64,000 nt of DNA from Ilex aquifolium. Lineage: Eukaryota > Streptophyta > Magnoliopsida > Aquifoliales > Aquifoliaceae. The translations under genes were made by a program, and so were the position numbers. The notes below the pieces were generated by a model that saw only the letters and a program-made list of their open reading frames with translations, was not told where the DNA came from and did not search any database. Below, in pieces: positions 1 to 64,000 of this stretch; within the stretch, counting starts at the first letter, position 1, and every line of letters begins with the position of its first letter. The stretch lies in assembly GCA_951799425.1 (NCBI GenBank), contig OX637395.1, positions 1,074,501 through 1,138,500 on the forward strand, read 5' to 3'.

Positions 1-513
1 TCAACAATACAACGATCAAATTGACTTTATATTTAAAAAAATACGACATAAATTATATATTAAATTTACCACCACACTACATTCTGACTTTAATACAACC
101 ATTTACCAACAACCACACAATATAATATAATAGCAACAAACAAATCTGGAGCCCTTGTTCATTTTCAAGCATTAATGATCCAAACAATGTATGCTGGTGA
201 ACAAATGAAATATTATCATTTCCCTTGAAATGGATTGAAAAATATTGCACAAATCTCTTGCACTAAGCTAATAAGAGTACTTTTTCTGCATGGGGGCTAA
301 TGAAAGGCCCCATTTCAGTTACTAACAAAGGAAATACTTGCAAATCCGCAAAAGTAAACAAAAATTGACACTTAAGAATTCATTCAAACAATCAGAGCTA
401 AATATTATACCCAAAACTCAATAATACATTCTACCACACTCGGAGAAAGAACTATAAGTTACTATAAATGAGCTATTTTTCACCAAACAAACAACATATT
501 TGGCTACCCTTTC

Positions 514-1329
514 TTATGAAAACTTGTATGGTAGAACACCCAATTGTTCTATACACTCATCAAAAATCAGTGGAATCAACAAATCCTGCAAGGAAAAACC
601 AATGATAGGTGCATAAATGAGATATAACTCAAAGAAAAATTGAAAATCAAAGATAAAAAGCTAGAAATTTGCCATGCTTTTTAGCCAATGCAAATTTCAT
701 GATTTACAATCTACACGCACCGCCACTCTTGTAGCCATCACAAATTTCCTTGACGTCTTTCTTTTTTGGGTAGGAGTCGATATTACACCAATTAAAAATC
801 ATGTATATGAATAATAAAATTTTGTTAACCAAACGTCCAAAGCTTAAAAAATATATGAATATGCTTGGTTAATCAAGCATCAAAAGCTTAAAAAATATGA
901 ATAATAAACAACAAAGGCTCGTAAAAAAATACAATGTGATCGTTGTCATATAATATTGACAATATAGGGAACTTACACGTCAAGTAAGAGATACCCGATA
1001 TGCAGCAAGATTGTTGCCGGGCTAGTAATTTCAAGATCCAATCCAATATGTGCCCCTGCAAAATGATCCATTAGAATGCGGGTAAAATCTGTATGCAAAG
1101 ACAATTGCACGACATAAAGAACCTCAAACCCACTTTTTTTTTTTATGTTCAAAACCACTCATTTGAAACATTTAAAAAAAAAAATAGTGTGTACTCAGTA
1201 TAACGACTAACCAGTAACGAATTCAATTGAAAAGTCAATTGTTACCTAAGATAACTTACAAATTAAAGACCAAACCAACAACACCCAGTGTGGACAGATT
1301 TTTTGCCTAAAGGCACAAACTTGATCCAT
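514..1329 (-). CDS. Tentative three-exon small ORF, unrecognised
   Basis: Three minus-strand segments join in phase: 1329-1260 (ATG, then donor GTAAGT), 1055-979 (acceptor TTTTGCAG, donor GTGTAAGT) and 585-514 (acceptor CCTTGCAG, ending in TAA). Together they give 219 nt, or 72 residues, with a hydrophobic middle and the C-terminus GVLPYKFS. I recognise no domain. The splice signals and matching phases are visible, but an ORF this short can arise by chance. It may also be the 3' part of a longer transcript starting near the CT-rich leader at about 2.7 kb. No poly(A) signal or homology supports it. Confidence 0.22.
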
Positions 1330-2870
1330 CAATGTAATCATCAAATTACTCACCCAAAAAAATTTGAAATCAACTCATCACAACAAACACACATTCCCAA
1401 AATTGAAGTAACCAATAGAATAGAACCAATAAAATGAAAAATTAAATTTTTGATAGCATACACACACGTACAAAACAAAAACAAACAAATAATAAGAACG
1501 AATAACCGACGAAGCCTCTATCACTTAAACTACTAATGGTAGTTGTCGTTGGTGTTTGTGGTGTATGTGTGCTATGGGTGTTAAAAAATTCTGTATTTTC
1601 TTTGAAGCAAACCAGCAAACAATTGGGAAGCATGTGTGCAGTTGGGCATTAGCAACAAATCAACTCATGTATAAAAGTGAGCAAAAGATTAGATACCCAT
1701 TTGTTTACGTGGAAGTTGCAAAAAGCAAACATGAAATTCAATTTTAATTCTAATTAGAGTGGAAGGTTGGATTTGTAAACTCACCCAAGAACGATCATTT
1801 GGGGAGATTACTAAAATGATAGACTAAGAAAATGAAAGTTACAACCTTCATACCAATGACAACTGCGATTATGCCAATTAACATAATTGGTGAGCAATTC
1901 ATAACAAATAACAAAATAGCAAATCAGTCATGTCTTGGAATTGTTTGAATACAACAAAATGAATATAAAAAAAAAATCATATCCTCAAAAAAAATACCCA
2001 ACTATGTGTAATATTAAATGGAAATAGCTCTATGAGACATTTTGTCGAACATGCGAGAGGCGCTAGAAACTCTATCAAAATCAATTCACAAACCACCAAA
2101 TATTATAAAGCATAGATTCCACTAAATCCACATTCTCAACACCAAGAAAGCAAATCCATTCAAGAGACTTCTACTAAAATTCAGACTTCAACACACCCTC
2201 ATCAATGAATCTCAATTGTACATAAATGCATCGGTACAAACCAAAATATTTGTTGTTCTATGCAAATTCTGTTTCCTACTCAAATGGTACCACTTTTCTG
2301 TTACAGTTGAGACAAAAAAAAAAACAGAAGTCAATTAACACAAAATACAAATACCTAGTCGAAAAAATCTATTTTAGATCAAAATTAGAATATCCAGTTG
2401 GGAAAATTTATAAATTAATCCAAACCAAACACAAAATACAAACACCAAATATCTTGGGAAAGGATCAAAGATGGGTTTTCGGGAGGCGAGTTAATGGTTG
2501 GGGTTTTTGGGACGGGAGGCTTCTGGGTTGGAGTGAGAGTGAGAAATAAAATCGAAGGAGAGGAACATAGATATAGAGAGAGTGAGCAACACCTGGTGTG
2601 TTGGCGATGACGATGGCTGGCGGTGGGCTAGCGATGACGATTGTGATGGCTGGCGGTGACGATGGTAGGTAGAAGTTATGAGAGAGAGAGAGAGAGAGTG
2701 TGTGAGAGGCAAACGTATAATTAATTATGGGGAGATATATTTCGGGCGGGAGTGGGGGAGAAACGTACAGGATATGGAGAGGTGGAGATAAGTCTTCGGA
2801 AGGATAACTTTTTAGAGTCCTGAAATGATAGGCCTGTGAAAATTATTGGAAGTAATATGATAGGCTTGTG
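1330..2870. other. AT-rich stretch without a recognisable gene
   Basis: Only short open frames without family features are visible. At 2491-2712 the minus strand has a CT/CAC-rich segment resembling a 5' leader (serine/histidine-rich translation, CT repeat at 2680-2700). It has no convincing coding continuation and may instead be the variable interior of the Helitron-like element ending at 3061. Confidence 0.4.
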
Positions 2871-2879
2871 GAAATTATT

Positions 2880-3061
2880 GGGCGGGAAAACAAAATTTAA
2901 TATTCACTGTAGACCGTTAGATCAAATTTTTTGAGATGATCTGAACCATCTTTTATGTTGAGATTACGTTGTCCGTTAGATTTGTTTATGTTTTGTCTCA
3001 AAACAATCTGGACTTCTCTTTGTATTTTAGATTCAAATTTCGCTCTATTTTATTATATAGA
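2880..3061 (-). mobile_element. Helitron-like 5' terminus (minus strand)
   Basis: Read on the minus strand, the sequence starts at 3061 with TCTATATAATAAAATAG. This is the same 5' signature as the elements at 37.6-39.5 and 60.9 kb (TCTATATAATAAAGTAG). It continues with similar subterminal motifs (TTCAAAT, a GTTCAGATC-like motif, ATCTAACGG). No hairpin-CTAG 3' end was found at lower coordinates, so the element is either longer and degenerate or truncated. Confidence 0.4.
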
Positions 3062-3146
3062 TACACACCTAACCTATATATGGATATAGATAGATAAAAG
3101 AGAGAAATTTTTTTAATATTAGTCAAACTCTTAACCTATATATGGA

Positions 3147-3642
3147 CAGGGGCGGAGCTACCTTATGAGGTATGGGGGCACTTGCCCCCACTGAACTTTT
3201 GATCAACTCTACATCTGGCATATTAAGAGACTTAACTTTATTTAAACTTAATACACTTGCCCCCCCTAACTTTTTGAGAATTAATAGTGATCCAAGTCTT
3301 TTTTTATTTTTATTTTAAACAAACTTAGTAGCTTACTGCCTCGTCGCCCGCTTAAAACAAATGTTTTATTTTTGGATTGAGGAAAATAAATGTGAAAAGT
3401 TATCCGTAACCCTTTTTCTTTAAGTAGCTTAAAATAATCACTTATAACCTATTTTTGAGATTTAAAAATTATTTATAGATCATATTTTAAACAAAATTTT
3501 ATTTTGTAGTTTCATATAATAATTTTGTCTTGATTCTAAAACACTTTGCCATGCTTGAACTTGAAATTTTTTGTATCAATTAGTGAATTTTTTTTAGTCA
3601 TTTTTCTGCCCCCTCTAAAAGAGGATCCTGGCTACGCCCCTG
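3147..3642. mobile_element. hAT-type MITE, 496 bp
   Basis: The element starts CAGGGGCGGAGCTACC and ends GGCTACGCCCCTG, giving terminal inverted repeats of the CAGGGGCGGAGC type common to plant hAT elements. It is flanked by an 8-bp target duplication with one mismatch: TATATGGA at 3139-3146 and TATACGGA at 3643-3650. There is no coding capacity. The surrounding host sequence resumes across the insertion. Lone similar ends (GGGGTGGAGCCA near 24404, GGGGCGGAGATG near 43543) look like fragments of related elements. Confidence 0.8.
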
Positions 3643-4007
3643 TATACGGATATAGATAAATATAAGAGAGAAAATATTTTAATGTTAGTCAAACTCCTAA
3701 GATTTAGGAAATTTTAATTTTTAGTTTTATTTCACTTCTAAAAAGAAGGGATAGTATGATAAAATTGACAAAAAACAGATTTCATAACAAATAAGTTTCC
3801 TTGACGGATTTAAGTCCAAACAAGTCCATATAGGGGGATTGGCCTCCAAATTTTCCTAGAAATTAAATAGAAGAAAGAAACAGACCCCAATCCATATTTT
3901 ACAGCCCAAGAGCCCAAGATATTTCATTGTACTGTACCAAAACATTGGGCCCAATACAGAACTCGCCAACTTCACCGGGAAAACACGGCACCGTTTCAAG
4001 AAGAAGT

Positions 4008-4016
4008 GGAGAGAGA

Positions 4017-4059
<43 letters not shown>
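4008..4059. repeat. GA microsatellite in a 5' leader
   Basis: About 25 GA units, interrupted once by TA, lie just upstream of the glyoxalase-like start codon at 4081. GA/CT tracts in 5' leaders recur in this window, for example before the C2 genes and FCF1. The length is likely to be polymorphic. Confidence 0.9.
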
Positions 4060-4063
<4 letters not shown>

Positions 4064-4080
4064 GAGTATTGAAGAAGAAA

Positions 4081-6261
4081 ATGGCGGCATCGTTTAGGTG
4101 GATACTGCAACTGCACAAGGATGTGCCAAAAGCCGCAAGGTTCTACTCGGAGGGATTGGACTTCACCATCAATGTCTGTACTCTCCGTTGGGCCGAGCTC
4201 CAGTCCGGTCCCCTCAAACTCGCTCTCATGCACTCTTCCAGGTCTTTCTCTCGTTTATCTTCTCTGTACTGGGATTTACCTCTTTCAGTTAACGCTTTAG
4301 TAATTTTAATTTTCTTGGTTTTGATCTCACGTTTCAATGTGTTTTAGGCGAGAGATTAGAAATTCCAATCCATTCATTTCTCTGTATAACCATATGTGGG
4401 TCGATTATCTCTGTTCTGTGTTATCTAATCATGGGATCTATCGTAAATTTTTGCATTTTTTCACGTTTTTAGTCTTCAAATATGCTAGTTTCTGTATAGT
4501 GCCTTCCCAATTCATATCATATAGTGTCCACTGTCATGTCTTGTATCTGAACCCACCCTAAAGGGTCAAATTTCCATTGGTACGCAGCTGATGTATGATT
4601 GATCAGGACGATTTAAGTGGGGATTTAACTTCAAAAAAGTGGCTTGCCTGACATGGAAAGGCACCATGTCATACGTATCCAACACTTGACAGATAAAACA
4701 TCCAATTGGTTTGTGAAGGACGGACACAAAGAGATCTTATTGAGTTACTTTTTTGTTTTTTTTAAAACTAAAATTTAAACATATCTATATCAATGTTGGG
4801 GCAATTTTCTCTTCAAATCACATCAAGATGAATTTTGAAGGAGTAGGGAAGGCGGATTATGGTGGCATTAGTAGCATCAGTTTAAGTTTTCAGTTTTTCA
4901 TGCATAAGGGTGCCTTGATTTTTTGTTCTAATTAACTTATTGATGGGCTGACAGAGCAGTGACATCTTTATTATGCATATTGGTTTGAAGCTAAATTTGT
5001 TACTGAATATAATTAATGTCGGGGTACTGTTAATTTCAGCCCCAGATATGATGCTTGGGTAGACAGATGTAACGACTATATTATACACTTCTAAAACAAA
5101 ATATCTCTATCAAACCGTCCTTGTTTACAAGAATGCTAATGGGGAAATAGTTGCGATTAGATGATTCTTTGACAGACAGATGAAAAGTTTCTCCGATACA
5201 TATAGAATACCCACGCAGGCCATAGGTAAGATGTGACTGCCCTGACAGTGGCTCTAACAATCTACATGACTCTTCCTTATAGTTCATGGGGGAACCATGC
5301 GATCACACCTTACTCACCAGGGTATCAACCAATGTATCTTGTTTTTGAGAGCATCCAATACTTCAGGACAATTGAGCTTTTGTTTTGTAGTACCTTTCTA
5401 ATATTCTGGTTTGTGATTTTTTTACAGTATCTTTGCAAATTGTATATGATCCCCCTTCCCAAAAAATCAATTTATTGATACATTTTTAGATAACAATCTA
5501 TCTGGTCCAGTAGAGCAAAAAGCCAGAAATAGTATTAACTACAAAAGTTTTCGTGGCCTGTGGTTTTTTCTCAACCTTTCTCCTGAAGTTCGATTTATGT
5601 ATTGGCTTAAATTAAAATGAAAATGATGTTACATACTTACATTGCTCATACGTGGGAATGCTTTCTTTGGCTTCCTTTCTTGTTATGGAGGAATATGTTC
5701 TTGGAATTTATGATGCCATAGTTAGACAAACTTGAATGAAGGTGCTAACCATAGTTTTACAGTGATCAGGTCATGCAGAAAGGATACTCATCACTCCTAT
5801 CTTTTACGGTGACTGACATTAACAATACAGCAACAAAATTAATGGCTTTAGGTGCTGAGCTGGATGGTCCCATTAAACATGAGATCCATGGCAAGGTAAC
5901 AACCCAAACATTTATTTTTTCTGTTTGAGCAATTCCAAGGGTTGCCACTTACAATATTTGACTGCACTCTCTTGCCTCTAGTTATCATCCTTTGGGGCGA
6001 AAGATTGTATGTTTCTTAGAAAAAATGACAATCATTTCCAAGACAAAATGATGTCATGGTGTGGCTGCTAATTGCACAATGGTTGAAGAGTGCAGTTCTT
6101 GACTATGGGCTCCAGACTATGTGCTACATGTGATATCAAGTTTCAATCTTCTGTTTTTTTATCTGGAATTTCTATGAATGTCTCGCAATATGGTGGCTCT
6201 GCAGGTTGCAGCCATGAGGTGTGTTGATGGGCACATGTTAGGTCTTTACGAGCCAGCCTGA
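4081..6261 (+). CDS. Glyoxalase I-like (VOC superfamily) protein
   Basis: Three exons, 4081-4241, 5763-5895 and 6205-6261, give 351 nt or 116 residues. The junctions are CCAG/GTCTTT, TTTTACAG/TGATC, CAAG/GTAACA and CTGCAG/GTTGCA, and the phases match. The protein opens MAASFRWILQLHKDVPKAAR and contains RFYSEGLDF, WAELQSGPLKLALM, a central LLSFTVTDI and a C-terminal GHMLGLYEPA. These are the paired beta-alpha-beta modules of the vicinal-oxygen-chelate fold found in small plant 'lactoylglutathione lyase family' proteins. The usual plant family length is about 120-140 residues. The substrate is unknown; sequence alone does not show true glyoxalase I activity. The start is the first ATG after the GA leader. 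The gene is preceded by TGGGCC-type promoter motifs near 3945. Confidence 0.85.
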
Positions 6262-7636
6262 AAGTACCAAAAGAAGCATGTTGCCACCATACCAGCAAGG
6301 CAGCAGCCAAAAGAGGTGCATTGTTTCAGTATTCCTTATGGACAAGTGTATTTTGATGGACATGAAAGGCCATGAGAAATAAAATTTCCCCTATTTGGGT
6401 TGCATACATGCCACTGGGTGATTCTTTGTTACACACAGATCACCATAGGAACAGAGAGTTTGTAGGGTGTTGACCTTCAAATCTGCCAGCAGTTAGAGGA
6501 AGGTGCTGCAACAAGTGGCATTGGTGTGGCCATTATTTATCCAATGAGGATTATTGTATGTACAAAGAGAGAGAGTTTGGGTGGGTCCTCCATGAGTTCA
6601 AAAATATAATCAGAATTCATCTGAGAATGTTTTGATTTTGAGAGTGATCTTTGCAGTTATATTTTGAGTTTTGTATCAAATTTTACCTTAAATAACATCA
6701 GCCACTAAGTTGGGTCTGTAGCAGGATGGGGTGAGAGGGAAGGGACAGCTTCTTTCTCTTAAATCTAGAGTGAGAAATCTCTCCTACAGAAGTTTCATGG
6801 ATTTCATCATACTTTTTATTCAACTTCACTCAATAGTAAATCATTTATCGGGTATGGGTAAGAGACCCACTTAAAAATGGTGACCCTTATTTGAATTCAT
6901 GGTAGGGTGATAAACTATGGAGTGAAATTGAGTAAAAATATAATAGAGAGTATTCCCATCAAAGCTTCATGGCATATGCCCAAGTACTTTCGTAGCGATA
7001 TGTTTCTTGGGGTGACATAAATTTTTTTTGGGTGCATTTTATTAGATAGTAATAGTAATGGGAGAACATGGGTATGAATCGTCACAAATTTTATGCCACT
7101 TATTTATTGACCATTTCCTTTTTAAAATATATATATATATATAATGATCAAGAGGAATCCATTTTCAGTTCCTGATAGTCTAGTCTTATTCCATTTTCTT
7201 GAAGTTGATCAGGAGAATGATTAGCTGACACTGAATGCATCTTAATAGTATAGAACCTAATACCCAATCAAATGGTTATAAGGCCACCCAAGCATCCTTA
7301 CAAAAATGTCACTAAAGGGAAACCACTACTTCCTACAGCCATGATCTGATTCCACTTAGTTTTATCTATTTTGATACAGCCAATAATCTGTAAATTTAAA
7401 AGTAAAAGGTGTTCATGTCTGCACTAAATCACTATGCTAAGTATTTAGCCATGGTCTGCATAACCAATCAGTCACATTTAATCAAAGTGCTCATTAAGAT
7501 ATGTTAGAACACTACATTATAATTCCGTTCAATAATAAATCACTCATTTAACTAGCATGTCATTAATCCAATGATACTCTTTTACTTTATGAAAACTTGT
7601 CTTCTTAAAGTTAAGGGTTCAAGTCATCTGGACGAC
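6262..7636. other. 3' flank of glyoxalase gene; no further gene
   Basis: AT-rich sequence, probably including the 3' UTR to about 6.7 kb (T-rich and AATAAA-like stretches). There is a short (TA)n run at 7128-7143. No coding region, tRNA or clear transposon was recognised. Confidence 0.5.
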
Positions 7637-7888
7637 AAAAAACGTGGTTGGTTGGTAAGACGGACCTCAATTACGTGGACGAATCGTATCTAAGTATCTG
7701 GTGTGTGTTTGAATCCCCACCGAAGCGCAAGTCTTAATTTGACCAGTATATGGGTTGAGGGACCGATTCATGCACTTGAAATTTGCCCTCAGTTCTATTT
7801 GAACTCACGAGTCTAAGTGACATAAGCACGCCACTATTTGTCGATGATAGACGAGACATTTCCCCTTGTTATAAAAAAAATAAAAATC
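7637..7888 (+). mobile_element. Possible tRNA-derived SINE
   Basis: A pol III A-box-like TGGTTGGTAAGACGG lies near 7649-7663. A B-box-like GTTTGAATCCCC lies near 7707-7718, a tRNA-like spacing. A unique body and a run of A-rich sequence (TAAAAAAAATAAAAA) end near 7887. This fits plant SINEs, but no target duplication could be identified. Confidence 0.35.
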
Positions 7889-8281
7889 ACTCATTTAAAA
7901 ATTTAGTTGAATATACGACATAAAGGGTCTTTACTCATGCACTGATACACGATGGATGACCTATCACTGTGAAAAATTAAAAAAATATATACTGGAAGAT
8001 GAGTGTACCCACCATCTATACACAGTGAATTATCTATTATTAAAGTAAATTGAAAAAATAAATGTATTTGAAGAGATCAGAATCTCAGTCAAAGAAAATT
8101 GAATCCATAACAAACAACCCGTAAAAGCAAAGCCAATCCATATATGCAAAGCTACAAGAAAGATGCTTATAGATAGTGCTATAGTCTAAAAGAGAAATCT
8201 CATTCAGATTTTGTAATTAATATTGCATCATACTTTTAAATTTCACGGTTCAGATGACATCTAGAGTCGTGCCAGTGGGCC

Positions 8282-8289
8282 TATATAAG
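8282..8289 (+). promoter_or_regulatory. TATA box of the MIR159/319-like gene
   Basis: TATATAAG in a GC-richer context (GGCCTATATAAGGCC) lies about 120 bp upstream of the foldback base at 8409. It is followed by a C/T-rich leader. This is the arrangement expected for a pol II plant MIR promoter. Confidence 0.6.
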
Positions 8290-8408
8290 GCCCCTCATGC
8301 AGCCTTCTCTGCCAAGCATTTGAACACAGTCCTTTCAAGCTTTCTATTTCTACTATATTCATGTTAACATTCACTGTTTTTTTTTTTAAAATCTTTGGCT
8401 GGTGCTGT

Positions 8409-8621
8409 ATGGTGGTGGGAGGTTAACGGGAGCTCTCTGTCGCTCCAACTCCGAGAGGAAATGAGGGTAGACCACGGCTGCTGGTTCATGAATACCTTTG
8501 GACACGCAGCATAGCGTGTGGGCTTGCGCGGGCTAGGGGTGGGCATGAACCGGGAGCCGAGGTTACCTTGATCTTTTCTGGCTTGGGGTGAAGGGAGCTC
8601 CCATATGTTGTTTTCCATCAT
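8409..8621 (+). ncRNA. MIR159: miR159/miR319-family microRNA precursor
   Basis: The 3' arm at 8582-8602 contains GTGAAGGGAGCTCCC, the diagnostic core of miR159/miR319, preceded by CTTGGG. The 5' arm at 8428-8448 (GGGAGCTCTCTG...CTCCAA) pairs with it with few mismatches. A second duplex inside it pairs AGAGGAAATGAGGG (near 8454-8467) with CCTTGATCTTTTCT (near 8566-8579). An outer stem pairs ATGGTGG (8409-8415) with CCATCAT (8615-8621). A foldback of about 210 nt with the mature sequence near the base is typical of this family and unlike short miRNA hairpins. Against miR159c as I recall it, positions 1, 6, 7 and 21 differ. MiR159 represses GAMYB transcripts and miR319 represses TCP transcripts. 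The POB1/LRB gene lies 4.7 kb downstream, matching the Arabidopsis MIR159C-LRB1 neighbourhood from memory. Whether it is expressed cannot be seen. Confidence 0.78.
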
Positions 8622-11600
8622 CCTTCATTTTCTTCTTCTCCATGCTGGGTTGTGTTTGGGCATACACATAGTAACTAGTAACTCTGGTCCGGTGGGCCGT
8701 CTGGGGGGGGCAATGAGTCGAGTCCCAAGCTTACTTGACGGACCGCCTTCATGGGTCTTAAACGGCCCAGACTGTAAAGCCTGGAGGACCAAAATCATGA
8801 TCTTTGGACAGACTCATTGGGCTATTCGTATACCCGGGGCCATCATGAGGAGGGCCGAACCACAGAGCTAACGGGCCAGTCCTTGGGTCATAGACCATGT
8901 GCTGACCCCTAAAATAACCACCATAGTAGTGCTTGGTATTATTTTAACATGCATGATTGTTCCGGATTTTTGGTTCCTCTTTTGGCATGGTCAAGTTACT
9001 AGGGCTGATAATTGAGCCGAATTATTGGGGTTTGGTTCAGATAGGACTTGAACGAGCTGAGTCTGAATAATTTTTTAGATTTGTTCAGAAAACGAGCTTA
9101 AAAAACTCGGCTCGAGTTCATAAAATTTGACCCGTTTATATCTAAAACAGTGGAGCTACTCGGGCTTGACTCGTGCTCTAGACGAACTAAATTTGAACAA
9201 TTTTTTAGAATCGTTTAAAAAAACAAGCTCGATAGACTCACAAAGCTCAACTTGATTATCAGATAACCTTTAGCATTTAGACGACAAATAAACAAGGTCA
9301 ACTATTGGGTTCTAATGACCAGACCTGATAAATGCAAATTAGTTGATAACTTTCTATTTTCTTTATGCCACGGCTTAGATAAAGCCGGGAAAACTAGTAG
9401 TTATCTCAACGTGGGAAATATTAGAGCAGATCTTATTTTTTTTATTTTTGTGATTTAATCTCAAAAAATTATAATTTATAACTTTTTCGTATTAATATTT
9501 ATCACATAATTTATAATTTTTCGTCGGCTAATATCCTTGGCCTTGGGTACTATAATCTTATCCAAGTATAAGAACCACACCCGCCAATCCGACCACTGGA
9601 GCCCACGATCTCAATCTACTTTCAAACAGTTATGTCTATCTCCGATGTATAAAAAGGTAACATCATCCACAGTAAACAAGGTATGTTAACTGAGACTCCT
9701 TCCTATTACTTGCCTTTTTAGTAGATCCTGAATGGGTCTATTGTCCTTCTTATTATAGTCCTATTAGAATTAATGACATTTCATCAAAATACATGTTGTC
9801 TTTTCACCGCTGTAGTCTTATGCATAATCAATGTTTACCCAAATTCTAGGAGTTAATTTAAAATCACCTACTTGATTAACAGGCATAATTTTTATAACTG
9901 CTTTATTATCATGTCAAAATCCCCTCGAGCAACAATTAGGATTTCCTTCTTACTTTTCTTTCTTCTACAATTTTTTTTTTGCAGGCTTTGAGGAATCTTT
10001 CATTGGTGGATTAAATTTCGACATCAACAAAATTCAACTATCAAAACCCAAGAGTGGTCATATATATTTTTTTGTAAATGTAAAGGTGCCATTGAAGTAA
10101 AATTTTACGAATTGAAATGATATAATACCGCGAATGAAATGTCGGGATTCTACTTTCGATATCCTGCTAAGCCTTGGTTGTAATCTTGGACCGCTTCCAT
10201 TTAAAAAAAAAAAAAAAACCTCATGAGGTCTCGTTAGGCATGCCGTGTGGGACAAAATGAATGTTCTTTTTATTCTCAAATGGAATCAGTATTGATTTGG
10301 TCTCTTAGCCCATGATAAGGAGCTTCAAATATGACTTACCATTTTCTTAGTACCAGTCTTTTCTATTTTGGCCGACATGAGAGGGTGGTGGCTTTATGTG
10401 ATCATTTCTTCTTGTTGGATGGTCAAAGCATACCTAAGTATTGATATTCTTCAATTGATGCCCTAAATGTGAATGGTTGTTATGCCCTTTTGACTATTCC
10501 AATAAGATGGCCATCATCATGTTGTTGTGAGGTATAAAAAAGGATAAAAGATTTAATAATATGGCCCCCAAGAATTAATCAAATGATTAATATTAGCTCC
10601 CAATGGAATAATTCTAGCCCCATTAGCTTTGTATGATTGATAGTCTTTTTCTTTTTTTTTTGTTACTCGACGATTCGGAATGTTTAGGCCAACTTATGCA
10701 CACTTCAGACAGTTTTTTCAAATAATACTCACAAACTTTCTTGCTTTAATTTTGCAATACCATCAACCCATGTAACACTTTTTCGATAAATTGTAAATTG
10801 TCTAGATTGAACTAATTTGGTACTTGCAAGTGCTAGTCAATTTGAGATGTTAAATCACAAGTAAAACACACGACTCAAATTAACAAATAAATTTACTCGT
10901 GCTTGATAACTCAAGATATTAATCAGAGATACATGTCATACAAATAGACATGAATAATAATTCAAATAACGTGTCTTTATATTTATGACTATGAAGTGAA
11001 TTCCTATTGGATGGAATCAACCGTAATTCATGTATATCCGATGGATCGTGACTTGAACTTACAAATTCACATCTTCAACCCATTGTTTTTAATATATTTA
11101 TGTATTCACCTTCAATTGTTTTTGCAAAGTCTTTCTTTTGCTTGCACATGCTTGCACATAAAATAAACCCAAAAAAGTGGTCGATTTGGCCTAACTGTTT
11201 AAGAAAATAAGTTTGTACTGTACCAACACATAAGAAAACCAGGTCAATGATCAAGCACAATACCGCCCAAAAAGTGGATGATTCATTGGAGTTGACACTC
11301 TCATCTCATGAGGAAGAGGAAGTTGCATGAACATGGACATTTCTTGGAATTGACCTCCTCGAGGGTGCACAATTAACTATGAAAAATCTTAATTAGGCCT
11401 TTTTTTTTATTACAGTCAGGATGGTCCGAACCAATTTACACGTATCTTGATTTGATTCTTTCTTTAGTCTGATCAAAACTAAATTGTCTATACCAAAACT
11501 AAGAAATTCATGAATTAAGTTTTTTTTCAAAAATTATTTTAACCTTGACGACCCGAATACTCTCAATTTCAAGACTTCTAAAAAACGTTTACAGAGACAA

Positions 11601-13323
11601 TTGACCCGTTCTTATTAGTATTAAAACTTGTGGCCAGGGGCCATACGGCAGTCCAGGCCGAATTCTTGGCAGATAGGTATGACCCATGACTCGTCTTAGA
11701 AGTGGGTCGGACCGGCTATTACTCGAACAACAATGTTACACATATTATTTTTGTGCACCAATTCAATACATATGAACTATTAGACTAGTGAATTCTATTA
11801 AATTCATTGAATATTTGATGACTAAGATTATATTATATCAGGTGATGCACAAAAATGATACACATATCATTATTGTCACTCAAATTCATTTTAAAAGAGA
11901 AATTATAACTGTTCAAGGTATTTTCTCGAATAATTACAACTTTATATTACAAATGTATAAATTTTACTATTAAAAAATTATAATTTTCGATACGATAAGA
12001 TTTTTTTTTTTTGGTATTATAAACTTTCCCCTTTATAGTGCCGAGGCTGAAAAAGGTAGTGGCCTATTTGGGTCCCGTTTACCTGTATTATGTCTGTACC
12101 AAATACAAACAAAATCCAGATTACGGAGGATAACTATGCTGTTATTTCCCAAGTAAAATGATGATTTACAGTGGTTATGCCTACCATGGAAAAAAAAAAT
12201 CTATTTCAGGTAGCTTACCTGGATCTTGTCAAATACCAAATGGAAACAACATTACATACGATTACTATTTTGTTGTGGTGGAGTCAAAAGGCAAATTATA
12301 TTAATTGTCTTCAAGACTTATATTAATTGCACTTTGATCCCTAATGTTTGTGATATTTTACAGTTGATTCCCATTGACAAATAGATTTGATGGAAAGAGA
12401 TTTAAATGTACAATTTATCCTCTAGTCAAAATGAAATAAAACATGAACTTAAACCCAAAAGATGGAAAGAGCTCGTAAATACCTCTTTCAATCCCTTTGG
12501 TCTGCCCCCCACTCCCTACTTAGCACCAATAAATCGCACTATAGTGGCTACCAAAGAACCACTCCCCAACAATCTGGAACCGTAATAATATTTTATCTAA
12601 TATATATTTTTTATATTTTTATTTTTGATTCACTTTCCATCCCAAATTTAAATTAAATCAATTTTATATAAGTGAGTCACTGATTCATAAAATATGGGTC
12701 ATCTACTACAAAAAATATACAGGAGATCTGAATCTGTTGGAACCATGTACACCTCCCCGCAATCAACCAACACTCTATATGCTTTTTTATTTGCTTGAGA
12801 ACACTTTATATGCTATAATCATTTGAATCACCCTTACAACCTGGAACACCCCACTCCCTTGTCTGGGGGCGATAATTTTAACCAGGAAAGTGGTTTTTGA
12901 GAGAGGAGAGTAGCGGTGGCCAAATGAGAAAAAAAAAAGCACGACATATTTTCCCTTTTTCTTGTATTTTTTAATTTTTTTAATTCTTATAATTTTTACT
13001 ATTTGTTTCAAAATGGTGAATTGGGTATTTTATGAAAGATGTATGGGTGGATTCATAACTTCTGAAATCTGAAGGATTCGAGTGAAATAAATATAAAGTT
13101 TGGGGTAGTTCATGTAATTTATCTTTAGAAATTTATCATTGCTCGCCCTCATTAAACTCTGTCCAAAGACTCGCATCCAGATGCCCCCCCTCTCTCTCTC
13201 CCTCCCCACTACATTTCTGTAGCTGCCGAATCCTAGGGTTTTATACTTTTCTCCATTTTCGTGTTCTTCTTCTACATTGTTAGAGAGAGAACAACAAAGA
13301 GGTTCAAAGAGATAAGAATAGCA
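8622..13323. other. Long intergenic region, no protein gene recognised
   Basis: Sequence around 9000-9250 has repeated 'gagctcga/ctcgg' motifs of a dispersed repeat. Around 11640-11720 is a GC-richer island without a frame. Around 12290-12370 a segment (TTAATTGCACTTTGATCCC) resembles the terminus of the foldback MITE at 21.6 kb. The rest is AT-rich with short chance ORFs. The last 200 bp before 13324 are C/T-rich and probably belong to the POB1/LRB leader. Confidence 0.45.
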
Positions 13324-16300
13324 ATGAGAGATTCGAGTTTGGATCTATTTGACCCGAGAACGGCCGTGATGGACTCGGACTATTCGCCGAACGCTGGCCG
13401 AGACGCCGATTTTGGGTTTGCATTTAACGATAGCAACTTCTCCGACAGGGTTCTCCGGATCGAGATCATGGACGATTCTCCCGAGACCAGGTCCGATGGC
13501 GAGGGTTGTCAAAGCCTCGCCGATTGGGCCAGAAATCGGAAGCGAAGGAGAGAAGATATTAAAAAAGAAATTGGTTAGTGTTTTTAGGTGTCGTTTTGGT
13601 TATATGTGTATGTTGTTTTGGTGATTATTGACTTTGGGTATAGCTTTTGCTTGTTATTAGATTGTTTAACGATCATATATCGACTGAATGTTGTTATTTA
13701 TGTAGGGAAAGAAAATTCTGAATGTTGTAAAATGGAAATTATGGCTACATGACTTGACATAATGAAAAAAAATATTGCTCATTTGAGCCTAATTCAAGCT
13801 CCCCCCGGGGGGGGGGGGGGGGGGGGACTTTACTGAGTACATTGGGCGGGTGAGATAACCACATGTTCATGATCAAATACGGTATTCTCTAGTACTCCAT
13901 CCAAAATAGTATTCGATTGCTAGAGATTTGTGAAAAAGGGTTTCTCTTTAATTGGGCTTGTTAATTCTGTTGTGATCTTGCTCAGGGTATTACTCTCGGG
14001 GGGAAAAGTGTTGGTATGATTGAATTATGCAGTTTAAAATAGTATTTCCCCTAAATAAACAGAAAATTGATCTGAGCAACTATGAAATGGTAGGGATTTG
14101 TATGATGTGGAGTAGAACAACTCACCTGAAAATACATGTGGAGTAGAACATAATGCTTAGAATCAGGATAATAGACATGAAGTGAGTGAAATTCAGGAGT
14201 TAGTTTGGCTGGCAGAATGAACGTATCAATGTTGGTGGTTAAAATATGGTGTTCAATTGCTTCGGAGATTCTTATTTGGTACCTTTTATGAGGAATAAAT
14301 CAAGTCTAATATTTTTTGTTGTTTTAGGGTTCTTCATTATTTTTTCTTGAAGAAGGTAGTATTGTTCCTCATCATTTTTAGCTATTACTTGTGTTAGCTT
14401 CCCCAGTGAAGATGCATCATTGTTGCTAATAACGTTGCTAGTTTGGTGGAAGGTGGATTGTCAGCTAATATAAATAGCACAAAATCAGATACGAATGTTC
14501 TTAGCTGGTATATAAGCTGACTAGGGGTAACCCGTGTCTGAAGGCACGATGCAATGTAAATAATTTTGGGAGATGTTGGTGGCCGTTGGATGAGTCTATT
14601 TGAGACTATCAAATGAGCTTATTAAAGTTTGTCATGTTTTATATTATAGATGTTATCATTTAATAATATTTATTAAAAAGAACTGTGACATTGTATTGTT
14701 CTTTTATTTCTTTCTTGTGTTCCATTTTTGGACCTTAATTTATTATGATAATGGTTATTCATTATTGTTCTATATCTTGGTGTGGATTGCAAATTTGATT
14801 CCTTGATTGCAGGACAAATATTTGACGTGAATGTTTCCTTGTTGGAATGTTATGCATGTTGTTGTACACTTGCAGTTCTTTCTTATGTTAGAATGGGTTC
14901 TACTGACGTTAATAGACATTCACCATTCATTTGCAGCTTTGGATATCACTGTAGGTCCCGAAGAGCAAACCTTGAATTGTAACCTGCCTGATATTGATGA
15001 TATTGTGGGCTGTGAAAACCAGGATGAGGAAGCAGTTGCAATGATTGAAGAATCTCATTCAGGTCTTAGAATTATTTAAATTCAAAATTTTATGTCTTCC
15101 CTAAGCCCACAATGTGGAAGTAGATGTATAAACTCTAGAGTGGAAAATTCTTGATTTCCGTTTCTGTTCCACAAACTTCAAGACTTCATATTGCTTGTGT
15201 AGGGGATGAAGCTGCAAATAGCAATGATTCAAATTGGAGTATGGATTGTTCTACAGTCCTCAGAGTTAAAACATTACATATTAGCTCTCCAATTTTAGCT
15301 GCAAAAAGTCCATTTTTCTATAAGGTAGATTTTGCTTTTTCTTTTTCGTTTTCTGTATGTTGCTTTTTTGTATCTCTATAAAATTGGTGGATGACAACAT
15401 TCTTTCCTTGCAACTTATGTAGCTCTTCTCAAATGGGATGAGGGAGTCAGAGCAGCGACATGTAACCCTACGGATCAATGCCTCTGGTATGGATTAACAT
15501 TTCAAGCTACTTATTTTTAAGGATAGTATGTTTCTTTTGGTGGACATGCCAATTTTGGATCTGATTTTTTTTTTTTCATTTAGTCTCTTGAAGATGGTGG
15601 CATGTTTAATAGAAAACCATAAATATCTTAATTCTAGTACGTTAGTGTATATTTTTCTTGATAGTTATTTCACTGAAAAATGTCATCTTGCTCTACTCAC
15701 CTTATTGTAATTATCCTTTTCTTTTTCTGTGGAACAGAGGAAGCTGCCCTAATGGAGCTCCTTAATTTCATGTATAGCAATACCTTAACTGCATCTTCAG
15801 CCCCTGTTTTGTTGGATGTGCTGATGGCTGCTGACAAATTCGAGGTTGCTTCATGCATGAGGTATTGCAGTCGTCATTTGCGGAATTTGTCCATGTCACC
15901 TGAGTCTGCGTTGCTATATCTGGAGCTTCCTTCCAGCGTATTAATGGCCGAAGCAGTTCAGCCATTGACAGATGCAGCAAAGCTGTACCTGGCTGGCCGT
16001 TACAAGGACATAACCAAGTAAGTTTTTTGGTTCTTGTTTAGTCCATGGATACTACAATTTCCAGCAGATATTGGAAACCTAATCCTTCCTTAATTTGCAA
16101 ATTGTCCTTTTCAGGCAAGATGTTACTTCCTTAATTTATCCATCTTATTTTTTCATGCAATTTTCTGTGGTGCATTTTTTGTTTTTTCGGTTCATCTAGG
16201 CAGATGGACTTTGATATGTTTTCCTTAATCTTTTTAGTGGATAGGTGGGTTGGTTTTGTTTAGCGTATGCCCATGTCCAGTAGTCTAATCCGAGAGCATT

Positions 16301-17729
16301 TTAGTGTTATTATTCCATGAAAACTCATGACTTACCTTTCCGTAGAGGTCACATTTTGCTTTAATTTGAAAAATTGTCATACTTCATTTTTTGAGTCTTG
16401 ACAAGTTTCAAACCAACTTTGCTTGGCAGTCCTTGAGGCTTGTATCATCTTTTTACAGAATGCTAATACACATGAAGAAGGTCCAAACCTAATTACCTCG
16501 CTATTCTTTTAATTTTCTTCCAATGATTAGATGTGTCACTTATATGAATTTCATTTATTGAAAGCCACATGTCAAAATAGTTCGCATAGACATCCATCAT
16601 AACTTGTTTAGGTATGCATGCCTTGCAAGGAAGGTTTACCTTACACTCTTGGCTAGATGAAGACATGAAGTGGGATGTTGCGCCGTTCCCTATGTTTGAA
16701 TTGCACACCCATAATATTAGACATTCATATTAATCTCTTAGGTTTTTGTGGGGTTTAAACTTTTAAAGTGTCGTGATAGCATCAGTATTAACTCTTAAGA
16801 TCCTTAACAGAAAGGGTCAGTTGATCTTCATCTAAAGCCAAATAGTGTTTTATTGCCACGACTCCTAACCAGATGCTATTGATGCTTATATAGGATCCTT
16901 TTCTACTTTGGCCAGGTACCTAGATGAGGTTATGAGCTTGCCTCTAGCCGGAATTGAGGCGATTTTGGCAAGTGATGATCTCCAGGTGGCATCAGAGGAT
17001 GCAGTCTATGACTTTGTGTTAAAGTGGGCTAGGGCTCAATATCCAAAACTGGAGGAACGGCGGGAAATCCTGGGCTCACGTCTTGGTCGCTTCATCCGCT
17101 TTCCTTACATGACCTGTCGGAAGCTTAAGAAGGTTTTGACGTGCAATGACTTTGATCATGATCTTGCATCCAAGGTTGTGCTTGAGGCCCTATTTTTCAA
17201 GGCCGAGGCTCCACACCGACAGCGAACCCTGGCTGCAGAGGAGCCTGCCACCACGAACCGCCGCTTTGTGGAGCGGGCCTACAAGTATCGGCCTGTTAAG
17301 GTGGTTGAGTTCGAACTCCCACGTCAGCAGTGTGTGGTCTACCTAGATTTGAAGAGGGAGGAGTGTGCAAATCTGTTCCCATCTGGGCGGGTGTATTCTC
17401 AAGCATTCCACCTGGGCGGACAAGGTTTCTTTTTATCTGCACATTGCAACATGGACCAACAGAGCTCTTTTCATTGCTTCGGGCTGTTTTTGGGGATGCA
17501 GGAGAAGGGATCAGTGACTTTTGCGGTTGATTACGAATTTGCTGCAAGATCAAAGCCAACGGAGGAGTACATTAGCAAATACAAGGGCAACTACACTTTC
17601 ACGGGTGGTAAGGCTGTTGGCTACCGTAACTTATTTGCCATACCCTGGACATCATTCATGGCTGAGGACAGCCTTTACTTCATTAACGGTATACTCCATC
17701 TCAGGGCTGAACTCACCATCAGGCAGTGA
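13324..17729 (+). CDS. POB1: BTB/POZ-BACK protein, POB1/LRB type
   Basis: Six exons, 13324-13573, 14937-15062, 15203-15324, 15423-15486, 15738-16017 and 16916-17729, give 1656 nt (551 residues). All junctions are GT-AG and phase-consistent. The N-terminus starts [20 protein letters not shown] and carries an acidic stretch and the basic patch [10 protein letters not shown] near residue 75-85. A BTB fold covers about residues 140-255 ([38 protein letters not shown]). A BACK domain covers about 260-390 ([21 protein letters not shown]). A conserved C-terminal beta-rich region ends [11 protein letters not shown]1/LRB proteins are about 560 residues and serve as CUL3 substrate adaptors, implicated in phytochrome/PIF turnover and in restraining immunity. 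A frame continuing upstream to 13261 lacks an ATG, so 13324 is chosen as the start. Intron 1 holds a C6G20 tract and a Helitron end. Confidence 0.93.
13801..13826. repeat. C6-G20 homopolymer tract in POB1 intron 1
   Basis: Six C followed directly by twenty G. It can form a G-quadruplex or hairpin, and homopolymer length here is prone to sequencing and assembly error. It lies well inside intron 1, away from splice sites. Confidence 0.9.
14521..14560 (-). mobile_element. Helitron-like 3' terminus in POB1 intron 1
   Basis: On the minus strand the sequence reads CGTGCCTTCAGACACG, a near-perfect hairpin, followed by GGTTACCC and CTAG at 14524-14521. A short hairpin 8-12 nt before CTRR is the Helitron 3' signature. 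The matching 5' end was not found towards higher coordinates, so extent and completeness are unknown. Confidence 0.45.
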
Positions 17730-18710
17730 CTCTTCTTTCATTTTCTTTTGGGTACTGTAAACTTTTTTTTTTTAGCTTGGCTTGAACAAAGAATTATGGA
17801 TGTTGCGGTTGATGCAAGCATTAATGTTTGTAACTTAGATGACAAAAGGTCGTTACTTTTTGTTGGTGATCCTAATTGTGCTCTGGAACTGATATGGCCA
17901 AATTCGCATCCGACTCGTGTGTTTCTGCAGCATGACATGAGGGGTTCACCTATGGTTTTACTCTCAATAGTTCTGCTTTTGTTGTAGAAAGTAGAAACTC
18001 CATTAGTGCCTTTTTTCTGCAGTTATTCTTTCTTGCAACAATACTCCAAAGAATTTGATGTTTCTTTTGGGTCTTAATCAGGCCAACAAATGAAATTACT
18101 TGGTCCAATCTGAAGTTAAGTGGGGCTAATGACATACAATTTGACTCTTCTAGGTCATGATCCAATCTATATGAAGGGAGGTGTCAAAATAGAAAATGAT
18201 CTATTAATACGATATGAAAATAATATAAAATTAAAGGGTTTGAGTTTTTCATCTATTTGGTAAACGAGTGAATTTGATACAACACGATTAATAAACGAAT
18301 TGAGTATGAGTGAAGTTAATTATAAAAAATATACAATATAATTTATTTATATATCTGTTATACACTTGTTAGACATGAACAAATAGACTATGAGTAGAAT
18401 ATTTTTTTTTTTTAACATGAATTCATTAAAAATTAACACAACCCGCTTCATGTAAGACAACAATTGACAGACGAAGGTCTGATTATAGTGATGCCTCGTG
18501 AAGTAAAAAAAAGTGCGGATACAATGCTTAGTGAGCTGTCTTTCCCGCCATTTTTGCTCTCTCAAACTCCCACTACCACTGTTCCACTCCTTCAAAACCT
18601 CGAATCAGGATTGTTCACAAGACTCAACACCTGAGGATTTCTGACTCCTCTTCTATCCAATTCCACTCAGTCTTCGACGTCGGCGATCAGTCTCTCCCAT
18701 CACCGAATCA
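17730..18710. other. POB1/LRB 3' flank
   Basis: Presumed 3' UTR and downstream sequence, AT-rich after 18180. Short frames at 17748-17987 are in the UTR and show no domain. Nothing else recognised. Confidence 0.5.
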
Positions 18711-18948
18711 GGAAGCGACGTCATAGATCCAGAGAGAGACGCCGGACGTATCACCGGAGATGAAGTTATTGTTGTCTCGGTAGCGGAACTTGTCGTTCCA
18801 AGTCTGGTTTTCGCCGCCAAGTCTGTTGATTCGCGTTCGGAGCTTGGCCTTGGCGACTGCGTAGGTTTGCATACAGCGCAAGTTGGCGGAGGGTGTCTTT
18901 AAACCTTGAGCGGAGATGTTGATTTCTGAGTCACGACTTCCATGTGAG
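18711..18948 (-). pseudogene. C2-domain (SRC2-like) gene relic
   Basis: One minus-strand frame reads EINISAQGLKTPSANLRCMQ, then TYAVA, KLRTRINRLGGENQTWNDKF, ISGDTSGV and IYDVAS, and stops at TGA (18710-18708). This is the first half of a plant membrane-targeting C2 domain of the SRC2/BAP-like type (beta strands 1-4). A nearby ATG at 18951 is in a different frame, part of the usual WVDSS-type segment is missing between TYAVA and KLRTR, and no C-terminal half follows. The fragment is GC-richer than its surroundings. It is probably a decayed gene or captured exon, and it is a different subfamily from the two C2 genes at 20.4 and 22.4 kb. Confidence 0.65.
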
Positions 18949-18994
18949 TCCTCCTCCCCCCCCTTTCTCTCTCTCTCTCTGAATTTTATTTTCG

Positions 18995-19066
18995 ATCTCT
19001 ATATTTATTCTCATCCATGTATTTCCTATCTCTATATTTATTCTCATCCATGTATTTCCTATCTCT
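18995..19066. repeat. Tandem repeat, 33-bp period, about 2 copies
   Basis: ATCTCTATATTTATTC...CATGTATTTCCT is repeated at 18995 and 19028 with essentially no mismatch. It follows a CT microsatellite. Confidence 0.85.
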
Positions 19067-20320
19067 TTATTGAATTATTCGTCTCCGACAACTGGAATGA
19101 AACTGTTTGATTTGCTTCAATATTGGGAATAGAAATGAAGGAGGAAGCAATTAAACCCTAATTCCAAAATTTAAAACAATCATGATTTTTACATCTTTAT
19201 AATATGAAATTAAAAACATTATAATCAATATACCTGGAGTCATTATCGCAAATCTTTAATGATTTGTTCAACAATTGAAGAATTCTTTTGTTGAAAATCA
19301 GTTTCTCCCTCTTGATTTTTAATTTTACGACACAAATTGATGGAGCACCTATATATTTATAGGTCAAGAGAAAATTGATTCCCTTGTTCAACATGAATTT
19401 CACTTCTCATCAAAGTAAAACATCACAAAACTACTTCTTCTGATTGATCAATCAAAAAATATTAGTAACTTGTTAGTTTAGGATGAATAATCTTATCATT
19501 ATCTGACCTAATTAATTCAGAAAATTACATGTGACAAAATCTTGTGGGTCACATTAAATCTTACAGGCAGGCAATAGGGTTTAGTGGACAATTGCCATGG
19601 TCTACGAGCTGCGTTGGGCTACCATCTAATTTGTTTTAGATTCCCCTGAAACGAAACTAGGTGAATTTTAGATTAACAAAAAAAAAAGTTTATATTTACT
19701 TATTAAATTTATAAAAAAATTTGTAAAACTATGTAATAAGAGTTATATGGACCAAACTTACATCAAATTCATTATAATCGTTGAATTTGATTCAGTGCTA
19801 TGTTACACTAGTTCAAAACAATAAACAACTTAGTAAGAGATTATAAAAGATGCAACCATCACAATTGTCAACAAGTCAATTCATATCTAGGAGCCCAAAA
19901 CCCACCTAATTCCTTGTAGAATCATCTGAGATATACTACATTCTATCAATATTCTTCTTAACCACCTTGATTTAATAAGTGAATTGGCATACTATCATTA
20001 TGTATCTGTTCTATAACACATGACAATAATCCATAAATCCTTCAAAATTGATTTGGATCACTTCGTATTTTTATTTTTCTTGATAGTAGAATGAGAAATT
20101 CAAATTGAAACCATTAATAGACGATAAACCATTAAGTTAAATTAAAGAAGAGTACTGATATGAAAGTAAAAGTACTACATAGGAGAATCAATAACAACAA
20201 AACATAACTACTAACTAATAACTTCAAGGTCTAGTTTTTGGTAGCCCTAGGGCCTAGGCACATAAAACATGGTTCTTCTTATTCATTATCAGTGTCCCTT
20301 CCAACACTCAGTCATATAAC

Positions 20321-20596
20321 CAGTTACAATCACCCAAACCCGACACATCACTACTCCTCCACACAACCATCTCTATATCCAAGCATCCCTACTTACTTGA
20401 ACCTTTTGAAACCTCAAGACCACCCCAACACTCGTCATATAACGTAGCGAACTGTTTCCAGTTACAATCACCCACACCCGACACATCACTACTCCTCCAC
20501 ACAAACATCTCTACATCCAACCATCCCTTCTTACTCGAACCTTTTGAAACCTCAAGACCACCCGATGTTTTCAACTCGAGTATCCGTTCTTGTGTT
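20321..20596 (-). repeat. 138-bp direct internal duplication in C2 gene copy A
   Basis: The block beginning CAGTTACAATCACCCA at 20321 recurs at 20459, a period of 138 bp or exactly 46 codons. Both units encode the GGLEVSKGSSK...GWLD(V/I)EM segment. Copy B at 22.4 kb carries this segment once. The unit that lies downstream in the reading direction holds the premature TAG. Confidence 0.85.
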
Positions 20597-21033
20597 ACTT
20601 CTTGAATCTCCTTATCATCATCATCAAGATCAATGTCTTGAAACTCATTCTCAGTATCATATTTGACCTCCTCCTCAATACCATTCCTCAATTCCATGTA
20701 CTCGACTGGGGACAAAGACTTCACCTTGCATTCAGCTCTTCCCACTAAGGAGTCCGGGAAATATTTACGTTCCTGCAAGATCTCGAAATGACCCGTGGAG
20801 TTCTCGTCGGAGATAAAGGTGTTGGGAACGGAGAAAATAAACTTCTGGTTCCACACCGGCGGGTCGTAAACAATGATCCAACTGACTACCTTCATTTCAA
20901 GTTTTTGCTCTTGATTGATCCATACCCATATGTAAACGTTTCCAGCCCTTTTGAAATTCAATGTTGCAGATTTTAGTTCTACTCTCAATAACGTAGAGCT
21001 TCTGCCCGAAGAATAACATGATGCAGACACCAT
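20389..21033 (-). CDS. C2-domain protein, truncated tandem paralog (copy A)
   Basis: The ORF runs from ATG at 21033 to TAG at 20391-20389 (214 residues, no intron). Residues about 10-110 resemble a C2 domain: LLRVELKSATLNFKRAGNVY, VWINQEQKLEMKVVSWI, VWNQKFIFSVP, RKYFPDSLVGRAECKVK. An acidic linker and the segment KGWLDVEMFVWRSSDV follow. The frame then enters a 138-bp in-frame duplication and meets AAG-to-TAG. The conserved C-terminus seen in copy B (RVGRDTE...) is lost, and a further stop follows LYD. C2 domains typically bind membranes or Ca2+, but no complete set of Ca2+-binding aspartates is obvious here. The gene is probably decaying but could yield a shortened protein. Confidence 0.7.
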   Translation of the reverse strand: MVSASCYSSGRSSTLLRVELKSATLNFKRAGNVYIWVWINQEQKLEMKVVSWIIVYDPPVWNQKFIFSVPNTFISDENSTGHFEILQERKYFPDSLVGRAECKVKSLSPVEYMELRNGIEEEVKYDTENEFQDIDLDDDDKEIQEVTQERILELKTSGGLEVSKGSSKKGWLDVEMFVWRSSDVSGVGDCNWKQFATLYDECWGGLEVSKGSSK

Positions 21034-21580
21034 TGCTTCTCTCTTCCTCTCTCTCTCTATTTCTCTCCTGAATAACTTGAATGGTGATTTGTATTGTTTC
21101 TCTATACTTGACTGATGGTTGATGAGCTTGTAAATCCTAGATATATATAGGCCTTCTTATTCTATTCAAACCGTAACTGGGTTTCCTAGAACATAAAGGT
21201 TTTCTTAATTGTGTATACTTCTTTCTCAACTCGTTTAATATTACCTCTTCTAAGATTAGCTTTAGTTATTATTACCTTCACAACTCAAAAATCTCTAGGA
21301 TATAAATATCACTCTTTATATTGAGAGTTATTTAATAATGTAATGTTTATACAATCATTCAATACTCTATTTAAACAAAATATTGAATGGAATGTGAAGT
21401 TCACTATTTCTTAATACCTTAACAAAACATGAGATGAGAAGATATAAATTTTAAATTTGTCTTTCTTCTTCAGTTGGATGGGTGTGGAATGAATGAGGTT
21501 GTCCAATCTGATACATGCTAATACCTAATCCAAACACATTCCTAATTCCTTCTAGAATCATCTGAGATATATTACATTCT

Positions 21581-22074
21581 AGGCTTAATTGCACCGAAAG
21601 TTCTCAAAATATGGGGTTTATCTCATTTTGATTCCCAATATTTTAATTAGATTATTTTAGTCCCTGAAGTATTTTTTATGTTTTTATGTGGTTCATCAAA
21701 TAAACAACGTTCAAATTACTAACTTTTTTTAACCATAAACTTGTTACGTGATACTTAAATATATACAAAAAAATTATTTGGGTAGCTCTTAACCAAAATT
21801 CGATAGCTTATGACAAAAAATGTGTAATTTAGGTAACTTTTGACCAAAATCCCAAATTTTGGTCAAATAGCTACCCAAATTATTTTTTGTCCATACTTAG
21901 GTTGTTGCATGACTAGTTTATAATTAAAAACGTTAATAATTTGGACGTTGTCTATTTGAGGGATTACATAAAAACATATTCAATATTTCAGGGGCTAAAA
22001 TGATGCAATTGTAATATTGAAGATCAAAATAAGACAAATTTCATGCTTTAGAGACCTTTAATGCAATTAACCCT
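21581..22074. mobile_element. Foldback MITE, 494 bp, with known empty site
   Basis: The ends are AGGCTTAATTGCA and TGCAATTAACCCT, which are inverted repeats. The arms extend inwards: CCCTGAAGTATTTTTTATG pairs with the complement of CATATTCAATATTTCAGGGG, and TAGCTACCCAAATTATTTTT mirrors AATTATTTGGGTAGCT. Direct repeats ACATTCT (possibly TACATTCT) flank it at 21574-21580 and 22075-22081. The paralogous position in duplication copy A has one TACATTCT and no insert. There is no coding capacity. The 7-8 bp duplication fits a hAT-like or Mutator-like non-autonomous element. Confidence 0.88.
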
Positions 22075-22384
22075 ACATTCTATCAATATTCCTCTTAACC
22101 ACGTTGATTTAATAAGTGAATTGGCATATCATCATTATGCATCTGTTCCATAACACATGACCATAATCCATAAATCCTTCAAAACATATTGATTTGGAGT
22201 CTGGACCCTGTCCTTCATATTTTTGTTTTTCTCGGTAGTAGAATAATATAATTCAAATTGAAACCATTAATAGATGAGATGACCGATAAACCATTGAGTT
22301 AAATTAAAGAAGAGTACTGATATAAAAGTAAGTAAAACTACTACAAAGGAGAATCAATAACTACTAACTGATAATTTCTAAGGT

Positions 22385-23065
22385 CTAGTTTTTGGTACAC
22401 ACAAAAAAACGATACTTCTTCCTCTTCATTATCTCAGTGTCCCTTCCAACTCTCATCATGAACTCGTCATATAACATAGCAAACCGTTTCCAGTTAGAAT
22501 CACCCACACTCGACACATCACTACTCCTCCACACAACCATCTCTACTTCCAACCATCCCTTCGTACTCGAACCTTTTGAAACCTCGAAACTACCCGATGC
22601 TTTCAACTCGGGTATCCGTTCTTCTTTGACTTCTTGAATCTCGTTGTAATCATCAAGATCAATGTCTTCAAACTCATTCTCAGTATCGTATTTAACCTCC
22701 TCCTCAATCCCGTTCCTCGATTCCATGTTCTCGGGTGGGAACAAAGACTTCACCTTGCATTCAGCTCTTCCCATTAAAGAGTCCGGGAAATATTTACGTT
22801 CCCGGAAGATCTCGAAACGAACCGTGGAGTTCTCGTCGGAGATAAAGGTGTTGGGAACGGAGAAAATAAACTTCTGGTTCCATACCGGCCGGTCGGAACC
22901 AACGATCCAACTTACCACCTTCGTTTCAAGTTTTTGCTCTTGATTAATCCATACCCTCATGTAAAAGTTTCCAGCCCTTTTGAAATTCAATGTTGCAGAC
23001 TTTAGTTCTACTGTCAATAGCGTAAAGTTTCTGCCCGGAGAAGAACATGACGATGCAGACGCCAT
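22385..23065 (-). CDS. C2-domain protein (copy B)
   Basis: A single-exon ORF of 226 residues starts MASASSCSSPGRNFTLLTVE and ends FFVCTKN. A C2-like beta sandwich spans about residues 12-115: ELKSATLNFKRAGNFYMRVW, ETKVVSWIVGSDRPVWNQKF, FSVPNTFISDENSTVRFEIF, RKYFPDSLMGRAECKVKSLF. The strand order resembles plant small C2 proteins of the SRC2/BAP group. An acidic region (NEFEDIDLDD), then GWLEVEMVVWRSSDV and a basic C-terminus (MKRKKYRF) follow. A CT-repeat leader precedes the start. The subfamily is assigned by general resemblance only; the ligand is unknown. It is the intact member of the tandem pair. Confidence 0.75.
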   Translation of the reverse strand: MASASSCSSPGRNFTLLTVELKSATLNFKRAGNFYMRVWINQEQKLETKVVSWIVGSDRPVWNQKFIFSVPNTFISDENSTVRFEIFRERKYFPDSLMGRAECKVKSLFPPENMESRNGIEEEVKYDTENEFEDIDLDDYNEIQEVKEERIPELKASGSFEVSKGSSTKGWLEVEMVVWRSSDVSSVGDSNWKRFAMLYDEFMMRVGRDTEIMKRKKYRFFVCTKN

Positions 23066-23277
23066 TGCTTCTCTCTCTCTCTCTCTCTCTCCTGAATAAC
23101 TTGAATGATGATTTGTTTTGTTTTGTCAACATAATCAATCCTAGATATATAGGCCTTCTTATTCTATTCAAATCCTAACTAGGTTTCCTAGAACATAAAG
23201 GTTTTCTTAATTGTGTTTACTTCTTTCTCTACTCGTTTAATGTTACTTTGGTCTAAGATTAGCTTTAGTTAATATTG

Positions 23278-24626
23278 GTATGGTACGTAGTCTGATGGCA
23301 AAGTGGGGCTACTAAGGAACGAGTGTGAGAGTTGTAATGGGCCAAGGCAGGGTGGCCGACGTGGCCGGGAAGCCCTATCCTAAAAGGGCTTGGGTTTAGT
23401 CATTTGGGACCATCGGGGGCCCATACCGGTTTATCTCAGCAAGAAAATTAAGAGTTGGGCTATGGAGTCGGCCTAAAAAATTGGTTCGTCACTATTCTGG
23501 GTCAGAGTAAGCGGCAAAAGCCATGGCCCTTGGGCCTAACAGAAAACAGTGTTATATATGTGTACTAGTGTCCTTGCCCTGTGCATATATTTTTTGCCAT
23601 TTTTTTAATTTATTTTTATCTTTTACCTTATCATTTAAGAAAATAGATAAAATAGTAATACTAAATTATTGAATACAAAAAATAAATTTATGCAAATAAA
23701 TTTAAAAAAATAGTGGCTAGTGATTGGGAGAGTTGAGGGATGGTTTACAAGCGACAAATGATACAAAGTGATCGAAAAAAACTTTTAAGATAGTAATTAA
23801 AAAAAATTAAAAATATACAAAATTAAGAAACGTGGAGATAAGACTTCTCCCGGCCCAGGCCCATGACTAGCTCTAATTAGGACTAGTGAAGAGACATTAT
23901 AAGGAAGATGTGCCAACCACTTCAACTATGAATTTGCACTCTCGTACTTGTATACCTTTTGAGCCTTCACGTTAAAATCAAGATTTTGTCTCTTATTGTG
24001 ATTCCAATTTCTTTTCCCCAATAAAAACATAGCTAATATGCTAATTGATTATAGAAAATTGCTAAAGTTGAGAAAAGACAAAACCAAAATCTTATCCCAA
24101 AGAAATCCAAAAATTAATAACAATTTTAAGATCATTATTTCTATGTAAGTTTAAAAACATTGAATATCAATACAAATAAAACTATTAGATTGACTTCAGT
24201 AGTTAGCACGTTAAGGTCTTAGATTCGAGTTTTGTAAGAAATTCATTACTTGATCAAATGCACATAATTTGTATACATATCTTGGGTTTACGTGGTGAAA
24301 AATATGGTTGAAATGGTTCCCTAGCACTAGAAAAACAATGAAGATAGAAGCAGCAACCATTTCGTTTCATTCATGAAGTTGTGCCATTTATAACTTCCAA
24401 GGGGTGGAGCCAGAATTGCATCTTAGTGGGGCAAAAATATGGGCAAAAAACTTAACTAATTGGTATAAAAAAAAAACTTTTTCGAATCTCCATTAATAAG
24501 GATTGAATTGAATGTTATTTTTAAATGAAGAATTCTTAAGTTAAAATATAAGAAAAAATATTAAGATCTAAGACTTATCTACTGTGTGAAAATCAAGAAA
24601 TTAATACCAATCTAGCTTTAATAAAA
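23278..24626. other. Gene-free region with dispersed repeats
   Basis: 23280-23540 is a GC-richer 'gggccaaggc' dispersed repeat without a frame. The block 24033-24179 (CTAATATGCTAATTGATTA...) recurs at 29536-29690 with many substitutions. Near 24404, GGGGTGGAGCCAGAATTGC resembles one end of a hAT-type element. No gene recognised. Confidence 0.45.
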
Positions 24627-24806
24627 CATTATGTTATTTGGACATAATTTAGGAATATAATTTGGGGATTTAATGCATTATGACAATTGGATTGATAGTA
24701 TTGGAAATCAGTGAAAATTTAATGTTGGGACTTACTGACAATCTAATGACCACAATCATTAAGTCCCTAAATTATTTTATCAAATTATGTTCCAATAATA
24801 TTGCTC
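24627..24806. mobile_element. 180-bp MITE with 9-bp target duplication
   Basis: The ends are imperfect inverted repeats (CATTATGTTATTTGGACAT against GAGCAATATTATTGGAACAT). TTAATAAAA flanks both sides (24618-24626 and 24807-24815). It belongs to the family also found at 60619-60799 and 62213-62393. Length and the 9-bp duplication suggest a Mutator-type MITE. Confidence 0.85.
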
Positions 24807-25208
24807 TTAATAAAATATGAACAAAAACAACAATTTTTTTCATAGTATATTTTCACTCTATCATATATGAAAGTGTCACACAACACCATTGTTACAAATC
24901 TCAAGAATCATCTATAATTGGACAATTTTATGATGAAATTTCTCAACAATTTTCTTCTAATCTATTTGCAAAATTAATTTTTTCAAAAAGGTATAAATGA
25001 TTTTGGGTCAAGCATATTTTAATTTGCATTTAATATTGTTATTGCTTTACGAGCCACTAACTTAACAAAAAAATATTTAGAGGTAATTATACAATTAATT
25101 CTTAAAAAATAAAGTGTATTAAATAATAGAAGTATTGTCTTTTGTCAATATGTATGTGTTAAGATATTTTACATCGGTTTTACTCATTTAACATATATGT
25201 CTTGGTAT

Positions 25209-25392
25209 CTTCACTTTTCCTCACCTTTGAGAAACATTGACAATTCGTCTCAATTGATCCCTTTTGTTTCATCATTTCACATGGTAGCTTCTTCGAAACA
25301 TAGTTGTACAACCTTACGAAATTACTTGGTTGGATTACCTACCAAGTTGGGCATTGAAAGTCATGACAGATTTCTTTAATAACTTCTCTGAA
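25209..25392. repeat. 184-bp direct repeat, left copy
   Basis: Aligns without gaps to 26714-26897 with about a dozen substitutions (CTTCACTTTTCCTCACCT... to ...TAACTTCTCTGAA). The two copies bracket a 1.3 kb TIR-bearing insert. Origin is unknown; the minus-strand translation has one stop and no domain I recognise. Confidence 0.9.
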
Positions 25393-25813
25393 TTTTGACA
25401 CCCCTGACATTTGATTCTATTATACGGACATTCTCTTACATTTTTAAAATTACACTGAGACCCCACAAAACGAATGCCGTTAACGGCACAAACAAAAAGA
25501 CCATTTTACCCTCACATTAACTATTCATCAAGATCCAAGACCCAAGATCCAAGATCCAAGACCCCTCCCCTGAAAGCTGACCCCCTCTCCCCCCCCCCCC
25601 CCCCAACACACACTCTTTCTTTCTTTCTCTCTCTCACGATGAATCGAAGCCCCAACAACCGACGATCTTTCTCTCTCTCTCTCTCACGACGAATCAAAGT
25701 CTCAGCAACCAACACCCAGCAGCGCAACCACAACCGATCCATCAACACTATCGCCACCCATAAGATTTGATCTACGATTGGCGCACAAACGAATCTTTAC
25801 CTAGGGTTTGTGA

Positions 25814-25844
<31 letters not shown>

Positions 25845-26713
25845 GTGTGATCGATACCCTATGTGGTGGAACCGGTGGTGATGGGTGGGTTTTGTAGGTG
25901 GTGGTTGTAGGTGGATTTTGAAACCCTAACCTCTGCGATGTGGTGGTGTTGGTTGATGATGGGTTTAGTCCAGGTAGTGGTTTTAGTGGTGCTGGAGGCA
26001 GGGGTGGTTTCAATGGGTTTTGGTTTTAGTTTCTTTCTCTCTCTCTCTCTGTGTTGGTGGTGGTGGGTCTGGCTGGGTTTGGAAGTTTTGGTGGGTTTGG
26101 CTAGGTTTGGAAGTTTTGGTGGGTTTAGGTGGTGGAATCGGTGGTGATGGGTAGGTTTAGGTGGTGGAACCAGTGGTGGACTGGTGGTGAGAGTAAGAAT
26201 TTATGTAATTAGATAAATAAAAAAAAAAAAATTAATATGGTATAATTGGATAAATAATTATTAAAATTTTAAATTTTTATACTGTACTAATAATCTCAAA
26301 TATTATTTAATAAACAAAAAAATTTAAAAATTAACTTATTAATGTAATAGATTAGGAAATTAAACATTTCAGTGTTAAATTTTAAATTTTAATTTATATA
26401 TGAAATATATATATTAAAAAAATAAATGAGAGATTGAATAAATTGGTAGGGTAAGAAATACATTTATTTGAATTCTTAAACTTAATTGTGGAGGGTATTT
26501 TTGATATTTTAGGAATCATTGTTGATGATATCAGTTTTAACTGTGAATAATTTTAACGTCTGTCAGTTAGAGGGGGTATGGTTGTTACAAATATTAAATG
26601 TCAAGGAAGTTCGATGTTATTTTTAAAATGTGAGAGAGTGTCCGTATAATAAAATCAAATGTCAGGAAATGTCAGTGTAATTTACCCTTAAAATTGGTAA
26701 TCTATAACAGTAC
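25393..26713. mobile_element. Candidate Pack-MULE-like insertion
   Basis: The left end carries TGACATTTGATTCTATTATA and CGGACATTCTCTTACATTTT. The right end carries their inverted counterparts, AAAATGTGAGAGAGTGTCCG and TATAATAAAATCAAATGTCA. The outermost right sequence (CAGTGTAATTTACCC) is not clearly matched on the left, so the left end may be eroded. The interior (25470-26200) is far GC-richer than the flanks, with a CT-rich leader-like part and short serine/arginine-rich and glycine-rich frames, as in elements that captured a 5' exon. It also holds a long C run at 25589-25604. No transposase is present. Confidence 0.55.
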
Positions 26714-26897
26714 CTTCACTTTTCCTCACCTCTGAGAGACATTGACAATTCGTCTCAATTGATCCCTTTTGTTTCATCATTTCACATGGCAGCTTCTTGG
26801 AAACATAGTTGTACAACCTTACCAAATTACTTGGTTGGATTACCTGCCAAGTTGGGCATTGAAAGTCATGACAGATTTCTTTAATAACTTCTCTGAA
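26714..26897. repeat. 184-bp direct repeat, right copy
   Basis: The partner of 25209-25392: same length, no indels, a few substitutions. Confidence 0.9.
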
Positions 26898-27938
26898 CTT
26901 TAAAGGGTTTACCTCCTAATTAATCACAAAGGTATGGTTATGGGGTCGCGTTAAAAATTGTGTTATATTTTACTACAGAGTGTCTAGTCTTACATTGATT
27001 ATTTTCTCGAATTTTGAATCAGTCATCATAACTCGAGTTAGTTTAAGGACGTGTTCTCTAAGGAACAAGGGTGACTGACTCTTAGATAGAGTATATAAGA
27101 AGTATCGAACTTAAGACTTCTTACTTACAAGAGGACAAAAACTTGTATCTCATAGTTTGCTTATTACTCTCGGATCTAATTTACTAATTTAATTTATTGA
27201 CTTAATCACTTATAACTATTAAATTAATCGTGAGTCTCATTATTTATTAGGACCTCTTATCAATCTAATGACTGGGATGAATTAAATCAATAAATTTAGA
27301 ATTAATTTGATTTCATATCAGTAGACTGGGTTTGACTCCCGACAAATGCATTTTACTTGATCTCATTTATGTCTCTTCTTTTGGACGGAAAAGATCTAAC
27401 TAGAGATGACAATCGTGTCGTGTTAGGCGTATTCATTTCATTTACTAGTTTATGTCGAATACTAATTAACCCTAATCCAACTCATTGAACTAATCATATC
27501 GTGTCGACCAAATGTCATGATAAAAAGTTGTCACAATAGTGATAAATTACCCACAAAAGTGATAATTTTTTATACCGAAAAAAGTGATAAACATAATTAA
27601 TTAATTATCATAATAGTGATAAAAAAATTTACAATAGTGGTAAAAATACTCACGAAAGTGATTATTCACCCATAAAAATGTTAAATTTTTTAGTTATAAA
27701 ATAACCTATAAAAATTATAAAAATACACATTGAAGTAATAAATTTTGAGGGTACGATACCGAAATTTTTTTATCGATACCGTACTCTGTAGTCAGGTCCA
27801 TACTAAATTTTGATTAAAGTCAAGGTTTTGTCCTTCTACCTTACATGCTCCAGTGGAGAACCCACTAGCACTCTTTTCCTCCGACCCCACCCCCCTAAAT
27901 GTCCTCCACTTATCTTATTAGTGGAGAACCCATTAACT
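26898..27938. other. Gene-free region; degenerate MITE and tRNA-like scrap
   Basis: 27163-27305 resembles the ATTTATTGATTTAATTCA-type MITE interior seen at 36.8 and 40.2 kb. 27309-27362 contains TGGGTTTGACTCCCGACAAATG, a decayed T-arm and acceptor end like the tRNA-Gly at 40.6 kb. It is followed by the same CATTTTACTTGATCTC as at 40.5 kb. No gene recognised. Confidence 0.45.
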
Positions 27939-27955
27939 TAAAAAAAGGTTTTTTA

Positions 27956-29215
27956 GGTGTGGGTACAATTTTTTAGACATATTTAGGCAAAAGTGTATGG
28001 ATAAATTGTTTATTCTATTAAGTACACTTTTTATAAAATTTTTTGTGTTTAGGTACAAAATTCAAATGAATTAAAATCCTTTTTACCTAAACACCCTTCC
28101 TTAATTTATGCATTCTTAATTGGCAGTTATATATCTAATCAAATATGTAAAGATTTCATTAGATTCTTTCACTAGTTCTCTCATATTTTCTCTCCATCTC
28201 TCTCTCTCTTTTCCCTTTACTTTCCCTATCTCTCCCCTATTTTCTCTCTATATCTATCATTGATAATTTATTTTATTTTCAAATATGTAAATATTTGATT
28301 TATTTTTTCATCTCTCTCCCCTATTTTCTCTCTCTCCCCTTATTTTCTATAACCATTTCGCTCTCTCCCTATTTTCTCTCTTTATTTATATCAACATTAC
28401 AACAACATAATTACACTAATCAGTTACACCAATCAGTTACAATTGTCTTATAATATACCAAACAGTTATTCATGCATTTTAATAAACCAAACAGTTACAC
28501 CAAACAATTACACAAATTTATAATATCAACTCAATTTGTCATTCAGTTGTTTACATAAACTTAATAGTTGCACTATTTAGTATCGCGACATCGTTACACC
28601 AATCATATATATCAAATTTAGTATAATGATAAAGTCTTTTGTGTAATGATAAACTCAATTTGGTGTATATAATTGATGTAACCATGTCGTGATACTAAAT
28701 GATGTAACTCTTTGATTTATGTAAATAACAAAATGACAAATTGAGTTGGTGTTGTAATTTCGTATAATTGTTTAGTATAACTGTTTAGTTTATTAGAACA
28801 CACGAGTAACTGTTTAGTGTATTATAGGGTAATTGTAACTAATTAGTATAATTGTGTTGTGTAACATTGATATAAGGAGAGAGAAAAAGGGAGAGAATAA
28901 GGAAATAAGGGGAGAAGGTGTGAGAGAGAGAGAAAAAAAATAAGGAGAGAGAGATGAAAAAATTAAATCAAATCTTTACATATTTAAAAAAAATTTATCA
29001 ATATGAGAGAGAGAGAGAGAGAGAGAGAGAAATAGATAGAGAGAAAATAGGAAAGAGAGAGTGAAAGAGTAATGAAGAGAGATGAGAGAGAGTAATGGAG
29101 TAATAAATACCCTTTTAGTCTTTTTTCAAAAAAATGCACTTAGGGCAAAATAAGTTTTTTAAATGTAGTTTAGCTCAAATAAGTCTCAATTTTTGTACCG
29201 GCTTCTAAATTACCC
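27956..29215. mobile_element. Large foldback element, about 1.26 kb
   Basis: The two halves are long imperfect inverted repeats about a centre near 28.64 kb. CTCAATTTGTCATTCAGTTG on the left mirrors AACAAAATGACAAATTGAG on the right. ACAACATAATTACACTAATC mirrors AATTAGTATAATTGTGTTGT. The CT-rich tract 28170-28390 mirrors the GA-rich tract 28870-29100. The 17-mer TAAAAAAAGGTTTTTTA flanks both ends (27939-27955 and 29216-29232) and may include the target duplication. There is no coding capacity. A transcript would fold into a dsRNA of about 600 bp. Confidence 0.8.
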
Positions 29216-29232
29216 TAAAAAAAGGTTTTTTA

Positions 29233-31427
<2,195 letters not shown>

Positions 31428-32244
31428 ACTTTGGTCATTTATATATGTGACTTACTTATAGCCCATAAGTCCTAGAGCGACATTCTATGTGCCTTGATAT
31501 CAATAAAATTGTTCTCTACTATATGCTTGTGTTTTACTCTTTCATTTGTTTGTTTGGAAGTTTTTGGTTCCACCACTATTGTGTTTAGTGAAAGAAAATG
31601 AAAGGAAAACATATTGCAAAATATGTTTTTGGATGTACTATGTGTTGTATTGATTACTATGAAATCGAAGATTATGTGAATTCGTAACTGTTACATAAAT
31701 TCAGAATGTATAATACAATTATTTATAAATCATGTGTATTTAACTAAATAGCCTATTAGACTCGGAACTTAAATCTCTAAAAATTGCTAAATTCGCTTAG
31801 CTTTGTGTTTGTGTTTTTTTCAAATCCCCAATCCGCTCTCGGTTGATGCTACTAACGAGATCTCAATTGATTTTCCTTCTTTTAGCTACTCAGATGTTTC
31901 AGTTCGTTAAGTTTGAAAAGTCTAAAGAGTGTAGAGTAACTACAGAACTTAGATACGTAACAATAAAATTAGTTAAACAAGGCAATAGACATAGTTTTGG
32001 ACTACATTATTTTTTGTTTATGTGATTGAGAATACAATAAAAAAATTTAATATTACAAAATATAAATTAAAAAACTTTCGGGATACAAAATCCCAAATTC
32101 CACCACATAGCACCGCCTCTTATTGTCAAAAGAAAAAGACTCAGGGGCAAAATGGTCTTCTGAACGGCGGTTTTCAGACCCGTATAATTAACCGCTAAAA
32201 GCTTCTTCTCCCTCTCTCTCTCTCTCTCTCATCAAAATCAAGGG
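31428..32244. other. Chitinase 3' flank and FCF1 upstream region
   Basis: Holds the chitinase 3' UTR with its poly(A) signal, AT-rich spacer, and from about 32190 a CT microsatellite leading into the FCF1 leader. No other gene recognised. Confidence 0.5.
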
Positions 32245-32276
32245 TTAGGGTTTATAGCATTCCAAACAACCCTAAT
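32245..32276 (+). promoter_or_regulatory. Paired telo-box motifs in FCF1 leader
   Basis: TTAGGGTTTA (32245-32254, the complement of TAAACCCTAA) and ACCCTAA (near 32269) lie 95-125 bp before the FCF1 start codon. Telo-boxes (AAACCCTAA) are known in promoters and leaders of plant ribosome-biogenesis and translation genes, which fits FCF1's role. Confidence 0.6.
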
Positions 32277-32368
32277 TCCCACAGTCCTCGAGAAAAAAAA
32301 GCTCGTGTTGGTGTGCAATCAGATCAAGAGGGGTGGGAAAAGCGAAGAAATCCCCCAAATTCGCAGTC

Positions 32369-35300
32369 ATGAAGAAGATTGTGACAAAAAAAGCAATTAA
32401 ACAGTGAGTTTTTAATCTCTCACCCTATACGTATATACGATTTTGGCATTGTGTGTATGTGTATTTTTTATTTTCTCAACGTTGTTTGCAGACACAAAGA
32501 GGAGGTTTTGAACCCTAACAAGAAAGATTTGACTAAAGAAAAGCTCCCCAGAAACATGTAAGCACCCCTTCTCTCTGACCTATATTGGGAGACAGCTGTG
32601 TATGTATAGAATTCCACTGTGTATAATGGTTATGTGTTGCAGACCTAATGTGTCTTGCGCATTGTTCTTCAAGTACAACACTGCATTGGGGCCGCCTTAT
32701 CGGGTTTTGGTCGATACCAACTTCATTAATTTCTCGATTCAGAATAAAGTGAGTTTTCAACGTTTGTATTTGTCTTGAATTAATTTCCGTTTATAGTAAT
32801 TGGGTTTGTTAGGACATTGTGGATGTATATGAGTTGGAAAATTCCAATAGGAGGTTATATTGCTGCATTACTGTGGTGGTATATGAGTTGGAAACACCAC
32901 TTTGAGGTTGTAATTTTTGGCCCTATCCCAGACCAGCAATGCTCTTTCTGCTCATCCCAAACATAAGATTGTCTCCACTCCCACCAAACATTAAGTAATA
33001 CGTCATCTGGGGAAAACCTCGTAATTGGGAGGAGGCCATATTATTGATTATCATTGCTTATTTTACTTTTTGGTGATTTATATTAATTCTTAAATCTGAT
33101 GCAGTTGGATTTGGAGAAAGGAATGATGGACTGTTTATACGCAAAATGTAAGTTCTATAATGACAGGTCATGATCTTATTTTCGATTACTGTCCTTCACT
33201 GCATGTTGCCCATTCCTATTGTCTTGGTGTGTCTGTATGTTGGGAATTTATGATATTGTAAGTTTCTGATGGATACTGTTTATTCAATATTCATGGTTCA
33301 TTGTCATCAGTGTGCCTTTTGCAATTGCTATTTGCTTGTGTGTGCTATTGGACTCCACTTGTTTCTTTATGGTCCAGCCCAGGCAATCACCCAAAGAAGC
33401 CTGAAATAGGAGAGAGTTTCAATAATAACCAGAGTATTGGTGTTTTAGTGTATATCCTACCCATCTGCTACTGCAGCGTGTATGCTGCATTTCCTTTTTT
33501 CTTATAATGTCCTGATGGAGAACTTAGTGTCCTTGATTAACATGTATTGCTTGTTTCTTCTTTTTTGAAGGCACTCCGTGTATTACTGATTGTGTTATGG
33601 CAGAGCTTGAGAAATTAGGTCAGAAATACCGTGTTGCTTTGATGTATATTATGTTCTTTGTCCTCTACTCTAGAAGTCTTACCTGAAATGTTTAGTGGTC
33701 TCTATTTACTTTAAATGTGTGCTTATAGTAGATAATCCACCCTTGTCCCTTGGTACTGTTTTAGTTTTTTGTTTTCTTTTCTTTGTAATATATTTTGTCA
33801 TTTTTCTTCTTTTTTGAGTATATCTTCTCCTCCAACTTTTATCTTTTTTCTCTTCTCTTTTCCTTTATGATATTCTACTTTAAGTAAAAAGGTTATTCTG
33901 ATAACAAATATAGTGTATACTGATAGCCCTCAGGTTTTTTGTTATATTGTTGATACTGACAAATCTTCATTTGTCCATATCTTCTTTTCCTGAACAGAAT
34001 TGCGAAGGATCCTCAATTTGATAGACTCCCATGCATCCATAAAGGAACATACGCAGATGACTGTATTGTTGATAGAGTCACTCAGGTATGACTTAATTCC
34101 TACGGTCTGCATTGTCGTTTCCTTTGCACCAGACATAACATTATGTCAGTTGTGACTTCCAGTTTCAATTTTCTTGTAACATTCATACTTCGAACAATTT
34201 TATACGGAGCCTATCATACTTGTTAAAGCATCTGTAAGTGCCAAGTTACATTGAGGAGTTAAGTAGGTTATCGTTTTCATTGCTAAACCTTTTCTAAAAT
34301 TGATAGAACATGTAAGATATAGTTGAAGGTTGCTGTTGACATCTATTTGCTTATTGGGATTCTCTTTTCCCCATCCCAAATTTTTCCTTGGAAGCTAGAA
34401 CATTCACCATTTAACCCTAGTATGATTGTGTCCACCCAAATCGTAGGAATAGAGTTATTTTTGAAGTTTTAGTTTGCTTCTGAAACTCATGCCCATATTT
34501 GAATGCTTCGTATTTGACTTCTGTTTCTTGTTTGTACATATTGTGCTCAGCTTTGGTCTAGTTTGACCCCTTATTGTGGACTCAGATCATTCGCGTTCAG
34601 ATTGTGGGCTTAGTAAACTCTAAACATATCATTTATGTTTCATAGTTTGCCCTTTTCCTAAATAGTTGTATCATATAAAACCCGTTGAAATACGTATTGC
34701 GGCAGTGAGACCTCATTTGTGATATTATTTGCAAGTTTATCCATATCTTCAAAGTAACCATCATATTATGTCAAGACTGACCTCAAAACATTGCAAAATT
34801 TAGGAAATTAGAAACATTAAAAGTGATCGATAAGCCAAACACCTAATAAACTCGATTAACATGTGTGCCATCTCCCCATCTTCCCCAAGTTTTATATTTG
34901 ATAGTTTCTGTCTTGGGTTTACAAATAATAGCTTTGTATATGGTTAAATTACATATAGCCAACCTCAAATGATTGGTATATAACGTTTGGTTTGGTTTGG
35001 TTTGGTTAGTTGGTTGGTATATGGTTAAATTATAGTCTGTCGTTTGTGAACGATTGAGGAATAGGATAACATAAAGATCCAAATTTTTTTCATAACTTTT
35101 TCTTGAGAAAGATCTCATGAATTTGAAAGGAAGTCAATTTTATTTATTAATGATTTATTTTGAGCATAAAATAGGCAATGAATGGTTGGTGAAGTTAGGC
35201 AATTTTAAAATGTTTTCGACGTCAATAAAAAAACTGCTATTTTGAACCAGATCTGACCCAAGGACTTCATGCATGAGTTTCACAGTTTAGGCACGGTAAT

Positions 35301-35954
35301 CATTTTCTTGAGCAACTCTATTAGTGAGTGCCAATAATATTTGAATTGCCTAATACGTCCGGATTTAGAATGGCCTTCAATGAATAGATATTTTCTGCCC
35401 TCCAGTTAAAATATGTAACCTTTACTATGTTCATGAAGTTGGATTTGCAATTTACTGTGGTCTATGTTAATTTTATGTGAGTTGCTAAATTATGTGGCCA
35501 ATTTTTTCTTTAAAGTCATTATAATCATGCAGATTACTCTGGTGAATATTTCTGTGTGATTTTGAGATTTTCCATAACCAATTTTTATATTGGAAACAGC
35601 ATAAGTGCTATATTGTCGCAACATGCGATCGAGATCTAAAGCGGAGGATTCGCAAGGTATGGCACGACCATGAAATACAAGTGGTTTGTTATTGCTTTAT
35701 TTGTCCATAACTGGATTGTGATGTGTGATGATGGTTGACAGTCAGATCCCTGGTGTGCCGATCATGTACATTACTCAACACAAGTTTTCAATTGAATGGT
35801 TGCCAGAAGCAACGATTGGTGGAGGTAAGCTTAATAGCTCTAAAGCCATAGATGGGGGGATCTTTCTTAAATTTTTTTGTATAGATCTTTAATTTTCCCC
35901 ATTTGTTATTTTGGCTGAGGCTTGGTATATTCTGGTGCAGCTCCAAGATTTTGA
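32369..35954 (+). CDS. FCF1: rRNA-processing PIN-domain nuclease FCF1/UTP24
   Basis: Nine exons, 32369-32403, 32492-32557, 32643-32748, 33105-33147, 33571-33643, 33998-34085, 35600-35656, 35746-35824 and 35941-35954, give 561 nt (186 residues). The phases agree throughout. The start [18 protein letters not shown] is lysine-rich. The PIN domain carries its acidic residues at D58 (VLVDTNF), E95 (VMAELEKLG), D129 and D133 ([10 protein letters not shown]) and D147/D149 ([10 protein letters not shown]). The C-terminus is IGGAPRF, the invariant family end. The family is about 190-200 residues. FCF1 acts in the nucleolar small-subunit processome and cleaves pre-rRNA at early sites around the 18S 5' end. 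The exon 5/6 junction yields I108 where relatives have arginine (ATA against AGA). That may be a real substitution or a sign of a slightly different splice. Confidence 0.93.
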
Positions 35955-36807
35955 CATCATCGGCCTGACCACTCAACAGTTGAAAGCTCATGCTTTTGAA
36001 TGTCCTTTTATGAACCCCCCCCTCTCCAAAAACAAGATAAATGAGCTTTTTTCCTCCTCTGAAACATCTGTGTTTGCTGCTGATAATTGATAATGCTCTG
36101 TAAAGGGAAAGTGTGGATCCATACACCTCGAATACTTGTAAATAGTGGGTCCTATATGAATTTATGCTAGGTGGTCTCCTATTGAGTGGAATCGAGCGAG
36201 GATTTTACTCCAGCCAAAGTTTCCGGTATACCAGTTAACTACTTCTGGAACAGCATTATAGAGGCCTTAAGGTAAGCATGTTTATGTTGCTAGCAGTTTA
36301 AGGGTCAGTCTCCAACTTGCTACTGTAAGTATCAAATCGTTCATTCACAGAGATACATACTTACACAATCTATTCATTAGGTTACAAAAGTTATCTACCT
36401 TTCTCTACTCACTGTCGCAGATCAGCTTCAAGAAGTGGTAATCCCATCCCCCGCCCACACATGTTGTGCTCCTCCCTGCCTGCCGTGTCTCCTCCATGGC
36501 TCCTCCCTAAACGATACAGGTATACAATTAGATCATTTCCAGCGTCAGTTTCAGAAGGATGCAGTTACATAGAAGACCCTACAATGAAATATACAACCCT
36601 AGGCATCCTCTCTGACCAAAAAAAATAATAATAAAAAAAATGTTGGGAGAAAAAATCAGATTAGACTAAAAAATTACCAACACTACTAGAGAAAATAAGT
36701 GCCATGTCAAAAGCTTCCTAGTTCCTATTGCTTTTAGGCGAGTTGTTTTGGTAATCCAAATAGATTTTATCTTTGCTTCTGTGGCCTATTCCTCTCTTTA
36801 TTTTAAG
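35955..36807. other. FCF1 3' flank
   Basis: 3' UTR and spacer. No coding frame or repeat of note; an A-rich tract at 36616-36640. Confidence 0.5.
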
Positions 36808-36945
36808 GATGATGCTATTCGGATTTAATTTATTGATCTAATTATTGATAATTATTAAATTAACAGTAAGTCCCATTATTTATTGGGATTCATTATTAAT
36901 TTAATAGTTGATCAGTAAATTATGACTAAATAGTATTATTGTTAT
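36808..36945. mobile_element. Degenerate MITE
   Basis: The ends ATGCTATTCGGATTTAATTT and AAATTATGACTAAATAGTAT are imperfect inverted repeats, and the interior (GTAAGTCCCATTATTTATTGG) is palindromic. It resembles the 180-bp MITE family but has no clear target duplication. Confidence 0.5.
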
Positions 36946-37091
36946 TTTAATGGGTAATATAATTATATAACCATTATTTTAGCCACCCAAAAAATCTGAA
37001 AGAAAATGAGCATTCATGGAATTACATATGGCTGTTCACCCGTCTCGTAACATCAGCATTTTTGTTTTATACTGGGCTGTCCTTCGACAAA

Positions 37092-37159
37092 GCGTTTGTA
37101 GCACAATGGATAGATCTGACTTAATATCAGTAAACCGGGTTCGACTCCCGGCAAACGCA
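37092..37159 (+). tRNA. tRNA-like relic, chimeric
   Basis: The acceptor stem GCGTTTG/CAAACGC, T arm CCGGGTTCGACTCCCGG and 3' A match the tRNA-Gly at 40.6 kb. The D and anticodon region (AGCACAATGGATAGATCTGA) instead resembles tRNA-Arg. It is 68 nt long, with a shortened, poorly paired anticodon arm. Pol III A-box (TAGCACAATGG) and B-box (GGTTCGACTCC) look intact. Probably not a functional tRNA but possibly transcribed. Confidence 0.45.
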
Positions 37160-37556
37160 TTATATTTGATATAATATAATATTTTGTGTTTCTGTAGTAA
37201 AAAAAAAAAATGTTGGTGTTTTTCATGTCTCGTTTTTGGGAGTAAATATTGAATGTAACGGGGATATCATATTAGTAATATTGATGTGGTATTATCAATC
37301 AATAATAAAATATTAAGTGAGAAATAAGAATTTCACTTATGTTCCGTTTGGTACGATGAAAAAATATAATGATGAAAAGTGGGAGGGATAGATAAAACAT
37401 CATATTTGTTAAGGAAGGAAAGTATGATGGAAAAGTTGATGGATTAACTTTCCTCCAATTTATCAAAATCAATCCCTCCAAAATCGGAAGGAAAATGGAT
37501 AGAAAGTTAATTATTTGTGTTGAGATGTATCTTATTTGTCTGTATATCTTTTAATA

Positions 37557-37989
37557 TCTATATAATAAAGTAGTTTACAATTCAAATCTTAAAAGATAAA
37601 CAAAATGACTTTTACTATTCGCGATTGAGATCACTTTAAATTTTATTTTAAAGTTAATCTAACGGCTAGTATTAATACCTTAAATTTAATAGTAAAAATA
37701 GGCCCCTAAGGGTGTGTTTGGAGTGATTTTTTTAAAAGTACTTCTAAAAATTATTTCTCATAAGTACATTTAAAAAAAAAATAGTGTTTGAAATTGTCTC
37801 ACCACTACCTCTACCACCACCACCACCGTCGCCGCCACCACCACCATCGTCGTCGTCGTCGCTATAACTGATACTTAAATTTTTTTATCTCTCCTCTATG
37901 TTTGTGATTTGATTTTGGATATTAATACAAATATGTTTAGTATTTATCATTTTTTATTACACTGTATCTTCAGGCACATGCAATAACTA
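37557..37989 (+). mobile_element. Non-autonomous Helitron-like element 1 of array
   Basis: Starts TCTATATAATAAAGTAG after an A. Ends with hairpin-like TGTATCTTCAGGCACA, then TGCAATAACTA, where the final G of CTAG is replaced by the next element's T. The middle holds a CCA/CCG/GTC-rich stretch at 37800-37866. No RepHel coding sequence. Confidence 0.7.
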
Positions 37990-38520
37990 TCTAAATAATA
38001 AAGTAGTTTACAATTCAAATTTCAAAAGATAAACAAAATGACTTTTGTTTTTCGCGGTTCAGATTGTTTTAAATTTTATTTTAAAGTTAATCTAACAGTT
38101 AATATTAATACCTTAAATTTAATAGGAAAAATAGGCTCCTAAACGTGTGTTTGGAATAACTTTTTAAAAGTACTTTTAGAAATTATTTCTCATAAGTACT
38201 TTAAAAAAAAAAATAGTTTTTGAAACAACCACACACTACCTCTACAACCACCACACCCACCACCACCACCGTCGCCGCCGCCATTACCGTCGTCGCCGCC
38301 TCCACCATCGCTGCCATTGCCGTCGCCACCAAGGTCATTGCCACCCACCACAACCATCACCGTTTCCTACCACCACCTCCTCTCATTCCCACTACAACCG
38401 ACGCTTAAATTCATTTATCTCTTCTCTATATTTATGATTTGATTTTGGATGCGAATACAAATATGTTTATTGTTTACCATCTTTTATTACTATGTGTCTT
38501 CAGGCACAGACAATAACTAG
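37990..38520 (+). mobile_element. Non-autonomous Helitron-like element 2 of array
   Basis: Begins TCTAAATAATAAAGTAG immediately after element 1. Ends GTGTCTTCAGGCACAGACAATAACTAG-type sequence (hairpin stem TGTGTC/GGCACA, loop TTCA, then CTAG at 38517-38520). The CCA/CCG-rich interior is at 38230-38400. Left and right non-repetitive parts match elements 1, 3 and the 60.9 kb copy. Confidence 0.75.
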
Positions 38521-39520
38521 GCTATATAATAAAGTAGTTTACAATTCAAATTTCAAAAGATAAACAAAATGACTTTTGCTTTTCGTGGTTCAGATCACTT
38601 TAAATTTTACTTTAAAGTTAATCTAACGGTTAATATTAACAGCTTATATTTAATAGGAAAAATAGGTCCCTAAGAGTGTGTTTGGAGTGATATTTTAAAA
38701 GTACTTTTAGAAATTATTTTTCATAAGTACTTTAAAAAAAAAATAGTGTTTGAAACCGCCTCACCACTACCTCTACCACCACCACCGCTGCCGCCATCAC
38801 CACCACCATTACCCTCGCCGCCACCACCATCACCACCACCGCCACAACCCCCACCACCGCCACCGCCACAACCCTCACCACCGCCACCACCACTACTGCA
38901 GCCATCGCCACCACCATCGCCGCCATCACCACCACCATTACCCCCGCCACCACCACCATCACCACCACCGCCACCGCCACAACCCTCACCACCACTGCCA
39001 CCACCACTACTGCAGCCATCGCCACCACTACCGCCACCATTACTACCGCCACCACCACCGCCGTCACCGCCACCACCACCATCGCTACTGTCGCCACTGT
39101 CGCCGTCGCCATCACCACTACTGTCGCCGTCGCCACCGCTGCCATTGCCACAGCCACCGCCACCACCACCACCGCCATTACCACCCCCACCGTCGCCACC
39201 CCCACAGCAACCACCACCGCCACCGCCTCCACCGCCGCCGCTGCCGCCGTCATTACCATCATCGTCACTCAAAACCCATCACCACCATCACCATTCCCAC
39301 CCACGACTGCTACCACCACCACGGTCATCGCCTTACCCACCACAACCATCACCGTCTCCCACCATCACCATTGTTGTCCACTACCGCTCATCCTCATTAC
39401 AATCGATACTTAAATTTATTTATCTCTCCTCTATGTTTGCGATTTGATTTTGGTGTGTGAATAGAAATATGTTGACATTTTTTTTATTACTCCGTGCCTT
39501 TAGGCACGGGAAATAAATAG
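38521..39520 (+). mobile_element. Non-autonomous Helitron-like element 3 of array
   Basis: Begins GCTATATAATAAAGTAG (TC changed to GC) directly after element 2. Ends with a perfect hairpin CGTGCC-TTTA-GGCACG, then GGAAATAAATAG (CTAG decayed to ATAG). Its interior CCA/CCG tract is expanded to about 650 bp, doubling the element's length against its relatives. Confidence 0.72.
38756..39412. repeat. CCA/CCG trinucleotide tract inside Helitron 3
   Basis: Imperfect CCA, CCG, TCA and CTG triplets with higher-order repeats. CCACTACTGCAGCCATCGCC appears twice (near 38890 and 39004). Long frames open in several phases (Pro-, His-, Gly-, Ala/Val-rich) are a by-product of triplet composition and not evidence of a protein. 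Confidence 0.9.
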
Positions 39521-40164
39521 TATATATATATATTATATATACAATAATTTTATATAAAAATACAATGATAAAATATGTATTTATATATATATTTCTTAAA
39601 AAAAATTTAAAAATAAATAAATAAAAATAAACAGGTAAACTCGTAACTTGACACGACACAATTAGTTAAATGAGTTGAGTTAGTTTGACTAATGTTCGAC
39701 ACAAATCAGTAATGACTCAACACGAATCTGACACGACACGACTTGATTAGTCATTTTTATTTTTCATCCATCCAACCAAACACAAAGGAAGGAATGTGTG
39801 TCATTCCTACTTTCTTTCTTTGAAGGATAGAAAATGTATCTCTCATATTTTTCATCATTCCTACCAAACGGAGCATTAGATAATTATTGGCTTACATAGA
39901 GGAAAATTAGATGGTTATTTACTTACGTGGAGAGCGAATTATTAATTTTTGTGGGTTTTATTTATTTACTTTATTTTAATATTATTAGTTGGTGATACTA
40001 CTTCAGCATTATCACGTAGTATTATCGTTGTAATAAATATTTTCTCCTTTTTTGAACGAAAAAGCTCCGAAGTACCATCTCTTTCCCCCAACATTTTAGA
40101 ATATATATATATATATAAGAACCTTTATTTTTAGCACCTAAGAGATAGTCGTGTCATTTTACAA
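39521..40164. other. AT-rich spacer
   Basis: TA-rich right after the Helitron array, then a dispersed repeat with CACGACACGACTTG-like motifs (39640-39750) also seen near 18270 and 27420. No gene recognised. Confidence 0.5.
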
Positions 40165-40326
40165 ATAATAATGTTATTTGGACATAATTTATTAAGATAA
40201 TTTATTGATTTAATTCATTATAATCATTGAATTGATCGTAGGTCTCAAAAAAAATATTGAGATCTACTATCAATTCAATGATTATAAATAATTAGATCAA
40301 CAAATTAAGTTTAAATAGTGTTACTC
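40165..40326. mobile_element. Degenerate MITE related to the 180-bp family
   Basis: Left ATGTTATTTGGACATAATTT and right AAGTTTAAATAGTGTTACTC are imperfect inverted repeats around a palindromic core (CATTGAATTGAT...ATCAATTCAATG). No convincing target duplication. Confidence 0.55.
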
Positions 40327-40455
40327 TTTTTCAGAAGTCGGGGCAGTAATGTGTTATTTTGACAAAAATTCAGAATCAATAGATGGTTTGGCAAAATCAA
40401 TGCGTCTTCATCAGAATTTGGGTTTTATATATTTATGTGGGGTGTACTTCAACAA

Positions 40456-40523
40456 ATTTTTTGTAGAACATTGGATTGGTCTGACTTATTATCAATAAAC
40501 CCGGTTCTACTTCCGGCAAACAC
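40456..40523 (+). tRNA. Decayed tRNA-like relic
   Basis: AGAACATTGGATTGGTCTGA, TTATCAATAAACCCGGTTCT and TTCCGGCAAACACA parallel the 37.1 kb relic, but with disrupted acceptor and T stems. It lies 130 bp from a MITE, as the 37.1 and 27.3 kb relics also lie near one. Non-functional. Confidence 0.4.
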
Positions 40524-40629
40524 ATTTTACTTGATCTCTTTTTTTTATGGGAAAGATAGAACTTGGGTCGTGTCATTGAACACGGTTGTTTATGTTTTAT
40601 AATTTTATATGATCTGGTTTAACAACAAA

Positions 40630-40701
40630 GCGTTTGTAGTCCAACGGTTAGGATAATTGCCTTCCAAGCAATAGACCCGGGTTCGACTCCCGGCAAACGC
40701 A
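40630..40701 (+). tRNA. tRNA-Gly (UCC)
   Basis: A 72-nt cloverleaf. Acceptor stem GCGTTTG/CAAACGC is fully paired, the D arm carries AACGGTTAGGA, and the anticodon stem ATTGC/GCAAT has loop CTTCCAA (anticodon TCC at 40663-40665). The T arm is CCGGGTTCGACTCCCGG and the discriminator is A. Internal A- and B-boxes are intact and a T run follows. It reads the GGA glycine codon. Confidence 0.92.
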
Positions 40702-40704
40702 TTG

Positions 40705-40720
40705 TTTTTTTTTTTTTTTT
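40705..40720 (+). terminator. Pol III terminator of tRNA-Gly
   Basis: A run of 16 T starts 4 nt after the tRNA 3' end. Confidence 0.9.
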
Positions 40721-41265
40721 GGTAATCTCTGTAAGTGTAACTCATATATTTTAACTTTTTAGTTTTTAACGGTTAAGAGGGAGGATACAAAGAGCACTAT
40801 ATTCCAAATGGACACATCAATTGGTTTAGTTAGAAACGGTTATGCAAAATGAAGAGAGAATAAGTCAATTATATACGCTACCCATCAATCTCAACAGTGC
40901 TGGGTTTTTGCATAAGCTTGAAAACAACAAATACATTAGACATGGGAATGAAAATTGAAATAATCATCCTGAAAGAATTCATTATAAACACACCCACGGT
41001 CCGAAAACATGTCCAAAGTATGCAAAAAGATTTACAAACCAATATTTTTACTATGCGTCGCCTAATGTTTGCGAACTGTTCCATTCAGGAAATAGCTGCC
41101 ATTGCTTGTGTACTTGCCAGAGCCTTTGAGCACCAAACTGAGATGATTGGTAGTGGAAATTGAAATAATGGTTCACCACACACATAATGTTTGGTTCCAC
41201 GAAAAAAAAATCACAAGGTTCCTCAACTTATCTCTTGTAAGTTGTAACAAAGGTGATCCAATTCA
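40721..41265. other. Spacer between tRNA-Gly and RGXT-like gene
   Basis: Contains the 3' flank of the minus-strand xylosyltransferase gene. Short frames at 40878-41163 on both strands show no domain. No separate gene recognised. Confidence 0.5.
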
Positions 41266-44200
41266 TTATAATCTACCAAGTGGGGACTCCGGGGCATGAT
41301 CATCCACCAACCATAGGCCAAAATCGTGGAAACGCTTTATCTTTTTCTCAAAACCAGTGATATAATTGTTGTGAATGATGACATGCATTCCCTTAGTTTC
41401 CTGCACCCATGTCTGGTTTTTGAAGTATAATCCACCTGTTGGAAATGCTGCCTGAGGGAGCAAATAGAGGTCCACCTGCAGCAATTTCTTTCATAAATGA
41501 GCTACTTTTCACTGTGTACAAGGCAACAAAAAATAAGCATGAAATCATCTGAACTCTGAAGTATATTTTCAAGTTTCAAAGAATTTTTGGACATGACTAA
41601 AGCCTGCAGGGGGAACAATTAGGGCCTGGAAGCTTCATCACCAGAGAGAACAAATTTCTCAATCTTCCATAGAAAACTTGACTTTTCTACAGTACGTCAA
41701 AAATGAGAAATTCTACAGTAGCACTGGGGTTGGAATCCTACCTCATAGGACAACCATGAATATCTATCCCATAAGGCAATTTCAGTTCTTCGAAATCGAG
41801 GCTCGAGTTGGCCTGAACCCATCTTACAATAATCACTTTTGTAGGAAGAAGTGTATATTCTATTTTCACTAAAGGAATTAGGCACATTCCTGGTTCTAAG
41901 TCAGAATAATACATTGATTCTATGTCTTTGATGAATGACCTCAACTTTGTGCCTTCATGAAATAGTTTAGACAGTGGCTCATGGTAATTCTTTAATTAGG
42001 CATAACCCTAACCTGCTTTCTCAGTGGCTGCTTTCAGCAATTCATCAAACTAAGCCTCCCAAAAAGTTTGAGTTTAAAAATAAACCAAGCAGCAGAAATA
42101 AGAATAAAAACAGAAAATACCTGTCCAGCAGTTTTGTTTAATGCCCAGTTAAAGGCAGGCTGGTCATTTGCTTTCTTTGCTTTGGACCATGGCTGAGCCT
42201 GAAGTTCTTCAATCCACTTCTTCATAACTAGTTTTGCTCCACTAGTAGGCCGCAGATAAATCATGCAGCTGCAAATGTAAGTCCGCCCCTTCTTTCCTGG
42301 AGGTGGCAAATTGTGAGTATGTTTCAGAGGTTTCACCTGGTCGTCCCAAAGGAGACAATACGAGAACAGCGCTTTCATCATTTAATACTCAAGAATGCTC
42401 ACTAAAGGAATGAATTATAAGCCTACAAGGGCAGGGAGCAGTGTCAATCAGTGTATTTAAATCAGCTAATTATGTAGCATGTGAGCAGGATAAATTGGTG
42501 CACTCAAATCAACTTAATCTGACGATGTTGTAGGGAGTTATGATACTTTGATCAGGACTTATACTGCATTAACTAAACAGATACATAGAGTGACAGCATC
42601 AACTCCAACCATGCTTTAATCTAAGTCCATCATTTAGAAAATTCATACGAGGTGGAAAAACAATTTCTAGCATATGGTATGCATCGTCTGCCAAGTTCTT
42701 TTTGAACATTAAGTTATATTTTGACAGCTTATGTCCAGCATATCTGCTACCCCTGTTTTATTTTTGATAAATAGCATAAATCTGACTTAAGTAAATTCGA
42801 AAGTAGAGGTAAAGTAAAGATATATACTGCCAGCCATATCATCTGTGAAATACACATCATGCTCCCCTTGCAAATAAGGAAATGGATCTGCTAACCAGAC
42901 CATATCAACATCATTGTACATAACATTGTAACCAAGCTCCAGAATCTGCAGTAGATGGCGTGGCCTCCGGGATGTAAAATTGAAGAACCCCTGTAATATT
43001 ATCTCAGTGTTATTTCCAATGCACAAAACCAATAAATCATGATGCTGAAGTAAGCAAGAAAAAGTTAAGCATATATGTCAGGGGGAGCTTCAATGTTCGC
43101 AATGGCTTGTTCGGGAAGGAACACTACCACAAAGGAAAACTCCCATAACTAAGGCTATGGCTATGTATGATCGTGAATGTTGTTGGACACTATCCTATAA
43201 AAACAAGTAAAAAAATGCCAGAGCAAAGCTAGTAGGTGCAGTTAGTTCTTGGAGAGTGACAACTGACAACCTTCTTAAAACATGGATGTTTAATTTTGAG
43301 GAAATGCAAACTTGTTCACCTAATCTATCTGTATTCTTGTGCTACGAGCACGGAGGGCACAGGGGTTTCCAAATAGATAAACCTGAAAAGTTCAAAAGCA
43401 ACAATCCTTAATGAAAGCTTGTCTCATGACATCCTCATTCAAGCCAATTCTAGCCAAAAAAGAGAAAAGGGGGGGGGGGGGGGGGGGGGGGGGTGGTTGT
43501 GGCCCTGAATCACTAAGTTAAAATAAGCATTCATCAAGAGCAGGGGCGGAGATGCAATGCCGTTGCCCTTGTCAGGAGTAGTTTCACAACAGGAAAATTT
43601 AGCAATTGAAATACACGTCAGGAGGGGTTTGAACAGGACTAGTAGAGATCTAAGCCATCTCATTTTTTTTTTTTTTTTTGGAACAGAACTACAACACAAC
43701 TCCTTAAAAGGAGAAGTGCAGTAGAACTTTATAAACACACTCACACACCCAGAGGTTACCCGATTGCAACGAATAGAAACAACATCAAGCACATATCACA
43801 CAACTTCAATACAATAATAAGAATTACATACTATTAAAATCTGCACAAAATAACCAAATACCCACTTGTCAAAGAACCCAAAAAACATATACCTGAGACC
43901 CAAACTTATGAGCAGTCTGAGCATCCGGCGCCGGCGGAACCAGCACAGCATGGCCAGGCCATTTCTCATTAACCTTATACAGAGTCGCATAATCCTCCGC
44001 GATCACAAGCACCTTCTCCTGATGCTTTTGCCTAACTATACTAATCAACCAGTTATTCAGAAAGGGCAAGTAAGGCTGACTCACAGCACAAACAATTACA
44101 GTCCCATTCTGGGCTAGATTCGTCACCGCCTCGGATAATGTGTAGTCCTTCCACTTTGAGTCTGAGAGTTTGGAATTGGTACTGAAGAGACCTTGGGGTA

Positions 44201-44375
44201 TACTAATCCATGGGAAGAGAACTCCGAGGAGTACAAGGAGGATCAAGAGGAGTAAGAAGGTGGTTCGGCTGAGCATGGTGGTGGGTTTTTGGTAATCAGT
44301 TGGAGATCGAGGGGATAACGAGTATGGATCCGACAGAACACTGTGAAGTGGCCTTTGATGTAAAAATCCTGACAT
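41266..44375 (-). CDS. RG-II alpha-1,3-xylosyltransferase (RGXT/MGP4-like, GT77)
   Basis: The exons are 44375-43893, 42990-42828, about 42336-42121 and 41475-41266, making about 356 residues. The N-terminus MSGFLHQRPL precedes a type II membrane anchor at about residues 38-55 (FLLLLILLVLLGVLF). The lumenal domain carries NGTVIVCAVSQPYLPFLNNW, VLVIAEDYATLYKVNEKWPG, the DVD motif in YNDVDMVW (188-190), PPPGKKGRTYICSCMI, KKANDQPAFNWALNKT and IIHNNYITGFEKKI. This is the RGXT/MGP4 group, Golgi enzymes that add xylose to fucose in pectic rhamnogalacturonan II. The exon 2/3 join is problematic: the donor GGCA/GTATAT and the natural acceptor CCAG/GTGAAACC differ by one base of phase. An upstream AG near 42373 restores frame by adding about 12 residues. 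A start 5 codons earlier (44390) is possible. Confidence 0.85.
43469..43493. repeat. G25 homopolymer in RGXT-like intron
   Basis: Twenty-five consecutive G (C on the transcribed sense strand) inside intron 1. Length is error-prone in assembly. A single hAT-like end motif (CAGGGGCGGAGATG) lies 50 bp away at 43541. Confidence 0.9.
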
Positions 44376-45661
44376 TGTCCTCGCAATCACTAACTGCTAA
44401 TTGAGAAACACATCAGAACAGATCTATATCCATGTACAAGTGAGCTTATAATGAATATCAAAAGTGAGAATTTTAGGGTCTCAACAAGATTGAAGAAGCA
44501 AGTCGCTAAGTAGTTCACCGAGGGAGAGTGACGATCAGATCTACGGAGGCATGCTGTTCTGTAGTGGCTTTCGGTTATATTGGTGGTAGAGGTAGAGCAA
44601 TTTCTGTACGCTGGGCCTTTTGAGGAGTATTGGGCTTGCGATTGAAAAATCAACTCTCTATTCTACCTAGTAGATAGAGAAAATCTATACTAGTAGATTT
44701 GACATCTCATTGTGAAATATCTACATTATTCTTTAATAATCCTAAATCTCTCATCTTGGTATAATTATATTCTTATTATACCTATTTATTTTATTCCATA
44801 TCTCTCTTTTGTAATTAGGCATACAAATGTCAGGTGCAATCGCCTCTAATTCTAATAAATTATGATTCATGGGTTCAGGGATATTACCGGCCTAACACAA
44901 CTAACACTTATGTAGGTTGTCATGACCAATGTGTTGCTCCTGATCATACTTTCAAACTAACTGTTACACACATGCTATAAACATACGATTTTGTTAGTCT
45001 AATAAAATAACGTGACAGTAACATGAGATCATTTGATCCACAAGGAATCACTTCTTCAAATCTCTTTTCCATCTCTTCCCTGTGTATTACCAGTTTATAA
45101 GACCCTTAAACATACAAGTACATATGTAAATCAAGTTCAAAGAACATCTCAAGCCAACATCTAATCTGCATGAAAACGCAGTGGTAAGTGTCTGTATTTT
45201 TTTTATTCTGATAAGTAGCTAGTTTGCTGAGCTCCTCGTTCCTCTGCACAAGTATCTCAATAACCATCGCCATAACCATTCAAAGGCTTTCATCGAATAT
45301 CAAGCAACTTTCACAATAACACTACCAAACTCTTACATGTACACAAGACAAAGATTGAAATAAATAGTCATCAAGGAGTTATTTTATACAATCGTTCTTC
45401 TGGAGAATTCACTTGATAAGCAAACAAATCTCGTGATCTTCGCTACGAGTCATATACAATTTCTGCTTGTTATTAACTGCCAAACAAAAGGGTTCGGCAG
45501 TTGCGGATTAATTTTGAAGAACCAATGAATGATCAAGGAATAAATTCACTTTATCAACAGGTGCAAACCAACCCCCCCTCCCCCCTTTTCCAACCCCCCG
45601 AAAAAATAAAACACAATCGATAAGTTAGGTGGCTGCCATTTTCAACTTGCGACCTGAGGAT
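44376..45661. other. Spacer between RGXT-like and ABIL1-like genes
   Basis: The first 250 bp are the xylosyltransferase leader and promoter. About 45100-45660 is probably the 3' UTR of the ABIL1-like gene. No other gene recognised. Confidence 0.5.
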
Positions 45662-48600
45662 TCATGAGACAGGGGAGGTCTTCAGTTTCGATGTCTTCTG
45701 TTTAACAAAGAAAGCAGAAAGCACACTCTTGCTGCGAACTGGGGCACGGACAATCTCACGTCGAGGTGGGTTATCAAATGATCGGAATCCTGTCAACGAC
45801 TTGGAGCCATGCTGAGAATCCTACAAAACAAACACCTATTCATTAACTTTATGTCTATTTCTCATCCAACAGGCATTCAAGAAACACATCTGCTTCCAAA
45901 CTAATGAGCACGCAATAAAAAAATCTGACAGTTATCAGTGTTATAACTAATAGACATTTTCTAGATACAAGTACAACAACTGCAAGTCAGATTATCTACG
46001 CCAAGTAATATTTGAAATTATGAATGACATTCATTGGAAAACAGAAATAACAAGTAGATGAACATAGAAAAAGCTGCAAAAATTCTAACTCGGTCTTCCA
46101 CAATATATTATATAACAAAAGTCCAGAGGTGTCTAACAATAAATTAAACCTGCTTGCAAAGAAGTATTTACGGACAAGGAACATGTACCAGATTCACAAC
46201 CAGCATCTGGAAATCACCACCTAACAACAACATTTCCAGCTTGAACTTCTCTAGACTTCTCTGCAAATTTCTGTACTCATAATATGCCAATTAGCAATTC
46301 CCTATTTCTTATCCAGTTCCTTGATTGGAATAATTTGAACCAGTTTCCTTTTGATCCTCCTCACCTCCATAAGGAGACTACTCTTTGCTTCCTTTTTAAT
46401 TTATAGACAGCTATTCTGAGTGATTCGCTCTTCACCAGGAAGTTCAAATAGGAATTTCTTTCAGCAGCACCACTGGCCATGACCTCAACAGATTTTGTGA
46501 CATGCTATTATCAGATGAAATATCTAAGAATACATTTTTTTGTTTTCTTTAAGCATATTGGAATCTAGTAATACATCCAAACATTTTCATCTGGCAGTTT
46601 CCCAAGCACACATATTCTTGACATCTAGAATCTCCAGCAATAGGTCAATAATTCATGGCTTCAAAACTGAACTTTATCAGAGAATGACAATGAACGAGGA
46701 TTAATCACCTTTCGTCACAATCTTAGACTTCAAAGTTGAAGATAAATGTTCCACTCTCCCAATGTCAACTTCAAATCATCAACCACAGTTGAAATGCTAC
46801 TTCCATGCCAATTAATCACATGAAAATTCCATATCATCCTCACCTCAAGCAATAGCCTACCAGAGCATAGCCCTATGCTTGGAATCTATTTTGACTTCGT
46901 CAAGGTGTGTGGCTCTTTCACTGCCAAAACAATTATTCAAGGGGAAAAGAAAAACACTATATTGATGCAAGCCTATTATCCACAAAAGAAATATCATGGC
47001 TTTAATGAAGTAGCATCTTGACTCATGCCTTCATCTTGTACCATTCCCACTCCGAAACACCTTAGATTTCAAGGCTGTATTATTACAAAACTGAGCTGTA
47101 ATCAATAAACTCATTCCTTAGATAACCCTTAATTTTCCTCCACCCTCCTCGCAATACATATCTTCAAATTTGGCTTCTATACCTTTCTTTTGTAATTGGG
47201 TTTGAAGAACTGTGGGAGAGTCGATTAAAGTTGTTGTTTCCAGTAAGGCTCTTGGAGCACCAGAGCTAAGAGCATAATTGAAGGTTCATTGTTGTGTTGC
47301 TCAATACTATGAGAATTTGATGGTGGAAGTGATTTTCTTGTTAGTGATGACGCTATATAGATTATAGAGGTTGTCAGCACTAAGAGAAATATTACAATTA
47401 GAGGAGCCTGATAAATCTGATCCAAATGCCAAAAGTTCAACCATTATGTACTGATTAAGAATATGAGGTAATAGCCCATCAACTTGCTAAGGAAGGCTGC
47501 CATACAAAACTTATGTTTCTTTTTAAAAGGACACCAACAAGACTAAAAGTCTCCCTCTGTGTAACTGGACTTTCTTCTTATGGAATATTAAATTAAGACA
47601 CTCTTCTTCTCTTTTCTCCTCCTCCTACCTGCTAGTGAAATACATTTGAACCTTTCTAGAATTTATTCCAGGATTTTATATCTACCTTTCATCGCCTAAT
47701 TATCTATTACATTCCCATAAACGAGTAGGAATCCATGTGAAATCACCAAGGTAGCTTCTCCAAAGGAAATAAAAAGTGCAAACAAACCCTGACAAAACTA
47801 ACTACAACATGTGGTACCCTTAAAAAACACCTTGTGTGACTTTACCCAATCAAAAGCAAGCTAACAAGAAAAAAGAGGAAAGTGGAACTTGTGCACGAAG
47901 CATTGTTTTTCACTTTGCCTGATCAAGCCTTGGTATAATTCTCAGTCTTCACTATTGGTTTGATCAAGTCTTGGTATTATTCTCAGTCTTCATTACTGAC
48001 CTGATCAAGCCTTGGTATAATTCTCAGTCTTCACCATAGGAAATTTAGGTTAAGAAGTTGCAAGAATAGTTTGTGCATTTAGACCCAAGGGTTGTGTTTT
48101 ATAACATGAGCCTTATCTTGGTCAAATTGTGCGCTTGTGCATTTTAGGAAGTCTAGTCGAACTGTCGAAGTATTCTAAACTCACTTGGGCATCAAGTCTT
48201 TTGGCCACCAAATTCTTCCTGATCCTCAAGTATTGGACTCTGTATGATGTAATGGCCTCCTTTTAATAGTAAAGTGGATTGTCAGAGTTGCTTTGTGTGA
48301 TTTTCAAATCCATTGCAAGGATGAAGCATGACTCTACTTCTTCCCTTTCACCTTCTCCTTTTCCTTCTCTTTTATCTTGAAGCAGTAGTCACAGCTCAGA
48401 GTTTGGCGCCCAGAAAAAAGCTTCAACATAGCCACTAAAATTTTTCTTTCCCCTTCCAATATGATGCTTGCCAATTGGTTTTGGGGTGGGTGCTTTTAGT
48501 TTGAGGAAAGCTTGCGAAATTACGGTCCTAAGAGGTGGAAGAGTAGTGGTAAACTTTAGGGATGAAAAGGGATTGATATATGCATGGGTTTAAAGTGTTA

Positions 48601-51600
48601 GGTTGCTGAAATTGCAAAAAATGACCTCTAGAAATTCTGGACAGCAACCAATAATGATGTGTATGGTGGTAAATTGAGAAGGGGATAAAAAAGGAAGTGT
48701 GGGGTTTGATGTGAGCTAAAAAAATCAGAATAGCTTTAGGGGCTAAAAATGGAGGGCTGTTCTATGTCCGTAATAAGTACCTTGTGTGCATTATTCTAGG
48801 AGGAGGAGGAGGAGGAGAAGAAGAATGAATGCTCTCCTTATTGGATCTTACAATACCTAAAAATCTAGATTAATCTTCAAAGTTTCCTTTTCAACTCCAA
48901 TTTCAGCTAAAAAAATATCCAAAACCATTATTTATCATTCAAACATCCAAATCAATAATACAAGTACACTGCTACAATAAGGAATAGTTCTGCTGCAAAG
49001 CTGCAAAACCAAACCCCAATTAATGCCTGTTTGATCCACCCAAAACTTGCAACTCTTTTACAGAAACAAAATATGATAAAAATGACCAAATTCTTTGTTT
49101 CTCTTCCTTTTTCGTGACATAAGTGAGTCAAGGTTCATAATTATGTTAGAGAGACAGACTATCCATAGGGAATGTATATTTATATTAGTGATTGCCAGCG
49201 AACAAAAAAAACTTTCCAGAGAAAACTCTTCCACCAAAAAGAAAAGGATGACAATGAAAAAAGAAAGAAAAAGTGAATCTCACTAAATGTAGGTATGTGG
49301 CGACAAGTTAACAGCTAAGAATTTGGCCGTTCACTCTCATTTAGATAATCAGGCATGTACTAGAAGAATGTTGGGCATGTTTGAGTTCTTGTTGATTTTG
49401 GCATTACCCGTCGTATGACACCCAATGTTTGCTTAGCTGCAGTTGAAGCAGGCCCCATAGTGGGCAACTGAAGGTGAGCTGTCGAGGATTTTTTCCTGGC
49501 ACCTTCTTCACCATCTGCATGCATAAAAATTAAATTCAGAAATATAATCTCCTTATCCAATGGAGAAGATAATCCAGAAGCAGCACAATTGCAAGCAAAA
49601 TCTATGCATACCCAGCAAATTGAATGCCCCAGAAGTTTTTGAGTCTTCAGTGCTGCACAAATAAGCAAACAAAAAAATATAGATCCCTTGTAAATAACAG
49701 GGACAGTGACAGTGACAGTGACAGTGACATTCATACAGAAGCAGAAATCTAAACTTAAATTTGTCATATACTAAATTTCATGGACTAACCTCATCAACTC
49801 ACGTGGAGTACCCTTCAAAGTAGACTTGGTTTCTGATGCTAAATGCCAAGACAGAGTATTTGATGCAAGGGTACCTAAAGCCAATGCATTACATTGCAAT
49901 ACCATACTCATTAATTCCCTGTTAGAAAGAGAACTCTTACACCATGACCAATAACAGGACATAAGCATGTGTGATCAAGAAACCGACTACCTGAAGGATA
50001 CAGACGAGGTCTTGCTTTAATATGACTTTGTTTGCCATCTGTCTGTATATGTGGGCTAAAATGCACTCTCTTGTTTGCAGAATCTGCAGTCAAACCAAGT
50101 AAAGTATGGATCTCATCATACTGGTCACACTTACAGAAGAACCTAGCAGTAACTAATCTTACTTGGCAAGATGTAATGCTTGTGATGCCTTGGGATGATT
50201 GCTAGCAACTGTTGCTGCCTGAGACCTTCTTTATCCGTGTATGTTTGGCACGTTAGAAGTTGCTTAAAAATAAGTTAACAAGAAAAAAGTTCAGCTTCTC
50301 TATATAGTAAATATGCTTCATAACATCTCCAATCAGACAACTGCAGAAACCTAACCTGATTTAAACATGTAACCCTCAGCTCCACAGTCGAAACATCTGT
50401 GGTTTGTTGTTCAAGAAGGTCATTTAATTTGTAAGCAACAGTGCCAAGGTGATCAACAGCATTGACAAGGGCTCGTACTGCATAATCTTTCAGGTTGTCT
50501 AGTACCCTGTACATATTTTGAAATTAACTTACAGCAGAAGCAGAATAAGAGTGCATAAGACCCACAAATAAATGAAATTAAGTGCATCCAACTTGTTAAT
50601 GTTTGACCATACACCAGTGAAACAGAATTAACTCCAAACATAAAAAAATTGAACTAATGTTTATCTCACATACCAATACAAACAAATGGTGGAGACATTT
50701 TTCTGGGAGCTCTCAAATGATATTCTCTAACCATTTTTTCACCACACCAAATAAGAGGATCAAGGAATAGAAAGCCTATTTGAGAAAATATCTATTACGT
50801 TCTGGCAATAAACCGGCTTTTATGCTGGGTGGACCACGGGCAGGGATGGAACTGTGCCACTGCCGCATCACAGTCACACGATTCTTGATAAACTCTAAGA
50901 CCATCTATTTAATAAGATTTCCCAGCAACTACTCGAAATCATTTACATATGAAACAACCAAACAGGCCCAAATATCATTAATCTAAAACTCAGTGGCAGT
51001 AGTCATACATCTGTTTCTGTTCACTGTGAAGATAAGACTTTTCACAATATTCAGCAGCAGAATATAGTTGAGGCCTTAAGTTCTTGAGTTCCTGAAATAT
51101 TCATGACATCATCATCAAATTGGATAAAATAGTGATCAGAAAGAAAGAATCTGGAAACATGTCCTACCAAACTACAAAATGCACAAGCACAAAAACATTT
51201 ATCCACTATGATAGCAACTTGCAAGTTGCAACACTTTCTGTAATACATGATGAAGTCAAATGGTTTGAGCCATTCCCATTGGGGTTAAGTACTGGATTCC
51301 ACAAACTAAAAAATGAATAGAACAAAATGAATCCATGGGCATGAACCTGGGTTAAGTAATATGGCAGAGAATTGTTCAACATACAAAAAGAATTCGATAC
51401 AGGAAAAAATAATTTATATGCATATAAAAAAAATGCTCTATGACATTAATAGGGATGTGCATCCCACCCGCAAGGGTAGTTAAGTAGGCTTTTGGCTTAG
51501 ATGATGGCTCGAGGACGGACATATCGAGTTCAATTGTCTCAAACTTATACAACACAAGGTCTGAGGGTGATTGTGTACATATGGGTGGGACACCTTGGCA

Positions 51601-52488
51601 TAACCACCCAAAATAGAAAGAAGGCGACGAAGAAGAAATTGGAGACCTACAAGCTTAAAAAATTCTGGCATCCTTTGTCAAAGGATTTTGAATCTCTGGA
51701 AAAAGAAACGAGTAAAATTTAGCAAAGTTGATCTAATTTTGACATTTATGGAAAGGCAACATATTAGAACCAAAATCATCAATAACAGCAGCATGTAGAT
51801 TATTCTAGAAATAATAGCCAACTGCCAAACAGACTTGAATATTAGCTTTTATCCTTATATATGTTAAGTCATGTTTTGTTAATTATGGAGAAGAAAAGAA
51901 ACAGACGTGTGACATTCAAATTTTAGAAGATGATTTTTAACAACATAACCTACCAACTTTAAGGAGGTCAACCTAACACTCAGAAAGTGAGTGTGTTCAA
52001 TAAATCCAAATCATAGTGGTAACTGTGACCATGAATAACATCTCAACATTAGATTCAATACATTTATGAGTACAACAGCCAAGATTCATTCACAGAAACA
52101 GAGAAACTTCAAGAAATTCTCATAAATGAACTCACATAGGAAACTAAAATAACCCCTAAACAACAAAGAAGCCAGTTCCAAAAACATAAAAGGCTCGAAA
52201 TCTACATAACCATACTCAAAGCTTAAGCTCACAAAATATATGATCTCAATCTAATTTCTTCCCATCATTTGTCAGCGACACAATGGAAGTTAAATCAAAC
52301 AGTCCACATCATAATATCCTCATAGCTATATATGCATAAAGATGGAAAAACTAGATCTAGTGTCCAATTTGTGAAAGAGACCAAATGAATTGAACCTGTA
52401 GGGCTTTGACGAAGTTCTTGCTTCGCTCCATCGACACCTCGTCGAACGTCATTGCCAGATTCTTCGGCCGTGGCTGCTCCAATTCCAT
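45662..52488 (-). CDS. ABIL1: ABI-interactor-like WAVE/SCAR complex subunit
   Basis: Nine exons, 52488-52396, 51091-51009, 50506-50356, 50262-50163, 50083-49991, 49874-49790, 49652-49612, 49514-49408 and 45820-45662, join in phase to give 303 residues (Arabidopsis ABIL1 is about 300). The start MELEQPRPKNLAMTFDEVSM matches the family N-terminus. The Abi helical region follows: ELKNLRPQLYSAAEYCEKSY, DNLKDYAVRALVNAVDHLGT, KEGLRQQQLL. Then come NKRVHFSP, LSWHLASETKSTLKGT, TSGAFNLLG and the conserved tail RREIVRAPVRSKSVLSAFFV. ABIL proteins belong to the WAVE/SCAR complex that activates ARP2/3 actin nucleation. For exon 6 the donor ATGAG/GTTAGT keeps frame, while the alternative CCAC/GTGAGT would not. 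The last intron is about 3.6 kb and repeat-bearing. Intron 6 has a GACAGT hexamer run near 49700. Confidence 0.93.
47920..48034. repeat. 41-bp tandem repeat in ABIL1 intron 8
   Basis: TGATCAAG(C/T)CTTGGTAT(A/T) followed by ATTCTCAGTCTTCA starts at 47920, 47961 and 48002, about 2.8 copies. The units are contiguous and few, with no spacers. Confidence 0.9.
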
Positions 52489-55400
52489 CACAAACTCTCT
52501 CTCTCTCACACACACACACACTCTCAGAGCTTTCTTATGAAAATTCGGAGATTTCAAATACAGATTCACAGAAATTTGTTGAAACCCTAAGCAAATTATA
52601 GTTATTATGACTCTGTAAATGCGATTGAATATTTATACTGTAATGTACTAAAGGTTAGGTTGGATTTGGAGTTAAGAAAGCTTGGTGGGCGAGCTAAGCA
52701 GATGAGAAATGAAGAGAGAGAAAGTAATTGAAGAGTGTGTGTAGTCGAAGTAATCCCGGGAAGTGCGTTCTTTGAGTTAATGGCAAGTGAAAATGACTTG
52801 TTCGTATTTATTGCGAGGGATAAAGGTCGTTGAACTGAGCAGACTTCGCATTGACGCTGGCCCGGTGGACCACAAATAAACTAACTCTGTTTCTTTTTTT
52901 TGTCATTCACTATTACGGAGAATGTTGGGGGCGGTGGAATGCCCATTTTAGCCCTCTCAACAGATCAAATTTAAATTGGATCTATACCTATTCGAATCCA
53001 AATTCAATTAAAAAAATTATTATCCAAGTTGATCCATTTACTCAATATGCTGGATCGGGCAGGTTTTTCGGAGTCCACATTCTGTTGGTTGAGTTAAATC
53101 TTTATTGGGTTATCTACAGAATCGATCCTTATAAACCTAATTTTTTTTTATTTTTCTTTCAAATTAATCATGCTATTTACTTCTTGTGAATTCTGGCAAG
53201 CTAATGGATCGAGTGCATAGGCTTACCCACGCCCTAAACAATGAACCAACCCATAAGGTCGTGCTGACAATAATGTAGTCGTAACTAACGGGTACATGGG
53301 CTATGCTCGGACAGCCATGTATCGGGCCAGCCCATGGGCATAGTCTTTTTCGGCCCGTATTGACATATTATTTAACTGTCTTCTCAAAACAGAAAACAGG
53401 TCCTATTGTTTGTGTACATGCATCTCAATTCTTCCAATTCCCCATAATAATATGATGATTTTGTTCATTAACTTATTTTCATTCTTTTTAACAGAGAAAT
53501 TTGATGATTTTGTTCCCCATAATTTGTATTGCAATGAGTGCAACACAAACCCTTTCTGATGATTTGATAGCCTTGTAATCAGTTACAGGACAGTGGTGAT
53601 AACTATAATGATTAAGCCATAAAATTTCTAGTGTTATTGATACCATGAGCCTTGTATGAGTATCGACTTTCAATTAAGTGGTAATAGAAACAAGTTATAA
53701 TCTCAGACGTTTTAAGTTTAAATTTTGACAATTTCATGATGTCAAGTCATGAAAGAATTATCTCTTATGAATACTCTAGTTTCAACATGTATGACGTACC
53801 ATTAACCGGATCGAGGAACAAGATTAATCAAGATATGTGTAAATTGACATAAATACCCCTGACCATTGAACCAAAAAAAAAATATCGAGTTTCAAACATT
53901 AGTTGGGGGTGAATAAATTCCATAAATAGGTCTGCCTTTTGTTTCTGTGTACCATCTTATATACATGTACTGCCTCAAATATACTCTGCACAAATAATAT
54001 ATGCAATTCCCAGAACTGTAAACTTTAAAATCAAGCACAGGATTTGCATTTGAGAATACTATTATAACAGTAATTTTTAAAATTGATGCAAGCCTAAGCT
54101 TAGAAATGTTCCAGACACCACGAGCCAACGCCCAAAGACAGATTAACTGTCTATGCACAACATTCTGTGAATAGCAATTCTATTTATTCCAAAACACCAA
54201 GTGAGAAAGAATCAAAAGAACCAATAATCAAGTTGATTCATGTAAAGTACAACTCCAACCAGCCAGATCCTGCAGCCATTCTGACCGGGTACAGTTTCCT
54301 TTTGATTTCTCCCTTGCAGCTGTGTGCAAGTATGTCCACAACCCCTACACACACCTAAGAGCACCCCTTCCTGCATATCCATACAAGACCCGAGTAGGTG
54401 GGTTGAGGTCCTACGAGGTACCCACTACTCGGAGTACCCTCCCAAATGGAAAAAGATGTGTCTGTCAAGTTCGGTTCTTATAGTTGGGTTGAGCAGGTTC
54501 AACCAGAAATGCTATGCTTACACACAAGACTACCCCTCTTCCCAAAAGCTTCGCGGGGACTACTTCACGACGATGGACAACCGTCCGTAGAGGATTTACT
54601 GCACAAGGCCCCTGGCATGCGTAGTTAGGTTCCAAACTTAGTTGCCTGTCTCCATCCTCATCTGCTAGGTGATATATTGATCCCAAACAAACAATTAAAT
54701 TTTCTGCACTAAAACATACCTACTCCAAATTGAGAAACATCAAGTGCAACATTCTTTCCAAGGCTCAGTATCTGTCAACAAAGGCACCTAATATTCAGGT
54801 TCATATGCCCCCAGACATTCTTAACTGCTTCACTAACCTATAGCTTGTCTTTTTGCCTCTATATCCCAGCCCACTGTTAATTTTCGGCTTCAACTCAAGT
54901 TCAAAAATGATGCAAAATTTAACAAAAACCACATAAGATCATCCCAAGTTAAAGGACAGACACGATATCATATAAAACCAGTTTTTTCTCATCCTCGTCC
55001 TCTATTTTTGATTTCATTTTCCTTTTCCTCGTTGAACTACAGCCCATAATGTCAAGGAAGTTAAATGAATATCTTAGAAGTAAGAAGATTATGCATTTTT
55101 CCTTAATATAGTTGTATTCATATCTTAGCTATCTGCAAACATAACATTATCTTGCCGGCAACTATTCTCATCGGTAGCAGCCTGAGACAAAACCTTTCTG
55201 AATAAGGCAAGAATATGCTTTTCATAGTACAAGAAAATGAAAACAGCCCAGAGCAGCATCTTAGGGTAATGTAATAATGTTAAATCTGTTTGTTCAACTC
55301 CGCCTACGGTAGACCATGCCTTACTTATATTTAAAACAAATGAGGCAAGACAACATGACAGTTCAGCCAAGCATCAACTAGCATAAGCACAAAATAGTAG

Positions 55401-55593
55401 CTATTAATTTCAGGTATAAACAAACAATAAATCTTATTGTTGAATCACCATTGCTCTATAACAGACAGGCATCATGAAAACAACACAAATTATTGAAAAT
55501 CTATAACGGTAAGAGACAAATCCAACTATGCCTAACTAGATTAGTAATGGCACTTCGCCAAGCAAATCCTCTTGGTTTTATCTCACTAATGTT
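52489..55593. other. Region without a recognised gene
   Basis: 52489-52800 is the ABIL1 leader and promoter, with CA/CT repeats. 54340-54650 is GC-richer, with frames on both strands (54324-54590 +, 54465-54686 -) but no domain. 55125-55370 has a minus-strand frame ending NVMFADS preceded by an acceptor-like AG, with no partner exon. The remainder is AT-rich. Confidence 0.45.
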
Positions 55594-56109
55594 GGGTTCT
55601 GATTCTGGGGGAATCATTATCTACAATGGAAGAGAATGGAAACGAGGGCACCCTAGCCAAGAAATTTTGTGAAATTAGGATTTCTTCGAACATTTGGCAA
55701 TGGTCACACTCCCATGGTCAACCTAAATGTGATCCATACACTGATGGCTGCACTGGTTTAAGCTTGGATACATAATTGTGTCAAGGAAACGGAATCAAAG
55801 TGATGCTTTCTATGGGAGGAGGGGCTGGAAGCTATTCCCTTTATGTTTGGGTTCAATTTAAAATAACCTTGTCAGTACTCCATTGGAGTTGTTGTGAACC
55901 TTGATGCTGCATAGAAGCAACACATATCACCTATTCCTGCTACAAAATTTTTACAAGGATTATCTGCTATGAAAATTTCACAAGGACATTCCCTTCTCAA
56001 AAGTGCTTCCGACCATTAAGGATTCTGTCAAGTATGGAGATGTGATGCTATGGTCAAGTACCATGATGACCAAACTGGTTATAGTTCATCCATCGAAAGC
56101 CACACCTAA
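55594..56109 (+). pseudogene. Class III chitinase pseudogene with central deletion
   Basis: Begins at a SDSGGIIIY-like start (the family has [10 protein letters not shown]) and continues in broken frames with recognisable TFGNGHTPMVNL, CDPYTDGCTGLSLDT and stop TAA, then GIKVMLSMGGGAGSYSL. It jumps directly to VWVQF-like sequence and the C-terminal half (SAMKISQGHSLL, YGDVMLW, TGYSSSIES), ending at TAA 56107-56109. The block with the catalytic DGxDxDxE is missing. At least one frameshift and several stops are present. It lies tail-to-tail with the desaturase gene. Confidence 0.85.
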
Positions 56110-56533
56110 AATATACATATGCAAGGCAGATAGTGACTGGTGGTATTGGTTATTACTCCTTTAATCTGGTTATATTATCAACTCATCACTGTAACCTGGA
56201 ATTCTGCTATATGGAACCATATATCACCAATTCAAGAACAAGAGCCAAATGTATATAAAAACCACTAATATTTTTATTGAAGTCTAATAAGATAAATTAT
56301 ATTGAACCAAAGTAATTCTACTCATACAATAAAGCTGATCGAAGCAGCATATGCCAAGCATAATATTAAATTTGCAAAACAGAATATCAAATTGCAAAAA
56401 CAAACCCGCAGGGGGGAAAACAGTCTCTTCTTTGTGCTCAGACCAAAGATAACAAATTAAAGAACCGTTATGAACTGTAAGAATTGAACCATTGTGATGA
56501 TAAAATTCTTTATGAGCCTCATGGAAAAAAACC

Positions 56534-57877
56534 TCAGCCATGAGTGTTGACCGCTTCCCAAAGCAAGTTTTTCAGAACAGGGTTGGTGAGGTCCCGAGCC
56601 TGCAAGGCCGCGGCCCTGAGAGTCTTGATTGTCTGCACATTGGCCTCATAGAAGGAAAGACTCCTATACGGCAAATCATGCTTCTTGCATAGTTCCCTCA
56701 CAAAAGGAGAAACGTTTCTCAATTGGCACCGAGGCATCCGAGGGAACAAATGGTGCTCAAGCTGGAATTGCAACCCACCATAGAACCAATCCATCCAAGA
56801 GACGCATGAAATGTCAATCGTGCCACCCGCTTGTTTCTCGAACCAATCATTCCCCTTGGGGGGTCCAACATAAACATTGGCCGCGAAATGGTTCAAACAG
56901 AATTGAACATGTTGGATTGATGTAACACAAAAGCTTGCTAGCACAAACAACACCCTCTCTGTCCAATTGGGTAAGAATGAAACAAGAAGAGGAAACCAAG
57001 TCCAGAAAACAAGGATCCCAACAATGTTCAAAGCTCTATCGGGTACCTTTCTCTTGGAGAACAACAACAGGAAAGTCTGCAAATAAAGATTAAATCTCGC
57101 AACAACCATCACAGGATAAAAGGTTAGATGTTGATAACTCACAAAGAACCTAGACAATGGATCAAATGTCAACTCTCTTCCATAGAAAACGGATGTCAAT
57201 GAATGAAAGAGACGCGTAGAGACCGCAAAAACAGGCAAGTGTTGAAGGTCCGGATCATAATCAAGGCTATTGCAGGCAATGTGGTGGGCATTATGAGTCC
57301 ACTTCCACCAAGCAATGCTGATCCCAGTAAGGCAATTCCCAATAAGAATCTGGGCAACTCTGTTACATCCTCGAGTCATCATCGCTTGGTAATGCCCAGA
57401 ATCATGACCAAGATAAGCCACTTGAATCCAGGAAAACCCCAACAACCCACCACACAACATATGAATCCAGAAATTATCAGAATACAACACCCCATAAACA
57501 CATGTGAAGAGCATCAAAGCAACAAAACAAAGCGAATAGATCACACCATGTCCTTTCTTTTCGAAAAGCCCTGCTTTTGCAAACTCAGAAGCAAGTTTTC
57601 TATAATCCTTGGACACCTCCGAGATCTGAAAATCTTTCACATGATACCCAGTAAATAATTTATCAAGATATTGCCAAGCACTACCTGGATGGAAAGCAAT
57701 GAACGCATCAGTGACGTCCTGCCCAGCCAGATTCAGGAGTGGGATATCCCCACCCGGGTGTTCCTTAGACCAATTTGTGACATTGTAAACCTTGCCCTGG
57801 ATAGCAATCCACAGATCATCAGGCTTGTTGTGCTTCTTTAGCTCTTCAGTTGTAATGAACTTCTTTTCAACCGCCAT
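56534..57877 (-). CDS. SLD: Sphingolipid long-chain base delta-8 desaturase
   Basis: An intronless 447-residue ORF starting MAVEKKFITTEELKKHNKPD. An N-terminal cytochrome b5 domain has the heme motif HPGG at 40-43 and a second heme histidine at H63 (AFHPGS). A membrane desaturase domain follows, with histidine boxes HDSGH (158-162), HNAHH (195-199) and QLEHH (372-376). The third box starts with Q, as in front-end desaturases. Hydrophobic pairs lie near 112-155 and 255-330. The order b5-desaturase and the length match plant SLD proteins, which introduce the delta-8 double bond into the long-chain base of glucosylceramides and GIPCs in the ER. Absence of introns is also usual for SLD genes. Confusable only with b5-fused delta-6 fatty acid desaturases; without alignment the sphingolipid substrate is inferred from family resemblance and synteny. 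Confidence 0.92.
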   Translation of the reverse strand: MAVEKKFITTEELKKHNKPDDLWIAIQGKVYNVTNWSKEHPGGDIPLLNLAGQDVTDAFIAFHPGSAWQYLDKLFTGYHVKDFQISEVSKDYRKLASEFAKAGLFEKKGHGVIYSLCFVALMLFTCVYGVLYSDNFWIHMLCGGLLGFSWIQVAYLGHDSGHYQAMMTRGCNRVAQILIGNCLTGISIAWWKWTHNAHHIACNSLDYDPDLQHLPVFAVSTRLFHSLTSVFYGRELTFDPLSRFFVSYQHLTFYPVMVVARFNLYLQTFLLLFSKRKVPDRALNIVGILVFWTWFPLLVSFLPNWTERVLFVLASFCVTSIQHVQFCLNHFAANVYVGPPKGNDWFEKQAGGTIDISCVSWMDWFYGGLQFQLEHHLFPRMPRCQLRNVSPFVRELCKKHDLPYRSLSFYEANVQTIKTLRAAALQARDLTNPVLKNLLWEAVNTHG

Positions 57878-57958
57878 TGAATTAAACAGATCTCAGAGAG
57901 AGAGAAAGAGGTGAATATCCAGAAGATTTTGGATTCAAACAAACACCAACCTCTTGAA

Positions 57959-57966
57959 CTATATAA
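57959..57966 (-). promoter_or_regulatory. TATA box of SLD gene
   Basis: TTATATAG on the minus strand, about 85 bp before the ATG at 57877. It leaves a short leader with a CT run (57895-57910). Confidence 0.65.
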
Positions 57967-59904
57967 GGAAGAGATATTTTGTATGTAGGTTGGCTTTGAA
58001 AATCAAAAACAACCCTTGATAAGGGATGTTTTGATAGGATTTGATTTGATAATGATTTCTCTCTCTACCTCTCCGCTGGTTTTTGATTTATGCTCTACTC
58101 TATGTTTCGTCTCCTTGTTCCTGTCATATATTGAGAGGCAGAGCGACTTATTCGCAGCGAGTCCGTTCAATAGTGGTAGTCCACGAAAGTCTGGACACGT
58201 TGGGGGAGTGACTAATCTCACCTGCGGTTGACCCACGAGAGTCTCAAGGGTCTGCAATCGAAAGGGTCCTTCTTCTTATCGACACTTGGGTTATCGTAGG
58301 AGAAGCAGAGGATCGCCGGCTATATGATATTTATGGCGGAGATAAGTCATGTTTGGGTCGCAAGTGGATTTATAGCTTTGCATGTTAATTGGCTTGTTAA
58401 ATATGTCATTGTTTACAATTTGCTACTAGATATTTTTTGGGTGGGCTGTCCACGGAGACTTTGTGCTATCTCATGTTATTATCACATCTAACGTGATTGG
58501 AGCATGTGGCCCCATGTGAGTCTACTTGTGGTATCATACTTTTTGATTTATAGAATTTTAAAATTCACATTATTCTTACACATTTTTAAAATAATACTAA
58601 TAACCCTTGTCGAATTTCTTAATACGCACAATTCTTGCGAAGTGGGCCACTAATCGTTAATGCAATTACCTTTGAGTTAGTCATTGATGTTGAGAAAAAG
58701 TGAAATAAAATTTAATTTTACTATCATGTAAAGGTTGAGAAATGTATTTTTGATGATTCTGGTGATAGTACAGAGTTGTTGAAGGTCGATGTCCATGCTT
58801 GAAGCCTACAACTAAAGCAACTAGCAAATTTTGGATTGCTAATATTGTGAGTTAATCAATTTGAGAACTTTGTTAAAGTCTAGAACAAAGAGTAATATTA
58901 TACAATTCAAAGGAAAATGTTATATATCTTAAAAAGTGTAACTCAAATGCATATCATTATTTAAATCATTTGGAATTATGAAAATTATAAGTAATATCAA
59001 TATAATTTGTTTCTATATGTTTATTTATTTAGTTGGAAAAGCAATGACTTGAAGATGAACTTCAAATTCTCTTCTAAGTTATATAGCGTGGTCTTCGTCT
59101 TCAGCTCTCTATTTTTTTAAGCCATGATTTTGGGTCACATTTGATAATATTTCTTAATTTTTAAATATTTATTATTGAATTAAACGGTCGTTTGTAAACA
59201 TGTTTAAACGCATAAGTCAAAACCTTCAAAATCTTCTCGACGCTTTGACTTAATCTTAGACCGACGGTTTCTAACAAACCCTTTTCATAGGTAGTTTCAT
59301 TCATTAATTCATACCAACTTGCCAAATAACGCGTTAATAAATATCTCAAATGCTGCTTTAAGTACAAAGAATATCCAACGCGCTCGCTACAATTTCTTTC
59401 TCTCTCTTGGACGTATTATCTGAGGGAGGGTAAAAGATGTGGCCCCCACTTTCCGAAAGCAAATAAAAAAAAAAGGTGAAAATAAAAGAACGCGTGGGTG
59501 AGACAAGAGCGTGACGGGACCGTACCATTTTCTGTAGCAAAAATGATTTGGCCACTCTGGATTTCAATTTCGATTCAACAACCGACAACCACTAGATGAC
59601 TGTGTGTCACCCATTGAGATAGGGAGGAGCCTAACCAGCTGTGTTTCGCGTTAAAACAGGGATTTGATTTAGTCGCTTTTAGAAATAAAAATATTTCATA
59701 TTTTAGGTAAAAATAAGATGAAAATAAAATAAAATTTATATACAAAAGTCCGATCATCGATTGAAATAAACTCAAAACATACCAAAATACGTTAAAATAT
59801 AAGAATTTCGACATTTTGATTTGTTTGGATTTTCATAAGAAATGCAAATATTTTGGCCGCTTCAATTAAAATTCATTACAACATCTCACATAGAAATTCG
59901 GACA
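57967..59904. other. Intergenic, no gene recognised
   Basis: Distal SLD promoter, then AT-rich sequence. Short frames at 59161-59814 show no domain. No transposon termini recognised. Confidence 0.5.
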
Positions 59905-60195
59905 AATTATATTTTGCACCTTAAAAATTTTAAAATTTTTATTTTACACCCTTAAAAATTAATTTTTTTTTATATTACACACTCAATATATCAAAAGTGT
60001 TACAATGTGATTTTTTTTGTTAGTTTTTCGCTAATTTTTTTATCAGTGTCAATGGATTGACTTTTAACAGAAAAAATGACGAAAGTTAACAGAAGGGTCA
60101 CATTATAATAATTTTGATGTATTTAGAGTATAATGTGAAAATTTTAATTTTTTTTTTAGGGTATACAGTGATAAAGGTGCAAAATACAAGCCCTA
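59905..60195. mobile_element. Foldback MITE
   Basis: TATTTTGCACCTTAAAAATT near the left end is mirrored by GATAAAGGTGCAAAATACAA on the right. TTACAATGTGATTTTTTTTG mirrors GTCACATTATAATAATTTTG. Exact ends and target duplication are unclear. Confidence 0.65.
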
Positions 60196-60618
60196 AAAAT
60201 TCAAAGGAATTTTACAACCTGATAGGAAAAAAACTCAAATGGATGGGAATACATTGTGACATGTCATGTCACATAAAAAATCAAAGGAATTTGAGAACGA
60301 CGTCACTTTATAAGATGGATACTTAAATTCTCCAAGTAGTCCAAAATATTGGAAATCACAATCCTCGCCACTTTTGAAAATAACATTGTTACATAGTACA
60401 TCAATCATTATCAAGGGACAAGTGCTTTGATAATATTGTAAGTTTTTTGAATGTTTCTTCTATGTGGTTTAGCTACAGAGGATTTTTGAAACAATTGACA
60501 TTGTCAACTAATGCAGCTACCGACATCAAATGAAAAAAAAAAAATTAAAGATGTATTTTTCAAAAATTAAATTGTTACTAATTGATCGATGGCGATGATT
60601 ACCGTTTAATTTTCAGAA

Positions 60619-60799
60619 GAGCAATGCTATTAGGACCTAAAAATCTGACATAAAAATCTGACCTAATTCACTGTGACCTTTGAATTCACTGTAGACCCCA
60701 TCAAACATTGGAACTTGGTGTTGATCCAATGATCCCTATGAAGCCACATCATTATGTCAGATTTTTATGTCAAATTTTTAGATCCAAATAGCATTTTCC
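60619..60799. mobile_element. 181-bp MITE with perfect 9-bp target duplication
   Basis: Ends GAGCAATGCTATTAGGACC and GATCCAAATAGCATTTTCC are inverted repeats. TTTTCAGAA flanks both sides (60610-60618, 60800-60808). The interior contains TTGGATCAACACC-type sequence (complement) and GTAGACCCCATCAAACATTG, shared with the copy at 62213. Confidence 0.9.
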
Positions 60800-60858
60800 T
60801 TTTCAGAATAGTTGTTTTTTTTAAAAGAAATTCTTGATCAGTTTCTAACGTATAAAAA

Positions 60859-61392
60859 TCTATATAATAAAGTAGCTTATAATTCAAATCTCAAAAGATA
60901 AACAAAATGACTTTTGCTATTCGCGGTTGAGATCGTTTTAAATTTTACTTTAAAGTTAATTTAACGGCTAATATTAACACCCTAAATTTAATAGGAAAAA
61001 TAGTGCCCTAAGGGTGTGTTTGGAGTGATTTTTTAAAAGTACTTCTAAAAATTATTTCTCAATTCTCATAAATACTTTAAAAAAAAATAATAGTATTTGA
61101 AACCGCCCCACCACTATCTCTACCCCCACCACCACCATCGTCTCCACCGCCACCGCCACGGCCGTCGTAGTCGTCACTACCACCGTCGCCACCACGGCCA
61201 CCACCACCACCGTCGTCGCCGCCACCACCACCACCACTGCCGCCCACCATCTCTCACCCCCACTACAAATCGATGCTTAAATTATTTTATCTCTTCTCTA
61301 TATTTGTGATTTAATTTTGGATATGAATACAAATATATTTATTGTTTACCATTTTTTATTACACTGTACCTTCAGGCACAGACAATAACTAG
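60859..61392 (+). mobile_element. Non-autonomous Helitron-like element, solo copy
   Basis: Starts TCTATATAATAAAGTAG after an A. Ends TGTACCTTCAGGCACA (hairpin with one mismatch), GACAATAA, CTAG, followed by T, so inserted between A and T as Helitrons do. The left 230 bp and right 130 bp match the array at 37.6-39.5 kb. The interior has its own shorter CCA/CCG tract (61100-61250). No coding capacity. Confidence 0.82.
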
Positions 61393-62212
61393 TACACTTA
61401 TCTAGTTACCCGTGAGTCGAAACTTCTAATGATAAATATTCAATTCAACAGAAGGAAAGTGCGAAGCAATTTCCGAAAAACCACATGGGTCCTCCTTAGA
61501 TGTACTTCTGGAGGCAACGACACATCAACCAAGCACGCGTCACAAAGCTCATTACTTAAACGACCTCTTCCATCAATCAGAAAGTCTACCTTCAACTCTA
61601 AGTAAACCAGTTATATCAATGTTACACACCTTCAACTCTAAGTAAACCAGTTATTTCAATGTTACAAAAACCTAATTCAATGTAGTTATTGTATTAATTA
61701 TAAATTTTAATGATAGATAAATTTTATTTTTAATCTAATAAATGTATTAAATTAGATCTAAATAATATTTTTCAACTAAGAATATTATGAGGGGAAAGAC
61801 CCTAACAAATGAAAGACCTCCCTAGTCCTCACACCCGGGCATGTTTGGATGATCCACATGGATTCGTTTTAGGAAATCGCTTCAAAGTTCAAACCCAACT
61901 AAAGGGATTTCTACATGGGATTCAATCATAAACCCAATTCAATCAAATGTTTGGCAGGTGATATAAATATATGTGGAGTCCATAGATTTATGTCGAATCA
62001 TATTACTCAATTTATCAAAATGTCTATTACTAAGGGAATAAAATAATAAATTTTTGAATAAAATAGTCTTTTTGTCTTCAAATCTAATCTTTCACTTTTA
62101 AAACCTCCTATGGGTTCGTCAAATCCTATACTTGACTTTTAATGCATTCATTGTGGCTCAGAGTGAGCTGGGATATGAATCCCGAGCCTAAAAACTTTAA
62201 CCAAACATAAAA
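61393..62212. other. Spacer with a 40-bp tandem duplication
   Basis: ACCTTCAACTCTAAGTAAAC is repeated at 61588 and 61628 (period 40, two copies to about 61667, one substitution). Otherwise AT-rich, no gene recognised. Confidence 0.6.
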
Positions 62213-62393
62213 GAATATTGCTAATTGGACATAAAAATTTGATATAATTTGCGGACATAATGATGTGGTTTCGTATGAATCATTGGATCAACGCCCAATT
62301 CCAATATTTGATGGGGTCCACAGTCAATCCAAAGGTCACAGTCAATTAAGTCAACAAATTATGTCAGTAAATTATGTCACAATAACATTGCTC
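62213..62393. mobile_element. 181-bp MITE with perfect 9-bp target duplication
   Basis: Ends GAATATTGCTAATTGGACAT and TGTCACAATAACATTGCTC are imperfect inverted repeats. AACATAAAA flanks both sides (62204-62212, 62394-62402). The interior (CATTGGATCAACGCCC, GATGGGGTCCACAGT) matches the 60619 copy in reverse orientation. Confidence 0.9.
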
Positions 62394-62981
62394 AACATAA
62401 AATTAAGTAGTCAATTAAACTATTTTTCTTAAACCCCTCTTCCAAACCCCGTAAACAAATAGCCCCCCAATACTTTGGCTAAGATTAAGATATTAAAATG
62501 TTTTTTAGATTTCGCATTGAAATTCTTAATTGTTATTTTAAGTTATAATTTTTTTGGGTCAAATCAGAAATAAAAAAGTATTTACTTAACTAATCGAATG
62601 ACCTTCCATCAACACTCTTCTCATGTTCACATTGAAAAGTAAGGGGTGCAACTTGATATATTTTAATTTGTTGGAATTTTTCTCGGGTACTGAAAGATAA
62701 GTAAATCAGACGAAAACAAAAGGGTATAAAATTCTACACTTGCAAGTTTTTTTTAATATAGAGTTGCATGAGGATTAGTAATTTATGGTATCTATAATGT
62801 AAACAATCCAGAATTTTGTAGAGATACCAAGGTATCAGTGAATCAAGGAACATGGTAAATTATTTGTCTTTCCTTTCTTGTATATTTTCCAAAAAATAAA
62901 GTTGCTCGTCAACTTGCACGGATTGATTTAATTGTTGAATAATGAGTGGGGTGTAAACTTGTATGTCTCGAGTTTTTTTGT
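62394..62981. other. AT-rich spacer, no gene
   Basis: No remnant of the missing chitinase C-terminal half (VQFYNN, GGVMLW) could be seen on the minus strand here. No other feature recognised. Confidence 0.45.
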
Positions 62982-62984
62982 CTA

Positions 62985-64000
<1,016 letters not shown>

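Follow-up and report, generated by a model that had tools for sequence, protein, structure and literature searches.

Closest described systems

The closest described counterpart of the locus reported here is MIR159c of Arabidopsis, numbered At2g46255, with LRB1 at AT2G46260; the adjacency of the two had been put forward in a sequence-only reading of the holly DNA, and the locus tags agree with it. MIR159c has been described as a gene with very weak expression and poor processing that the plant can do without, and it has been called obsolete (PMC2988730). Our locus lies in a 64,000-nucleotide stretch of Ilex aquifolium DNA (the window) and resembles MIR159c in being a MIR159 foldback beside an LRB gene, a likeness that rests on locus numbers. 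The two differ in that weak expression marks the Arabidopsis gene, whereas the holly gene has GG in its seed and a very stable stem. The MIR159c seed is the canonical AU.

Sub-functionalization of variant miR159 isoforms is described as a possibility in a 2019 review (PMC6724108), and the window locus offers a concrete, testable case. Isoforms with AG at mature positions 6 and 7 are in print for grape (MIR159A/B), carrot, P. euphratica, and the orchid Dendrobium (miR159f), the last of which also has a G6 form, miR159h. The grape isoforms, CUUGGAGUGAAGGGAGCUCUC, are like the window miRNA in their 5′ C, their G at position 7, and their core and unlike it in having A at position 6 and UC at the end; they have a count of 0 in a leaf sequencing table, and miR159a differs in root on a microarray. 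For the P. euphratica relative with G7, miR159c, the table of a review gives a degradome target that is a MYB (PMC8438446), while for the carrot isoform TCP targets are predicted at a weak expectation of 5 (PMC12980029). In poplar degradome data, the targets given for ptc-miR159e and ptc-miR159f are all non-MYB and of category III (PMC3630063), and GAMYB is therefore not to be taken for granted as the target of a variant. Related literature includes PMC4977689, PMC4773123, PMC12157825, PMC2831844, PMC9320484, PMC8042123, PMC3900917, and PMC6627750. A strict literature search on subfunctionalization of variant miR159 returned nothing.

The foldback and its mature arm

8409 to 8621, forward strand: the whole MIR159-family foldback, from the covariance-model match and the fold
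8582 to 8602, forward strand: predicted mature miRNA, CTTGGGGTGAAGGGAGCTCCC, in the register of the family (alternative, 8583 to 8603)
8587 to 8588, forward strand: GG at mature positions 6 and 7, read from the sequence
8430 to 8451, forward strand: predicted star strand, placed by a 2-nt overhang, with one bulged G at 8439
8282 to 8288, forward strand: TATATAA, a likely TATA box, about 120 to 130 bases 5′ of the foldback

The hairpin at 8409 to 8621 is a genuine MIR159-family foldback. The Rfam MIR159 model (RF00638) covers 8418 to 8614 with a score of 106.4 bits against a cut-off of 74 (E = 3.1e-22), and the minimum free energy, −121.3 kcal/mol, was equaled by none of 200 shuffled sequences (z = −9.0). 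The foldback is long, its inner and outer stems are both paired, and the core UGAAGGGAGCUC lies on its 3′ arm. These results bear out the sequence-only reading, which had described a long, well-paired miR159/319-family foldback with an altered GG seed and a TATA box upstream; it had put the star strand near 8428, close to where the overhang would place it.

Twenty of the 21 mature-arm bases are paired in the fold, G6 in a wobble with U8444 and G7 in a full pair with C8443. Positions 6 and 7 are AU in miR159 and AC in miR319; AU, the mark of MIR159 identity, is thus replaced by GG at the window locus. Exchanging GG for AU destabilized the precursor by 5.6 kcal/mol (−115.7 versus −121.3), and the star strand therefore fits G7. 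The window locus preserves TGAAGGGAGCTC, the 12-nt core found at the canonical loci, although outside the core the precursor is 58 to 64% identical to 5 of the 13 relatives compared. A mature 5′ end at 8583 (U) is as compatible as one at 8582 (C); AGO1 usually prefers a 5′ U, and the 8582-8602 register begins with C.

The MIR159/319 family in the genome

Genome-wide searches covered the 800-Mb assembly in its 103 contigs. With both strands included, RF00638 gave 27 rows, which fall at 14 places; GG at positions 6 and 7 occurs at the window locus only. The better-strand score passes the cut-off at 13 of these places. The exception is a copy on C6 (57.9; E = 2.6e-9), which is identified by its mature core and by the gene next to it, since matches below the cut-off also arose in 7 of 14 control genomes. 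Twelve places match the mature pattern exactly (eight miR319, three GAMYB target sites on the reverse strand, and the GG sequence of the window), and six more match it with one mismatch. The relatives that matter most below are as follows:

C13:30523580 and C14:9948141: canonical miR159, UUUGGAUUGAAGGGAGCUCUA
C6:41596031-41596217: altered copy with the canonical AU seed and a damaged core, GCACTA
C17:22809199: altered MIR319-like hairpin, mature core GGGATCTCC, very stable
C20:19108276: altered MIR319-like hairpin, mature core GGGTTCCC

When the precursors at the 14 places were folded one at a time in sense orientation, the window foldback had the lowest energy (−121.1) and the C17 hairpin came next at −115.7. 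Stability alone is no proof of function, because the C17 hairpin, with its altered core, is nearly as stable. The canonical miR159 of this genome shares family and GAMYB sites with the window miRNA and differs in its AU at positions 6 and 7; the eight exact miR319 places share the core and the CTCC end and have AC.

GAMYB and related targets

How the two altered bases affect targeting depends on the base that they face, and only a comparison with the base really present in the target can tell whether a seed change weakens pairing. In the GAMYB site, miRNA position 7 faces the first base of a leucine or phenylalanine codon: among the best 120 of 7,453 proteins, the site peptide is ELPSLQ in 80 and ELPSFQ in 40, and tomato GAMYB1 has ELPSLQ. 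We scored targets at 20 loci scanned of 85 places. One GAMYB exon of this genome encodes 341 residues that share 96% identity with a protein of Ilex paraguariensis. Position 7 faces C in the GAMYB genes on C4 and C19 and U in the one on C6. The U7 of ordinary miR159 is consequently mismatched at all three sites, whereas G7 would pair fully at two and wobble at the third; G6 would wobble with U at all three. The sequence-only reading had expected both Gs to form wobbles and GAMYB targeting perhaps to survive in weakened form, an expectation that we reject because position 7 would pair or wobble at each of the three GAMYB sites.

Predicted penalties and energies largely favor GG. The GG form scores 3.0 and −38.9 at the C4 site (ordinary miR159, 3.5 and −32.1), 3.0 and −39.1 at the C19 site (4.5 and −32.1), and 4.0 and −36.4 at the C6 site (3.5 and −32.7, where the penalty is worse for GG). 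Its energy is thus better at all three sites and its penalty at two, although part of the energy gain is due to position 20 and not to GG. The predicted scores of 3.0, 3.0, and 4.0 lie within the high complementarity that GAMYB regulation calls for, and the 8583-8603 register gives a penalty of 3.0 at each site. On published sites, where GG was compared with the same RNA carrying AU, GG was stronger by 5.3 kcal/mol at the rice GAMYB site and by 2.2 kcal/mol at the MYB104 site, while an AG version exceeded GG by 0.9 to 1.0 kcal/mol, which is the cost of G6. G7 therefore gains pairing, and G6 costs little.

Other sites would be lost. An ELPSIQ site occurs in two genes, one on C10 and one on C4, and in both the base opposite position 7 is A, so that canonical miR159 is matched at this position there, unlike in GAMYB; the GG form scores 7.0 and −25.1 on them against 3.0 and −30.3 for ordinary miR159, so that both are predicted to drop out as its targets. 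The same holds for the Arabidopsis DUO1 site (8.0 versus 3.5) and MYB101 site (7.5 versus 2.5). A TCP-type pattern has one exact match in the genome (C2:46430902) and eight with one mismatch, with five for the reversed control.

We propose, with moderate confidence, that the window holds a MIR159-family gene with an intact foldback, the GG product of which would silence GAMYB at least about as well as ordinary miR159 while losing other target types. The foldback would be processed like other MIR159/319 foldbacks and its product loaded on AGO1, and the likely 21-nt product would cleave or silence GAMYB mRNAs with an efficiency close to or above that of ordinary miR159. Sites with A opposite position 7 (ELPSIQ, DUO1, and MYB101 types) or with G there (TCP type) would be released. 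On these predictions the gene most likely still serves GAMYB, more selectively. A single genome here combines the GG variant with canonical miR159 and miR319, and it also has three GAMYB sites in which the key base varies and ELPSIQ genes by which the isoforms should be separable.

The C6 duplicate and the age of the seed change

4048 to 6505, forward strand: stretch with a glyoxalase-like gene, a tentative name (Pfam Glyoxalase, 14.5 bits, below the 20.6 cut-off)
8478 to 8499, forward strand: inner 5′ stem segment, with 21 of 22 bases common to the C6 duplicate

The only second copy of 4048 to 6505 in which both ends match lies at C6:41596608-41599107; the remaining matches (8 of 11) are 88- to 128-base pieces of its middle. 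The altered C6 hairpin is about 390 bases from this copy, in the same place as the hairpin of the window, with its orientation flipped relative to the gene. No LRB exons were found in the sequence around it, which was examined for about 11 kb in one direction and about 12 kb in the other, less 1.3 kb of the latter. An Ilex-specific genome duplication has been reported from yerba mate (2n = 40; PMC11709435) and from I. latifolia (20 pseudochromosomes; PMC9441949). A segmental duplication, plausibly part of this event, would have produced the window gene and the canonical-seed copy on C6, after which the C6 copy would have decayed while the window copy was retained and changed. The AU seed of the C6 duplicate suggests, by parsimony, that GG arose after the duplication. 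A narrower account, which we consider rather doubtful, is that an LRB-linked MIR159 copy was re-tuned after duplication to a third state, GG, and became a GAMYB specialist that pairs fully where ordinary miR159 puts up with a mismatch and that dropped DUO1-, MYB101-, and TCP-type sites as its twin decayed.

The opposite order is possible, with G7 older than the duplication, given the AG isoforms of other plants. A seed with G7, or perhaps GG, might then be of old date and merely have persisted at this locus instead of arising in holly, and would silence GAMYB as its relatives do. This is a tentative possibility to which the grape, carrot, poplar, and orchid AG forms and the G6 form of Dendrobium lend weight; against it, the C6 duplicate and both canonical loci carry AU, and the GG core was not found in the main text of 5.39 million open-access papers. 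A Populus trichocarpa entry in miRBase presumably carries GG, in which case GG would not be unique.

Possible selection on the fold

Arabidopsis MIR159c is itself the precedent for another fate, that of a silent or nearly silent relic whose foldback persists with scant transcription and no biological effect. Such a fate could be imagined for the window gene because canonical miR159 is encoded twice elsewhere (C13 and C14), which may make this copy dispensable, and because the core of the C6 duplicate is already broken. The fold argues otherwise. Simulated unselected change at 20 to 40% of sites, in 100 runs each, left a canonical MIR159 foldback of this genome at mean energies between −60 and −52, and for the window foldback the means lay between −74 and −61, far less stable than the roughly −121 observed, which suggests that the stem has been kept or strengthened; judged by the fold, neutral drift of this hairpin looks unlikely. 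The 12-nt core is likewise preserved. The TATATAA near the window foldback, with none within 600 bases upstream of the C6 copy, points the same way, though weakly, since the sole TATATAA at the canonical C13 locus is 558 bases off. We therefore regard a relic as unlikely and keep to a maintained gene that would act on GAMYB.

The LRB neighborhood

13237 to 17729, forward strand: LRB/POB1-type BTB-BACK gene, approximate extent

The POB1/LRB gene noted downstream in the sequence-only reading is present on the same strand, with a BTB exon within 15677 to 16018 and a BACK exon within 16869 to 17726, both above the Pfam cut-offs; a putative 5′ exon near 13.3 kb, which has no Pfam match, was read from the translation. 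The genome holds three LRB matches (the window, C13:32028264, and C2:5902636), and each has a MIR159/319 hairpin at most about 20 kb upstream. Those on C13 (32013874 to 32014054) and C2 (5882354 to 5882537) are MIR319 hairpins, 14 and 20 kb upstream on the opposite strand. By a simple calculation, only about 0.001 hairpins would be expected within 20 kb of these two LRB loci, and linkage of the MIR159/319 family to LRB therefore looks old. The MIR159C-like neighborhood that had been claimed for the locus is thus real but not diagnostic: because two LRB paralogues lie near MIR319, an LRB neighbor alone does not identify MIR159C. The presence of hairpins at all three LRB genes may be the trace of an ancestral cluster.

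Farther along the window, an open delta-8 sphingolipid desaturase-like gene lies on the reverse strand at 56534 to 57892. Arabidopsis SLD2 is At2g46210, numerically close to At2g46255 and AT2G46260, which fits conserved gene order.

MIR159 or MIR319

Could the locus be a MIR319 gene with two changed bases, perhaps acting on TCP genes? Its mature 3′ end, CTCCC, resembles miR319, its mature arm is identical to the C13 MIR319 at 19 of 21 positions and to the C13 MIR159 at 16 of 21, and the LRB paralogues have MIR319 nearby. The precursor trees, one with all 14 places and the others lacking one to three rows, place the window locus moderately on the MIR159 side. With all 14 rows it groups with the C6 copy and canonical MIR159 (support 77/81). 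Without C6 it groups with canonical MIR159 at 84/89, and a MIR319 row from C14 (C14_319) joins the group; without three rows the support is 86/90, and without C14_319 and C20, two long rows, it is 94/95. When the canonical MIR159 rows were left out, the window and C6 paired at 97/95. The tree evidence is moderate because the branches are long; most miR319 precursors form a separate group, with C14:14756541 unplaced. All four trees that contain canonical MIR159 nonetheless keep the window locus with it, away from the main MIR319 groups, and a TCP-type site ending in CAGTCCAA would meet GG with a G:U and a G:G at positions 6 and 7. We consider MIR319 identity very unlikely and favor an assignment to MIR159.

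The search for new targets

That the altered seed might open new targets had also been suggested, and the genome-wide search at up to three mismatches found none that convinces. The perfect complement matched 15 places, against 19 for the reversed-pattern control, so this threshold, which could also miss wobble-rich sites, is noisy. Ten of the 15 fall on the strand complementary to a MIR mature arm (one being the locus itself), two are GAMYB, and three are others. We rejected a strong new target: of the five non-MIR places, two are GAMYB, two coincide with retrotransposon-like frames in sense or antisense, and one scores 5. A miRNA re-aimed at a new, non-MYB target is extremely unlikely, its best candidate, C3:28182509 (score 3.5, with C opposite both Gs), being antisense to a reading frame labeled retrotransposon-like from its translation and the other two non-MYB sites scoring 5 and 6.

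Other features of the window

The GC-rich segment at 8640 to 8960 was considered as a repeat and rejected, its sole match being itself. A CAC-rich long repeat at 38762 to 39236 is open in several frames and likely noncoding. A weak tRNA match on the forward strand (37092 to 37159; 37.6 bits) shares its ends with the tRNA-Gly at 40630 to 40701 and is perhaps a decayed copy. A tandem pair of C2-domain genes lies on the reverse strand (20389 to 21156 and 22385 to 23125), and two genes or parts of genes of glycosyl hydrolase family 18 (class III chitinase-like) lie at 30435 to 31427 on the forward strand and at 62982 to 63641 on the reverse strand.
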